A stretch of 64,000 bases of DNA from Terfezia claveryi (lineage: Eukaryota > Ascomycota > Pezizomycetes > Pezizales > Pezizaceae). Below the pieces are notes generated by a model, which saw only the letters and a list, made by a program, of their open reading frames with translations, had not been told where the DNA came from and did no database searches. This document shows positions 1 to 64,000 of this stretch, one piece after another (the first letter of the stretch is position 1; every line of letters begins with the position of its first letter). Made by a program: the position numbers and the translations under genes. The stretch lies in the NCBI GenBank assembly GCA_015179025.1, contig WHUX01000117.1, positions 104,538 through 168,537 on the forward strand, read 5' to 3'.

Positions 1-106
1 TGTTTGCAATACGTAACCTCCTTGCTTCGTCCACCATATTATTGGCAACTTTATTGCCAATTAAATTGGTTATGAAGTTGACATCATCTTGAGTAAGGGT
101 AGACAT
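1..106 (-). CDS. 5' end of an unknown protein, runs off the left edge
   Basis: An ATG on the minus strand at 106-104 opens a frame of 35 codons with no stop up to the window edge. The protein begins MSTLTQDDVNFITNLIGNK and is polar with two short helical-looking stretches; I do not recognise the family. Gypsy element 1 is inserted about 145 bp upstream of this ATG, so the native promoter has been separated from the gene. It could equally be a chance frame or the N-terminus of another transposon protein. Confidence 0.35.
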   Translation of the reverse strand, partial: MSTLTQDDVNFITNLIGNKVANNMVDEARRLRIAN

Positions 107-254
107 TTTGTGTCTTGGCAGTTACTTGATGGCAGTCCAGTGATCATTAAGCTTACTAAGAAAGAATAGGATTATCAGCAACAATCTATTCAGGAGAACA
201 GCTACTGTCATCAGTAACTATCGGCTATAATAAATCCCGCCTCCTGTTCCATAC

Positions 255-772
255 TGTAACGACGGCTCTGGGGGCAAGGCGACTAAGGAGTACACCGGGG
301 CAAGGGCAAGGCTAGGATAACACACACGTAGGAATACTACGTGTGTGACTAGGGGGAGGCTGAGACGGGAGGCAAGGGCAAGAGGTAAGAGGGGCAGAGG
401 GCAGGGGACACGAGATATGCAGAAGCAGTTGCCGCGTGTGTTAAGGTGGGCAGCAGGGCTGCAGAGTCGAGGCGAGACAAGGAGGTGCACAAGGGAGATG
501 CACCAATGTGGAGAGAAGCAAGGCCCTGTATTGGATATACAAGACATTGGATGGGGATCCAACGATAGTACGAGGAACAGGCTCTATATATACATAACTC
601 GGTCAGGGCAATGGGGGGAATAAGCTTCCTTATCTCGGAAGCTAAGGAAAAGGTAATGATAACGATAACCCATCACCTGCGATCGCAGGTGATGACAAAG
701 ACAAAGACAACAATGGCAATGACCCGTCACCTGCGATCGCAGGTGATGACAACTGAACACACGGTTGTTACA
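255..772 (-). repeat. 3' LTR of Gypsy element 1
   Basis: 518 bp, TG...CA ends in element orientation. It contains two 24-bp palindromes with half-site CATCACCTGCGA (671-694 perfect; 725-748 one mismatch), a TATA-like run near 585-595, and an inverted repeat with half-site ACACACGTAG near 328-352. It pairs with the LTR at 5916-6433. Confidence 0.95.
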
Positions 773-912
773 CTATCCCCCGTTTAGGCTAGAGCTCCAG
801 CGACTAGGAGACCTGGGTACGATAACCGGCAAAATCAACACAGAAGACAACAACAATGGTAGAAACAAGAACCCCAACTCCAAACAACAACAAGAATGCA
901 AAAGGTCTGACA

Positions 913-3900
913 TCATTCAACTGGGCGAGGCTTCCTTGAGTATCGTTGGTGGAACAGGGTGACCAAATCCTGCACATTCTCCAAGTCCTCCGCAGGTTGC
1001 CAGGTAGTCTCCTTATCCCCTAACCACTTGACCTTATACTGAACTCGTCCGTAGCGTTTCCTTGAGTCCAGTACTCCTCAACCTCCTACTCCTCTTCACC
1101 TGCGATCACCACTAGAGGAGGTGGGGGGTGCTTTTGCCTGGGAAGGGGATCGTCGGCGGCTGGCTCATCTCCGAGACACGAACGACCGGATGGTGCTTGA
1201 TATTCTTGGGAAACCTCAGCTGATAAGCATGAGTGCCCACAGCTGCTAACACCTCATAAGGGCCTAGGAACTTGTAATTCAGCTTGCGAGATGGCCGTTC
1301 CGTTCGGAAGTGCCTGCTGGAGAGCCACACCTTGTCTCCTGGCTGATATCTGGGGGCTGGCAACCGTGATCCATTAGTATACTCAGCTTGCCGGGCTTGC
1401 GCATATCCCAGCTCGGCTTTCAAAGTATGGTGGAGTTCAGTGATTCTAACCGCGAACTCCTTAGCTGGGGGTGGGCTTTTTGCAGGGGCGCTAGGGCATC
1501 TACGAACCGGAGGTGCCAACCGTAATTAGCAAGGAAAGGGGAGGTTTTGGAGAATTCCGAGAACTGGTTGTTCGTGGCGAATTCGCAGGTGGCCAGCAAT
1601 GAAACCCAGTTATCCTGCTGGTAATTGACAAAGGCCCACAGATATTGCTCCATAATGGCGTTCATCCTCTCCGATTGGCCGTCCGTTTGGGAGTGATATA
1701 CCGTTGACAGGCGTACTTTGATCCCCAGAAGTTCGTAGAAGGCTTGCCAGAATTCTGAGGTAAACTGAGGGCCACGGTCGGATACGATTGACTCAGGAAG
1801 GCCATGGTATTAGAATACATTATTGAGGTAGAGGTTGGCTAACTCTGGGGCGGAGCAGGTGTCCCGGCAAGGTATAATATGCCTTATTTTCGTCAACCGA
1901 TCTACCACCATCAAGATGGTATTGAACCCTGAATCTTCTGGCAAACCTGTCATGAAGTCCATAGTCAGGTGCAGCCATGGCCGATCAGGGATATCCAGAG
2001 GTTTCAGGGTCCCATACGGGGCATGGCGGACAGGCTTAGCATGCTTGCAAACGTGGCAGTTCTGTACGTACCGCTCCACGTCCTTCCGTTGGTCAATCTA
2101 TGTGTATTCCCTGGCTAGAAGCTCTAATGTTTTGGCCACTCCAGGGTGACCTGCAACTAGGCTGTCATGGTGTTCCTTGATCAATCGAAGGCGCAGCTCT
2201 CCTTCCGGCACATACAGCCGTTCGAGGTAGTAGAGGAGGCCTTCCTGGATGGTACACTCGGCTAAGGAGATCTTGGGGTGGTGGCGCTGGCCAGAATCTA
2301 CTGCGGTGATAATTTCCTTGGCCAGGGGGTCGTCCTCATATGCCTGTCTCACTAGTGGTCGGAGGTCAGCCTCAGCTTCTATATCAGCCTCAGCCTCAGC
2401 TTCAGCTTCCGTAAGGGTATTGGCCACCAGGTCGAGATTTTCGGGTTTCAGTACCACCTGATTCTGGTACTTTAGCCTTTCATCCCCCCCTTTAGGGAGA
2501 TCTCCTGATCTCCTAGTCAGTGCATCCGGCTTACCCCAGCCTTTCCCGGCCGATACCTTATCTTGAAGTTAAACCGAGAGAGGAATTCCGACTACCTAGC
2601 CTGTCGGCGATTTAGCAATTTGGTGGTTGTGAAGTACTCTAGGTTCTTATGGTCAGAGAGGACCTCGATAACCCCCTTTGCCGATTCCAGGTGTGGTCTC
2701 CATTCCTCGAATGCTCGCACAATGGCCATTAACTCCTTATCATAGATTTCGTAATTACACTCTGCCGGGGAGTACTTTTTGGAGAAATAGGCCACTGGGT
2801 GGAGGACTCCATCGACATACTGGGACAGGATTCCAGTGGAGACATAGTCGGAGGCGTCCGTTTCCACGATGCACTCGCTATCAGGGTCAAAATGGGCCAG
2901 GATTGGGGCTGAGTAGAGGGCTTCCTTGAGGTTCTGGAAGGCAGATTGGGCTTCTGGATTCCAGTGGAAGGCCCTTTTTGTTAGGTGTGAGCCAGCTTCT
3001 ACCTTCGTTTTCGTCAAGGCCGTCAGGGGTGCCGCGATTCTTGAGTATCCCAGGATAAATCGGCGGTAGAAGTTGGCAAATCCTAAGAAGGCCTGCACAT
3101 CCTTCAAATTGGCTGGGGTTTCCCACTCTTGGATTGCAGCAACTTTGGCGGGGTCCACCCTAATACCTTCCATGGTTATGATCAAGCCCAGGTACTTCAC
3201 CTCTTGGACATGGAATTCGCATTTTTCAGGCTTAAGGTATAGCCCAGCCTGCTCCAGCTTCTCCAAGACTTGCCTGACATGGATTTTGTGCTCTGCTAGA
3301 GTATCTGAATAGATCAAGATATCATCGAGGTAAGCTGTGTAGAACACGTCCAGAAGTCTCGCGGAGTGTTGTTAATAAAGTGTTGGAAAGAGGCCGGGGC
3401 ATTGGTCAAGCTGAAGGGCATGACATTGTACTCGAAGTGGCCGTAACGTGTCCGGAAGGCAGTTTTCCACTCCTCCCCCTCAGCGATCCATACCAGGTTG
3501 TACGCCCCTCTCAAGTCCAATTTGGTGAACCATTTTGCCTTGGAAAGCCTGGCTAATGTCTCCTGAATTAGGGGTAGGAGGTACCTGTTTTTGACCATTA
3601 TCTCGTTTAGGCCCCGGTAATCGACACACAACCAGAGAGAGCCGTCCGATTTCTTCACGAAAAGCACTGGGGCACCCGCTGGTGAGGAGCTGTGGCGAAT
3701 AAAGCTCTTGTTAAGGTTTTCCTCCAAGTATTTCTTCAAAGCTTCCAGCTCCAACTGGGACATTCCGTAGAGGGGCCCATAGGGAGGGGTTTTACCCTCT
3801 ATCAGCGGAATCATGTGGTCATATGGCCGGTGGGGTGCGAGTTTTTCTGCGGCCTTTTCCGAGAACAGGTCGATGAATTCGTGGTATTTGTCCGGGACCA

Positions 3901-4703
3901 TGGACTTCCACTCCTCCTTCGACTGGGTCTTACCAATCTCCAGATTTACCTCATGTATGGACAGAGCATAAGCCTTCAGCTTATGCCTCCTGGTGAGGTA
4001 AGCGAAAGCCCCTACCCCGATAAAGCTAATGTTGAGGGACTTTGGGGGACCAGGAGAGCCAGGAGACGTGGGAGGGACAGGGGCACAGGGGGGACAGGGG
4101 GAACAGGGGAATTGGCATCAATGTGCGCAGACGGGTGTGCCACCTGGATCGGGTGCATTATCGGGGGTGGCAAGGCACACAGCTCAGTAATGGTAGCCCT
4201 CGGATTCCCGCAGTGCTTTTTGCAATACTGGCTGTTGAACTGCAGGGTATAAGAGCCAAAGCTGACTGATACATTATGCATTCTCAGCCACGGGATTCCG
4301 AGTACAATCGGGTATTTGAGCTTTGTCATGAACATTGGGAGGTCCTCCGAATGGTCTCCAATGGCACTGGGCAGACATGCGAGATCGGTAATAGCTCCAG
4401 AAGAGATGGGGCGGCCATCAATGACGTCGAAAAGACGGGGGGTCTTTAACTTAGAGGTTGGTATGGAAATTTTACTGACGAAGGTCTGATCAATGAATGC
4501 AATTCCCGAAGCACCACAATCTATGAGAGCTGATGTTACCACTGTTTTACCATTGAATTTGACAGTTATTGGTACTACAAAATACTCGCCAAACAAGTGA
4601 GATTCATCAACAGACATAGGTGCGGGCAAAGAAAACACAGACAAAGATAAATGACCCTGGGCAGGTACCTTGCTAGTGTCAGTAACTAGGCAAGGGACTC
4701 CCC
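913..4703 (-). pseudogene. pol: Gypsy element 1 pol (protease, RT, RNase H, integrase, chromodomain), broken
   Basis: Pol polyprotein of element 1 in the -1 frame relative to gag. Visible in order: aspartic protease with D-C-G-A-S-G near 4520; a linker; reverse transcriptase with YLDD near 3330; RNase H with ETDASDY near 2860; integrase HHCC zinc finger (2100-2190) and DDE core (1680-2010); GPY/F module (LGPYEVL, near 1255); chromodomain (920-1100). Breaks: frameshifts near 4035, 3335 and 1450; stops near 2590 (TGG to TAG), 2096 (TGG to TAG) and 1808; in the chromodomain a TGG to TAG change and a 1-nt loss. The frame ends at TGA 915-913. It would copy and integrate the element if intact; this copy cannot make a full protein. 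Confidence 0.92.
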
Positions 4704-5762
4704 TTTTCCCGACTCTTCAACTTCCTCGATCCGTAACTTGGAGATGGCATGAGCGGCCAGGGGGCGGTTTTTTCGGAGGGGACATGCCGCAATAAAGTGG
4801 TCCCCTTTTCCACATGCAATGCATAACCCATTAGTGCGGCGGCGGTCCATTTCCTCCTGGGTTAGTCGAGGCCTTCCCGATGATAGGTCCATAGGGGTGG
4901 CTCCTCCGGCCACAAACGAAGGGTGGGCCGGCTTATTAGCAGGGGCAGGGGCCGCTATTTTGGTGGCATGGTGTTGCTGAGGCTGAGGCTGAGGTTGTAG
5001 GAGATGCAGTGCTGGCCTGTACGTGGGGTGGTTGTGGAGCCGGGACATCCGCTGTTCTACTCGGAAAGCCTGGTCAATGAATTCGTCAAGGGTTTTGGCT
5101 TCCGGGAGGCTGACCATAGCCTGCTGGATTTCGTCATTTAGCCCTTCCTGGAATTGCTCCAGTTTGGACTGGTCATTCCATCGGACCTCTACCGCCAATC
5201 TTGAGAATTCTGCCACATAAGTGGACAGATCGGTGTTTTTCTGCCTGAGGGCTCGGAGGGCTCTACTGGCAGTGCCAACAGCATCGGGGTCCCCGAACGC
5301 CCTATCCAGGACTGTGAAAAGGGCCGAGATATTGTCAAGCTTAATCCCGGTTTCGAGGACATATGGCTGGATCTGGTCACAAGCTTTCCCCTCCAGCAAG
5401 GTGAAAACGTATGCCAGTTGATGTTGTTCTGACGGGAATCTGGCCGAATCCCCGTTCAGCTTGAGATTGACAGCATTTTTCCAGGCTCATAGGCGAACCC
5501 GGTCCCCATTGAACTTGGGGGGTGTTGGAATGCTTTCGGTTTTGTTGCTACTGGCTGCTGTTGGTATTGTAAGGTTCCCTAGGGCGCGGCTGAGGTTTTG
5601 GACCATAGTCCGTTCGCTGGCCAGGGCAAGGTTCAGATGGTCGAGATCGGTCTGGAGGACCGTGATCTCTTCGTCGGCGGATCTCAATTTTTGTTCAGCC
5701 ACGGCCAGGCTGTTTTCAGCCACGGCTAGGCTGTTGCCGAGTTCGGCCCCGATGGTATCCAT
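4686..5762 (-). pseudogene. gag: Gypsy element 1 gag with one in-frame stop
   Basis: Structural Gag of element 1. The first in-frame ATG is at 5762, a position conserved in elements 1-3 (context EAMDxI); the open frame extends about 17 codons further upstream without a Met. An N-terminal coiled-coil-like part (repeated NSLAVAE, heptad leucines) is followed by the retrotransposon gag core and a zinc knuckle CIACGKGDHFIAAC (C-x2-C-x4-H-x4-C) near 4790-4830. One TGA at 5486-5484 replaces CGA of the other copies (C to T at CpG); otherwise the frame is open to TAG at 4688-4686. The heptamer GGGAAAA (minus strand, 4710-4704) precedes the stop and marks the proposed -1 shift into pol. Confidence 0.9.
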
Positions 5763-5915
5763 GGCCTCGAAGATGTCGATGATTTCTCGATGGTAGGCAT
5801 TCAACTCGTTCAAGCCTGTGGGTATAGGAGAGCTCCTCCAGGTTTGAAACCTGACAGCGGGTAGAGGGATTCTGGATATGACAGCGTACCAGTTGGTCGA
5901 TAAGATCCAACATAG

Positions 5916-6433
5916 TGTAACGACGGCTCTGGGGGCAAGGCGACCAAGGGGTACGCCGCGGCAAGGGCAAGACTAGGATAACACACATGTAGGAACGCTA
6001 CGTGTGTGACCAGGGGGAGGCTGAGAAGGGAGGCAAGGGCAAGAGGCAAGAGGGGCAGAGGGCAGGGGACATGAGACATGTGGAAGCAGTTGCCGTGTGT
6101 GTCAAGGTAGGCAGCAGGGCTACACAGTCGAGGCGAGACAAGGAGGTGCACAAGGGAGATGCACCAACGTGGAGAGAAGCAAGGCCCTGTATTGGATATA
6201 CAAGACATTGGATGGGAATCCAACAACAGTACGAGGGACAGGCTCTATATATACATAACTCGGTCAGGGCAATGGGGGGAATAAGCTTCCCTATCTCGGA
6301 AGCCAAGGAAAAGGTAACGATAACGATAACCCATCACCTGCGATCGCAGGTGATGACAAAGATAAAGACAACAATGGCAATGACCCATCACTTGCGATCG
6401 CAGGTGATGACAACTGAACACACAGTTATTACA
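5916..6433 (-). repeat. 5' LTR of Gypsy element 1
   Basis: 518 bp, the same length as its partner. It carries two palindromes of the CATCACCTGCGA family (6332-6355 perfect; 6386-6409 with one T-for-C), and a TATA-like stretch near 6245-6255 that would be the element promoter on the minus strand. Confidence 0.95.
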
Positions 6434-6438
6434 CATAC

Positions 6439-7221
6439 TGGTATGATCCCAATCAATGAGCAAGTATACAGCATAAGGGTCGAAGTATGACCTGTAATAG
6501 TTGTCACTCGAAGCATATTATCAAACTGACAGTGAGTAGCTATTGAACTAGTAATCTAGTCTATCCCTGCCTAAATATTAATCATAGACTAATAGTGATT
6601 TATAAAGGCCAAGCGTAAAGAGTAACTAGAGCAGTTGTATATAGGAGAAACTAATCGTCAAGATAGTAGGAATCTCCATCCAATATCTCCTGTTAATCTC
6701 CGGTAGCCTCTATCCCCTCAACCAGTACCTCATCTCAGACGGCCTCTATCTCCTCAACCCTCACCTTATCTCTGGCGGCCTTTATCCCTCCAACTCTTAT
6801 CTTAACAACAAGATATACATCCACAATATAATAATATACGAGTACAATTACCAGTACTTAGCAGTTTGAGGTCTCAGTATACTATTCCAACTCTTACTTC
6901 ATTCGCAGAAACTATGTCTGAGATAAAAAAAAATTCCTTAAACAAATATTCATTACTCACACAATGCCCTAATATATATAAGAAAAAAAAAATATATTAT
7001 CAAAAACAAGATGCCATAAAATAATGAAAGTTAGTGAATTAGCAAAGAAAAAACACAAAGTTGAAAAAAAATATAAACCCCTCAATGCCTTATATGAAGA
7101 GATAAAAGAAATGTCAACAGGGTAGGACGTACAGCCACACAGAAGACCTAGGAAAAACCAAATATTTGGCATGCCGAATCATTTGTCCACTTTTCTCTTT
7201 CTAGAAAAAAAAAATAGATTC
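6439..7221. other. Gene-poor stretch with a short imperfect tandem repeat
   Basis: No convincing gene. At 6670-6800 three imperfect units of about 42-44 bp repeat (pattern CCTCTATCyCCTCAACC); on the plus strand they can be read as a repeated peptide (LISxGLYxLNPxL). A hydrophobic minus-strand frame at 6969-7172 lies in A/T homopolymer-rich DNA and is probably accidental. Confidence 0.4.
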
Positions 7222-9274
7222 TTAATCACACAACCAGGGATATAGGATAGTCTCCTCTACTGAATTACTTGTTTTTGATTTCGCCATGAAATTTAACGCT
7301 TCTTCATCATCCTGGATTAGTAAATGATATGTCATAATCATAGCATGAAGCATGACATTATCCATTGATTTGGTATATACTCCGTCCTAGACTCCCAAAA
7401 TAGGCCAGGTATCTAGAAAATGGTCCGGCGTTCCCTCTAAACCCACATGTTCCAAGTCAATTAGACGCACATTCCCATATCGGTCCCGAATCACATTAGC
7501 CCAATGTAGATCATGGTGGACGTAACCCAATTTATGCAAAAATGTAAGTTCCTTTAGCATGTCTCCGATGGTGCTGGATAATGTCCCTGATGTGCACTGG
7601 ATACCTAACAGGACTAAGTTCTAGTCGGATGTGACATTAAGAAAGTATTGGCATCTCCTTAATATTTACAATATTTCGTGGCTTTTGCTCAAGTATTACA
7701 TTATATAGGGTAAGTAGTTCGAACTTTCTGGCATACTTTCAATCCAGCGGAATTTTTTTCAAAACGTATGTAGCAAATATTATTACCTATGATGATGGAG
7801 CAGTTTATTAGTACATCTCAATTTCATGCGAAGGCAGCCAAGACCCTACGCTGACGCCTTTCTGCCTCTCAAGTATTGAGAATAAACATATTGGGCAATC
7901 GCTTGGTAACAAGTAACACATGGTTCGAAACAGCCGGAAAATGTTTATGACAACTTGAACTAAGCGTATTCACACATCCACATGGTCTGCATAAAATGGA
8001 GTAGGGAAAACGGCAATGCATTCTTTATTAGGCGTCAATAAGAAAAAGCTGATATAGTATTAGTCCATAGAAAACTGCATAGGTAGCCCGATAGATACTT
8101 GTACTCACTTTATGCTTAAACGCCCAGTGGCATACCCCAGTACAAATGGTAATTGCCTATAAAAGGCAGTGCTCCAATCGCCAAACTTTTCGAGGAGCTC
8201 TCTGCGACTGTCAGTCAACCCTCTTGGGTTACGTTTTTCTTCCCCTCTCAAAACTAATGCCCCCCCCTGGTAGCAAAGAAAATTGAGTCGGGAGTGTTCC
8301 TTGGTAGTGCCACTTTGGTAGCAGTCTGTGTTATTCCTAACCATCTCTAAGTTAAATGCCCCGCTATACTAAGAAAGCAAATAAAATGTGCTTCTAATTA
8401 TGCTATCCCACAAAAGGTGGAAATTAGCTTCTGAATGCTCTTTGATATCGTAAATGTCTCGGTCTAGTAGAGTAATAAAACCTAAGAGTGTGGATAATGC
8501 AGGAAACGCTGTTGCTGTTGAATCTCTATGAATTATCTGGGAATTTTCACGGCAGGCTTGAGAAGGCAAGTTGTAGCTAATGTCACTAGTAATGGTGATA
8601 GTAAAAGTGAAGAGACAATATCAGCATTGGCAGGAGGAATAGAACTGAATGATATTATGAGATAATCACAGAATTCGCATATAGCATCCAAAATTGGGAT
8701 ATCTGTAAGTGAAAATCAATTTTTAAGATCGATATGGAATAACGTAGGAAGTACTTAACCTGTCTCTTGGCTCAGCCGTGGGCTTTTGGGTACGTGGTCT
8801 GTAACTTCAGAAGATTGAACTGGAGCACTTTGTTTTCAAGTTGTGACTATATAAGTTGGAAGACCTCAGCACGTTGTGAATATAAATTATAAAGACGTGT
8901 GGTCAGTGGACTTTAGTTCAAAGGGATAGGGAATAGTAAGAAAAATGAGGAGATGATTTGTTCAACATACCTTGCTCGAATTTACTATGTGGAACTAGAA
9001 TACTGACAAGAAACTCAGTATCATTTCTAAAGCTCTCAAAAATCGATGTAAGAGTCCTTCTTGCATCGACCTCCACTGTATTGTTGTCGTCATCATTCTT
9101 TTGCTTCGCCTTGATAGTAAGGTTGACAATCGAATAAGCATCCAATTCAGGTGCTATTTCTTTTTTGATTGCTTTCTTAAGGTCATATATATTGTTAACC
9201 CCTTCCAATATCACTTTGCCCCATTCGCTCTCAAGGTCGATACACTTAAACTAAGCTTCACTTGCAGTTGACAT
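7222..9274 (-). pseudogene. Crinkler (CRN)-like header plus protein-kinase-like effector, degenerate
   Basis: A broken minus-strand gene. The ATG at 9274 leads into about 100 residues resembling the ubiquitin-like Crinkler header (VNNIYDLKKAIKKEIAPEL, then NDTEFLVSILVP), with an early TAG in codon 8. A GTATGT donor near 8965 and CAG acceptors near 8760 and 8705 suggest introns. Further exonic pieces read GGALVLRGEEK...ELLEKF...LPFVLGYATG (8105-8290), typical of CRN-associated kinase-like regions. The C-terminal part (7400-7560) has a catalytic-loop motif HHDLHWANVI and a DLE replacing the usual DFG, then LYPWLCD before TAA at 7224-7222. Several stops interrupt the 7.7-8.1 kb part. In CRN effectors the header mediates delivery and the C-terminus acts in host or rival cells; here I infer a dead relative. 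The kinase motif is clearer than the header. Confidence 0.65.
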
Positions 9275-10840
9275 GACGGTCTATTGATTGCTTAAATGGA
9301 GTAGGCTGCTAGAAGGGAGAGGTGGTGAAGAGTAGCAGCAAGGTGGAGGTTATATATTGCTGGAGACAAGCTGGTTCCAGACTCTTAGTAGTAGGGTCAT
9401 ATCCGGTCTTGGCAGAGTCATGGGAACAATCACATGAGTAATTAGATATAACTATTTTTTGCGGGCTAACAACCGAGTACGGTCTAGTGACTGACCTGCA
9501 GACAGTGATCTTGCCCTATGGGACATACACTGGTTTTCTCATACTCAGACTCTAGCCTAATCTTAGCATTCACTTCTGTAATTTAATCGGAAGAGAGTTT
9601 GGGACTATACACCTCCGAAATCATCTCCGAAATCATCTCTAGATGCAACTAGACTAACCGCGGGGTAAGACAACAATTAGTCTCGTTACATGACCCTCCT
9701 CCTATGGAGGGACAATGATGTAGCCACATATTACTTGAGGTCTAACTAGCCCAAATGAAGTTTATATTCTTTGGCACCTGTAATCGCAAGTGCAAGTGGT
9801 CCTGCTGGTAGTACTGTACCAGTAAAGCAATTGTCAGATGGCATAATAAATGTTTCAAAATTGAGATTGGGTGCCGGCTGGGATGGAATGAGTTGAACAA
9901 TTTGGCTGGTGCTATATACAGCAGAAGATATGGAAGAGCTAGTGGAGGCCCATCTTTACCTATACTATAAGTTGATATCTAAAAAAAAAAGAATACGGGA
10001 AGTGAGGCAGTAGCACATTCTTTGAACCAGTTGTTCTTAATAATGTTGTCTTAGCAAAAACCATTTAAGAGAAGAGCTAAACATTTGCCTACTAGCTTGC
10101 GATCGAGGCTCTATTACCAGATCTATACTTCGACAGAAGCGTTCAGAGACTACATATACTATAGAGCTTGAGTTATTTAGTAGCGCTATCACATACATAC
10201 TTAGTATGCAATGCAGCAATGGGAGACGTAGATCATAAGCCATACATAGCTGATATGAAACATATAATTTGAGCTCCAAGATCTATACAATAGGTACAGT
10301 AAAAACTATTGAATCTAGAATACCATATAACATATTGTTTAGTGAAGTCACAGAAGATCGGGTGGTGGATTATAATCTCACTTCACTAGACTAAGACAGT
10401 GCTGGAACACTCTCTAAGTTAATAGCTCTGGTTTATGCCCATATGGAGTTGTAGTTTTGGACCGGTAGAGGAAGTCTGCCTCCAAAAACCACCTTGGGCA
10501 TTTGCAGCTAGCATATTCACGGACAGCACTTGTAGATGTTTCTTGATAGCATTATGGATAATTACAGTACATTTTAACCTCAGACGTTCATATAACAGTG
10601 AGCACAGGCATGTCTTGTGAGATCCTGAAACCTGCATATGTCATTTACATTGCATATGTATGTGATAGAGCTACTTAATAACTCAAGCTCTACAGTATAC
10701 CGGACGAGGTATGTCTGGTTGCTGAATAATGTACTCTGTTATACTTTATGTGACTGGAAATACCCTTCTTGGAGGGCAAAATGGGAGTTCTCAGAACCTA
10801 CATGACTTGTCAGCCGAAGGGCTACGCCATTTTGAATAGA
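9275..10840. other. Intergenic, no supported gene
   Basis: TATA-like DNA near 9350 could belong to the promoter of the Crinkler-like gene. A short plus-strand frame at about 9775-9890 (reads VIASASGPAGSTVPVKQL) looks protein-like but has no start and no recognisable family. Minus-strand frames at 10037-10279 and 10419-10637 show no motifs. Confidence 0.3.
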
Positions 10841-11080
10841 AGATATTGGGCTACGAGGTCTGAAGCTAGCTTCCTTCCTTCCTTATTACCGAATCAAACA
10901 GTATTTCACTCAGCTATCAAACCTATATGTATAATGAACAAGTTGGTGCTTGGTTGTCAGCCATAAGTAATGGTAACTAAAGCTGCCAATCAACTTGTAT
11001 TACCATCACACAATAGAGGTTTTGCACCCTAGTATGCTATTCTTTACGGCATTGAAAACAAAGAGGTTTTGTAGTCCTAA
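10841..11080 (+). repeat. Dispersed repeat, copy A
   Basis: About 240 bp starting AGATATTGGGCTAC and ending GGTTTTGTAGTCCT, matching 23956-24247 in the same orientation with scattered substitutions and small indels. There are no coding signs. It may be the shared flank of two old duplicated loci or an unclassified element. Confidence 0.7.
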
Positions 11081-11913
11081 GGATATCTTTGTCCTATCTC
11101 TCATAAGTAATCATCAATATGCAACAATATACCATATGTAGGGGGGACTGCTGATGGGGCAGCCCAGGACGATAATGCCTTCGAAGTGGGAATATATTTC
11201 AACATTATGTTTCGATCTCTCCAATTGCATAGGCACTTGCGGAGGATGCCTTCCATAGATAACTCTGCCTGGTGGTGCCTGTGGTTCTGTTTGCAAAGAT
11301 GACGTCCTATTTGAGTTCAATTGGAAAACCAATCTGTATGGGGAAAATTGCCATGAGGTTGTTAACAAAGTCCTACTATAAGGTGTAACAGGACTGCTCC
11401 CAAGCGTCTCCTGGAAGGTCTGCAGGATTATAGATTGTGATCTTTCTGTTATGGCAATGTGCACAATCCACCCATCAACCGGATTTGATGCAAAATGTCT
11501 CTTAATCTAGATGATCTGGACAATGGAATCTTGGCTTCGTGCCTCACTGAGTTCTATAAAGGTATTCCATAGCCTGTGACCATCAAACTAAAACTGTATT
11601 GTATGAGTGATTAATCTCTATACCAGAAGTAGGCCACTCACTTACCATAGTATGAACACTGGAAAATGATCTCTAGTAACCTCTACTAACTTGGATATCT
11701 CTGCTCTACTCCCCCTGCCCCTCCCCCCCCTCCTCAAGTACGATCAAGCTACAAGGTAACTAAGGTTGACGACGATGTAGTACCCCTGATTTGGCAATGA
11801 TCACTACTCGGGCAAAGATAATAGCTAGTCATATTTAATGGCTCATATAAGCTTGCCATTTCATAGAAAAATTCAAAAAAAATACTTATGTCAGTCAAAA
11901 AGGTAAAACGAGT
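11081..11913. other. Intergenic, no supported gene
   Basis: A 116-codon minus-strand frame (11114-11464) has no recognisable motif and no start context I trust. A C-rich run lies at 11711-11733. Nothing else is seen. Confidence 0.3.
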
Positions 11914-12010
11914 TGCTCCAGTTCACTATACTCCGAGCGCCATCATACTACTTCTTAGGTCACCCTCATTGTAGACTTGTAGTTTGGTAGAGATATAGTG
12001 AACTGGAGCA
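11914..12010. mobile_element. 97-bp miniature inverted-repeat element
   Basis: Perfect 17-bp terminal inverted repeats, TGCTCCAGTTCACTATA at 11914-11930 and its complement at 11994-12010, with no coding capacity. No clear target duplication. A similar end (GAACTGGAGCA) occurs at about 8817-8828, inside a presumed intron of the Crinkler-like gene, suggesting a dispersed MITE family. Confidence 0.6.
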
Positions 12011-12217
12011 TTAAGGAATGGATACTTGACAACCCTGCTCCCTCGTCCTTCCAATAATATTAAGGCAATTAACTTCTTGCCTCCACTGGGATTCGAACTT
12101 GGGCCCTTAATAAGTAAACATAACCGTAAAGTAAAGAACTTACTACTATGCTATGTACTAATGTCAATTTCAAATACCAAAGTGCTGCATTCCACTGAGA
12201 CTCTTGACTTTTTCCAT

Positions 12218-12389
12218 TTGTCAATTCAATTGTAGAGATAGGAAATATACGGCGTATAAAGATAATAGTCATATTAAAGTTATAACTGCAGATTTCTCCC
12301 ATCTACTTGTCAATTCAATTGTAGAGACAGGAAATATATGGTGCATAAAGATGATAGTCATATTAAAGTTATAACTGCAGATTTCTCCC
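12218..12389. repeat. Tandem duplication of an 83-bp unit
   Basis: Two copies (12218-12300 and 12307-12389) beginning TTGTCAATTCAATTGTAGAG and ending GATTTCTCCC, differing at a few transition sites. They abut the 3' end of the PIF1-like fragment. Confidence 0.85.
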
Positions 12390-12708
12390 AATACTAGAGT
12401 GTCTAGTCGCCACTTCTCCTCTAACCTATCACCAGTATTCTTCAATGTTGCTATAGAGGTTAGGTGGGTAAGTGAAACGGGGCTCAGAAAAGCTAGATCC
12501 TTTAAACGTTTAACTCGAGATAGAGCAACAAAAGTCAAACCAGCCTGGCACTCCTTAGCACCTAACTCAACTATAACCTTTGGTAGTGTTAGACCCTGAG
12601 ATTTATAGATAGTGAGAGCCCAAGCTAGTACCAGAGAGAACTGAGTTCGGGAATATGCCAGTTGTTGTTGAGTAGGTTTCTGCTACTGTCGCTTAAGCTC
12701 TTCTCGTC
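12390..12708 (-). pseudogene. PIF1-like DNA helicase, C-terminal fragment
   Basis: Minus-strand frame reading FSLVLAWALTIYKSQGLTL, then KVIVELGAKE, then TFVALSRVKRLKDLAFL. These are the late helicase motifs of SF1B PIF1 helicases (KSQG..T motif and the VALSRV motif). An in-frame TAG lies upstream in the QxQKPTQQQL segment. The P-loop half is absent, so only about 100 residues remain. PIF1-like genes of this type are common dispersed copies in fungal genomes, often linked to Helitrons; no Rep domain is nearby, so the origin is open. Confidence 0.8.
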
Positions 12709-13862
12709 ATTTACTCTACAGATTTATATATAGTATTAGCTAAGAGGTCAATGAATCTAATAAAATAATTGAAAAACTTCCCATTAACCTAACAATGCGT
12801 TTTCCAACCCTGCAGTGATCACAGGTCCTCCATCTATCACCTGTTGGTGTAGATGTTTATGCTTTTGGATCGAAAGGTGTTCGACACCTTTAGCAAGCAA
12901 CAGGATTGATTTGGTGCAAGTTCATGATTAGTGCTTAAAGCTGTAGTTTGTGCTAGCGAGTGAGAGCAAGCGAGCGAGCTGGTAGGAGTGCTTGGTGGTT
13001 AGCACTAATCACGTGGCTGCCCTCTAATCACGTGGCTGCCCTCACCAAGATTGTGCCAAGACTATCGCCAAGATTGCGTTAGCATGCAAGATATCAAGTA
13101 TATAGAAATAATAGCAAACTTCGTTCCAATTTAAAAATTGTTAACTTTGTTGCCAATAATGCTCTTCCGATCATCCTGTTGCCTCAAATCTCCATCCACA
13201 CCCACTAAGGTATGTAATAATTTATTTCCTATAGTAGATATATCTAATGAGGGCAACAGAAGGCAATATCGGCCTTCTATACCTATAGTTGTCTAGATTT
13301 TCGAAATGGGTCAGCCTTGAATTTTTGCCTTGACAATAGATATCCAACCAGAATATAGTTGCAACCCAGTTCCTATAGCTCCTTACAGAGAGCTTCCAAA
13401 CTAACAGCCCATGGAAGTGGCAATAACTACTCAAAATTGTTTCTCTATCAATTTCTGGGAGCCAGGTATATTGATGGATCCCCCGGCAGGTTTTGTACAC
13501 TGAAGACCTAGTAGTTATAGTACCAAGGACATGGCTAGGATATATTGATATTTTCGAAATCTCTAGGACAGACTGGCAGAGATATATATAACATTCTATA
13601 CCTCAGTAGCTTCAATCTCTCCTATACTTAAATCTATCCCCTCCACCTCTTACCTCACCACCTCAGGCATCCGCTCCTCCATCATCAACAATCTTCCTCT
13701 CCTGGTTTCTTCCGCCCCAAGGATACCGTTAACCCCCCCACCGAAACCAGCTACTACCATATCCCAAAATTCCCTTCTGCCACCTCTCCTCCCACCAGTG
13801 ATCCCCCTCACCTTTCTGCCACTGCCTCCACTGCCTCCACCGCCTCCAATATACTATCGCGA
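12709..13862. other. Intergenic region with small repeats, no supported gene
   Basis: Includes a 19-bp unit CTAATCACGTGGCTGCCCT repeated in tandem at 13004-13022 and 13023-13041, an inverted repeat GGTGTTCGACACC near 12879, and GAGCAAGCGAGCGAGC near 12964. A 92-codon minus-strand frame at 13222-13500 is unrecognised. The pyrimidine-rich run 13610-13860 after a TATATATA near 13581 looks like a fungal promoter for the next entry. Confidence 0.4.
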
Positions 13863-14547
13863 ATGGATACTCCCCTCTACTATTATAGGTCCGTGCCTTC
13901 GCTCTTTCCCATCTACACTCACCCCACGGAGGAATCCCCTACTTATCCGATGGCCTCAACAAAGTCTTCTAGACTCTCCTCCAAGATAGTGATACTCTCT
14001 TTATCGAAAAATCCACATACATGCCTGCTAGGACCAGCAGCAAACCTCGGGACGCAGTCACTATTGGAATTTCTATTAACGACGAGGGGATATTAGTTGC
14101 GCGACTGAGGGGGGGCGCTGCAGGATGTATTGCGCACATGGGCAAGATTGAAACTGGGCCGCACGGGAAAGAGGACGCCAAGGATCTTGTGCACAATCCT
14201 GACGGGCAAAATCCTATGGGAGTGACGACCTCGCTGGTAAGGCAAAAGGAGGTGTATTAGGGTCTGTGACGATTACTATGGATTACAGGGCAGCCAGTTT
14301 CCTTGAACGGCTCCTTTGAGCTACCGAGGCTTGTTCAGTGGCACCTAGCGAGTTTCCGCAGGTGATGGTAGAAGAGCTGGTGATGAAGCATTGGGGGCCT
14401 AAGATAGATAGGTTTCTATGATATTGTCGAAACTTGCGAGATTGGTACCGAGAGAAACAAAGTGCCATGGTCACCGTGCTCAAGGAAGGGGAATACCTCA
14501 TTAGCAGCAGTGACGACGATGACGCTGCTGTCGTGAACGTAGAATAA
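13863..14547 (+). pseudogene. Unknown protein remnant with acidic C-terminus
   Basis: After a TATA and CT-rich leader, an ATG at 13863 opens MDTPLYYYRSVPSLF. Coding-like signal continues in a second frame (14021-14260) and a third (VMVEELVMKHWGPKIDRFL near 14355-14420, then WYREKQSAMVTVLKEGEYL and a serine/aspartate tail ending at TAA 14545-14547). At least one TGA interrupts the last part. The frame changes may be introns or decay. No family recognised. The gene start resembles METALYLWSR at 58486 in style (promoter type, short aromatic N-terminus), a weak hint of a shared family. Confidence 0.35.
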
Positions 14548-14678
14548 TGTCTTTTTTTGTCCCGACTGCGGGGATATTCATCTGGCTTAGGATCGTCTAC
14601 CATACTAACCCGCTCTTCGAATCCCCTTTCCAATAAGGTGCTTATAGGGCCTGGGAAGATGTTTTGTAGGGAAGAGGA

Positions 14679-14750
14679 GGATGGAAACAATTTTGTAAGG
14701 GTATTATTTATGAGAAGGATAGAAACAATTTTGTAAGGGTATCATTTATA
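14679..14750. repeat. Two-copy tandem repeat, 39-bp period
   Basis: The unit GAAACAATTTTGTAAGGGTA recurs at about 14683 and 14721 with flanking similarity. Confidence 0.8.
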
Positions 14751-16788
14751 GTGCTTCCCCTAGAGAAGCTGCAGGTGGCGAGTGAGGGATTGGTGGAGGG
14801 GATGAGGAGGTTTTGGGGACTGGAGAGGGGGTGATTGAAGGGATTATATAAAGGAGAGGCAGGCGGACGATATACTAGGAAAGGGGCTGGGGTTGGAGAT
14901 AGGATATAGAGGGGTCATAGGATATTAGTGTTAGGTGTTTTCGGAAGTTGTGGCGGGAGAGAGGAGCAGCTGTAATACAGCGCAATTGATATAATATACT
15001 CATTAGGTAGGATCTCTTTGTAATCATTGATTTTAATCTAATATGCTGAAATTGGACTTGATTGTTTTTGAGTATAGGGGGAATATATGAAGGCTTACAC
15101 CAAAAGTCTTTTCCCCTTCTAGTTTGGGAATCCTGCATATGCAATGCATATGCACGCATGTAGCTTGACATTATTCACCTCCAAAATGAGTTGCAACAAT
15201 AATACAGCTATGTTGTAATAAGTTTATCTTTACTGTTGACTGCACTCTACTATGAATATAGCTATACTACTTTGAATATACCTAAATGGCTTATTATGTC
15301 CATAATGTATCTTGCAGAGTATACCAAGCCTCCAGCATTAGTAATGCATATGCTAAGTTCTCTACATAGGTAAAGTAGCCTTGGCAGTCATTAGCAGATG
15401 CTATATATGGCATCATAGAGACAATTAAGATATTCTGTACTCAAAAAAGCTAGCCTCATAGAACTAGTCTATTATCTTTAGAAGTTTGCAACTTGTATAC
15501 TAATATACTTTATAAATGTACTTTAGTAAATAAACATTATCTTAAACTCCCTGATTTCTAATATATTGTGAGTGAGTAGTAATTCTAGAATTAAAACTGA
15601 AAGTCTTGGCAGACAATACTAGCCTTGTAGCAATAACCTCTAACCTCTAAAGTTGCGAGGTCATGAACTTATAATATATTAACCTGGTTCTACGAAGCTA
15701 CAAAAAAGCTACTTGCGAGCAATAGTAAAGGCAAAAAAATCACTACATAGCTAGTATTAAACATATTGTTCTTAGAACCTGTTTTGAAGTTGATAATGTT
15801 AAGCTGCATATAGTGCATAGGAATTACATATGCAAGGTTTTTAAACTAGGAAGGGAGAAAAGACTTTTAGTATAAACTTGTATATATATATAACTATACT
15901 AATATAATTATATATTTTTTATCTATAGTTTTGTCTACTAGTATGATTGTTGGGAGTACTAGATAGAGTGTGTATATTAATATGATGTAAAGTATAGTAA
16001 TAGCTTAATATATAAAAAGAGAATGGAATTTGGAATGGAGATTTAAAGCTATGTTACGGTATCTACTTAATCAGGATAGGTCATCTATACAAAATTTCCT
16101 ATTGTAAGTTTACCTAGTAGTAGTTAAAGAAGAGTTTAATTTCAGAAGGGCATTTATAACTATAGATTCCAAGTTAGTAGATATTGTATATTAGAACCTG
16201 ATGGATGTATATAGTTCTTGCTATACCAGATAACTAAAATCCAGCCTTTTCTGTCTAGTATAGTAAAATTCTGGTATAAAATAATATAAGAGTATATAGT
16301 ATAAGACAAAAGTTACTTAAAAAAGAAAATTATTCAACTTCTGTATATTTGAACATTAAGCTCAAGATTCATTATCTAATATATTGAGTATAGGAAAACT
16401 AAAGTATTAAGCTTTTAGTATATTAGAGAAACACCAAATTTATAAGAAGCAAAGTATATAAAGGAAAAATTAAATAAATTTGAAAAATATATTTCTAGAC
16501 TCTGAGATATGAAGACTAGTAGATCTTTATTAGTAAAGATACTAATAAAAAGTAAAGTAAGCTATAGCAATATCAAATGTTATTATATATCTTATATAAT
16601 AGTAAGATATAGCTAGAAGTTTATCTTATAGTAAGTAATTTATTGAAGAAAAGGCAGTGAATATCTTAATACCCTAGTTCTAGAGTAGTATCTATTTGAG
16701 GATTCTATTATAGCAAGGGCAAAATATATATAGATAGTAGTAACTTCTTTGTACTCTACTGTCTAGTCTAGTATAAGTAAAAATCTAT
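14751..16788. other. AT-rich gene-poor DNA
   Basis: Strongly AT-rich with stops in all frames; a 98-codon minus-strand frame at 14875-15171 has no motif. TATA-rich runs near 15880-15910. I see no gene or clear element. Confidence 0.4.
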
Positions 16789-18252
16789 TATAATCTAGGG
16801 TCTATAGATGTAGTTTAAGTTGTTAAAAAGTAATAAAGCTATTAGTCTAACTTTAAAAGATAAGAGAGAGTTAGTACACTTTTCTGAGATTTATTTATAT
16901 AGAAACCTAAATTAGTTAGAGCCAGCCTGAATTCAGCTAGTTGAATCTGGCCTTACCTATATGAGGCTAAGTCCATCTCAGTATACTTGAGTTGTCTGGA
17001 GTCTACATCAGAAAAGAAAATAGTTTGTCTCCAGTGTCTCTAGAGACAGTAATGCCATTGGAGACAAGATGTGTCTCTACGATTGGCAGAATGTCTCCCA
17101 GTGTCTACTAGAGACACTAGGAGATACTAAGAGATACATAGGAGACATTCAGGAGACACTCAGAAGATACAAAAGACACAAAAGACCCAAAAGACAACCC
17201 TGTCTCCTGAAGACACCACCTGGCATCCCGATGCTACTTTTTTCTTACTGATGTACTTGAACTAATCTGCAGGTACCTGAATGAGTCTATATCAGTTATA
17301 TAGATACTAGGTATTTTTGACCTTATCTGATAGATTGTGAGCTAGTTTAGGTACACTATAATAACTTTGCACTTCTATAATGTAATGGGTACTACTGCTA
17401 TACTGTATGAAGTCACTAGAGCTTGTCTTGAGCTTTTCTTTACTAGCCTAGTATAGAGCAAATTAATTTAGTCTCTGATAAGCTAGCTCTAACTTTTTGA
17501 AATCTACCTAAGTTTGGTCTACTTATTTAAGGATACATAATTGTATATAAAGGTAATAAAGATAATATTTAGTAGTTTCAGATATCTGCAGTTATATATA
17601 CTAAGTTAAGCTAGCCTGAGTTGACTTAAGTAACTTAAAATCCTATTTAAAGTTTTAGCTTACTTTTGGAGGTACTGCCTCTTAAGTATACTAAAGTATA
17701 GTAGACTTTCTAAAGCTAACCTTAAGTTGGTAGATATATACTATAATTGACACTAGTGAGACTAAAGTATATAGTTCAGATATGTTTAGTAAGCTCCAAG
17801 TCTTGGGAGCTCAACTAACTTGAGATAATATGATAGTGATTTAGAAGGGTTAATAGTAGTTTGGGATATCTCAAGTAGCTTCAAGTAAGCAGATAGTAGC
17901 CTACAAAAGCCCATTATACTTTAGGTATGCCTAAACAAGCTTATAATCAGTTAGACAAGGTTAGGATTACCCAATATCTATATAACTAATACAGACTCAT
18001 TTAGGTACTCATAGATTAGTTCAAGCAGACTCAAGTAGTACCAGATAACTTAGGCACACCGAGATGGACTTGGCCTTATATAGGCAAAGCCAGATTAGGC
18101 TAGCTGAGTTCAGGCTGGCTTAAACTAATTTAGGTTTCTATATAAACAAATCTTAGAAAAGTGCATCAACTCTCCCTTACCTTCCAAAGTTAAACTAATA
18201 GCTTTATCACTTTTCAGCAACTTAAACTATATCTATAGACTCTAGATTATCT
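16789..18252. mobile_element. 1.46-kb element with long (about 325 bp) inverted terminal arms
   Basis: Left arm 16789-17360 (interrupted by a 248-bp MITE) and right arm about 17925-18252 are diverged reverse complements: left TATAATCTAGGGTCTATAG against right complement ATAATCTAGAGTCTATAG, continuing through GAGATTTATTTATATAGAAA and AGTTATATAGATACTAGG. Arm differences are mostly transitions. The central 560 bp is non-coding. No target duplication could be fixed. This is a foldback-like non-autonomous DNA element or two opposed copies of one repeat. Confidence 0.75.
17006..17253. mobile_element. 248-bp TA-flanked MITE (Tc1/mariner/pogo type) nested in the left arm
   Basis: Ends CATCAGAAAAGAAAATAG and CTACTTTTTTCTTACTGATG are imperfect inverted repeats; TA dinucleotides flank it at 17004-17005 and 17254-17255. 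The uninterrupted counterpart (GAGTCTGCTTGAACTAATC) exists in the right arm of the host element, so the empty site is visible. The interior is dense in GTCTCC/GGAGAC words (for example GTGTCTCTAGAGACA). Confidence 0.8.
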
Positions 18253-18286
18253 TATTCAGACCTCATTTTATTTATATTCCCATGAC

Positions 18287-18715
18287 TTGACCAGTACTCT
18301 AGGTCAGTTGCTTGTCTCTATTTTTCACCTTAATATTGAATGTAACCCAAAAATCCATCTATTACCCTATCTATACCCACCCATTTCGCATTCCCACCAT
18401 ACATTAATGAATTTGCATATCTTTACGAGGCACATATATTTTGCTGGATATAGTTACATTCATTTTGCAGTCTATTACACTACCAAAAATGGACCGGCAG
18501 GGTTCACATGGGGGCTGATGCAGATCCTGGTGATGATCAACTACTCGGTGAAGGATGGTAGCTCCTTGCACAGATATTTTAGCTACACTAAGGAGCTTTC
18601 AAGGAAAGTGGGGAATATAAAGAACATTGGGAAGGGTTATTTTTCCAATTTGGACAGTCCCTGTATAAGTAGAATAAGTATTTCCTCCCTCGGTTCTTAC
18701 CAATTGGTGATGTGA
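18287..18715 (+). CDS. Hypothetical 142-codon frame
   Basis: An open plus-strand frame beginning at 18287, just outside the inverted-repeat element. The second half (NGPAGFTWGLMQILVMINYS, then SSLHRYFSYTKELSRKVGN) looks more protein-like than the first. No family recognised and no homologue elsewhere in the window. In DNA this AT-rich a frame of this length is mildly unexpected, but it may be accidental. Confidence 0.2.
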   Translation: MTSTLGQLLVSIFHLNIECNPKIHLLPYLYPPISHSHHTLMNLHIFTRHIYFAGYSYIHFAVYYTTKNGPAGFTWGLMQILVMINYSVKDGSSLHRYFSYTKELSRKVGNIKNIGKGYFSNLDSPCISRISISSLGSYQLVM

Positions 18716-18812
18716 GTAAGAATCGATTAGTTCTACAATATTATTCATAATATGCATAGATGAACACGAGTCTGCAAACCAGTCATTTGATAGAGTAGTT
18801 ACACCTGTGGTT

Positions 18813-18905
18813 GCGTCATAGGTAGATACATAGGTAGATTCATCGGTAGATTTGCCAATAGATTGGTTGGTAGATTCATCAGTAGATTCGTCGGTAGATT
18901 TGTCG
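18813..18905. repeat. Minisatellite, GGTAGATTCATC-type units
   Basis: About seven imperfect units of 12-14 bp of the form GGTAGATTCATC / GGTAGATTTGCC. Confidence 0.8.
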
Positions 18906-19351
18906 TGGTTGTAATATCATAAAAATTATCCCAGATATTAGACTGGGTAATATGCACTGTAAGTATATTCTTTGAGGCATCTCATTTCTTTATTTTGCAG
19001 TCCTTCTCTTCATGCAATATGTATTAGGGGTGAGCTAGGTGATCAAGGCAATATTGTCGGAATACAGGTATTTGTAGAGTTATTAGCAAGCGAAGGCAAG
19101 ATCATATAGCTTGGGCCTAACTACTGTACGTACGGGTATGACTTGAACTTAGAACATTGCTCGGAGAGCTAAAACACTAGATACAAGATATGTGTGTATA
19201 TATAGGAAGCGGGGTTCGTCAAGCCTCCAATCCACCAAATCACAACATATCATATATCACATATCCTACAATGATTGGCATACCCCCACCCCTGTCCGCC
19301 TCGCGCCGTAACAGTACTTCCCCTTTCCTAGAGGAAATGGTGACATTTAAC

Positions 19352-20110
19352 TAGAAGGTTTGTGGCGATTACTGTTGCAGGTTCAAGAGCATTGGTAAGG
19401 CTTCGACTGGGTCTTATTCTAATATAATCTGACAGTTCTCGTAGTCTAAGTACTATATCAGTAAAGGAGGGTTCGGCTGTCCCTCCGGTGATATTCATAA
19501 TGAGGTTCTAATAAATCGGAAGATGGGGTAACGTGGAAAGTAGCATCATTGCTTTCCATCCATCATTATTGATAAAATGCTTGATGCTCCCAGCTAGAGT
19601 ATCCGATGACACAGCTGTAGAGGCAATATTCATTCACAGATTGTTCTATCTGCTCTCGAAATTTACGATATGCTGTGTAAGAGTTTCTTTTCTATCATCA
19701 AAGTAGAGATTAATGATGGATAGAAGGAGAGATGACATGTGCGTCTGCGTTCTCCCTTCATAATTGCTCTCAAGTATATTTCTTGCATCGAGTGTAGTAT
19801 CGCATACTTTAATTAGAGCGAGAGGTTCTGGTTTACAGTTTACCATTAATGTAGTCAGGGCTTTATCTGTGTAGTTCTGAAAATCTCGTGACATGGGTAT
19901 CAGTGCTACACCTTTCATAGTATGGATGGCATCATCTAACTCTACTACTTAAAGGGCTCGACTCATCTCTATTGCCCATGCAGTGTAATCGACCTCATTT
20001 TTGAGGGGTGTCCTAGTCTTCGGAGGTTTAAACTGGGAAGTGGAAGATGATCTAGTGCCTGCTGATGATTCAGCAGTATGTGCTGGAAGAGATTTTGTGT
20101 GTAACGAGGT
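19352..20110 (-). pseudogene. gag: Ty1/Copia gag remnant
   Basis: Minus-strand frame with the Copia gag (UBN2-like) pattern: KTRTPLKNEVDYTAWAIEM, then VNCKPEPLALIKVCD, then ARNILESNYEGR, SLLLSIINLYFDDRKETL, and AMMLLSTLPHLP. TAA/TAG codons interrupt at about 19978, 19642 and 19507. It normally forms the capsid of a Copia retroelement. No zinc knuckle, protease, integrase or RT follows, and no LTR pair was found around it, so this is a lone fragment, or a domesticated then decayed copy. Confidence 0.7.
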
Positions 20111-22177
20111 GTTGCTACCAAGACAAAAACATGATGCTTATTCATAAGACTAAGACATTAAAAGAAAGAATGAAGGAGAGTAGAGAGGAGGCTTTATATA
20201 ACCCTGATGCTCGCACTGAACAAACATAGATTGCTACACTCTGAAGTCGTTCGTAACGCACACTGCCTATATGCCATACACCGAATATGTTTGTTCGCAA
20301 CACACACTGCCCATATACCATACCCCAAATATGCTATATCCCAAAACTGTATGCAAGATCCTAAGGCATCTTGCCTTCCTCACCCAATGTTAGCTGGCAC
20401 GGATTATAATTCAACATAGAGTCCGCATCCATATCTGCCCTCTCAACAAACAGCTGCATAACAGCCTCATGCCCTCTTCGTGCTGCATATAAGAGTAGTG
20501 TCCTGCCATCTATATTCTTTGAGTTTGCATTCATATCTGCTCGCTCAACAAGTAGTCGTACAATAGCCTCATGCCCTTCTTCTGCAGCCCATGATAGTAG
20601 TGTTTGGTGATTCTTATCCTTTGAATCTACATCCACATCAGCTCACTTAGATATTGCCCATAATAGTATAGTCTAGTCATCTTGATCCTTTGGGCCCACA
20701 TCCACTGTTTAACCAGCAGACACACAAAAGCCAAATGTCCCACCGATGTGGCTAATGAGAGTGGGCTCCTGCCATTTGCATCTTTTATATCCCAATCTTA
20801 GTCTTTGCCCAACATAGACATATAAATCGACAAACCAAAGTAAGCTGTTGCATGGACACCCAAGAGTTGTAGACTAGTTTGTAGATGAACCTTCAGCGGC
20901 CGTTTAGCTAGATGTAGCCACATGAGAACTCGCATGCCAAGGTCACCTGAGGAGCTCGAATTTTGTATTCTGTCAACTATCTATGTATATGTATCATTAA
21001 GTTGCAAGGGCAATGTTGCTAGTGCTTTTTGTCTCTTGGCTATTGTTAGCTGTTCAAGTACTATGCTAATATGCAAAGCAGGAAGCAAAAAACCTATATT
21101 AGCAAAATCAGTAGTCTGTACTTGATGTATGGCATAAACATCGTAACATGGAAGCGAATAATATTTCTAAATTATGTCTAGAGAGATGCCTCGACTCAAA
21201 AGAAGACATTTGACTACTTACATTCCTTGTGCCCTACTTACAATCCCATCTAGAATCTCCTCCTTAAGCTCCTTATTTATATCATCTGGGTTCATTTCCT
21301 GATCCTGCTCAATTTCATGTCTCAAGTATGCTTGTACCTCAATAGAGTTAGGGGTAATTTGAATTGCATCCGCCAGGTAAATTTGAAGAATGTGGCTAAC
21401 ATCCGATGCTATATGAGGTCGACCTGTAAGAAAAATCCAAGTACTTCCAAATTCAATTTGAAGTGCTTTGAGTAGTTCAAGGCAAGGCCCAGGATCTAGC
21501 TCATCTAGAGCATCGATTCATAGAAAGTGGGTAATGGTCTGTGGTATGACAAACTTCAATATCTGTGACATATCTTTAATCATTACTCTTTTGCCGTTTT
21601 TCTGGAGGGACTCTAGTAGGTCCACAATTGGATCTGAAATCTTGGTAGTGACAGTTAAATGCTACTTCAGGATGCTACCTATAATATTAAGTAGATTTTG
21701 GCTTGCTTTATCACAATAGTCACAATAGATGTATGCAACTCATTGCTTACCATAATGAGACAAAAGATGATCAATCACCATAGAGCTATATAAGTACTAT
21801 CATTAGCCTACGTGTACCGATATGTGATGTGTCAGGGTGAGTCCAAACCAACCTGACAATGGTCTTTCCAGCACCTGGTATCCCATAACATTGCAGAATA
21901 CAGTTGCTTGTATTTTCTGTCTGTATATTGGTATCCTGCCATACATGGAAGCGCTCATACTTCTGTAGCCACAAAACGCTACCCTTATAATGCTTTGGTT
22001 GCAGGTCCTGATGCTATTTTGGGAGATCCAGTAGGGATAACATTTCTATAAGTTTGTTTACTTGTTCCTCTAGAACTAGTAGTCAGTATGATCAACTCCT
22101 ATTAATCATCACGAATTTTTCAGCTATATATGAGGGCCTATGAAGAACAAAGAAAGTAAAATGGATTGGGTGTTCAA

Positions 22178-22258
22178 GGGTGGGGGGGGCGGGGAGGGGC
22201 GTGGGGGCAGTGGCTAGATTATTTCTCGGGGAAGGGCGGAGGGGCGTGGGGGAGGAGG
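22178..22258 (+). repeat. Guanine-rich tract, potential G-quadruplex
   Basis: Runs of three to eight G occur repeatedly (for example GGGGCGGGGAGGGGCGTGGG inside 22178-22207, and a similar block 22228-22258), inside the NLR locus between its N-terminal exon and NACHT. Structure formation is inferred only. Confidence 0.6.
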
Positions 22259-22328
22259 CCTATTGTTCTGAGGGTGTACCGAGTCTTTTCTCATAGCCTT
22301 AGGCTCCACAGATGTATAGACTTCAAAA

Positions 22329-22330
<2 letters not shown>

Positions 22331-22369
<39 letters not shown>
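22331..22369. repeat. (TAA)n microsatellite
   Basis: Thirteen uninterrupted TAA units between the NLR N-terminal exon and the NACHT part. Confidence 0.97.
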
Positions 22370-23525
22370 GCAAAAAATAAAATCAATATCATATACTGTG
22401 CAGCCTTTGCTTCCATATCTAACTTCGTAATTGCTTTAAAATTGTCTGCAACTGCCTTGTAGGTAACTTTTGCAACACTCAGAGTCTCTATTCCTAACTT
22501 TAGCTTATTTTTCATAGGAACAATATGCAAATATTCAAGTTTTAAGCAGCCTGCAAGGGCCCAGGTACTGGGTTGGCCTATTGTTTACATCCCTTATGAG
22601 ACCTTGTTGTGACAGCTTCTAAACTAATTATCCAATGTTAACCTTTGCCTTTTGGCATCTATTATATATGCAAATGGTTAGCAGCTGTGCCCTTGTTCCC
22701 GCATACCTACCTGCGTAGCGAATAAAAAGCAGAGGGCACCAGCTTGCTCCTTGTTCTTTATACATCTATCCACCCTTTTCTTTCACTATACCTAACCGTA
22801 CGGTTATATAAAATGCTCATGAATTTTTTTTTAGGAGAAATAAAGTAGGTTTGAGCCTCGGGAATATCATAGACCAGATAGCCTACACATAAGGTATGAT
22901 TCGCTGAAAAGAAATCTCAAACAAATAGTAGAATTAGCCAACTTTGCTGCTCGTCCTGCATTTCCAAAGTCCTCTTATTGATATTACACAGAAGGTGACT
23001 AGAGGTCGAGAGTAATATTAGTTTCAGAGGCATAGGATCAATGAATGCACAGGTAGAATAAAACTCTCACTTAGACTCAATACTTAATGCTAACTCAAAG
23101 GTGTTGATAAGTCCCTTAAACTGATCCAGGTTCTCCTTGACTTCCCACTCTTTGAATAGCCATATAATAACCCGTCCAATGTTTTTTGCACCTTGTCTAG
23201 GAATCTGTTCAAACAATTTGATCGATGACTGCACAGATTTGAGTAGATTGCTAGTGGCCTTGATTGTATCTAGCGTAATCACTTCAGAGATTTTTTGCTT
23301 TAAGCTCTAGGTTTGTACTATAGAACTAGTATTATTTGCATCGAAGGCAAGTTCATCGATTTGACCCAGGATAGCTTCGAGTGTGGATATCTCGCTCAAT
23401 AGTTGCTTCAGTACATTTGGACTATTTCGAATAGATACAATATATGCATAACCTCTTGCAAGAATCGGCTCAGGAAGCAACAGTAAACCTGCAATACTAG
23501 CAGCGACAGAGAGTGGATCAGCCAT

Positions 23526-23955
23526 CCTTTAATTACTCTTACAGTTCTCTTAACCTGCCAAGTAGATACTCAGTCTTTGCAATATGTGATAGAAATATAT
23601 AGCTGCTTGTTGCATGCTCAAAACCATAGTAAAATTGGTTGTATGAGTTTAAAGGCACGAATCAGCCTACCTATGTTTCTCCACATTCCCAATTACTAGA
23701 TACTGTCATGCTCTTAACTTGTTGCAGTATGCATATGAATGACAGTTCAATACCTATTTACGATTGGAATAGGTAATTATATATCTTTTAGAACAGGGCT
23801 GGGAGTTGTGGCTAAGGCTTATTATATTCTTAACTATCCAATAGAGTGGAGTGCCTAATAGAGGATGGTAACACCGTAGCATCATATAGGACTAAGATCT
23901 ATTGATCAGGATCTGCCTAGCCGCCTGATAGCTATTTAGAAGCTGAGGAGATAGC
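23526..23955. other. Upstream region of the NLR pseudogene, no gene seen
   Basis: AT-rich sequence without recognisable coding signal; it presumably held the NLR promoter, but I cannot point to a specific box. Confidence 0.3.
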
Positions 23956-24247
23956 AGATATTGGGCTATGACGTCTGAAGCTAGCCTCCTTCCTTATTAC
24001 CGAATCGAATAGCATTTCACTTAGCTATCATACCCATATGTACGTACAGTACAATGAATAAGTTGGTGCTTCCATTGCCGCCACAAGAAACTGAAGCTAC
24101 TATACTGATCAACTTGTATTCTTAGTCAAAACACATCACACAATACGTATGTATATGTAGAGATTTTGCATCCTGGTACACTATCCCATAACCTTTGTAC
24201 CTAGTACGGTAAGTACGGAATGAAAACAAGGAGGTTTTGCAGTCCTA
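23956..24247 (+). repeat. Dispersed repeat, copy B
   Basis: Matches 10841-11080 in the same orientation (shared AGATATTGGGCTA, TTCCTTATTACCGAATC, ATGAACAAGTTGGTGCTT-like and GGTTTTGyAGTCCT blocks). About 50 bp longer owing to small insertions. Confidence 0.7.
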
Positions 24248-24248
24248 C

Positions 24249-24601
24249 CAGGAAAACTGGTGAATAAGACTTATTCAGTATCTTAATCATAACTCTAGAA
24301 TAAGTCAAAATCTGAATCAAGAACACTAATCTGCACCCAGCCCCTACCACAAAAAGGAAAGAACAAAGATACAGAACAAGGTGGTCTAGTTGGCACAACA
24401 CTTTCGGTATCACTGGGATTGTAGATGTAACTATGGTGCTATTTATATATCTTTGTATGTCTCACTGTGTTTGTTATTGATATGTAAAAGCTACTTTGTA
24501 TTTTGCCAAGCCACCACTACTAACTAAGCTACACGTAAAAAATAAATGTTTTATACTAGGTGTTGTGCCAACTGGACTAAGACAAGGAGTCTTATTCACC
24601 A
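24249..24601. repeat. Inverted-repeat pair, possible MITE
   Basis: TGGTGAATAAGAC at 24249-24261 is the exact complement of GTCTTATTCACCA at 24589-24601, and TCTAGTTGGCACAACAC (near 24387) is opposed to GTTGTGCCAACTGGAC (near 24561). No target duplication seen. The right end abuts the R1 arm, so the boundary is uncertain. Confidence 0.45.
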
Positions 24602-25237
24602 TTTGTTTCCCGAGAAAACCTTTAACATGCCCTCTGGGTAATACGGACTACTGTAAAATGGCCCTCCACTTAGTGGAATATATTTAAGATACAACACAAA
24701 ACCACTCTCTCTACTAGACACAACACCTCGCTGCTTGGCATGACTCTATACAAAGGCCCCTTTTTTATGCCAGACTAACATGTGTCCTATCATGTGCTTC
24801 ACCAGTTCAGCATATACCTAGCATATATAGCATACCAAGCATACCAGCCCAGCATAACCTGTATAGCCGACACGCAGATACCCAGCAGCATACCGCGCCC
24901 ATACTCAGCAGCATACCACGCCCATACTCAGCAGCATACTGCGCCCATACCCAGTACACTTCACAACATACTCAAATTACCTAGTACATGGTGATATCTC
25001 TCAGTGCTCCTGTAGTAGGCTTGTACTTCGGGGGGGTCCACTAATTTGTACATGCATATTACATGCTCCTATGGTTATACCAGTACCTAGACTTCATGCG
25101 CTTTTTCTATGGCTAATATGCTATATATTATTGCTTTATTACTCCATACTCTCTTATAAGCAGGCATGCTTTAAATTACGTTATGCAATAGCTGTTAGTT
25201 TAATATGCTTTGTAGTTACCATCTTACTTTAGGGTAA
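24580..25237 (+). repeat. R1 inverted-repeat element, left arm
   Basis: About 650 bp whose reverse complement lies at 25690-26075 (inner part) and, beyond the Helitron, at 39349-39605 (outer part). Shared blocks: GAGAAAACCTTTAA, CACTTAGTGGAA, CCTTTTTTATGCCAG, ACCAGTTCAG, GTAGTAGGCTTGTACTT, ACCTAGACTTCAT, TTTTTCTATGGCTAATAT, ACTTTAGGGTAA. No protein is encoded. The other arm is richer in T at C positions. Confidence 0.8.
24885..24957. repeat. Minisatellite within R1, 24-bp unit
   Basis: Three copies of a CAGCAGCATACCGCGCCCATACT-like unit. The corresponding place in the right arm has one diverged unit, so the array expanded only in the left arm. Confidence 0.85.
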
Positions 25238-25689
25238 CCTGGTGTTCCCCACTCGCTTCTATTGCATTTGGTATCTTTAATTGCGGCTGCTCCTATAGCA
25301 TATAGTATCTTTAATATATCTAAACTACTGTACTAAGTAGTTTATATTTTCACATAGTTTACAGGTGCAGGTGTCAGAGTAAATCTATAAACAGTGTTGA
25401 ATGAACTTCAGAGTAAGATCTTACTATAATACTATACTCTGTAAATAAACATTACTAGAAATACAAGTTGGGCTATTACTTACTAACATAGAGAGTACAT
25501 ATATGATCTTTAGCCGAAAGTGAAAGTATTTAAAATAATCATCTCTATATATTTTATGATTATACATCTATATATTTTGGTGCTATGTATAGAGTATATT
25601 CTACTATAATAGGCAATCTATCATTAGGAATACAACTATCTCCTAACAAAGCATGCTTAGTCATATCCTAACAGCCATAGACCTAAGCG
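25238..25689. other. Central spacer of R1
   Basis: AT-rich 450 bp between the two arms; no gene seen. Confidence 0.5.
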
Positions 25690-26075
25690 AAAATTACCCT
25701 AAAGTGTGATTATAACTATGGAACTACATCAAACCAATAGATAACTATTGCAATATATAATTTAAAGCATGTTTGCTTATAAGAGTATATGAAGAAATAA
25801 AGCAATCATATATAGTATATTAGCCATAGAAAAAGTGTATGAAGTCTAGGTACTAGTGTAGTTATAGAAGCATGTAAAATATATAAAACTTCTCTAAAGT
25901 ACAAGCCTACTACAAAAGTATAAAGAGATGTACTAGTTGAGTATGCTATAAAGTATACTAGGTATAGGCACTGGTATACTACTAAGTATGGGCTCGGGAT
26001 GCTATTAAGTATAAAAATAGGTATACTACATATCGGTTATACAAGATATATAATACTAAGGCTAGGTATACTGAG
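25690..26075 (-). repeat. R1 inverted-repeat element, right arm (inner part)
   Basis: Reverse complement of about 24830-25237. It breaks off at GGTATACTGAG (26065-26075); the remainder of the arm resumes at 39349, which places the Helitron between. Confidence 0.8.
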
Positions 26076-26740
26076 TCATCAATATACTGGACGTAGTGAG
26101 ACAGCATATCCGCGTTTTGACCTCCCCCATGCGCAACTAAACACACTAGCGAAAACAGGGTAAATAAGCCCGGCGCAATCTTACTTTGCATTCTCCGGGT
26201 TTCTTGGTTTTGTTGGTAGGGCCTGGCCCATCCTACTAGCATTATCAGGGCCTGTGTTCAATTCCCAGTACCCCCGTAAAGGACTAATTCGAATTTATCC
26301 TTGGCTGCGCTGATGTGGATGGTTCAAAACAAAAAAACTTATCCTTGCTTATTTAACCCTGTTCATCATAACTAATCTCTAAAAACATGTCTCTAAAAAT
26401 TGTGTCAAATTGTTGTCTCTAAAAATCGTGGGTTCTTGGCTTCTGTACTGGGATGAAGGTGCAGGCATTTTTACTCCTTTTTATCTTTACATCTCCCTCT
26501 CAACTCCAGCGCTCTCTCACATAGCCAGCGCTAGCCAGCGCTCTATCACACCAGCACTCTCTCACATATATTGCTGCTCCAACTCTACCACCGCTCCCAC
26601 CACTCCAACTCTACCGGCACTCTCCCAGCGCCCCTACTGCTCCAACCGCTCCAACTCTACCACCTGCCTCCAACTCTACCAGCACTCTCCCAGCTCCTAC
26701 TCTATATCGCCCACCTACCCGCTCCAACTCTTCAGGCATT

Positions 26741-28186
26741 ATGACTACTACAACTCCGCTGATACCTCTGCAGCCACTGACACTCCAATCACTACCTCCA
26801 CCTCTGCTACTACTACTACACTACCACTACAACTGCCTTACTTTCAGAGCAGGCATTTGAAGTCCGTTTAGCCCATTTGGTTGCCAGTGGGGCATTTAAT
26901 AAAGATCATCCACGGAGGGCAAAAGGACTATGCCAACATGTCAAACGTCTTTTACAATCGTGGGAAAAAGAGAAAACAACTCGAATCTTTTGGGAAGCTC
27001 CTATAAGTATTTCTGCATTGAAATGGTCTTTAAAAAATAAAAGAGGTTTGCATACTTCTTATAATTCTTATAATTTAGAGCTAATTATAAGAAATAAAGG
27101 TCAATATTCTATACCTGTAATGAGAAATTCTCAACTCTCATCTTTCCAAAGATTTCAATCAGGTCCAGAGCATTTGGAGATTAGAGATAAAAATGGCTGT
27201 CTTTTAGCTTACCGACTCAGAATTCCAGACTTCTTGGTTGGAGGCTTAGTTGAAACTGAGCTTCTTTTACTTGAAATAGGTGTACATCACCAACAGAGGA
27301 TAGATCCCCGAGGAGAATTTCCTATCTGACACTATGCTACTTGGGCTGATAGTAGCTTAGATATTTTTCATAGTAAAGATTATTTAACTCAACAGCCTGC
27401 CTCGATTACTTGGATTGAAAGGAATAAATCCCTATGGCGGTATCTTGGAGATTGTTTGAAGCTTATTTTTAAGCATATAATAAGCTTACTAACATTACAC
27501 TTCCTGACCCCCTTCAATTGTTATGTTATCCTTGGTCTGGAGCCACTATTAACCAACAAATGATACCGGATAGTATTTTACAATATCATCAAGATTGGAA
27601 GGATATTCGTTCTGCCCCCAATGCAGTTGTACCATATGGTGATTATAATGGAGGTGACTTAGTATTATGGCAAGCCAAATGCATTTTGGAGCTTCGACCT
27701 GGTGATACTCTATTATTTATGGGTTCTTTAATCTGTCATGGCAATACTAAGATTACTCGAGGTGTTAGGAATAGTGTTAATCTATTTACTTATAAGAGTA
27801 TCATAGATTGGATTAAACGGAACCCTTCTGCTTCTGTGTTAAAGAAAAAAAAAGGTGGTCAGCAGCTGGAGCCTCTTGAGCCTAAGAAAAAGCCGACTAT
27901 ATTGTCTGTGTATTGTCTGTGTATTGTCTGTGTATTGTCTGTGCTCCGTGTATTTTGCATGTCCGTCTATTGCTTTTTTTGCTCCGTGTATTTTGTATGT
28001 CCATCTATTGCTTTTTTGCTTCTCTGTACTAATAATAATATATTATATATACTACCTTCTACTTACTACTCACCTCCCTACTTACTGACCTCGACTTCCA
28101 CCCCTCTACGTACCTGTCAACTTCTATCGAACTATTTTTTGCCCACCTTTTATTTTTTACCCACCTTTGACGTACTCCTTATATAA
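26741..28186 (+). pseudogene. 2-oxoglutarate/Fe(II) dioxygenase-like gene, TET/JBP-like, inside the Helitron
   Basis: A likely ATG at 26741 is followed by a Thr/Ser-rich leader and the stretch AFEVRLAHLVASGAFNKDH (from 26853). The C-terminal domain shows the 2OG-Fe(II) signature: HxD as HQD (27587-27595), then GDYNGGDLVLWQAKCILELR and RPGDTLLF, a distal His in ICHGNTKI (27737) and an Arg in GVRNSVNLFTY. Spacing and the GDxxGGxL...PGD...HG..R.S...FT pattern resemble fungal TET/JBP-type oxygenases, which oxidise methylated bases; substrate is inferred only. Breaks: frameshift near 26800, TGA at 27328-27330, frameshift near 27478. The open frame continues through a repetitive cysteine/valine-rich tail whose stop overlaps the Rep ATG (TAATG at 28184-28188). 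The tail is probably not native protein. Confidence 0.68.
27901..28019. repeat. Minisatellite of TGTCTGTGTAT units
   Basis: Four near-perfect TGTCTGTGTAT units followed by two longer units GCTCCGTGTATTTTGyATGT, between the dioxygenase domain and the Rep start. Confidence 0.85.
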
Positions 28187-31100
28187 TGGATACAGCATAT
28201 TGTAGATGTTGTCAATCTCGAAAGAATGTTGATGAGTTTGATATATATATATCTCATGGTAGACAACAGTGAAGGTTAACTTGTATTCTATGCTTGGTTA
28301 GTATATATATATCACTATCTTAGTATATGAAATAAAAGACTAATATTAAATTAGATTAACTCCCGAGTTCGACAACGTCAACAGAGAGAAAGACTCAGAC
28401 TCCGTCAACAGGAACTCCATAATCAGAATCAGAATCAAAATCAGGAACAACCAAGAGGACAATATCATCATAGATAACTTGAAAGAGAGAGAGAAGAACA
28501 ATCCATCATTAGAAAAGAACAACTTATTATTAGAGGAGGAGAAGTAAGTAGTAATTAAATAGTAATTAACTATACTTGCTAATTTTTTATAATTAGAATC
28601 CCTTAATACAATTTCCTCGGGCATTCCAAAGTACAATACAACCAAGAACACACTGCTATTTTGGTACAATGTCAATAGTATGCTCTCAATGTACTGCATT
28701 ACATTAGTATAAAGAACGAATTAAACGACATCCCAGTACAGAACAAAACCCATTATTTGGTATATGTTGTAGTCAAGGCGATGTTTCAGTTCCATTTATG
28801 CGCCTACTACCTCCTCTGTTACATGGATTGTTATATGACCAAACCAGTACATCAAACTATTTCCGAACACATATCCGGAAATATAATTCTGCTTTAGCAT
28901 TTGTTTCTTTGAAATATCAGCCAGATCAACGTACGATTGGTGGACTACAATGCTTTCAAATCCATGGTGCATTATATCATATTACTGGACCCTATAGCAT
29001 CCTTTGAATGTCCGCCCTCAGTTTGCTCAAATATTTCTCTATGATCCTGAAGATGCAGTAGCTCAACTTCAACTTCGACCTGGGGCCATATATTACCTTC
29101 TGTAATTGACATGCGTCTCTTACAAGAATTATTAGTTATGTTACATGACTGTAATCCTTTTATTCCAATATACCGTACAGTACATGAAAGAATGCAAGAA
29201 GCAATTAGAGGATTATCTCAAGAGGAGGTTCAGATAATTCTTAATCCCCGTTTAGAATTAATACTTGCAAAAGGAGAGGACCATCGACGATATAATCTAC
29301 CTACAACAAATGAAATCACAATTATTATTCCTAATGAATATAATCTAGCTTCTAATTGAGATATTATACTGGCAAAGCAAATATACAACTACATCAAGCC
29401 TTTTTAACTATCAATTCCAGTCATGCTGCATATACACCTCTACATTATGTACTCTTATTCCCATATGGAGAACATGGATGGAATTGGTCATTATGACTAC
29501 AACATAGTCGCGATGGATGGATCTCCTAAACGACTATCACAAAGGTAATACTATCAGTTCCGTCTACATTCTCGATTATTCGAACTCATGACTCTATTTC
29601 ATGCAGGTCATCTACTATAACAATACATTGTGGATGCTTTTGCTGTTGTTGATCAAGCAAAGTTAGAGTGGATTCGAATGAATCAGGCATCTATATGAGC
29701 AGATTTGTATAATGGCCTAGCTAATGCTATTGTTTGGATGAGATAAATGCAAGTGCATTAGGACGGTGGGTAGTTTTACTAAGTAGTTTCTTGGGAAGTG
29801 ATCGATTTATGCAACAGCTTTTTCAAGATTCAATGGCTATTGTACGCTATTTCAGTAAACCTACCCTTTTTATTACATTCACTGCCAATCCTAATTGGAA
29901 AGAAATCCAAGATGAACTATTACCACATCAGTCAGCAATGGATCGACCAGATTTAGTAGCTCGGGTTTTTTATTTAAAACAACAAGATTTGCTTATACAA
30001 GTACGATTTGATGGAATTTTTGGCCAGTTTTTAGGTTGTGTATAGACAATTGAGTACCAAAAGCGTGGATTACCTCATATGCACTTATTAGTATTTTTAC
30101 ATCAAGAAGACCGATTCCTTACTTCAGAAAGAATTGATGAAATTATATGTGCTGAGCTTCCAACTCCAATTCAAGATCCTGATGGAGAACTACGAAGAAT
30201 CATTGGTACGTCAATAGTTCATGGTCCTTGCGGTGATTATTATCCTCGATTACCATGTATGGCAGGTGGAACTGGCCCAATAAGGTATGCAAAGCAATTT
30301 CCTAAGGAATTCCAAGAGATAACTATTGTTCAAGAAGATGGATATCCATTATATCGACGTTGAAATAATGGAGATATCTATGTTGGTCAAAATGGATTCT
30401 CATATGATAATCGTTGGGTTGTACCTTACAATCCTTACTTAAGTTACCACTATCAAGCACATATCAATATAGAAGTTTGTGCATCTATTCAAGCTATTAA
30501 ATATATTCATAAATATATTTATAAAGGTTCTGATCGTACTACTTTACAGTTACAGGAGACTGCTAATGCAGATAAGGTGCAACGCCATTTGCAAGGAAGA
30601 TATATTGGCCCCTGTGAGGCTATATAGAGATTATTTGAGTTTCGAATGCATGAAGAATTTCCTGCCATCTATCATTTACCAATCCACTTATCTGGGGAGC
30701 AACCAGTATATTTTGCAGAGGATTTAACAAGAGAAGAGCTTCAGTTACGGTTAGATACTGCTCGATCTAAGCTTATGGCATAGTTTACCTACAACTCCCA
30801 ACATGAAGATGGCCATCAGTACCTCTATCAACAATTTCCCCAACATTTTGTTTTTAAGGAAAAGGATAAACAATGCCACCGAAAATAACGTGGCTTTGCA
30901 ATTGGATGAATTTATCATTGTAATCCATTACAAGGAGAGCGGTTCTATCTATGTTTACTTCTTACAATTATCTCTGGTGCAACCTCATTTGCCAATCTTC
31001 GAACAATCAATAGGGTATTATATTCAACATTCTAGCAAGCCTGTCTTGCACTTGGGCTTTTAGAGGATGACAACGAATGGATTCAGTGCTTTGAAGAAGC

Positions 31101-31287
31101 AATTGTATTTGCAACTGGAGGTGCATTGCGTACCCTCTTTGCAATGGCAGTTATTCATAGTAGAGTTGTAGATCCAAATCATCTTTGGATGCACTTTAGG
31201 TTACATATATATGATGATCTACTTCGGAGAATACAACATTTGGCTATTCAAGTTCCTAATGATATTCCTATCTCACACCTAGATTAT
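28186..31287 (+). pseudogene. Helitron Rep (HUH) and helicase N-terminal part, broken
   Basis: Starts MDTAYCRCCQSRKN with a Cys pair zinc-finger-like head (later CILC). A probable 53-bp intron, GTAAGT at 28544 to AG at 28596, precedes the Cys-rich segment CSQCTALH and GICCSQGDV. The Helitron-like N domain follows (SLGSD-like segment, FITFTANPNWKEI near 29872-29910). The HUH motif is GLPHMHLLVFL at 30070-30102, and the two-tyrosine motif IKYIHKYIYKG is at 30499-30531. Numerous stops (near 30051, 30361, 30627, 30782) and frame changes exist. Rep nicks and joins the single strands in rolling-circle transposition. At 31287 the frame reads Asp-Tyr and is cut by Gypsy element 2; it resumes at 37674. 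Confidence 0.88.
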
Positions 31288-31855
31288 TGTCACAACCATG
31301 TTCTTAGTCTTGATTTGACACTCGAACAGGCTTGTTCGGGTGTCGTGCTGTTTTGACACTTGAACAGGCTTGTTCGGGTGTCATCGATGGGTGATTGTTA
31401 TCTTAGCTTCCGAGATAGGAATCTCGGGAAGCTTATTCCTTCCACGGCCTTGGCCTGGAATCATGTATATATATCTTCGTCCCTCCGCCCTCTCGTTGGA
31501 TACCCATTCAACGTCTTGTATATCCAATACAGGGCCTTGCTTCTCTCCACATTGGTGCATCTCCCTTGTGCACCTCCTTGCCTTGCCTCGCCTTGTCTCT
31601 GCAGCCCAGCTGCCTCCCTTGACACACGCGGCAACTACTTCCGTGTGTCTCGTGTCCCTTGCCCTCTGCCTCTCTTGCCTCTTGCCCTTGCCTCCCGTCT
31701 CAGCCTCCCCCTGGTCACACACGTAGTATTCCTACGTGTGTCTTACCCTAGCCTTTCCCCCGATCATACACGTAGCGCTCCTACGTGTGCGATTGCCCCT
31801 TGCAACTTCCTCGGCGTACCCCTTGGTCGCCTTGTCCCCCAGAGCCCTCGTTACA
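31288..31855 (+). repeat. 5' LTR of Gypsy element 2
   Basis: 568 bp. Near the 5' edge are two 28-bp imperfect palindromes with half-site GACACTCGAACA (31317-31344, 31355-31382). TATATATAT at 31466-31475 is the likely promoter; a CGTTGGAT..ATCCAACG hairpin and two ACACGTAG inverted repeats lie downstream. Confidence 0.95.
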
Positions 31856-32014
31856 CTACGTTGGATCCTTTGGACCAACTGGTATGCAGTCATGTCAGGA
31901 GCAGCTCTCCCACCACCCGCCGTCAGGTTCCAGACCTGGAGAAGCTCTCCTATACCCTCAGGCTAGAACGAATTGAATGCCTATCGTCGAGAAATCATCG
32001 ACATCTTCGAGGCC

Positions 32015-33106
32015 ATGGATGCCATCAGGGCCGAACTCGGCAACAGCCTGGCTGTGGCTGAAAACAGCCTGGCCGTGGCTGAACAAAAATTTAGATCCGC
32101 CGACGAAGAGATCACGGTCCTCTAGACCGATCTCGACCATCTGAACCTTGGCCTGGCCAACGAATGGACTACAGTCCAAAACCTCAGCCACGCTCTAGGG
32201 AACCTTGCAATACCAACAGCAGCCAGTAGCAACAAGACCGAAAGCATTCCAACACCCCCTAAGTTCAATGGGGACCGGGTTCGCCTACGAGCCTGGAAAA
32301 ATGCTGTCAATCTCAAGCTGAATGGGGATTCTGCCAGATTCCCGTCAGAACAACATCGACTGGCATACGTTTTCGCCTTGCTGGAGGGGAAAGCTTGCGA
32401 CCAGATCCAGCCATATGTCCTCGAAACCGGGATCAAGCTTGACGATATCTCGGCCCTTTTTACAATCCTGGATAGGGCGTTCGGGGACTCCGATGCCGTT
32501 GGCACTGCCAGTAGGGCCCTCCGAGCCCTCAGGCAGAAAAACACCGATCTGTCCACTTATGTGGCAGAATTCTCGAGACTGGCAGCGGAGGTCTGATGGA
32601 ATGACCAGTCCAAACTGGAGCAATTCCAGGAAGGGCTAAATGACGAAATCCAGCAGGCCATGGTCAGCCTCCCGGAAGCTAAAACCCTCGACGAATTCAT
32701 TAACCAGGCTTCTCGGGTAGAACAGCGGATATCCCGGCTCCACAACTGCCCCACGTACAGGCCAGCACCCCGTCTTCCACAACTCCAGCATCAGCCTCAG
32801 CAACACCATGCCACCAAAATAGCAGCCCCTGCCCCCGATAATAAGCCGGCCTACCCCTCGTTTGTGGCCGGAGGAGCCACCCCCATGGACCTATCTTTAG
32901 GAAGACCCCACTTGACACAGGAAGAAAGAGACCGCCGACGAACGAACAACCTCTGCATTGCGTATGGTAAGGGGGACCACTTCATTGCAGCCTGCCCTCT
33001 CCGGAAGGCTCGCTCCCTGGCTGTCTATGCCATTTCCCCGGCCGACACCCTAGTGCCCAGGATCGAGGAGGTCGACGAGTCGGGAAAAGCTCTGTCCCTT
33101 GCATAG
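32015..33106 (+). pseudogene. gag: Gypsy element 2 gag, two in-frame stops
   Basis: Capsid protein gene, 363 codons from the conserved ATG (context EAMDAI) to TAG at 33104-33106. The coiled-coil-like N-terminus, gag core (QFQEGLNDEIQQAMVSLPEA) and zinc knuckle region are present, but the knuckle reads CIAYGKGDHFIAAC: the second Cys is Tyr. Stops: TAG 32123-32125 (CAG in element 3) and TGA 32594-32596 (CGA in element 3). An upstream in-frame TAG just before the NELNAY segment supports starting at 32015. Slippery heptamer GGGAAAA at 33082-33088. Confidence 0.9.
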
Positions 33107-36100
33107 TTACTGACACTAGCAAGGGACCTGTCCCAGGCCATTTATCTCTGTCTTTGTCTGCATTTTCTGTTTCTTCCGCTTCTTCTGTTGTTGACGAATC
33201 TCGCTTGTTCAGCGAACATTTTGTTGTATCTATCTCCCTCAATATCAATGATAAAACAATCACCACGTCAGCCCTTATAGATTGCAGAGCTTCAGGAATT
33301 GCATTCGTTGACCAGGCCTTTGTCAGTAAATTCTCCATACCCACATCGAAGCTCAAAACCCCCCGTGTTCTGGATGTCATCGACGGTCGGCCCATCTCCT
33401 CTGGCGATATCACCGATATTACGTGCGTGCCTGCCCTGGTCAGGGATCACTTCAAAGCAAACCTCCCAATGTTCGTGACCAAGCTCAAATACCCGATTGT
33501 CCTCGGAATCCCCTGGCTTAGAATGCACAATGTATCGGTCAGCTTCGGCTCCTATACCCTGCAGTTCAACAGCCAGTATTGCAAAAAGCACTGTGGGAAT
33601 CCGAAGGCCACCGTTACTGGGCTGTGTGCCTTGCCACCCCCGATTTCCCCTGTGCCTTGATTTCCCCTGTGCCCCCTGTGCCCCCTAGCCCCCAAAAACC
33701 TCTGAATGTTAGCTTTATTGGGGCAGGGGCTTTCGCTTACCTTACTAGAAGGCACAACTGAAGGCTCATGCCCTGTCCATACACGAGGTAAACCTGGAGA
33801 TTAATAAGACACGGTCGAAGGAGGAGTGGAAGTCTATGGTACTGGAAGAATACCACGAATTCATCGACCTGTTCTCGGAGAAGGCCGCAGAAAAGCTCGC
33901 ACTCCACCGGCCATATGACCATACTATTCCGCTGATAGAGCGTAAGACCCCCCCCTATGGGCCCCTCTACGGAATGTCCCGGTTGGAGCTGGAAGCTTTG
34001 AAGAAGTACTTGGAGGAAAACCTTAACAAGAGCTTCATTGGCCATAGCTCTTCCCCAGCGGGCGCCCCGGTGCTATTCGTCAAGAAATCGGATGGCTCTC
34101 TTAGGCTATGTGTGGACTATCGGGGGCTGAACGAGATAACGGTCAAGAACAGGTACCCCCTACCTCTAATCCAGGAGACATTAGCCAGGCTTTCCAAGGC
34201 CAAATGGTTCACCAAACTGGATTTGAGAGGGGCATACAACCTGGTAAGGATTGCTGAGTGGGAGGAGTGGAAAACGGCCTTCCGAACTCATTATGGCCAC
34301 TTCGAGTACAATGTCATGCTCTTTGGATTAACCAATGCCCCGGCCTCTTTCCAGCACTTTATTAACGATACCCTACGAGACTTCTTAGATGTGTTCTGCA
34401 CGGCTTACTTCGACGATATCTTGATCTATTCAGATACCCTAGCAGAAAACAAGATTCATGTCCGGCAGGTGTTGGAAAAGCTGGAGCAAGCCAGACTATA
34501 CCTCAAGCCCGAGAAATGCGAGTTTCATGTGCAGGAGGTCAAATATCTGGGGTTGATCATCACCACGGAAGGCATCCGGATGGATCCTGCCAAAGTTGCC
34601 GCAATCTAGGAGTGGGAAACCCCGGCCAACTTGAAGGATGTGCAAGCCTTCCTAGGATTTGCCAACTTTTACTGCCGGTTCATCCTGGGATACTCAAGGA
34701 TCGCGGCACCCCTGACGGCCTTAACGAAAACAAAGGTAGAAGCTAGCTCATATCCGACAACGAAAAAGGCCTTCCAGTGGAATCCAGAAGCTCAGTTGGC
34801 CTTCCAGAACCTCAAGGAAGCCTTCTGCTCAGCACCGATCCTGGCCCATTTCGATCCGGACAGCGAATGTATCATGGAGACTGATGCCTTCGACTATGTC
34901 TCCGCGGGGATCTTGTCTCAGTATATCAACGGAATCCTCCACCCCGTGGCCTACTTCTCGAAAAAGCACTCCCCAGCTGAGTGCAACTACGAGATCTATG
35001 ACAAAGAGCTGATGGCCATCGTGCGAGCATTCAAAGAATGGAGGCCACATCTGGAGTCAGCCAAGGGGATCATCGAGGTACTATCTGATCACAAAAACCT
35101 TGAGTATTTTACAACCACCAAGCTGCTTAACCGGCGGCAGGCTAGGTGGTCGGAATTCCTCTCTTGGTTCAACTTTAAAATCAAGTACCGTCCTGGAAAG
35201 GCTGGTGGCAAGCCCGATGCGTTAACCCAGAGATCAGGAGATCTCCCTAAGGGGGGGGATGAAAGGCTAAAATACCAAAATCAGGTAGTATTGAAGCCCG
35301 AAAACCTTGATCTGGCGGCCAATGTCCTTGCTGAAGCTGAGGCTAATGCTGAAGCGGATGCGGAAGCCGAACCTGAGGCTAATGCTGAAGCTGAGGCTAA
35401 TGCGGAGGCTGAGGTGAGAGCTGAAGCTCAGGCTAATGCGGAGGCTGAGGTGAGAGCTGACCTCCGACAACTGGTGAGACAGGTATACGAGGACGACCCC
35501 CTGGCCAAGGAAATCATCACCGCAGTGGATTCTGGCCAGCGCCACCACCCCAAGATCTCCCTAGCCGAGTGTACCGTCCAGGAAGGCCTCCTCTACCACC
35601 TTGAACGGCTGTATGTACCGGAAGGAGAGCTGCGCCTTCGATTGATCAAGGAACACCATGACAGCCTGGTTGCAGGTCACCCTGGAGTGGCCAAAACGTT
35701 AGAGCTTCTGGCCAGGGAATATACATGGATTGACCAACGGAAGGACGTGGAGCGGTACGTACAGAACTGCCATGTTTGCAAGCGTGCTAAGCCTGTCCGC
35801 CATGCCCCGTATGGGACCCTGAAACCTCTGGATATCCCTGATCGGCCGTGGCTGCACCTGACTATGGACTTCGTGACAGGGTTGCCAGAAGATTCGGAGT
35901 TCAATGCCATCTTGATGGTGGTAGATCAGTTGACGAAAATGAGGCATGTTATACCTTGCCGGGACACCTACTCCACCCCAGAGTTAGCCAACCTCTACCT
36001 CAACAATGTATTCCGATACCATGGCATTCCTGAGTCGATCGTATCCGACCGTGGCCCTCAGTTTACCTCAGAATTCTGGCAAGCCTTCTGCGAACTTCTG

Positions 36101-36916
36101 GGGATCAAAGTACGCCTGTCAACGGCATATCACCCTCAGACGGACGGCCAATCGGAGAGGATGAATGCCATTATGGAGCAATATCTGCGGGCCTTTGTCA
36201 ATTACCAGCAGGATAACTGGGTTTCGTTGCTGGCCACCTGCGAATTCGCCACGAACAACCAGTTCACGGAATCCTCCAAAACCTCCCCTTTCCTGGCTAA
36301 TTACGGTTGGCACCCCCAGTTCGTGGATGCCTTGGCGCCCCTGCAAAAAGCCCACCCCCCAGCTAAGGAGTTCGTGGTTGGAATCGCTGAACTCCACCAT
36401 ACCCTGAAAGCCGAGCTGGGATATGCGCAAGCCTGGCAAGCTGAGTATGCCAATGGATTACGGTTGCCAGCCCCCAGATATCAGCCAGGAGACAAGGTGT
36501 GGCTCTCCAGCAGGCACTTCCAAACGGAACGGCCATCTCGCAAGCTGGATCACAAGTTCCTAGGCCCCTATGAGGTGTTAGCAGCTGTGGGTACTCATGC
36601 TTATCGGCTGAGGTTTCCTAAGGACATCAAGCGCCATTCGGTCATTCATGTCTTAGAGATCGAGCCAGCTGCCGACGATCCCCTTCTCGGGCAAAAGCAC
36701 CCCCCACCTCCTCCAGTGGTGATCACAGGTGAAGAGGAGTGGGAGGTTGAGGAGGTACTGGACTCAAGGAAACGCTATGGACGAGTTCAGTATAAGGTCA
36801 AGTGGTTAGGGGATGAGGAGGCTACCTGGCAACCCGCAGAGGACTTGGAGAATGCGCAGGATTTGGTCGCCCTATTCCACCAGCAATACCCAAGGAAGCC
36901 TCGCCCAATGGAATGA
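33088..36916 (+). pseudogene. pol: Gypsy element 2 pol, nearly intact from RT onward
   Basis: The -1 frame is open from the heptamer through the protease (active-site region D-C-R-A-S-G at 33280, Gly replaced by Arg) to TGA near 33658. Two frame changes occur in the Pro-rich linker (33658 and about 33758, the latter a 1-nt loss in RRHK). RT runs from 33836 with YFDD at 34406-34417 (Leu to Phe). One TAG at 34607-34609 (CAG in origin), then an open frame to TGA 36914-36916: RNase H, an Ala/Glu-rich repeat spacer (35320-35460), integrase zinc finger H-H-C-C (35650-35790), DDE core (MDF near 35865; SDRGPQFTSEFW near 36045; QSERMNAI near 36150), GPY/F (36560) and chromodomain (36735-36900). Confidence 0.95.
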
Positions 36917-37103
36917 TGTTGTGTCTTTTGAGAGTCATACGGTGGGGCCTCTCCGACTCTCGTTCTTCTCGCTCTTCTCGTTCTTCTTGTTGTTTGGAGT
37001 TGGAATCCTTGTCGTTGCCTTTGTTGTTGTTTCCTGTGTTGATTTTGCCGGTTATCGTGCCCAGGCCTCCTAGTCGCTGGAGCTCCAGCCTAAAGGGGGA
37101 TAG

Positions 37104-37671
37104 TGTCACAACCGTGTTTTTAGTCTTGATTTGACACTCGAACAGGCTTGTTCGGGTGTCGTGCTGTTTTGACACTCGAACAGGCTTGTTCGGGTGTCGT
37201 CGATGGGTGATTGTTATCTTAGCTTCCGAGATAGGAATCTCGGGAAGCTTATTCCTTCCACGGCCTTGGCCTGGAATCATGTATATATATCTTCGTCCCT
37301 CCGCCCTCTCGTTGGATCCCCATCCAACGTCTTGTATATCCAATACAGGGCCTTGCTTCTCTCCACGTTGGTGCATCTCCCTTGTGCACCTCCTTGCCTT
37401 GCCTCGCCTTGTCTCTGCAGCCCAGCTGCCTCCCTTGACACACACGGCAACTGCTTTCGCGTGTCTCGTATCCCTTGCCCTCTGCCTCTCTTGCCTCTTG
37501 CCCTTGCCTCCCGTCTCAGCCTCCCCCTGGTCACACACGTAGCGTTCCTACATGTGTCTTACCCTAGTCTTTCCTCCGATCACACACGTAGCGCTCCTAT
37601 GTGTGCGATTGCCCCTTGCCACTTCCCTGGCGTACCCCTTGGTTGCCTTGTCCCCCAGAGCCCTCGTTACA
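37104..37671 (+). repeat. 3' LTR of Gypsy element 2
   Basis: 568 bp, partner of 31288-31855; palindromes at 37133-37160 and 37171-37198. Confidence 0.95.
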
Positions 37672-39239
37672 ATTATGGTTTATATCTCCTTTCAAAACTC
37701 TTTGCAGATGCTGGGAAAGCTTTAACAGACTATAGTTTACCCTTACCGATAGCAAATTGGCAACACTTTGATCACGGGAATCAGCTTATTGTATCTAAAT
37801 TAGCATATAATACGAATACCGAAGAACTTCTTGCACATCAACAAGTTCAACAATTGAATGACAATCAACATCAAGCATATAATACAATTCTACAGCAAAT
37901 TGGAACCAATCCAAATAAAGCCCAATTTTTTGTTCAAGGCCCTACCGGAACAGGTAAAACATTTCTATATAAATGTCTATGCCATCACTATCGTGGTCAG
38001 GGAAAAATAGTTTTATGTGTAGCATCATCAGGAATTGCTGCACTATTACTTCCTAGAGGCCGAACAGCTCATTCTCGATTTTCAATTCCTTTAGATATCA
38101 ATGAACAATCTATGTATCGTATCGGAAAAAATACCCAACTTGCAGATCTTCTTCGACAAATAAGCTTAATTATTTGGAATGAAGTACCAATACAGCATCG
38201 ATATTGTTTTGAAGCTGTCAGTTGAACTCTTAATGACATTTGCAGTGTCTCCGACAATAACTTATTTGGGAATATTCCAATTGTACTCGGTGGTGACTTT
38301 GCACAAATTGCACCAGTTGTACCTCGAGGTAACCGAGCTACAACTGTTCGTGCTTCCATACAGAGTTCTCCAATATGGAAATACTTTCAGATTTTAAGCC
38401 TTACAATTAATATACGGGTATAAGAGGGAGCTGAAAATATTGCTTTTGCATCTTGGCTTGGAGAAATGTCATACAAGCCTACACTCTATGGTACAATTAC
38501 TTTACCCCCTTATATTCAAGCCTATACACGAGTTCAGGAACTCATTCAATTCATATATCCTCCTACCATTTTAGCGGCAGCACACAATGACTATATGGTA
38601 TTCAGCAATCAATGTATTTTAGCATTTCTCAATGAGATGGTAAATCAGTTTAATACTATAGTATTAGAACAGCTACCTGGAGATATACAAATATTTCATA
38701 CAATAAATACTACAGATGTCAATGAAGAAGATCCCGAATTTGTACAATATCCGGCAGAATACCTCCAAAGTCTTGATTGTAGTGGCCTACCTCTATCTCA
38801 ACTTATGTTAAAGGTTGGATGTCCAGTAATGCTTATACGGAATCTTTATCCAATAGAAGGTCTTTGCAATGGAACTCGGATGATTGTTACTCGGCTTGGA
38901 CAACGTTATATTGAAGTACAAATACTTGGAGGGGACTTTCATGGGAAACGCAAACTAATACCAAGAATTGTATTGGCTACTACTGAGGGCGAGCTTCCAT
39001 TTATCTTGAAACGAAAACAGTTTCCTATTAAGCTTTGCTTTGCAATAACTATTAACAAGTCATAAGGACAGACATTAGGTATAGTAGGGTTGGATTTACG
39101 TTATCCTTCATTCTCACATGGTCAGCTGTATGTTGCATTGTCACGAGTCACTAATGTAGCTAACCTTACTGTATTACAAACCTCATTTCCTGCTACTACA
39201 CATAATATTGTCTATCCTGAGTTATTGATCCACAACTAG
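37672..39239 (+). pseudogene. Helitron helicase, C-terminal part (PIF1-like, SF1B)
   Basis: Continues the Rep gene after the Gypsy insertion: the duplicated ATTAT restores the Tyr codon and the frame runs on as YGLYLLSKLF. Walker A GPTGTGKTF (near 37942-37968); Walker B-like LIIWNEVPIQHRYC (38165-38206) with Asp replaced by Asn in the DEAH-like box; then LCNGTRMIV and late motifs FAITINKSxGQTL and LYVALSRVTNVANL. Only three stops in one frame: TGA 38223-38225, TAA near 38422 and TAA 39063-39065 (in NKSQ, from CAA). Ends at TAG 39237-39239. It unwinds DNA during rolling-circle transposition in intact relatives. Confidence 0.9.
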
Positions 39240-39348
39240 AATTATTTTGTATTTAAAGTCAAGTATTGTAATATAACCAGAGTTAACTACTGTAGAAGTC
39301 ATTTTAACCCCTAGGATTCACGCGAGCGTAGCAAGCAGCAACCTCTCG

Positions 39349-39605
39349 TATACTAAGTATGCTGAGTATATACTGAACTGGTAAAGTATATGATAGGATA
39401 TATATTATGCTGGCATAAAAAAGGAGCCTTTATATAGAGTTATGTTAAATAGTAAAGTATTGTATCTAGTAGAAAAAGTAGTTTAATATTGTATCTTAGA
39501 CATGTTCCACTAAGTAGAAAGTATTTTATAGTAGTCTATATCACTTTAAAAGTATTTTAAAGGTTTTCTCTTTATTTTCTAGTAAAGATATCTCTCGTTC
39601 TATCT
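39349..39605 (-). repeat. R1 right arm, outer part (displaced by the Helitron)
   Basis: Reverse complement of about 24580-24829: shared CAGTTCAGyATATAC, CCTTTTTTATGCCAG, CTACTAGAyACAAyAC, ACTTAGTGGAA, GAGAAAACCTTTAA. Nearly every difference is C in the left arm against T here. Confidence 0.8.
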
Positions 39606-39954
39606 CTCCTTAATAATTATCAATATGCATTAATATATCTTTTATATAGGGGTACCAGTACTACTAATAAAATAGCCGATAATAATAATAATAATAAGAT
39701 ACCTCTATATCGAGTTCCAATCATATATAAAAAAAAGAACTGAGTATTGATAGATGCAAGATAAGGTGTTGAATTTACTAGTTAAAATACTTAGGTGGTA
39801 TACTACCATATGTAGAATAAGAACTTTGTATGTTGCTCTACCTACTTAATTTTGCTACTAAGAACTTTAACTCTGTTTAAATATTTGTTATAAAAAAGAA
39901 TAATAGGAAGCATTATAGAAATTCTTAACTATAGAGAATATATCTTAATCCAGT
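39606..39954. other. AT-rich flank, no gene
   Basis: Contains an (AAT)n run near 39679-39696; nothing else seen. Confidence 0.4.
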
Positions 39955-39964
39955 AGATATATCA

Positions 39965-40745
39965 AGTGTGCACATCGGCTCAAGTCGAGGCGAGTTCTAC
40001 TACTATTTTTCCTACTTGGTATCGACTCGCACTGACGCCCATTCTTTCGAAGCCAACTTGCCACCAACTCAGTGACTACTCAGTTATTGACTGAGTCCTT
40101 GCCAAGAATTAGTCACCCATGTTTCACCTCGGTCTTAGTTTCATGTTTTCTCCATTATCTGTCATGGATCACTCCTCCTGTTACGGATCCGTCCTTCTGT
40201 CACGGATCCATCCTCCTATCACGGATCTGTCCTCCTATCACGGATCTGTTCTCCTGTCATGGATTGCCCCGCCTGTCACGGATTCCTCCTCCTGTCACGG
40301 ACTTGAACTTTTCCTTCCTGCTCAATCCTTACCGCTATTTCTTAACTGCGTTCTACTAGTGGCTAACCTTCCATCCATTTCCCTGTTGTTCTCCTGTATA
40401 ATCTTACTCTGCCTTGCGTGCTAATGTGAATTACATTCATTGATACCTTATCAATTTCTGCATACTCTAATTCTCATAAAACAAATCGCTTGAATCCAAG
40501 CAATCCATGGTGTGTTCAGTTAAATTTGAACCGAATTATATGAGAAACTGGTCCTCCAGTCGAGCAATATGCATTAGTAGAAGATACTAAGGCTTGGCGA
40601 GTAGTCGATGTCTACTCGGCGCTGGCCCGAGTAATTCAGAGTGACATATAGCCGACTCGCCGAGTGGGAGGCTTGGGCAAAACTCGGCCGTCAGTGTGAG
40701 TCTTGGCGAAGCGTCATAAGGAAAAATCGCCTCGGTGTGCACACT
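39965..40745. mobile_element. Mutator-like MITE, 781 bp, 10-bp target duplication
   Basis: Ends AGTGTGCACATCG (left) and complement of AGTGTGCACACCG (right), with looser inverted similarity further in (TTTTTCCT, CACTGACG). A perfect 10-bp direct repeat AGATATATCA flanks it at 39955-39964 and 40746-40755; 9-11-bp duplications are typical of Mutator-like elements. It encodes no transposase and its centre holds a CACGGATC minisatellite. Confidence 0.8.
40158..40305. repeat. Minisatellite inside the Mutator-like MITE
   Basis: About eight units of 17-19 bp of the form CACGGATCTGTCCTCCTAT. Confidence 0.9.
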
Positions 40746-40755
40746 AGATATATCA

Positions 40756-42545
40756 GCTAGTGGTATTCCTGTAATTACTCTAATTACATAGATAATGATT
40801 GATTTAAACAAAAAAGTATAATATAGGCATACAAAGTTAGATCTGTATAGTGAACATAAAATTTATAAATAAAGTTATACTATATAGTTCTCATTATAAT
40901 CAATATTAATACTTATTTTAATAAACTTATTATTACCTATATATATTGCAGTATTTTGACTTAATAGTATATTCATATATAATATATATAAATAAAATAT
41001 TGATAAATACTATATATACACAAGTGCAGTAGCCTCTACTAAGGTATACTTATATTCAAAGATAAAAGAATTAGTTTAGCTCATCTTATCTCATATATTG
41101 ATAGTATATATTGACAATATATATTTGTTTTCTACTACTAGATAATAATATAGATACTGGCTAGTAATATAGTTTATTAATAATAATTATATATAGAGCC
41201 TTTCTAAGTTTTATAGAACCTTTCTTGATACCTACAAACAGTATTAGAATCTGAATAGGTTGACTTAAGCCTTAAGTATCTACAAGCTACTGCCTTACCT
41301 TTACCTATTCTAGATAGTACCTACTATCACCACTACTAAAAGCTTGAACAATACTTCCTCATTCTGAGGTTACTCTATATTCTTGCTAGCAAGCAAATCA
41401 CTTTCCATTGGCCAAATAGTATAAATCTAGATATACAATGTTAGTGGGACTCTACCAACATTGGAATTAGCACGCTATAAGATCAAATATAGAAATAGAA
41501 GGATTCTAGATTTAGAGGAGATAGTATATGGATTATAAGGTTATAGGTCATAAATATAGATAGTTTTTTTTTTTTTTTTTTGAAGGGGTGAATTCTTTGA
41601 TAAAATATAATTAAGGATGGTGGAAGTACTAGAGTTAAGGATTAGTAGAAGGTAGAAGAAGGTCATAGGGAGTTGAAGTTAGAGTAGATAAAGTAGTTTG
41701 ATTGAGGAAGTTGTATATAATAGAGATAAATAAATAGATAGGTATAGGTTTTAATTAGAAGGTGAGGAGAAGGAGAGTAAGAAGGAAGTTAGTAAAGTAG
41801 TATTATATATGTATAGGGTAATTTAAATTGTATATATAAATCCTTTCTACTCTACTTTATATTGTTTTAAAATATCAGGGTAATTAGTTTAAAACTTGTA
41901 TTCTATCTGAACTAGGCAGTAAATTATAAATTTAAAAACCTTCAAATTTTCATAACCCTATCTCATTATATAATATAATTAGAAAGAAATATTCTCTTAT
42001 AATACTAACAATCTGAATAGATAAGAAGAATTGATTATAAAATAAAGATAGGGCAAGTAAATTAATAATAATTTACTTTTAAGAAGCTAGGTCTCTCTTA
42101 CCTAATATATTACTACTCTCATATAATTATAGATTCCTAACTCTTTAAATCTAGATGTTTCCTAACTAATTAATATCTCAATTGACTAAATAGAAGTAAT
42201 GAGTATTTAAAACAATAAAAAATAAAAATAATAAAAAATAAAAAATAAAAATAAAAATAAAAAAAAGTTCTAATTGATAACAAACTAGAATAACCTAATA
42301 ACTACAGTTTTTAGCCTAGCTATGATCCATGGTGGTACTATGATCTATGTCAATTACCCTTGCTATATGTTATATCTCAGCACATTATACTAGGTATGTA
42401 TTCTTAATAGATTAGATAAATTATTTATCAATACTATTGAATATGCTCTACAATATGCATATACTAGCTAGTAGAATACATTATGTGAAATCGTCACATA
42501 TACCAATCCATCTCTAAAATACTAGAATACCCCTCTCTCCAATAA
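40756..42545. other. AT-rich, gene-poor DNA
   Basis: No frame of interest. Contains an 18-T run at about 41564-41581 followed by purine-rich DNA to 41800, and an A-rich simple repeat (AAAAATA units) at 42208-42269. The flank AATAA of Gypsy element 3 is at 42541-42545. Confidence 0.5.
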
Positions 42546-43029
42546 TGTCACAACCGTCCCTCCCTAGCCTGGTACGTTATTACTGTTATATCCTATTGAA
42601 TATTGTGGTTATCTCAGTTCCTGAGATAAGGGGTCTTGGGAACCTTATTTCTTTCGGTGGCCTTGGCTAGGAAGGAAGCCTGCCTGTATATATAGCTTGC
42701 TCTCTCTGCCCTCTCGTTGGATCCCCATCCAACGTCTTGTATATCCAATACAGGGCCTTGCTTCTCTCCACATTGGTGCATCTCCCTTGTGCACCTCCTT
42801 GTCTTGCCTCGCCTTGTCTCTGCAGCCCAGCTGCCTCCCTTGACACACGCGGCAACTGCTTCTATGTGTCTCGTGTCCATTGCCCTCTACCTCTCTTGCC
42901 CCTTGCCCTTGCCTCCCGTCTCAGCCTCCCCCTGGTCACACACGTAGTGTTCCTACGTGTGTGTTATCCTAGCCTTGCCCTTGCCCCGGCGTACCCCTTG
43001 GTCGCCTTGCCCCCAGAGCCGTCGTTACA
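42546..43029 (+). repeat. 5' LTR of Gypsy element 3
   Basis: 484 bp. TATATATA near 42687-42694, the CGTTGGAT..ATCCAACG hairpin at 42715-42734 and one ACACGTAG inverted repeat near 42938-42962. Confidence 0.95.
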
Positions 43030-43182
43030 CTACGTTAGATCTTATCGACCAACTGGTACACTGTCATGTCCGGAATCCCTCCACCCGCTATCAAGTTTCA
43101 AACCTAGAGGAGCTCCCCCATACCCTCAGGCTTGAACGAGTTGAATGCCTACTGTCAAGAAATCATCGACATCTTCGAGGCC

Positions 43183-44259
43183 ATGGATGCCATCGGGGCC
43201 GAACTCAGCAACAGCCTAGCTGTGGCTGAAAACAGCTTGGCCGTGGCTGAACAAAAATTGAGATCCACCGACGAAGAGATCACGGTCCTCCAGACCGATC
43301 TCGACCATCTGAACCTTGCCGTGGCCAGCGAATGGACTATGGTCCAAAACCTCAGCCGCGCTCTAGGGAACCTCGCAATACCAACAGCAGCCAGTAGCAA
43401 CAAGACCGAAAGTATTCCAACACCCTCTAAGTTCAACAGGGACCGGGTTCGCCTACGAGCCTGGAAAAATGCTGTCAATCTCAAGCTGAACGGGGATTCT
43501 GCCAGATTCCCGTCAGAACAACATCGACTGGCATACGTTTTCACCTTGCTAGAGGGGAAAGCTTGTGACCAGATCCAGCCATATGTCTTCCAAACCGGGA
43601 TCAAGCTTGACGATATCTCGGCCCTTTTCACAGTCCTGGATAGGGCGTTCGGGGACCTCGATGCCATTGGCACTGCCAGTAGAGCCCTCCGAGCCCTCAG
43701 GCAGAAAAACACCGATCTGTCCACTAATGTGGCAGAATTCTCAAGATTGGCGGCAGAGGTCCGATGGAATGACCAGTCCAAACTGGAGCAATTCCAGGAA
43801 GGGCTAAATGACGAAATCCAGCAGGCCATGGTCAGCCTCCCGGAAGCCAAAACTCTTGACAAATTCATTGACCAGGCTTCCCGGGTAGAACAGCGGATGT
43901 CCTGGCTCCACAACCACCCTACGTACAGGCCAGCACCCCGCCTCCCACAGCCTCAGCCTCAGCCTTAGCAACACCATGCCACCAAAATAGCGGCCCCTGC
44001 CCCTGCCAATAAGCTAGCCTACCCTTCGTTTGTGGCCGGAAGAGCTACCCCTATGGACCTATTATCAGGATGGCCTCGACTGACCCAGGAGGAAAGGGAC
44101 CACTGCTGCACTAATGGGTTGTGCATTGCGTATGGAAAAGGAGACCACTTTATTGCGGCATGTCCCCTCCGAAAAAACCGCCCCCTGGCCACTCATTCCA
44201 TCTCCAAAGCCCGGATCGAGGAGCTCGACGAGTCGGGAAAAGCCCTATCCCTTGCCTAG
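43183..44259 (+). pseudogene. gag: Gypsy element 3 gag, one in-frame stop
   Basis: 358-codon capsid gene from the conserved ATG to TAG 44257-44259; the frame is open about 25 codons upstream of the ATG. Gag core is intact. TAG at 43966-43968 replaces CAG in the Pro/Gln-rich stretch before the zinc knuckle. The knuckle reads CIAYGKGDHFIAAC with the second Cys lost. GGGAAAA at 44235-44241 is in the phase needed for -1 slippage (G-GGA-AAA). Confidence 0.9.
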
Positions 44260-47200
44260 TTACTGACACTAGCAAGGGACCTGTCCCAGGCCATTTATCT
44301 CTGTCTTTGTTTGCATTTTCCATGTGTTCCGCTTTTCCTGTTGTTGACAAATCTCGCTTGTTCAGCGAGTACTTTGTTGTATCTATCTCCTTAAAAATTA
44401 ATAATGATAGAACAATTATGACGTCAGCACTCATAGATTGCGGAGACTCAGGAATTGTATTCGTTGACCAGGCCTTTGTCAGTAAATTTTCCATACCCAC
44501 GTCCAAGCTCAAAACCCCCCGTATTCTGGACGTCATCGATGGTCGGCCCATCTCCTCCGGCGATATCACCGATATTGCATGCTTGCCTGCCCAGGTCGGG
44601 GATCACTCTGAGTCAAATCTCCCAATATTTGTAATAAAGCTCAAATACCCTATTGTCCTCAGGATTCCCTGGCTCAGAGTGCACGATGAATCGGTCAGCT
44701 TCGGCTCCTATACATTGCGGTTCAACAGCCCTTACTGCAAAAGACACTGCGGGAACCCGAAGGCCACTTTTACTGGGCTATGTGTACTGCCACCTCCAAT
44801 AATCCACCCAACCCAGGTGGCACACCAGTCTGTACACATCAATGCTACTGACTCCACTGTTTCCCCTGTATCCCCAGTTTCCCCTGTGCCCTCAGTTTCC
44901 CCTATGCCCCCGGTTTCCCCTGTCCCTCCCATGGCCCCTGGCTCCCCTAGCTCCCCTAGTTCCCCTGGTTCCCCTGGTCCCCCTATCTCCCTTGTCCAGC
45001 TGCTCCCGAAGCCCCTCAACGTTAGCTTTATCGGGGCAGGGGCCTTCACTTACCTTACTAGAAGGCACAAGCTGAAGGCTCATGCCCTGTCAATACATGA
45101 GGTAAATCTGGAGATTAATAAGACCCGGTCGAAGGAGGAGTAGAAGTCCATGGTCCCAGATGAATACCACGAATTCATCGACCTGTTCTCGGAAAAGGCT
45201 GCAGAAAAACTCGCACCCCACTGGCTATATAACCACACGATTCCGCTGATAGAGGGTAAGACTCCCCCCTATGGGCCCCTCTACCAAATGTCCTGGTTAG
45301 AGCTAGAAGCTTTGAAGAAGTACTTGGAGGAAAACCTCAACAAGAGCTTCATTCGCCACAGCTCCTCACCAGCGGGTGCCCCGGTGCTATTCGTCAAGAA
45401 ATCAGATGGTTCTCTTAGGCTATATATGGACTATTGGGGGCTGAACGAGATAACGGTCAAGAACAGGTATCCCCTGCCTCTAATCCAGGAGACATTAGCT
45501 AGGCTCTCCAAGGCCAAATGGTTCTCCAAACTGGATTTAAGAGGGGCATACAACCTGGTACGGATCCCCGAGGGGGAGGAGTGGAAAACTGCCTTCCGAA
45601 CTCATTACGGCCACTTTGAGTATAATGTTATGCCTTTTGGGTTGACTAACGCCCCAGCCTCTTTCCAGCACTTTATCAATGACACCCTGCGAGACTTTCT
45701 GGATATGTTCTGTATAGCCTACCTTGACGATATTCTGATCTATTCGGATACCCTAGCAGAGCATAGAATCCATGTCCGTCAAGTGTTGGAAAAGCTATAA
45801 CAAGCTGGATTGTACTTCAAGCCTGAGAAGTGCGAGTTTCATGTGTAGGAGGTCAAGTATCTAGGCTTAATCATTACCACGGAAGGCATCAGGATGGACC
45901 CTGCCAAGGTCACCGCTGTCTAGGAATGGCAAATCCCAGCAAATCTCAAGGACGTCCAAGCCTTTCTGAGGTTCGCTAACTTCTACCGACGGTTCATTCT
46001 AGTGTATTCAAAGATTGTAGCCCCCCTCACCACCCTGACCAAAAAAGACCGGTGTTTCGACTGGAATCCAGAAGCCCAATCTGCCTTCCAGAACCTCAAG
46101 GAAGCCTTCTGCTCAGCACCGATCCTGGCCCATTTCGACCCAGACAGCAAATGTATCGTGGAAACCAATGCTTCCGACTATGTCTCCGCGGGGATATTGT
46201 CTCAGTATGTCAACGGCATCCTGCACCCAGTGGCCTACTTTTCGAAAAAGCACTCCCCAGCTGAGTGCAACTATGAGATCTATGACAAGGAGCTGATGGC
46301 CATCGTGCAAGCATTCGAGGAATGGAGGCCCCACCTGGAGTCAGCCAAGGGGATTATCGAAGTACTTTCCGACCATAAAAACCTTGAGTACTTTACCACC
46401 ACCAAGCTGCTTAACCGACGGCAGGCCATGTGGTTGGAATTCCTCTCTCGGTTCAACTTTAAGATCAAGTACCGTCCTGGAAAAGCGGGTGGCAAGCCTG
46501 ATGCGTTAACTTGGAGATCAGGAGATCTCCCTAAGGGGGGGGATAAAAGGCTAAAATACCAAAATCAGGCTCAAAAAGATTGATCTGGCGGCCAATGTCC
46601 TTGCTGAAGCTGAGGCTGAGGTTGATGCGGAAGCTGAGGCTGATGCGGAAGCTGAGGCTAATACGGAAGCTGAGGCTGATGTGGAAGCTGAGGCTGATGT
46701 AGAAGCTGAGGCTGCCATGGAAGCTGACCTCTGACAACTGGTGAAACGGGTATACGAGGATGACCCCCTAGCCAAGGAAATTATCGCCGCAGTAGATTCT
46801 GGCCAGCACCGCCACCCCAAGATCTCCCTAGCCGAGTGTACCGTCTAGGAAGGCCTCCTCTACCACCTCGAATAGCTGTATGTGCCGGAAGGAGAGCTGC
46901 GCCTTAGATTGATCAAGGAACACCATGACAGCCTGGTTGCAGGTCACTCTGGAGTAGCCAAAACATTAGAGCTTCTGGCTAGGGAGTACACATGGATTGA
47001 CCAACGGAAGGACGTGGAGCAGTACGTACGGAACTGCGACGCTTGCAAGCATGCTAAGCCTGTCCGCCACGCCCCGTATAGGACCCTGAAACCTCTGGAT
47101 ATCCCTGATCGGCCGTGGCTGCACCTGACTATATACTTCGTGACAGGGTTGCTAGAAGATTCGGGGTTCAATGCCATCTTGATGGTGGTAGATCGGTTGA

Positions 47201-48182
47201 CGAAAATGAGGTATGTTATACCTTGCCGGGATACCTGCTCTGCCCCAGAGTTAGCCAATCTCTACCTCAATAATGTATTCCGATATCACGGCCTCCCCGA
47301 ATCCATCTTATCCGACCGTGGCCCTCAGTTCACCTCAGAATTCTGGCAAGCCTTCTGCAAGCTCCTGGGGATCAAAGTGCATTTGTCAACTGCATATCAA
47401 CCCCAGACGGATGGCCAATTAGAGAGGATGAATGCCATTATGGAGCAATATCTGCGGGCCTTTGTCAACTACCAGCAGGATAACTGGGTTTCGCTGCTGG
47501 CCACCTGCGAATTCACCGCGAACAACCAGTTCTCAGAATCCTCCAAAACCTCTCCTTTCCTGGCCAATTACGGTTGGCACTCCCGATTCGTGGACACCCT
47601 AGCTCCCCTGCAGAAAGCCCAACCCCTAGCCAAGGAATTCGCAGCCAGAATCGCTGAGCTCTACTCGACCCTAAAGGCAGAGCTGAGGTATGCCCAAGCC
47701 AGGCAAGCCGAATATGCCAACGGCTTACGGTTGCTAGTCCCCAGATATCAGCCAGGCGATAAGGTATAGCTCTCCAGCCGGCACTTCCGAACAGAACGGC
47801 CCTCCCGCAAGCTCAACCACAAGTTTCTGGGTCCATTTGAGGTGTTGGCCGCTGTGGGCACTCATGCCTACCGCCTGAGGTTCCCCAAAGACATCAAATG
47901 ACACCCAGTCATCCATGTCTCCGAGATCGAGCCTGCCGCTAGCGACCCTCTCCCCAGCCAGAAACACCCTCCACCTCCCCCCGTGGTTATCGAAGGTGAG
48001 GAGGAATGGAGGTAGAGGAAGTGCTGGACTCCCGAAGAAGGTATGGGTGCCTGCAATATAAGGTCAAATGGCTGGGAGATGAGGAGACGACCTGGCAACC
48101 AGCGGAGGACCTGGAAAACGCACAGGACTTGGTCACCCTGTTCCACCAGCGTTACCACTGGAAGCCTCGCCCTGCCCAATGA
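44241..48182 (+). pseudogene. pol: Gypsy element 3 pol, multiple stops
   Basis: The -1 frame runs from the heptamer through the protease (D-C-G-D-S-G near 44445) and a Pro/Val/Ser-rich linker (44845-45000) to TAG 45141-45143 (TGG in origin). RT carries YLDD at 45719-45730; stops at 45798 (TAA), 45846 and 45921 (both CAG to TAG). RNase H is open (46002-46583). A 14-bp loss near 46570 shifts the frame before an Ala/Glu repeat. Integrase is open 46882-47769, but its first catalytic Asp is Tyr (codon 47134-47136, IYFVTG for MDFVTG). TAG 47767-47769, TGA near 47899 and a 1-nt loss near 48010 damage the GPY/F and chromodomain part. Ends TGA 48180-48182. Confidence 0.93.
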
Positions 48183-48421
48183 TATTCTTGTCATCCTGGA
48201 ATTGGTTATTAGAGTTGTCTTTGTCGTTGTTGTTATTGTCGTTGTTGTTATTGCCATTGTTGTCAGGATTATTGTTGGTATGTACTTCCGGCGTTGGAGT
48301 TGTATTATGGGTTGTGTTATTGGTTATTGGTTTTAGTCGCCTGTTGTGTTTGTTTGTTTGTTTTCGCCTTGCCTTTTGCATTGTCTTTTGTCGCTGGGGC
48401 TCCGAGCCTAAAGGGGGATAG

Positions 48422-48905
48422 TGTCACAACCGTCCCTCCCTAGCCTGGTACGTTATTACTGTTATTTCATAGTGAATATTGTGGTTATCTTAGTTCCTGA
48501 GATAAGGGGTCTCGGGAACCTTATTCCTTCCAGTGGCCTTGGCTAGGAAGAATGCCTGCCTGTATATATAGCTTTCTCTCTCCGCCCTCTCGTTGGATCC
48601 CTATCTAACGTCTCGTATATCCAATATAGGGCCTTACTTCTCTCCAGGTTGGTGCATCTCCCTTGTGCACCTCCTTGCCTTGCCTCGCCTTGTCTCTGCA
48701 GCCCAGCTGCCTCCCTTGACATACACGGCAACTGCTTCCGCGTGTCTCATGTCCCTTGCCCTCTGCCTCTCTTGCCTCTTGTCTTTGCCTCCCATCTCAG
48801 CCTCCCCCTAGTCAAACACGTAGCGTTCCTACGTGTGTGTTATCCTAGCCTTGCCCTTGCTCCGGCGTACCCCTTGGTCGCCTTGCCCCCAGAGCTATCG
48901 TTACA
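48422..48905 (+). repeat. 3' LTR of Gypsy element 3
   Basis: 484 bp, partner of 42546-43029. Confidence 0.95.
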
Positions 48906-48999
48906 AATAATATGACTCTCTCATCTATAGATATCATGAATATAGAAGCCGACATGGTACTAAAACCTTAACTTACCATCTATATCAATATTAAAATAC

Positions 49000-49670
49000 T
49001 GTAACATAGGCTCTGGGAACTAGGCAACCAAGGGGTATACTGGGGCAGTAGCAAGAGGGAATTGCACTCGTAGGAGCACTACGTGTGTGATCTGGGGAAA
49101 GGCTAGGGTAAGACACACATAGGAATGCTACGTGTGTGACTAGGGGAAGGATAGAATGGGGGGTAAGGGCAAGAGGTAAGAGAGGCAGAGGGTAAAGAAC
49201 ACGAGACATGCAGAGGCAGTTGCCACGTGTATCAAGGGAGGCAGCTGTACTACAGAGTTGTTCACAGGATGAAGCAAGACGAGGGGGGTATATAAGGGAG
49301 TACACCTTCGTAGAAAGAGGCAAGGTCTATATCAGGATACAAGACATTGGATGTGGATCCAATGACAGTACGAGGGACAGGCTCTATATATACATAACTT
49401 GGTCAGGGTAATGAGGGAAATAAGGTTCTCTATCTCGAAAGCCAAGCAAAGTAATGATAACAATAACCCATCACCTGCATTTGCAGGTGATGACAAAGAC
49501 AACAATGGTAATAGCCCATCACCTGCGACGTAGGTGATGGCGAGGACAACTGAGCTGATAACAATAACCCATCACCTGCGATCGCAGGTAATGACAAAGA
49601 CAACAATGGTGATAACCCATCACCTGCGTCGCAGGTGATGGTGAGGACAACTGAGCACACGGTTGTGACA
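49000..49670 (-). repeat. 3' LTR of Gypsy element 4, with four palindromes
   Basis: 671 bp, longer than its relatives because the palindrome cassette is present four times: 49469-49492, 49517-49539, 49570-49593 and 49618-49640 (half-site CATCACCTGC), spaced 48-53 bp. Confidence 0.9.
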
Positions 49671-49811
49671 CTATCCCTCCCTTTAGGCTAGAGCTCCAGT
49701 GACTAGGAGGCCTAGGTATGACAACTGGCAAAATCAACAATGAAAAATAACAACAAGGGTAAAAACAACAACGCCGAGTCCAAACCACAACAAAGACACA
49801 AAGTCATGACA

Positions 49812-52800
49812 TCAGTCGACTGGGCAGGGCTTCCTTAGGTATCGTTAGTGGAACAGGCTAACGAGGTCCTGTACATTCTCCAAGTCCTCTGCAGGTTGCC
49901 AGGTAGCCTCCTCGTCCCCTAACTACTTGACCTTATACTAAACTCATCTATAGCGTTTCCTTGCGTCCAGTACCTCCTCAACCTCCCATTCCTCTTCACC
50001 TGCGATCACCACTGGAGGAGGTGGGGGGTGCTTTTGCCCAGGAAGAGGATCCTCAGTGGCTGGCTCGATCTCTGAGACATAAACAACTAGATGGCGCTTA
50101 ATATCCTTGGGAAACCTCAGCCGATAAGCATGAGTGCCCACAGCTACCAACACCTCGAATGGACTCAGGAACTTGTGGTCGAGCTTGTGAAATAGCCATT
50201 CTGTCTAGAAGTGCTGGCTAGAGAGCCACACTTTGTCTCCTAGCTGGTATCTGGGGGCTGGCAGCCGTACTCCATTGGCATACTCAGCTTGCCTGGCTTG
50301 CGTATATCCTAGCTCGGCTTTCAGGGTACAGTAAAGTTCAGCAATTTCAACCATGAACTCCTTAACTGTAGGTTGGGCCTTTTGCAGGGGCGCCAGGGCA
50401 TCTATGAACTGGGGGTGCCAACTGTAGTTAGCCAGGAAAGGCAAAGTTTTGGAGGATTCCAAGAACTGGTTGTTCACAGCAAACTCGCAGGTGGCCAACA
50501 ACGAAACATAGTTATCCTGCTAGTAATTGACAAAGGCCTACAGGTATTGCTCCATAATGGCATTCATCCTCTCCGATTGGCTATCCGTCTGGAGGTAATA
50601 TGCTGTTGACAAATGCACTCTAATCCCTAGAAGCTCGCAGAAGGCTCTCCAAAAGTCTAAAGTGAACTGAGGGCTCCAGTTAGACACAATGGATTTGGGG
50701 AGCCCATGATACTGGAATACGTTGTTGAGGTAGAGGTTGGCCAGCTCCTGAGCAGAAGAAGTGTCCTGATAAGGTACGACATGCCTCATCTTTGTCAACC
50801 AGTCTACCACTATCAGGATGGCGTTGAATCCCGAGTCTTCCGGCAATCCCATCACGAAATCCATAGTCAGGTACAGCCATAGCCGATCTAGGATATCCAG
50901 GGGTTTCAGGGTGCCATATGGGGCATGGTAGATGGGCTTTGTATGCTTGCAAACATGGCAGTTCCGTACGTACTATTCCACTTCCTTCCACTAGTCTATC
51001 CATATATATTTCCTGACCAGCAATTCCAACATTTTAGCCACTACCGAGTGGCCTGCCACCGGGGTATCGTGGTGTTCCTTAATCAATCGCAGGTGCAGAT
51101 CTCCTTCTAGCATATAGAGCCATTCAAGGTAGTAAATGAAGCCTTCCTAGACAGCACATTTGGCCAGAGAGATTTTGCGGTGGTGGCATTGGCCAGAATC
51201 CACTGTAGCGATAATTTCCTGGGCCAGAGGGTCTCTTTCGTAAGCCTGTCTCACCAGTTGTTAGAGGTTGGCTTCCTTAGCGGCCTCAGCCTCTGCTTCT
51301 GCATCAGCCTCAGCATCAGCAAGGATATTGGCCACTAGATTGGCCACCAGATCAAGGTTTTTAGGCTTCAATACTACCTGATTTTGGTATTTTAGCCTTT
51401 CATCCTCCCCTTTAGGGAGATCTCTTGATCTCCGAGTTAACGCATCAGGCTTACCACCAACTTTTCCGGGTCGGTACTTGATCTTAAAGTTGAACCGAGA
51501 GAGGAATTCTGACCACCTAGCCTGCCATCGGTTGAGCAGCTTAGTGGTTGTAAAATACTCAAGGTTTTTGTAATCAAATAATACCTCGATAATCCCTTTA
51601 GCTGACTCCAGGTGTGGCCTCCACTCCTCGAACACCCTTACGATGGCTATCAGCTCCTTATCATAGATCTCGTAGTTGCATTCAGCCAGGAAGTGCTTTT
51701 TCGAGAAGTAGGCCACTGGGTGGAGGATGCTATTGATGTACTGAGAGAGGATTCCTGCAGAGACATAATCGGAGGTATCGGTTTCGATAATACATTCGCT
51801 GTCTGGATCGAAATGGGCCAGGATTGGTGTTGAGCAGAAGGCTTCCTTGAGGTTCTAGAAGGTGGATTGGGCCTCTGGATTCCAGTGGAAGGCCCTTTTT
51901 GTCAGGTATGAGCCAGCTTCCACCTTCGTTTTCTTCAAGGCCGTTAGGGGTACCGCGATCCTCGAGTATCTCAGGATGAACCAGTGGTAGAAGTTGGCAA
52001 ACCTTAGGAAGGCTTGTACATCCTTTAAGTTGGCCAGTGTTTCCCACTCCTAGATTGCAGCAACCTTAGCAGGATCCATCCGGATGCCTTCTGCGGTGAT
52101 GATTAACCACAGATACTTGACCTCCTGCACATGAGACTGGCATTTCTTGGGCCTGTGGAACAATTCCATTGTTCCAGCTTTTCCAACACCTGCCGGACAT
52201 GAATCTTGTGTTCTGTGAGGGTATCTAAATAAATCAAGATATCATCAAGGTAAGCTGTACAGAACATATCCAAGAAGTCTCATAGGGTGTCATTAATAAA
52301 GTGTTGGAAAGAGGCTGGGGCGTTGGTTAAGCCGAAGAGCATGACATTGTACTCAAAGTGGCCATAACGAGTTCGGAAGGCAGTTTTCCACTCCTCCCCC
52401 TCCGCAATCCTTACTAGGTTGTACGCCCCTTTCAGATCCAGTTTGGAGAATATTTAGCCTTAGAGAGCCTAGCTAATGTCTCCTAGATTAGGGGTAGAGG
52501 GTATCTGTTTTTGACCGTTATCTCATTTAGGTCTCGGTAGTCGACACACAACTGGAGAGAGCCATCTGATTTCTTCACAAAAAGCACTGGGGCACCTACT
52601 GGTGAGGAGCTGTGACAAATGAAGATCTTGTTGAGGTTTTCCTCCAAGTATTTCTTTAAAGCTTCCAGCTCCAACCAGGACATTCCATAGAAGGGCCTAT
52701 AAGGGGGGTCTTACCTCAATCAGCAGAATCATATGGTCATATAGCAGTGGGGTGCGAGTTTTTTTGCGCCTTTTCCGAGAACAGGTCAATGAATTTATGT

Positions 52801-53610
52801 ATTCCCCCAGAACTATGGATTTCCACTTCTCCTTTGGTCTCGTCTTATTAATCTCTAGGTTCACTTCATGTATAGAGAGAGCATATGCCTTTAGCTTGTG
52901 CCTCCTGGTGAGGTAAGTAAAAGCCCCTACCTCGATGAAGCTAACATTCAGGGTTTTTGGGTGCGCCAGGGGGACAGAGGGGACAGGGGAAACAGAAGAA
53001 ACAGGGGCAACCGAGGAGTGGGCAGCATTGGTGTATGCAGTTAGTGTACCACCTGGGCTGGGTGGATTATCAGGGATAGTAATGCGTATAGCCCTGTAAT
53101 GGTAATTTTTGACCCCCACAGTTTTTTCTGCAATAATAGCTATTAAATTGCAAGGTGTATGAGCCGAAGCTGACTGACATATCGTGCATTCTGAGCCAGG
53201 GATCTCAAGCACCATTGGATATTATAGTTTGGTCACAAATATTGGGAGGTCTTCCGAATAGTCTCCAATGGCACTGGGCAGACACATGAGATCGGTGATA
53301 GCCCCAGAAGAGATGGGGCGGCCATCAATGACATCGAGAATGCGGTATGTCTTTAATATTGAGATTGGTATAGAATTTTTACTGACAAAGGCCTGATCAA
53401 TGAATGCAATTCCTGAAGTACCACAATAGATAAGACCTGATGTTACCACTGTTTTACCATTGAATTTAACAGTTATTGGTACTACAAAATGCATACCAAA
53501 CAAGCGAGATTTATCAACAGACATAGGTGTAGGCAAAGAAAATGCAGACAAAGATAAATGGCCCTAGGCAGGTCCCTTGCTAGTGTCAGTAACTAGACAA
53601 GGAACTCCCC
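49812..53610 (-). pseudogene. pol: Gypsy element 4 pol, heavily degenerate
   Basis: Pieces in order on the minus strand: protease (53551-53222, active site changed to Y-C-G-T-S-G), linker with [20 protein letters not shown] (near 52900), RT fragments (52683-52260, [20 protein letters not shown]), RNase H (51840-51400), integrase (51100-50500, SNWSPQFTLDFW replaces SDRGPQFTSEFW), GPY/F region and chromodomain (50150-49815). More than ten stops and frame changes. TGA at 49814-49812 closes the original frame. Confidence 0.88.
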
Positions 53611-54177
53611 TTTTTCTGACTCTTCAAATCGTGATTCGGATATGGTGTGTGCGGCCAGGGAGCGGTTCTTGCAGATGGGACATGCCGCAATGAAGTGGTC
53701 CCCCTTTCTGTACACAATGCACAAACTATTAGTGCGACGGCGGTCCCTTTCCTCCTGGGTAAGGTGGGGTCTTCCTGAAGAAAGGTCCATTGGGGCTGGT
53801 CTGCCCACTATGAGGGAAGGGTGGGCTGGCTTGCTCGGGGTTACGGGGACCTGTGGCTGGGGGCGAGCAGCTGGAAAGGCCGATCGGGGAGCTGCTGTTG
53901 TTGTGGGGGAGGTTTTTAGGCTATTCCAGAACCTGGCCATCTTTTGCTCCAATCAGCTGGCCTGAACAATGAATTCTTTAACGGTGTATACATCCGGGAA
54001 ATTGATGAGGGCCTGTCTTAGTTCCACTTTTAACCCTTCCTAGAATTGATCCAGTTTGATCTTCTTGCTCCATTCAACTTCTGCAGCCAGCCTAGAGAAT
54101 TCAGCCACATAGGTAGCCAGGTCAGTGTTCTTGTGTTGGAGGGCCCGGAGGGCTAGGGTGGCCATTCCTTCTGAATC
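53593..54177 (-). pseudogene. gag: Gypsy element 4 gag, C-terminal half
   Basis: Truncated gag: part of the core (KNTDLATYVAEF) and the zinc-knuckle end up to TAG 53595-53593. The knuckle reads CIVYRKGDHFIAAC, second Cys lost. The slippery heptamer is altered to AGAAAAA (minus, 53617-53611). The N-terminal half is missing beyond 54177. Confidence 0.88.
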
Positions 54178-54949
54178 TGTAAGGAAGTCACATTCCATTT
54201 TCTAATGAAATGTAACTCCCATTACATACTAACTTTTAACTTGGTGGAATAAGATATTATCAGGCCGCCAGCGTGGGCCGGCAGATGATAATAAAGGTAT
54301 AGTAACTCATGTATTTCATTATAGTAATGAGCGTAGCAAGCTTCTATGAAAAGTAATAGACGTATCTACCTCTATTACAATAGTATGAAGTGTTATAACT
54401 AAACTCAAGCCAAAGAGTTTATTATAATAGCTAAAGGTTACAATAAAAAGTACTTGTCAATAGGAAGTTATTAAGTATACAACTTATACTTCAAGATTTA
54501 GATACATATTTAAAGACTTGGTTTTTCCTTGCCAAAGTCAGACTTGGTTCTTCTTCACCAAAGTCGGTACAATTGAATTGGTTACTTAATTGTAAGGTCC
54601 CATATTTTCTGGTAATGTGCGACAAACTTAATAACTTGTGTTGGAAAGGTTGGAGGCCTGACCGAACAGCTATTTATTATTGTGTGGTATCAATAAATCT
54701 TATTAGTATAACAACATATATTTAAAAACAACACCTTGCAACAAGGTAAAACTTTAATATTAAGAGTAGGACTCTCTTTTTTGAGGGAGCCATATAAGGA
54801 AGTCACATTTCATTTTCCAATGAAATGTAACTCCCGTTACATACTAACTTTTAACTTGGTGGAATAAGATATTATCAGGCCACCAGCATCAGCCGGCAGA
54901 TGATAATAAAGGTATAGTAACTCATGTATTTCATTATAGTTGTGAGCGT
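54178..54949. repeat. Pair of 157-bp direct repeats, TRIM-like or LTR remnant
   Basis: 54178-54334 and 54793-54949 are about 93% identical direct repeats (shared AAGGAAGTCACATT, TAACTTTTAACTTGGTGG, AGGTATAGTAACTCATGTAT), 458 bp apart. Each contains an inverted repeat ACATTTCATT / AATGAAATGT and a TGTAACTCCC..TTACATA motif. The interior is non-coding. There is no matching target duplication and no clear TG...CA at both ends, so assignment to a miniature LTR retrotransposon is tentative. The unit forms the breakpoint of Gypsy element 4. Confidence 0.6.
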
Positions 54950-55280
54950 GACCATTGGAAGGGTCACGCAATACTTGTAGTTCTATTTCATCAGCAGAAA
55001 AAATTCTGCGTCAGGACGCACTTTCTACGTTTTCTCCATCCTATGCGTCACAACAACCTTTTTACCTTCTTTGCATCCAATGCGTGTCCTGACACAACTG
55101 CAGATACAAATCTATGTCAGGACGCGTCAACTATTTTTATACCGTCCCATGCATTACAATTTTCTACACCCCCACACATAGCCTCCTAACATTCGCCTAG
55201 CACCTGTTTTATATCCGACACTTCACGTTCTTTGTAGCTCTTCCCCCAACTGTAGTACAAGTTTATTTTTTATTATTTTT
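54950..55280. other. Flank with GTCAGGACGC motifs next to the Plavaka gene
   Basis: GCGTCAGGACGC (near 55009), GTGTCCTGACAC (near 55084) and TGTCAGGACGCG (near 55114) recur in both orientations. This is what subterminal repeats of a CACTA-type element look like, but I could not find the same motif beyond the other side of the gene. Confidence 0.4.
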
Positions 55281-58208
55281 CTAATCATAAATCGTATTCC
55301 ACATCTCTAAGTCTATTCTATTATTTACCAACCAACTTTCCCCCGGCTCTAATGGTATCAAATGCGCAATCCCATCTATTTGTGATATCTTAACTATAAC
55401 CTCTTCCCCACTCATCGGCAATCCAACGCGAACCATCCTTCTATGCCCTGCACAGCATTTCCCCCGATGCATTGAAGCAGATTCACATGCGCCAACCGGT
55501 GCACTATTCCTGCCATAGTTATTACTTTGAACAATGTATTGATTCATCCTGGTATTCGTCCATTCAGCGTCCCTACTGGTGCCTCATCCAATGCACGCTG
55601 TCTCCTTACTTATATCCAATCGTGTCTTTCCTTCCCGCGAAACTTCTCGGTGCATCTAGCATTGTGCAAAATGAACCCTTCTCCATTGAATTTTGGCACT
55701 GGAATTTGAAGCATCCCATATGAACGAATTTCCTGAACTAACAGCCCGGTAGGGTCGGAATCCATGCTTCTAACTTCCTGCCTTAAAAACGCTTGCGTTG
55801 TCAGCACTAGATCTGGTAAGCCGGTTACACGCTCCAGATCCTCAAGGCTGGGTATTAATCCCAACTCAATTTTCGCCCACAACTTCAAGTAGACCTGTCC
55901 GACACCTGGCGTCACATCTCCGTTTTGCCTAACCTGGTTCCATAGATTAAGTGTCAAGTCCTTCATAGCAAAAGTATGATCCCTCGTGTAGGTAGTAACT
56001 ATTTGTATTGTTGCATTAACCCTATTACTTCGACGGTAAGCATTCTTAAGGCCTTTATGCATGGCTCTACTGATATCTATAGAATATTGAGCTAGAGCCC
56101 CAAACTTTGGAATCTGTTCGGCATAATGGGAAATTAAATGGACTTTTGGGAAATTGAAGTGCGCCCCTTCTTGTAAAATGTCATTCACCAATTCCCGACG
56201 GTGCAAGGTATTCTCTTGATGCATCCTAACCTTTTCCGATGCTGTGAGGTCTTCAACCAACGATCCCGCTTGTTCCTTCAACAAATCCTTATGTGCTTCT
56301 GCAGCAGCCTTTCTTGTTTTCTTATCAGCACGGAACCTCAAGAACACAGCTTTAGTTTCATGAAACACATGCAAATATTCTTGTAAATAAGAAATTGTCT
56401 TATCTGTATGACTAGGATACTGAGTCATGAGATAGAAGTCAGTAATGCTACGTACGCAGCGAATTGCTCGATTGAACTCCTGTACCTGACCTCCAGTAGG
56501 CCGTGGTTGGTTGGCCTTCCAATGCAACGCCGCAGTAAATGTTCTAAGAATGACTTTACCAAAGTTCCGCATTTCCTTTCCCTACCATTGTGAAACAACT
56601 CGGTATCCCTTGGTCGGAACTGAAAATCTAGGGTAGGGAGGCAACCGATGCCAGACATAGTCAAAGCATTAATCCGCTCATAGTATTCTAGAAAACCTTG
56701 AATCCAATCCATTAAATGATTTAACACTCCTAGGAGGATATTGTGCAAAACATCTGCTCGAATGAGCTCAGGCGGATTTATATTTGGGACTGACCACAAG
56801 GTGTTTTTGATGTTTTTAACGCCGTTTGCTTTCAAACTGATAGCGTCGGAATTGTTGTACGCTGCGGCATAATTTTGATGTGAGTGAACTGGATAACCAC
56901 TTCCTGAATACTCACCAAGCTTCTCGACGGGGATTGTGCAAGAAGGGCAGCGGTTGTTTGCAATACCATGGATTGTAGCATTTTCCATATGGTCAGCGAG
57001 CCAACAAAAGAGCTTAGGAAAGCATAAGCGTACGTTCCCATCAGCACAAACCATCTCGTAGCCTTTCTGACATCTCGCGTCAGATAGCGGTTTCAGCAAA
57101 TGCGCCAAAACATCATGTATGGTTTGCAACGCCTGAATTTCCTGCGTTTCTACCGAATACCCAGGTATTTTGTTGATTAGTTTCGGCCCAATCGGTAGCA
57201 GTGCAATTGGTATCCAGGCATGCATCATATGTGTATTGCGTATGGAGCTTCCGATATTGCCGATACTCATATAAACAGGCCATAACTTTTTGTCTCCAGA
57301 GAAATTCGTTAGGTGAGTTTCATCTGATGCTAGTAAAATCGGAACAAGTGTCCCGCCTTCAGGTAGCAAAGCCTATTCGTTTCAGTTAGTTGGATATCCG
57401 ACATAGCACACAGAAATTGCTCACCTGAGTGTCTTCCCACCACTTTGCAGTATGGATTTCACTATATACCCTATTCCCTTCATTGTTGTATTCTTGCCGC
57501 GGGCCCCAGGCCATCTCGCTGGCATAAACCTTTTGGCGTAGAAGGTACTTCACTGCTGCAATAATATTCCGATAATAAAAGGCCACCCCCTTGAGTAATG
57601 GGTAGTTCACTATTCCTGAGTGCCAGGAAGGTTCATTTGCCGCCGCGTCGAATAGCTTATACATTGTATACACTGACCGAAATTGAACCTCGTGCATTGG
57701 ATTGAGGCCTTTCAAGAGGTTATCTTTGAAAAACTGGTCGATCTTTGACTGTGAGGTCTTTGTAGAATTGAAGAAGCATGCCAGTCGATAATCAATTGAG
57801 GTACGGAATGGAGCAAACAAATTGAAGTTTCGGTCTTCCTCCAGAAAACATGTTGACGTATTGGGTTGCCTGCACTGGATAGGTGATTGCATGCTGACTT
57901 CCCTCGTCGGATTTTGGTTCAACACAAAAAGTTCGAGCCTCCCTATCAGATCCCTCGCTATGGCATGAATCAGAGTAGTAATCAACATCGGCAGATATAA
58001 TATCGGTGAAATTGACTTCATCTATATCATAATCTAAATCAATAGTATCTCTGGTGTTGGAGAACCGACGCTTTCGAGACGGTGGCAGTGGCCCATTAAG
58101 ATCCTTCACGTTTTTTTCAGGATGAACCTTCGCCAGATGATTTGAATATACTCCAGCTGAAGTATAGAATCGTGGGCACCATTGGCATAGGGTTTTGTAT
58201 CTGTTCAT
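55281..58208 (-). pseudogene. Plavaka-type (CACTA superfamily) transposase, near full length, broken
   Basis: ATG at 58208: a C2H2 zinc finger (CQWCPRFYTSAGVYSNHLAKVH) heads the protein, then a basic/acidic linker. A frame change near 57830 leads to APFRTSIDYRLACFFN and YNNEGNRVYSEIHTAKWWED. A 52-bp intron (GTGAGC at 57424 to AG at 57373) joins to the hallmark PILLASDETHLTNFSGDKK and WPVYMSIGNI, followed by a Cys pair CPSC and RADVLHNILLG. A second frame change near 56580 leads to MRNFGKVILRTF, FHETKAVFLRF and NFPKVHLISHYAEQI; the C-terminus (HLIPLEPGESWLVNNRID) ends at TAA or TAG near 55281 after stops around 55605. The family moves DNA by cut and paste. Terminal inverted repeats were not located. 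Confidence 0.85.
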
Positions 58209-58377
58209 TTTGAAACGTCACGGAGGTTGTAAAATTTGTAAGAGACAGATTTTGTGGTGTAATATTTTCATTAACAGAATCTCAGGGAATAAGCTTCATA
58301 AGCGCCAAGGCTCCGATCGCACTAAATAAGGGATTTTATCCGACGTGATGCGTTGGATTTTGCCAAGACCGACTGCG

Positions 58378-58940
58378 CACGATACCCTTGGCCCCACCCC
58401 CCTTCCTAATCTTCTCTCTACTTACTTTCTTTCTTCTACCCATACCAAATACACAACCTTCGCATCCTTCCTTACTTCCCTCTACCATGGAGACTGCCCT
58501 CTACCTCTGGAGTCGGGAGAGCCCTTACCTTCATCTTGTTGCGTCTAAATTCAACGCCGCGATCAGCCAACTGAAGCCACTGCGATCATGCTGGCAAGAA
58601 CAACAAGATGAGGCTGGGGTGCTTCCTATCCTTGGTTAAGGTCCTATCTATTGGACATAAGTTCCGACTTCACTGGTTGGAACACTCTCGTAGTTTATTA
58701 TGTTTGCTCTCCCCCTTTAATAAAACTACAATTTCCAACCTGAACAAAAGAATCACTTCCTGCATGAACCCTGATATTGACTTTCCATCCCCCAAATCAT
58801 CAATCCTTTCCTGCCTCATCCTTCCCCTCTGACTACGTTTCCGTAGACGTTCGCGACGGGCATGCCGTTGTCTTATCCCTGCCTCTGATTTGACTTTGCG
58901 GATAGTGGAGGCGCTAGATTTGGAGGAGCCTCCGGAGTTA
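58378..58940 (+). pseudogene. Possible start of an unknown gene behind a CT-rich promoter
   Basis: A pyrimidine-rich leader (58390-58485) ends in CTCTACCATGG, a good fungal start context. The ATG at 58486 gives METALYLWSRESPYLHLVAS and about 50 codons to TAA. Coding-like stretches continue in another frame (LRIVEALDLEEPPELGEGLG near 58893-58952). No family recognised. The minus strand is also open here, so strand assignment is uncertain. Confidence 0.25.
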
Positions 58941-59602
58941 GGGGAGGGATTGGGGTCGGCGGAGGCACGGGAGGGGGTGGAAATAGGACTGCGAGTGGCA
59001 TATTTTCTTGGTTCTCTAATTCATTACTAGTTATAGATAACCCTAGATAATCCGACTCCAAACGTTTCTTTGCTCACTTACATGTGGTGATGGCACGTGG
59101 GTGGTACTTCCATATCCTCCTCCATATCCTCCTCCATATCCTCAATATCGGTGGTTAATTCCGATAGGGCACTTGGGGGAGGAGCTATCCGCTTACGCCG
59201 GCTTCGTTTCTATATAATGTCTTCGTTGGGTCTTCATTAATACTAAGAAAATATTAGCTAGGACTAAGACTCTCGCTCCAATTATGGGAGGGCTCTCGCT
59301 CCAATTATGGGAGGGCTCTCACTCAAATGGGAGGGCTCTCACTCCAATGGAGGACTCTCACTCTAATGGGAGGGCTCTCACTCCAAAGGGGTCTCCTAAG
59401 GGGGGCTCTCAACCAAAGGGGGGCTTTCTCAACCAAAGGGGGGCTTTCTCGACCAAATGGGGGCTTTCTCAACCAAAGGGGGGCTTTCTCAACCAAAGGG
59501 GGTTTCTTTGCTAAGCTAAGTAGGACATACCTATTTGTACTATCTTTTGGAGATAGTTCTGGTGGTGGGAACATCAGTTTCTGGCGAGGTTGACGTGAAG
59601 GC
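58870..59602 (-). pseudogene. Possible multi-exon unknown gene
   Basis: ATG at about 59602: MPSRQPRQKLMFPPPELS then SPKDSTNR, followed at once by a GTATGT donor (near 59528). A second stretch, KRSRRKRIAPPPSALSEL and DIEDMEEDMEEDMEVPP, spans 59208-59085 and ends near a GTAAGT donor (59082). A third, Pro-rich piece (LFPPPPVPPPTPIPPLTPEA) spans 58985-58890. The basic patch followed by acidic repeats would suit a nuclear protein, but nothing is recognised. The first intron would contain the minisatellite below. Confidence 0.3.
59283..59512. repeat. Two adjoining minisatellites, 19-21-bp units
   Basis: 59283-59395: units of GGGAGGGCTCTCACTCCAAT. 59396-59512: five units of AACCAAAGGGGGGCTTTCTC. 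The second unit looks like a derivative of the first (shared GGG..GCTYTC). Confidence 0.92.
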
Positions 59603-59649
59603 ATAATGATAGTAGTGGCAGAATAGCTAATAGTCAATAATAGCAATTA

Positions 59650-60043
59650 ATGTATTGCAGATGTTGAGGTTTATATGTATTAAGAGATTTGGGGGGGGGG
59701 AGCAAATCAAACCCGTGTTAGTGCTATGGTCTCAATATGTACGGCTGCTAGTCTCATACCCAATTGGGAAGGAATTGATATGAGTGGCATATACCGCTAA
59801 GTATTACAAAGATCTACGGGACAACAGCATATTTGCAGCGCACTTAGATTCCAACTTAAGTGGTCGGATGACTTCTGTATCAGGGGCTTGATACAGTGGC
59901 TCTAAATAAGTTATTAATATTTAGCGCTATCACATATATATGCAATGTTCTAGGTCTTTCTGACTTAGGAAATTTACTAGAAGGGGTACAAGCTGCTTTC
60001 CAAACAGGCTTAGATTTGGGATAGCGCTACCAAATAACTCGAC
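59650..60043. other. Intergenic DNA with one MITE-like half
   Basis: A G run (GGGGGGGGG) at about 59692-59700. At 59847-59870, TTAGATTCCAACTTAAGTGG matches the end of the MITE at 60044-60190, suggesting a third, truncated end. No gene seen. Confidence 0.45.
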
Positions 60044-60190
60044 CCAACCTCGTAAGTTGGAATCTGCGTGTATTGCATACTTTCCATTGTGCCGTGGTTA
60101 TTTGTATTTCGCTATTGTGCCTGTCACAACAACATCCACACACACAACAGAAAGTATGTAGTACACTCAGATTCCAACTTACAAGGTTGG
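60044..60190. mobile_element. 147-bp MITE with 42-bp terminal inverted repeats
   Basis: Left end CCAACCTCGTAAGTTGGAAT and right-end complement CCAACCTTGTAAGTTGGAAT continue for 42 bp with five mismatches. No target duplication is obvious. The interior is about 60 bp. Confidence 0.7.
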
Positions 60191-60226
60191 AGGGCTTTTG
60201 AAAGTCGTTTACACAGAGCTAGATAT

Positions 60227-60391
60227 TAACACAAAGGCCATAGTCTTATGCAGGCATAGATGGCTATGTGGATTGCCGACCGCTTGAAGCAAACATGTCC
60301 AATAATTAACATAAAGGTCATGGCCTTATGCAGGCCATACAGAACTGGAGTGACTGGCCATGTTGATTGCCGACCAAGCAAACATGGCCTA
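60227..60391. repeat. Two-copy direct repeat of about 80 bp
   Basis: Units at 60227-60302 and 60307-60391 share AAGGyCATrGyCTTATGCAGG and GATTGCCGACC and end AGCAAACATG. They lie upstream of the next gene. Confidence 0.8.
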
Positions 60392-60600
60392 CTCTTATGT
60401 CCAACTTCGTAGAGTCCATAAATACCCCATAGATCTGTGAATCAATTATTCTCAGCAGCTATTCACAATACCTCCCGCCATCATCACAATACCTTCCCGC
60501 CATCACAACTTTCCATTTGAATAACACCTAACATACATAACGTAAGTATCTCTAAAGCATAGTTTCCAACGGGGGTATCTAAATTTCCAACGTAGTTCGT

Positions 60601-61697
60601 CCAAATGCATCTGCAGCGCAAGAAGTTAGCCAAGCAAAGGCACTATTGGGATGGGGGAGAATGATCCCCGGTACTCAAACTGGAGGAATGGGGTCAAGGG
60701 GTGGACGAACACAGGGGATAACGGGGAAACGGCAGGCCGGGAATGCCTTCTGGAGTCAATTCAAAACCTACGCCCAGCAGGAGACTGGGCTCCCTGCATC
60801 TGGAATTGCGCTCATCCAAAATGGGGCAGCACCAATCAAAAGAGCAGCCGAGACTGCTCTTGACAAGATTTTGCAAGACGTCCTTAAAAAGGCAAGAGAC
60901 ACAGAGCGCGGGCACGCATTAGCACAAGTAGCAAACCTAGCTGCGAATGCTCCAGATGTCCAGTTTGGGGGGGGGCCAATGCAGGGGGGGTGGCCAATGC
61001 ATTGGGGGGAATGCAGACCAGAACATTGAGGAGGGTTTCCGAAAGCCTGTGAGGTTATTCCTCATTGATCCAACCCGGGGAGCTGAGGTATAAGATGCAA
61101 ATAGCCAATATAAGTGGGATGAAGCACCAAGCAACTGTGTTGCAATTCTGAAGTTGGCATCCCTTTTGGAGATTGTGGATAAGATTCGGGAAAGGATCCC
61201 AGCTGGGAGAAAAGTGCGGCTGTCTAGGAGCACTAGACAACCCCAACCCACCCAATACAATCCCTCCCGCCACGCGTCTGCAAACCGACGAGGAGGTGCA
61301 GGCATTTTTGGAGCTAAGCTCCTCCAAACCAATTAGGATACAAGTTATCCTGTATAGGGATCCGGCTTTAGAGCCTGTGGTGGCAGACAGCCCACCCCCC
61401 GATGATGGTGCATACTTTGCAGCTGACTTCCTGGATGCAGCTGAGGAGTACATGGACCCTGCCGAGGATTCCGACTCATTGAGTCGAAATCTTGCCGGCT
61501 TTGCCAAACGTACCTTCCCGCGGACAATGGAAGCATTTGAGGAGCGGAAGCTAAAGCTCCGCAAGCGAATTAAGAGGCAGCAGAGGGCTTTGCATCAGAT
61601 GAAGCAGAAGCAGAGGGAAAGGTTCCCAGCTGAGGAAATTTATGATTCAGATTCTCCAGCATGGAACATCATGCAAGAACTGGATCTCCAGCCATAA
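60601..61697 (+). pseudogene. Unknown plus-strand gene, frameshifted
   Basis: Coding signal starts without a Met in frame ([20 protein letters not shown]) and runs as [20 protein letters not shown] and [20 protein letters not shown] to 61029. A G-run near 60966 and later sites (TAA near 61088, shift near 61215) change frame. The continuation reads [64 protein letters not shown], then DNGAYF-like [19 protein letters not shown] and a basic coiled-coil-like tail ([20 protein letters not shown]). The end is TAA 61695-61697. I do not recognise the family. Upstream CT-poor leader and a GTAAGT at 60542 may mark an untranslated exon. It shares strand with the DUF6532-like gene 500 bp downstream. Confidence 0.55.
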
Positions 61698-61918
61698 AAT
61701 GGCAGGGAAATGCTCCTAGCAAGGGGACCGATCGCTGCAGGTGCTTCAGCGGTGGCACGAGCTAGAGCCGGACAAGATCCGGGAGCTCCGCCAGCTGCAC
61801 GCAGGGCGAGAGAACAAGCCACGCACGAGGCAGGAGTAAATGTGGCCAATTTGGCCTGGATAGATCTGATCTAAGACGGTATGCATTGGAAGGAGAGGGT
61901 CTGTGTCGGAGGACTGTT

Positions 61919-62072
61919 CTTTTTTTTTTTTTTTTTTTTAGGTGATCTGTGTTCGTTGTTTTTTTCTCCTTTTTTTTTGTCTAGGTGATCTGTGTTCGTT
62001 GTTTTTTTCTCTTTTTTTTTGTCTAGGTGATCTGTGTTCGTTGTTTTTTTTTCCTTTTTTTTTTTTTTTGGG
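61919..62072. repeat. Poly-T rich tandem repeat, about 43-46-bp unit
   Basis: Three copies of TAGGTGATCTGTGTTCGTTG separated by T-rich spacers (TTTTTTTCTCCTTTTTTTTT), ending in an uninterrupted T run. It lies between the two plus-strand genes. Confidence 0.92.
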
Positions 62073-62205
62073 AGGAGAGGTGGATTTTTAAATTTTTTTT
62101 GAAGGGGGATTTAATTAGCAAGTTGTATGCTCAAAGAAATGGATTAGATGCTTTGCGTTGGAATATTTCTATACAAACCTCCTGCGCAAGTCTTTTTCAT
62201 CCGCA

Positions 62206-63633
62206 ATGCCTCGCAAAACATCTTCCCAGCAAGCTACCTCTCAGCAAGCTACTGCGCCAACTGGGCAGGCAAGCCGTAAACATAAGGCCTCTCAAATTGT
62301 AGCAACTGTGATTCAACCACAACCAACAGTTGAAACTGCGGCGGCATTCACAAATAACATCATATTCGATAATGAGGTTTGTATAAGGAAGGTGATATTT
62401 TGGTCAGATTGTAAGCTAATTCCAACATAGGATGGCAGAAGTGATTCCGAATCAGAAGTGGAAACTTTCATTGACACTGCTGTGCTCGTGCTGGGCATTA
62501 GAAGACGAACACAATCCTTTTCAGCTATTCCCGACATTTTACAACCTTTTGCGAGTACCGCACAAAAGATTGTGACCAACTACACATATTATAGGAAACC
62601 TCTGCTAACACCGGGTGAATTACTCCTGCTCATACAGCATGCCTGGGATAAGGCACAAACGGGGCCTCACCAGATAGAACGAGTAATAGCGGTTGATACA
62701 TTTGTATGACATCCAATCCGATTTGGGGCGTTGGATTGCTGATTCGAAACAGCTAAAAAGCATTCATTCCCGAACAAGGGCACATCTAATACATGAATGT
62801 CAGGCAAGCATCACGAGGGTGTATGGTATTAGCCAGTTACCAAAGGAATGTATGAAGACAAAGGTTGAGTACTTGCTGGAAGGAGATCGATTTATCTGTA
62901 AGCAAAGCAGTCGGGATGTAAGTTGGTCGGATGGCAAACACTACCAGTCCAATATCTGACGCTAATATTGATGTCCAAAAAGGAGTTTAGGGGACGGTTC
63001 CGTGCAGAGGAGATCGTTAATATAATATATCAACAGTATTTCCAAGGCCCAAAAATGAAGGGGAATAGGGACCCAGGCTTTCTGGATAGAATCAATGGTA
63101 TCTTCATATACTTTGTGGCCTCAGCAATGCATCACAGTTTGAAAGCATAGAAGACAGGAGATTGTAATCCAGTCATGCAGGAGTTCAAATACGAAACCGC
63201 CTGGTGTAAGTTGAGAATAACCAATGAAGAGCAACAAATAGACGCACAATGTTAGACAAGGGACTAACGCAAAACAGGCACATATGAGAGGCTGATGAAT
63301 ACATGGGAGATTCATTCAAAAGCAATAAAGGACCTTATAGTGAATAACATCAAGGCTGACTTGGCTCGTCGGATTGCAGCTCAGGTAAGGATGGTGGAAG
63401 TAGAACCAGTTGACGCACCACAAGTCGAAGATGAAGCACGATATGAGGCGGAATTGAGAAAGGAGCTAGAGTACTCGTATGAAAGATTAGAGGTACCAGC
63501 GGAAAAGCGCCGTCACGAAGGGAGTCTACTGAGAGATTCATCAGTAGAATTGGCTGGACCATTAAACCCGGAGGTTGATGATGCACTGACAGAGATAGGG
63601 GATATAGACAAAGAGGACACAGAAAGTGACTGA
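62206..63633 (+). pseudogene. DUF6532-like protein gene, degenerate
   Basis: ATG at 62206: MPRKTSSQQATSQQATA, a Gln/Thr-rich head, then an acidic stretch (SDSESEVETFID). The body shows SRTRAHLIHECQASITRVYG, KVEYLLEGDRFICK, a YQSNILTLILMSKKEF-like junction, DPGFLDRINGIFIYFVASAM and HHSLKAxKTGDCNPVMQEF, then a charged C-terminus ending IDKEDTESD with TGA 63631-63633. The order (helical head, LxxxxFIxK, SPxL..I, F..V...L..W.TG, Y) fits fungal DUF6532 proteins, which are mostly repeat-associated and of unknown function. Breaks: TAG 62428-62430, frameshifts near 62700 and 62920, TAG 63148-63150 (TGG in origin), TAG/TAA near 63254-63265. Confidence 0.6.
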
Positions 63634-64000
63634 AGAAGTCGGATGTTTGAGAGAATGGGTTTTTCTATGTCAGTTTCAAGGCTATTCTCTCTATGGGGTT
63701 ATGTTATCTCGTTAGCTGTATTTCTTTTGCTTGCGTGTGGTCGTGTGTTTCTTTTTCATAAAACGTGTTCACTGGAAGCTGGGACGGGGAAGGTTGGTAG
63801 ATGTAATTTGGTGGGAGGAAAGAGTATGCATTGCGTTGGATTTCATTTCTTGGTGTTGGAGGTCGTAAGGAACTTCTGCTGTAAATGAGGTTTTTTTTGT
63901 TTATGGAAGATATGTTTGGTAATTAGCAAATGGAAGCAGATTAAAAGGGAACATTTGCACATGCAGAGAGTATAACGGTTAAGTAAAGAACGTGACGAGT
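63634..64000. other. 3' flank of the DUF6532-like gene
   Basis: T-rich sequence. An 81-codon frame at 63643-63888 with a hydrophobic stretch (LWGYVISLAVFLLLACG) starts 9 bp after the previous stop; I regard it as probable 3' untranslated DNA rather than a gene. Confidence 0.35.

Follow-up and report, generated by a model that had tools for sequence, protein, structure and literature searches.

The locus analysed here raises the question of whether a gene for a TET/JBP-type Fe(II)/2-oxoglutarate (2OG) oxygenase that lies inside a decayed Helitron of the truffle Terfezia claveryi (Pezizaceae, Pezizales; genome of 72.6 Mb) was caught there by chance or belonged to the standard equipment of the element, and what it could have done for its carrier. 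We studied a stretch of 64,000 nucleotides (hereafter the window; positions 104,538 to 168,537 of contig WHUX01000117.1), in which the Helitron spans positions 26076-39348, with an LTR retroelement between its two parts (Table 1). The limits were set by blast comparison of the window with fetched copies, three of which (loci L009, L010 and L011) share the boundary, with 95-96% identity over the element for L009 and L010 and 91% for L011. The retroelement, whose LTRs are 95.8% identical to each other, is missing at the corresponding place in all three. The gag-pol retroelement that interrupts the Helitron may have a further copy at 42671-46583 of the window, judging by the reading frames there.

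The assignment of the element to Helitrons is based on its replication protein and on the manner of its insertion. A profile search with the Rep part matched PF14214 (Helitron_like_N) at 29725-30042 (E = 3.5e-30), and two motifs were located in it, HMH (30076-30084) and YIHKYIYKG (30502-30528), which we take to be the HUH motif and the two-tyrosine motif of Rep; GPTGTGKT and GGDFAQIAP are presumably the Walker A motif and the Walker B region of the helicase. The decayed gene is recognizable as RepHel, an HUH Rep with a two-tyrosine motif joined to a helicase, the latter judged by motif reading. The sequence-only reading had taken the limits of the Helitron from a split repeat, R1, and this was confirmed by an uninterrupted R1 copy that passes through the junction with neither the Helitron nor a target-site duplication; more R1 copies cross the junction in the match listing, e.g. 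one on contig C443 at 72% identity. No target-site duplication is present, as for the Helitron superfamily in general. The copies that carry the oxygenase gene fall in three families (A, B and C, see below), and those of family A start with TCATCAATATACT (4/4, one with a change further in) and those of family B with TCTATAATATACT (all four looked at), while the 5' end of the single family C copy was searched for and not located. Canonical Helitron1 elements begin with TC and insert between A and T. All eight 5' ends looked at begin with TC, preceded by A in six cases and by G in two, including the window. The canonical 3' end is CTRR with a hairpin just inside it; CTRR was found in none of the six copies looked at, all of which end with CTYG followed by T. 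Folding of four 3' ends was in no case better than that of shuffled sequences (z = -0.05, -0.64, 1.04 and 1.03), so that no 3' hairpin was recognized in them.

Table 1. Features of the Helitron locus in the window
Feature	Position	Strand	Basis
Helitron 5' part: terminus, TET/JBP gene, Rep part of RepHel	26076..31290	+	alignment boundary common to copies L009, L010, L011
Helitron 3' part: helicase and 3' terminus	37672..39348	+	L009-L011 carry on here where the 5' part stops
Helitron 5' terminus TC	26076..26077	+	copy comparison
Helitron 3' terminus CTCG (CTTG in some copies), then T	39345..39348	+	copy comparison
Decayed TET/JBP oxygenase gene (end approximate)	26741..27900	+	pieces 26781-27326, 27330-27560, 27473-27934
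Catalytic signature HQD ... RPGD ... CHG ... R..LFTY	27587..27810	+	motif location
In-frame stop TGA in TET gene	27327..27329	+	translation
Rep part of decayed RepHel (limits approximate)	28621..31188	+	PF14214 match, copy alignment
LTR retroelement interrupting the Helitron	31285..37671	+	LTRs 31285-31855 and 37101-37671
Helicase, presumed Walker A GPTGTGKT	37938..37961	+	motif reading
Helicase, presumed Walker B region GGDFAQIAP	38289..38315	+	motif reading
Left half of flanking repeat R1, split by Helitron	25694..26075	+	alignment to empty site
Right half of split repeat R1	39349..39570	+	alignment to empty site
Uninterrupted R1 copy (empty site)	24612..25237	-	73-77% identical, crosses junction

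The TET/JBP gene is located upstream of RepHel, and its signature is present exactly where it had been noticed from the letters, with HQD at 27587-27595, GDYNGGD at 27638-27658, RPGD at 27695-27706, CHG at 27734-27742 and RNSVNLFTY at 27767-27793. The gene had been drawn from 26741 to 28186 and described as broken into two reading frames. There is indeed an ATG at 26741, but the 3' end was placed about 290 bases too far, because homology to the hAT-linked copies discussed below ends at about 27898 and no conserved protein is found beyond that point in the window; likewise, the gene is broken by a stop and frame changes, but into at least three pieces. The family assignment stands, as the best Pfam profile is Tet_JBP (PF12851) rather than that of another 2OG family. 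The match is confined to the last piece in the window (27473-27934), a stretch of 154 aa that scores 24.8 bits (1.4e-5), below the cut-off of 34.9, and the open homologous frame on contig C701 (locus L018) exceeds the cut-off with 45.3 bits (7.3e-12). Against NCBIfam the TET frame gave only weak PKHD-type matches, far below the cut-off.

Searches of the genome returned 23 matches to the DNA of the TET gene and 25 matches to the Helitron Rep domain, the latter at 20 places. Ten of these places belong to the lineage of the window as judged by DNA alignment (C701, C209, C83, C44, C42, C21, C271, C523, C229 and C68:12 kb); among the other ten, the surroundings of C490 and C645 were read. A TET gene is found upstream of Rep and in the same orientation in 8 of the 10 loci of the window lineage. 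At C229 and C68:12 kb there is no TET match within the 6.0 and 5.8 kb read and no 5' end was seen; since their homology begins inside or just before RepHel, we count both as fragments rather than as complete TET-less Helitrons. The B-type loci L022, L023 and L024 have TET, with RepHel absent or nearly so over the sequence read. Among viral contigs, 12 stretches fit a pattern and none encodes a relative.

The three families are about 70-75% identical, and A and B form supported clades in the trees of both TET and Rep (C is a single copy); the trees are unrooted, and with three families the identity of their branching order is a matter of necessity. Between families, TET shows dS of 0.87-1.94 and dN/dS of 0.10-0.16 (8 pairs), and Rep dS of 1.01-1.16 and dN/dS of 0.13-0.16 (8 pairs, over a stretch of 367 codons), i.e. 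the two genes have diverged about equally, with the reservation that these NG86 estimates are rough at dS above 1 and further distorted by C-to-T decay. Within families dN/dS is higher, 0.37-0.98 for TET (6 pairs) and 0.85-1.62 for Rep (4 pairs). The recurrence of TET, together with a divergence and constraint between families like those of Rep, indicates that it was most likely a component of these Helitrons already before the three families diverged. A search for the oxygenase at the same place in other Helitrons, with an intact frame, had been proposed as a check of the sequence-only reading; the place recurs and the constraint equals that of Rep, while the intact frame is found only in part, with the best copy read, C701, open over a core of 218 aa alone and no complete open TET gene seen in the lineage. 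Neither result named beforehand as a refutation, a best match to an unrelated 2OG family or absence of the gene from all other copies, was obtained.

The copies have decayed in a characteristic manner. Substitutions private to one copy are mostly C>T or G>A, with 72/89 in the window, 90/115 in L009, 58/91 in L010 and 373/411 in L011, and CpA and CpG were changed 3-7 times as often per site as CpT, which bears out the earlier impression of methylation- or RIP-like decay. Matches to the cytosine methylase profile PF00145 are present on three contigs of the genome. No stop or frameshift within core codons 1-185 of TET is common to all copies of family A (4), of family B (6) or of the hAT-linked set (6, five of which cover the first codons). 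One stop, at core codon 21, is present in four of the five hAT-linked copies that include this site and in two of the four family A copies. In the basic tail after codon 185, some lesions are common to most or all copies, including one frame change in 6/6 of the hAT-linked ones. For lesion counts and dN/dS the copy L017 was trimmed, as it is homologous solely from core codon 39-40 on.

The hAT-linked copies themselves are six TET genes of the Helitron type that reside in a different multicopy repeat (loci L012 to L017, on contigs C746, C90, C27, C572, C667 and C245). With the Helitron they share just the region 26143-27898 of the window or part thereof, at 83.5-84.0% DNA identity for L012-L016 and 89% over 521 bases for L017. 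Copies of the host repeat are 91-95% identical to each other. Downstream of TET there is a gene for a hAT transposase, which on C90 matches Dimer_Tnp_hAT at 1.6e-22; BED and RNase-H parts scored below cut-off, and the frame has no match to NCBIfam. The transposase shows 79% or more identity to the query at six loci (C27, C667, C245, C85, C572 and C90). In five of them it is preceded by TET in the same orientation and within one contig, at a distance of about 37 kb on C245; in the sixth, C85, the hAT gene starts 2.7 kb from the contig start, too near the end to tell. On C746 TET is present and the contig ends ahead of the transposase. The hAT-linked TET segment is immediately preceded by a minisatellite array of GTGACAATACTTGTCGCC-like units (L013 127-624 and L014 1-573, both in reverse complement). 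The hAT-linked TETs form one clade (support 98/97), which groups with family A (100/100) and separately from B and C in the unrooted tree, and their upstream non-coding sequence is partly common to families B and C. Taken together, these two relationships favour transfer from the Helitron to the hAT-linked repeat as the direction of movement. Comparison of L009 with L012, L013, L014 and L017 gives dN/dS of 0.41-0.61, neither neutral nor strongly constrained.

Whether TET travelled with the hAT element as its cargo is a separate matter, and it is not proven, because the ends of the element were not found: the best inverted repeats between the flank before TET and that after the transposase have 13 bases on C90, 11 on C27 and an imperfect 22 on C572, and since the search was seeded by 11 exact bases, which shorter repeats would escape, borders of the hAT-linked repeat are neither claimed nor excluded. 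We give an even chance to the explanation that a Helitron fragment, its TET perhaps already broken, landed in a larger repeat where a hAT gene is present by coincidence, and that the whole was then duplicated. This explanation is in agreement with the longest pair, C27 and C90, which are homologous for 15.2 kb without reaching ends, with a retroelement gag within the shared stretch; with the lack of a clear terminal inverted repeat; with the codon 21 stop; and with the nearest outside relatives of the transposase on C47 (70% identical) and C143 (54%), neither of which has a TET match. On the other hand, it does not readily account for TET being upstream and on the same strand in five of six loci, nor for the core being free of any lesion common to all hAT-linked copies. 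We propose tentatively, and with rather less than even confidence, that the anti-silencing TET gene and its upstream region passed from the Helitron to a cut-and-paste hAT element inside the truffle genome and that, with a second kind of Helitron carrying a distant TET of its own, TET acts as an exchangeable counter-defence part, with an HxD motif outside the published type for the order.

The residues of the enzyme indicate what such a part might do. The HxD...H iron triad and the 2OG-binding arginine align to H229, D231, H279 and R289 of NgTet1, which is the closest solved sequence and is not known as transposon cargo. In the window piece these residues are represented by HQD, CHG and the R of GVRNS, and HxD is present in all 14 rows that cover the site in an alignment of 17 (the other three do not cover it). 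The 5mC-contact positions D234, F295 and H297 of NgTet1 are matched in the family as well (HQDWKD, LFTHK). Codon 27791-27793 of the window encodes Tyr at the His297 position, where NgTet1 and the other copies (LFTH in L009, L010, L011, L017 and L018) have the contact His. Structure prediction, which had been suggested for an intact homologue, was carried out for the full-length homologue P0007, not necessarily Helitron-borne; the model is predicted to adopt the TET double-stranded β-helix fold, with CcTet, NgTet1, TET2 and CMD1 as the best fold matches.

We consider it likely that the window holds a dead rolling-circle transposon whose standard gene set comprised a TET/JBP Fe(II)/2-oxoglutarate oxygenase and RepHel, and that TET served to counter silencing by methylation. 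The observations behind this view are the presence and position of the gene, its return in other copies, the alignment of its residues for iron, 2OG and 5mC contact, the long constraint equal to that of Rep and the C-to-T decay of the copies; the fold is a prediction, and from all this we infer activity, substrate, nuclear entry and the anti-silencing benefit. In an active element RepHel would nick and unwind the DNA for transposition, while TET would reach the nucleus and there flip 5-methylcytosine out of the helix, in the DNA of the element itself or in its promoter, and oxidise it; host silencing by methylation and the accompanying RIP-like C-to-T mutation would then be weakened, and the element would stay expressed. 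We count against this reading that the copy in the window is no longer functional and carries Tyr at the His297 site, that no complete open TET gene was seen in a Helitron of the lineage, that the end is CTYG without a recognizable 3' hairpin, and that lesions in the tail are shared. An alternative that we find unlikely, yet worth serious attention, is that the enzyme, instead of starting the removal of 5mC, makes a new base in the manner of CMD1 or JBP, or has RNA or a different base as its substrate, and thereby marks or hides the element without demethylating it: CMD1 is among the fold matches, the fold alone does not give the product, and other TET activities are left open by Kojima (PMC12730594, as far as available to us). 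It is opposed by the Asp at the NgTet1 D234 position, which contacts 5mC and, according to PMC11040006 (consulted in part), clashes with 6mA, and by the closest solved sequence being that of NgTet1, a 5mC oxidase.

TET genes are not limited to the lineage of the window. Matches to TET/JBP with E up to 0.001 occur at 33 distinct places of the genome, and open frames of further types were noticed in L029 (C26, 351 aa) and L030 (C534, 419 aa). On C490 (L046) and C645 (L047) there are RepHel frames with a far weaker match to PF14214, and near each of them a TET gene on the opposite strand. The TET of this second kind of Helitron (L031) scores 45.6 bits against PF12851, shares about 30% identity with the window type and has HKD at the iron site; the predicted model of P0027, a protein of this TET kind (pLDDT 58.9), was too poor for a fold search. 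The intact frames on C26 and C534 would suit the notion that TET genes serve the host's own regulation of methylation and are merely housed in transposons, which we regard as improbable, since the gene in question is located in Helitron copies or in the hAT-linked repeat, decays with them and is constrained in parallel with Rep. Helitrons are known as gene catchers and the window copy is broken, but a single chance capture without function for the element is hardly credible, given that TET occupies an equivalent position, in matching orientation, in families A, B and C, with Rep-like divergence and strong constraint between them.

Should the activity of the enzyme be the one indicated by its residues, the transposon brings its own eraser of the host's silencing mark. 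The equal constraint on TET and Rep means that, for as long as the elements were mobile, the oxygenase was required no less than the transposase. The genome allows a direct test, with TET in three Helitron families, in another Helitron kind and in a hAT-linked repeat, beside cytosine methylases and decay of the methylation type.

The sequence-only reading had regarded TET/JBP-type oxygenases linked to fungal transposons as known mainly from KDZ elements. However, TET-bearing Helitrons are already in print, and the kind is therefore known: Kojima (December 2025; PMC12730594, available to us in part, as in all that follows from it) reported them from the rust Puccinia graminis, from Agaricus bisporus and from five Pezizales species, and proposed escape from methylation silencing for TET-bearing transposons. 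A 2026 review citing this work, also available in part, states that such enzymes are yet to be functionally characterised. TET+ Helitron1 of Pezizales resembles the element described here in its TET/JBP gene, in belonging to the same order and in the suggested anti-silencing role. The Helitrons in Kojima's list are from Ascobolaceae, Tuberaceae, Morchellaceae and Pyronemataceae (five families are counted elsewhere for the PE type), without Pezizaceae, to which Terfezia belongs. The hallmark of the PE (Pezizales) type is HxE, whereas the Terfezia types read have HxD, a contrast set by his description; judged by this hallmark, neither of them is to be classed as PE type. TET+ Helitron1 of Puccinia graminis (PU type), compared by description, is also a Helitron with TET/JBP, from another phylum. 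KDZ transposons of fungi likewise carry TET/JBP (Iyer et al. 2014, via Kojima), but their transposases are of another kind than the RepHel found here. For Ascomycota the available text gives only Helitron and IS3EU with TET and no hAT; TET-bearing hAT elements are given from Puccinia only, and one case of DNA identity above 70% between superfamilies is described. Among solved structures, the best fold match by E-value is CcTet, a fungal enzyme from Coprinopsis cinerea (PDB 7vpn, 7w5p, 8jkk) that Kojima places near the transposon-borne AG-type Kyakuja TETs; the identity is about 14%. Its Gly331 is replaced by Asp in the TET family of the window, so that a CcTet-like 6mA activity would not be expected there (PMC11040006). 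NgTet1 of Naegleria (PDB 4lt5, 5cg8, 5cg9) is the closest solved sequence, at about 17-21% identity with the iron, 2OG and 5mC-contact residues aligned. What goes beyond the published kind is the HxD motif, a second kind of Helitron with a distant TET nearby and, in a multicopy repeat, a TET of Helitron origin (83-89% DNA identity) that precedes a hAT transposase gene.
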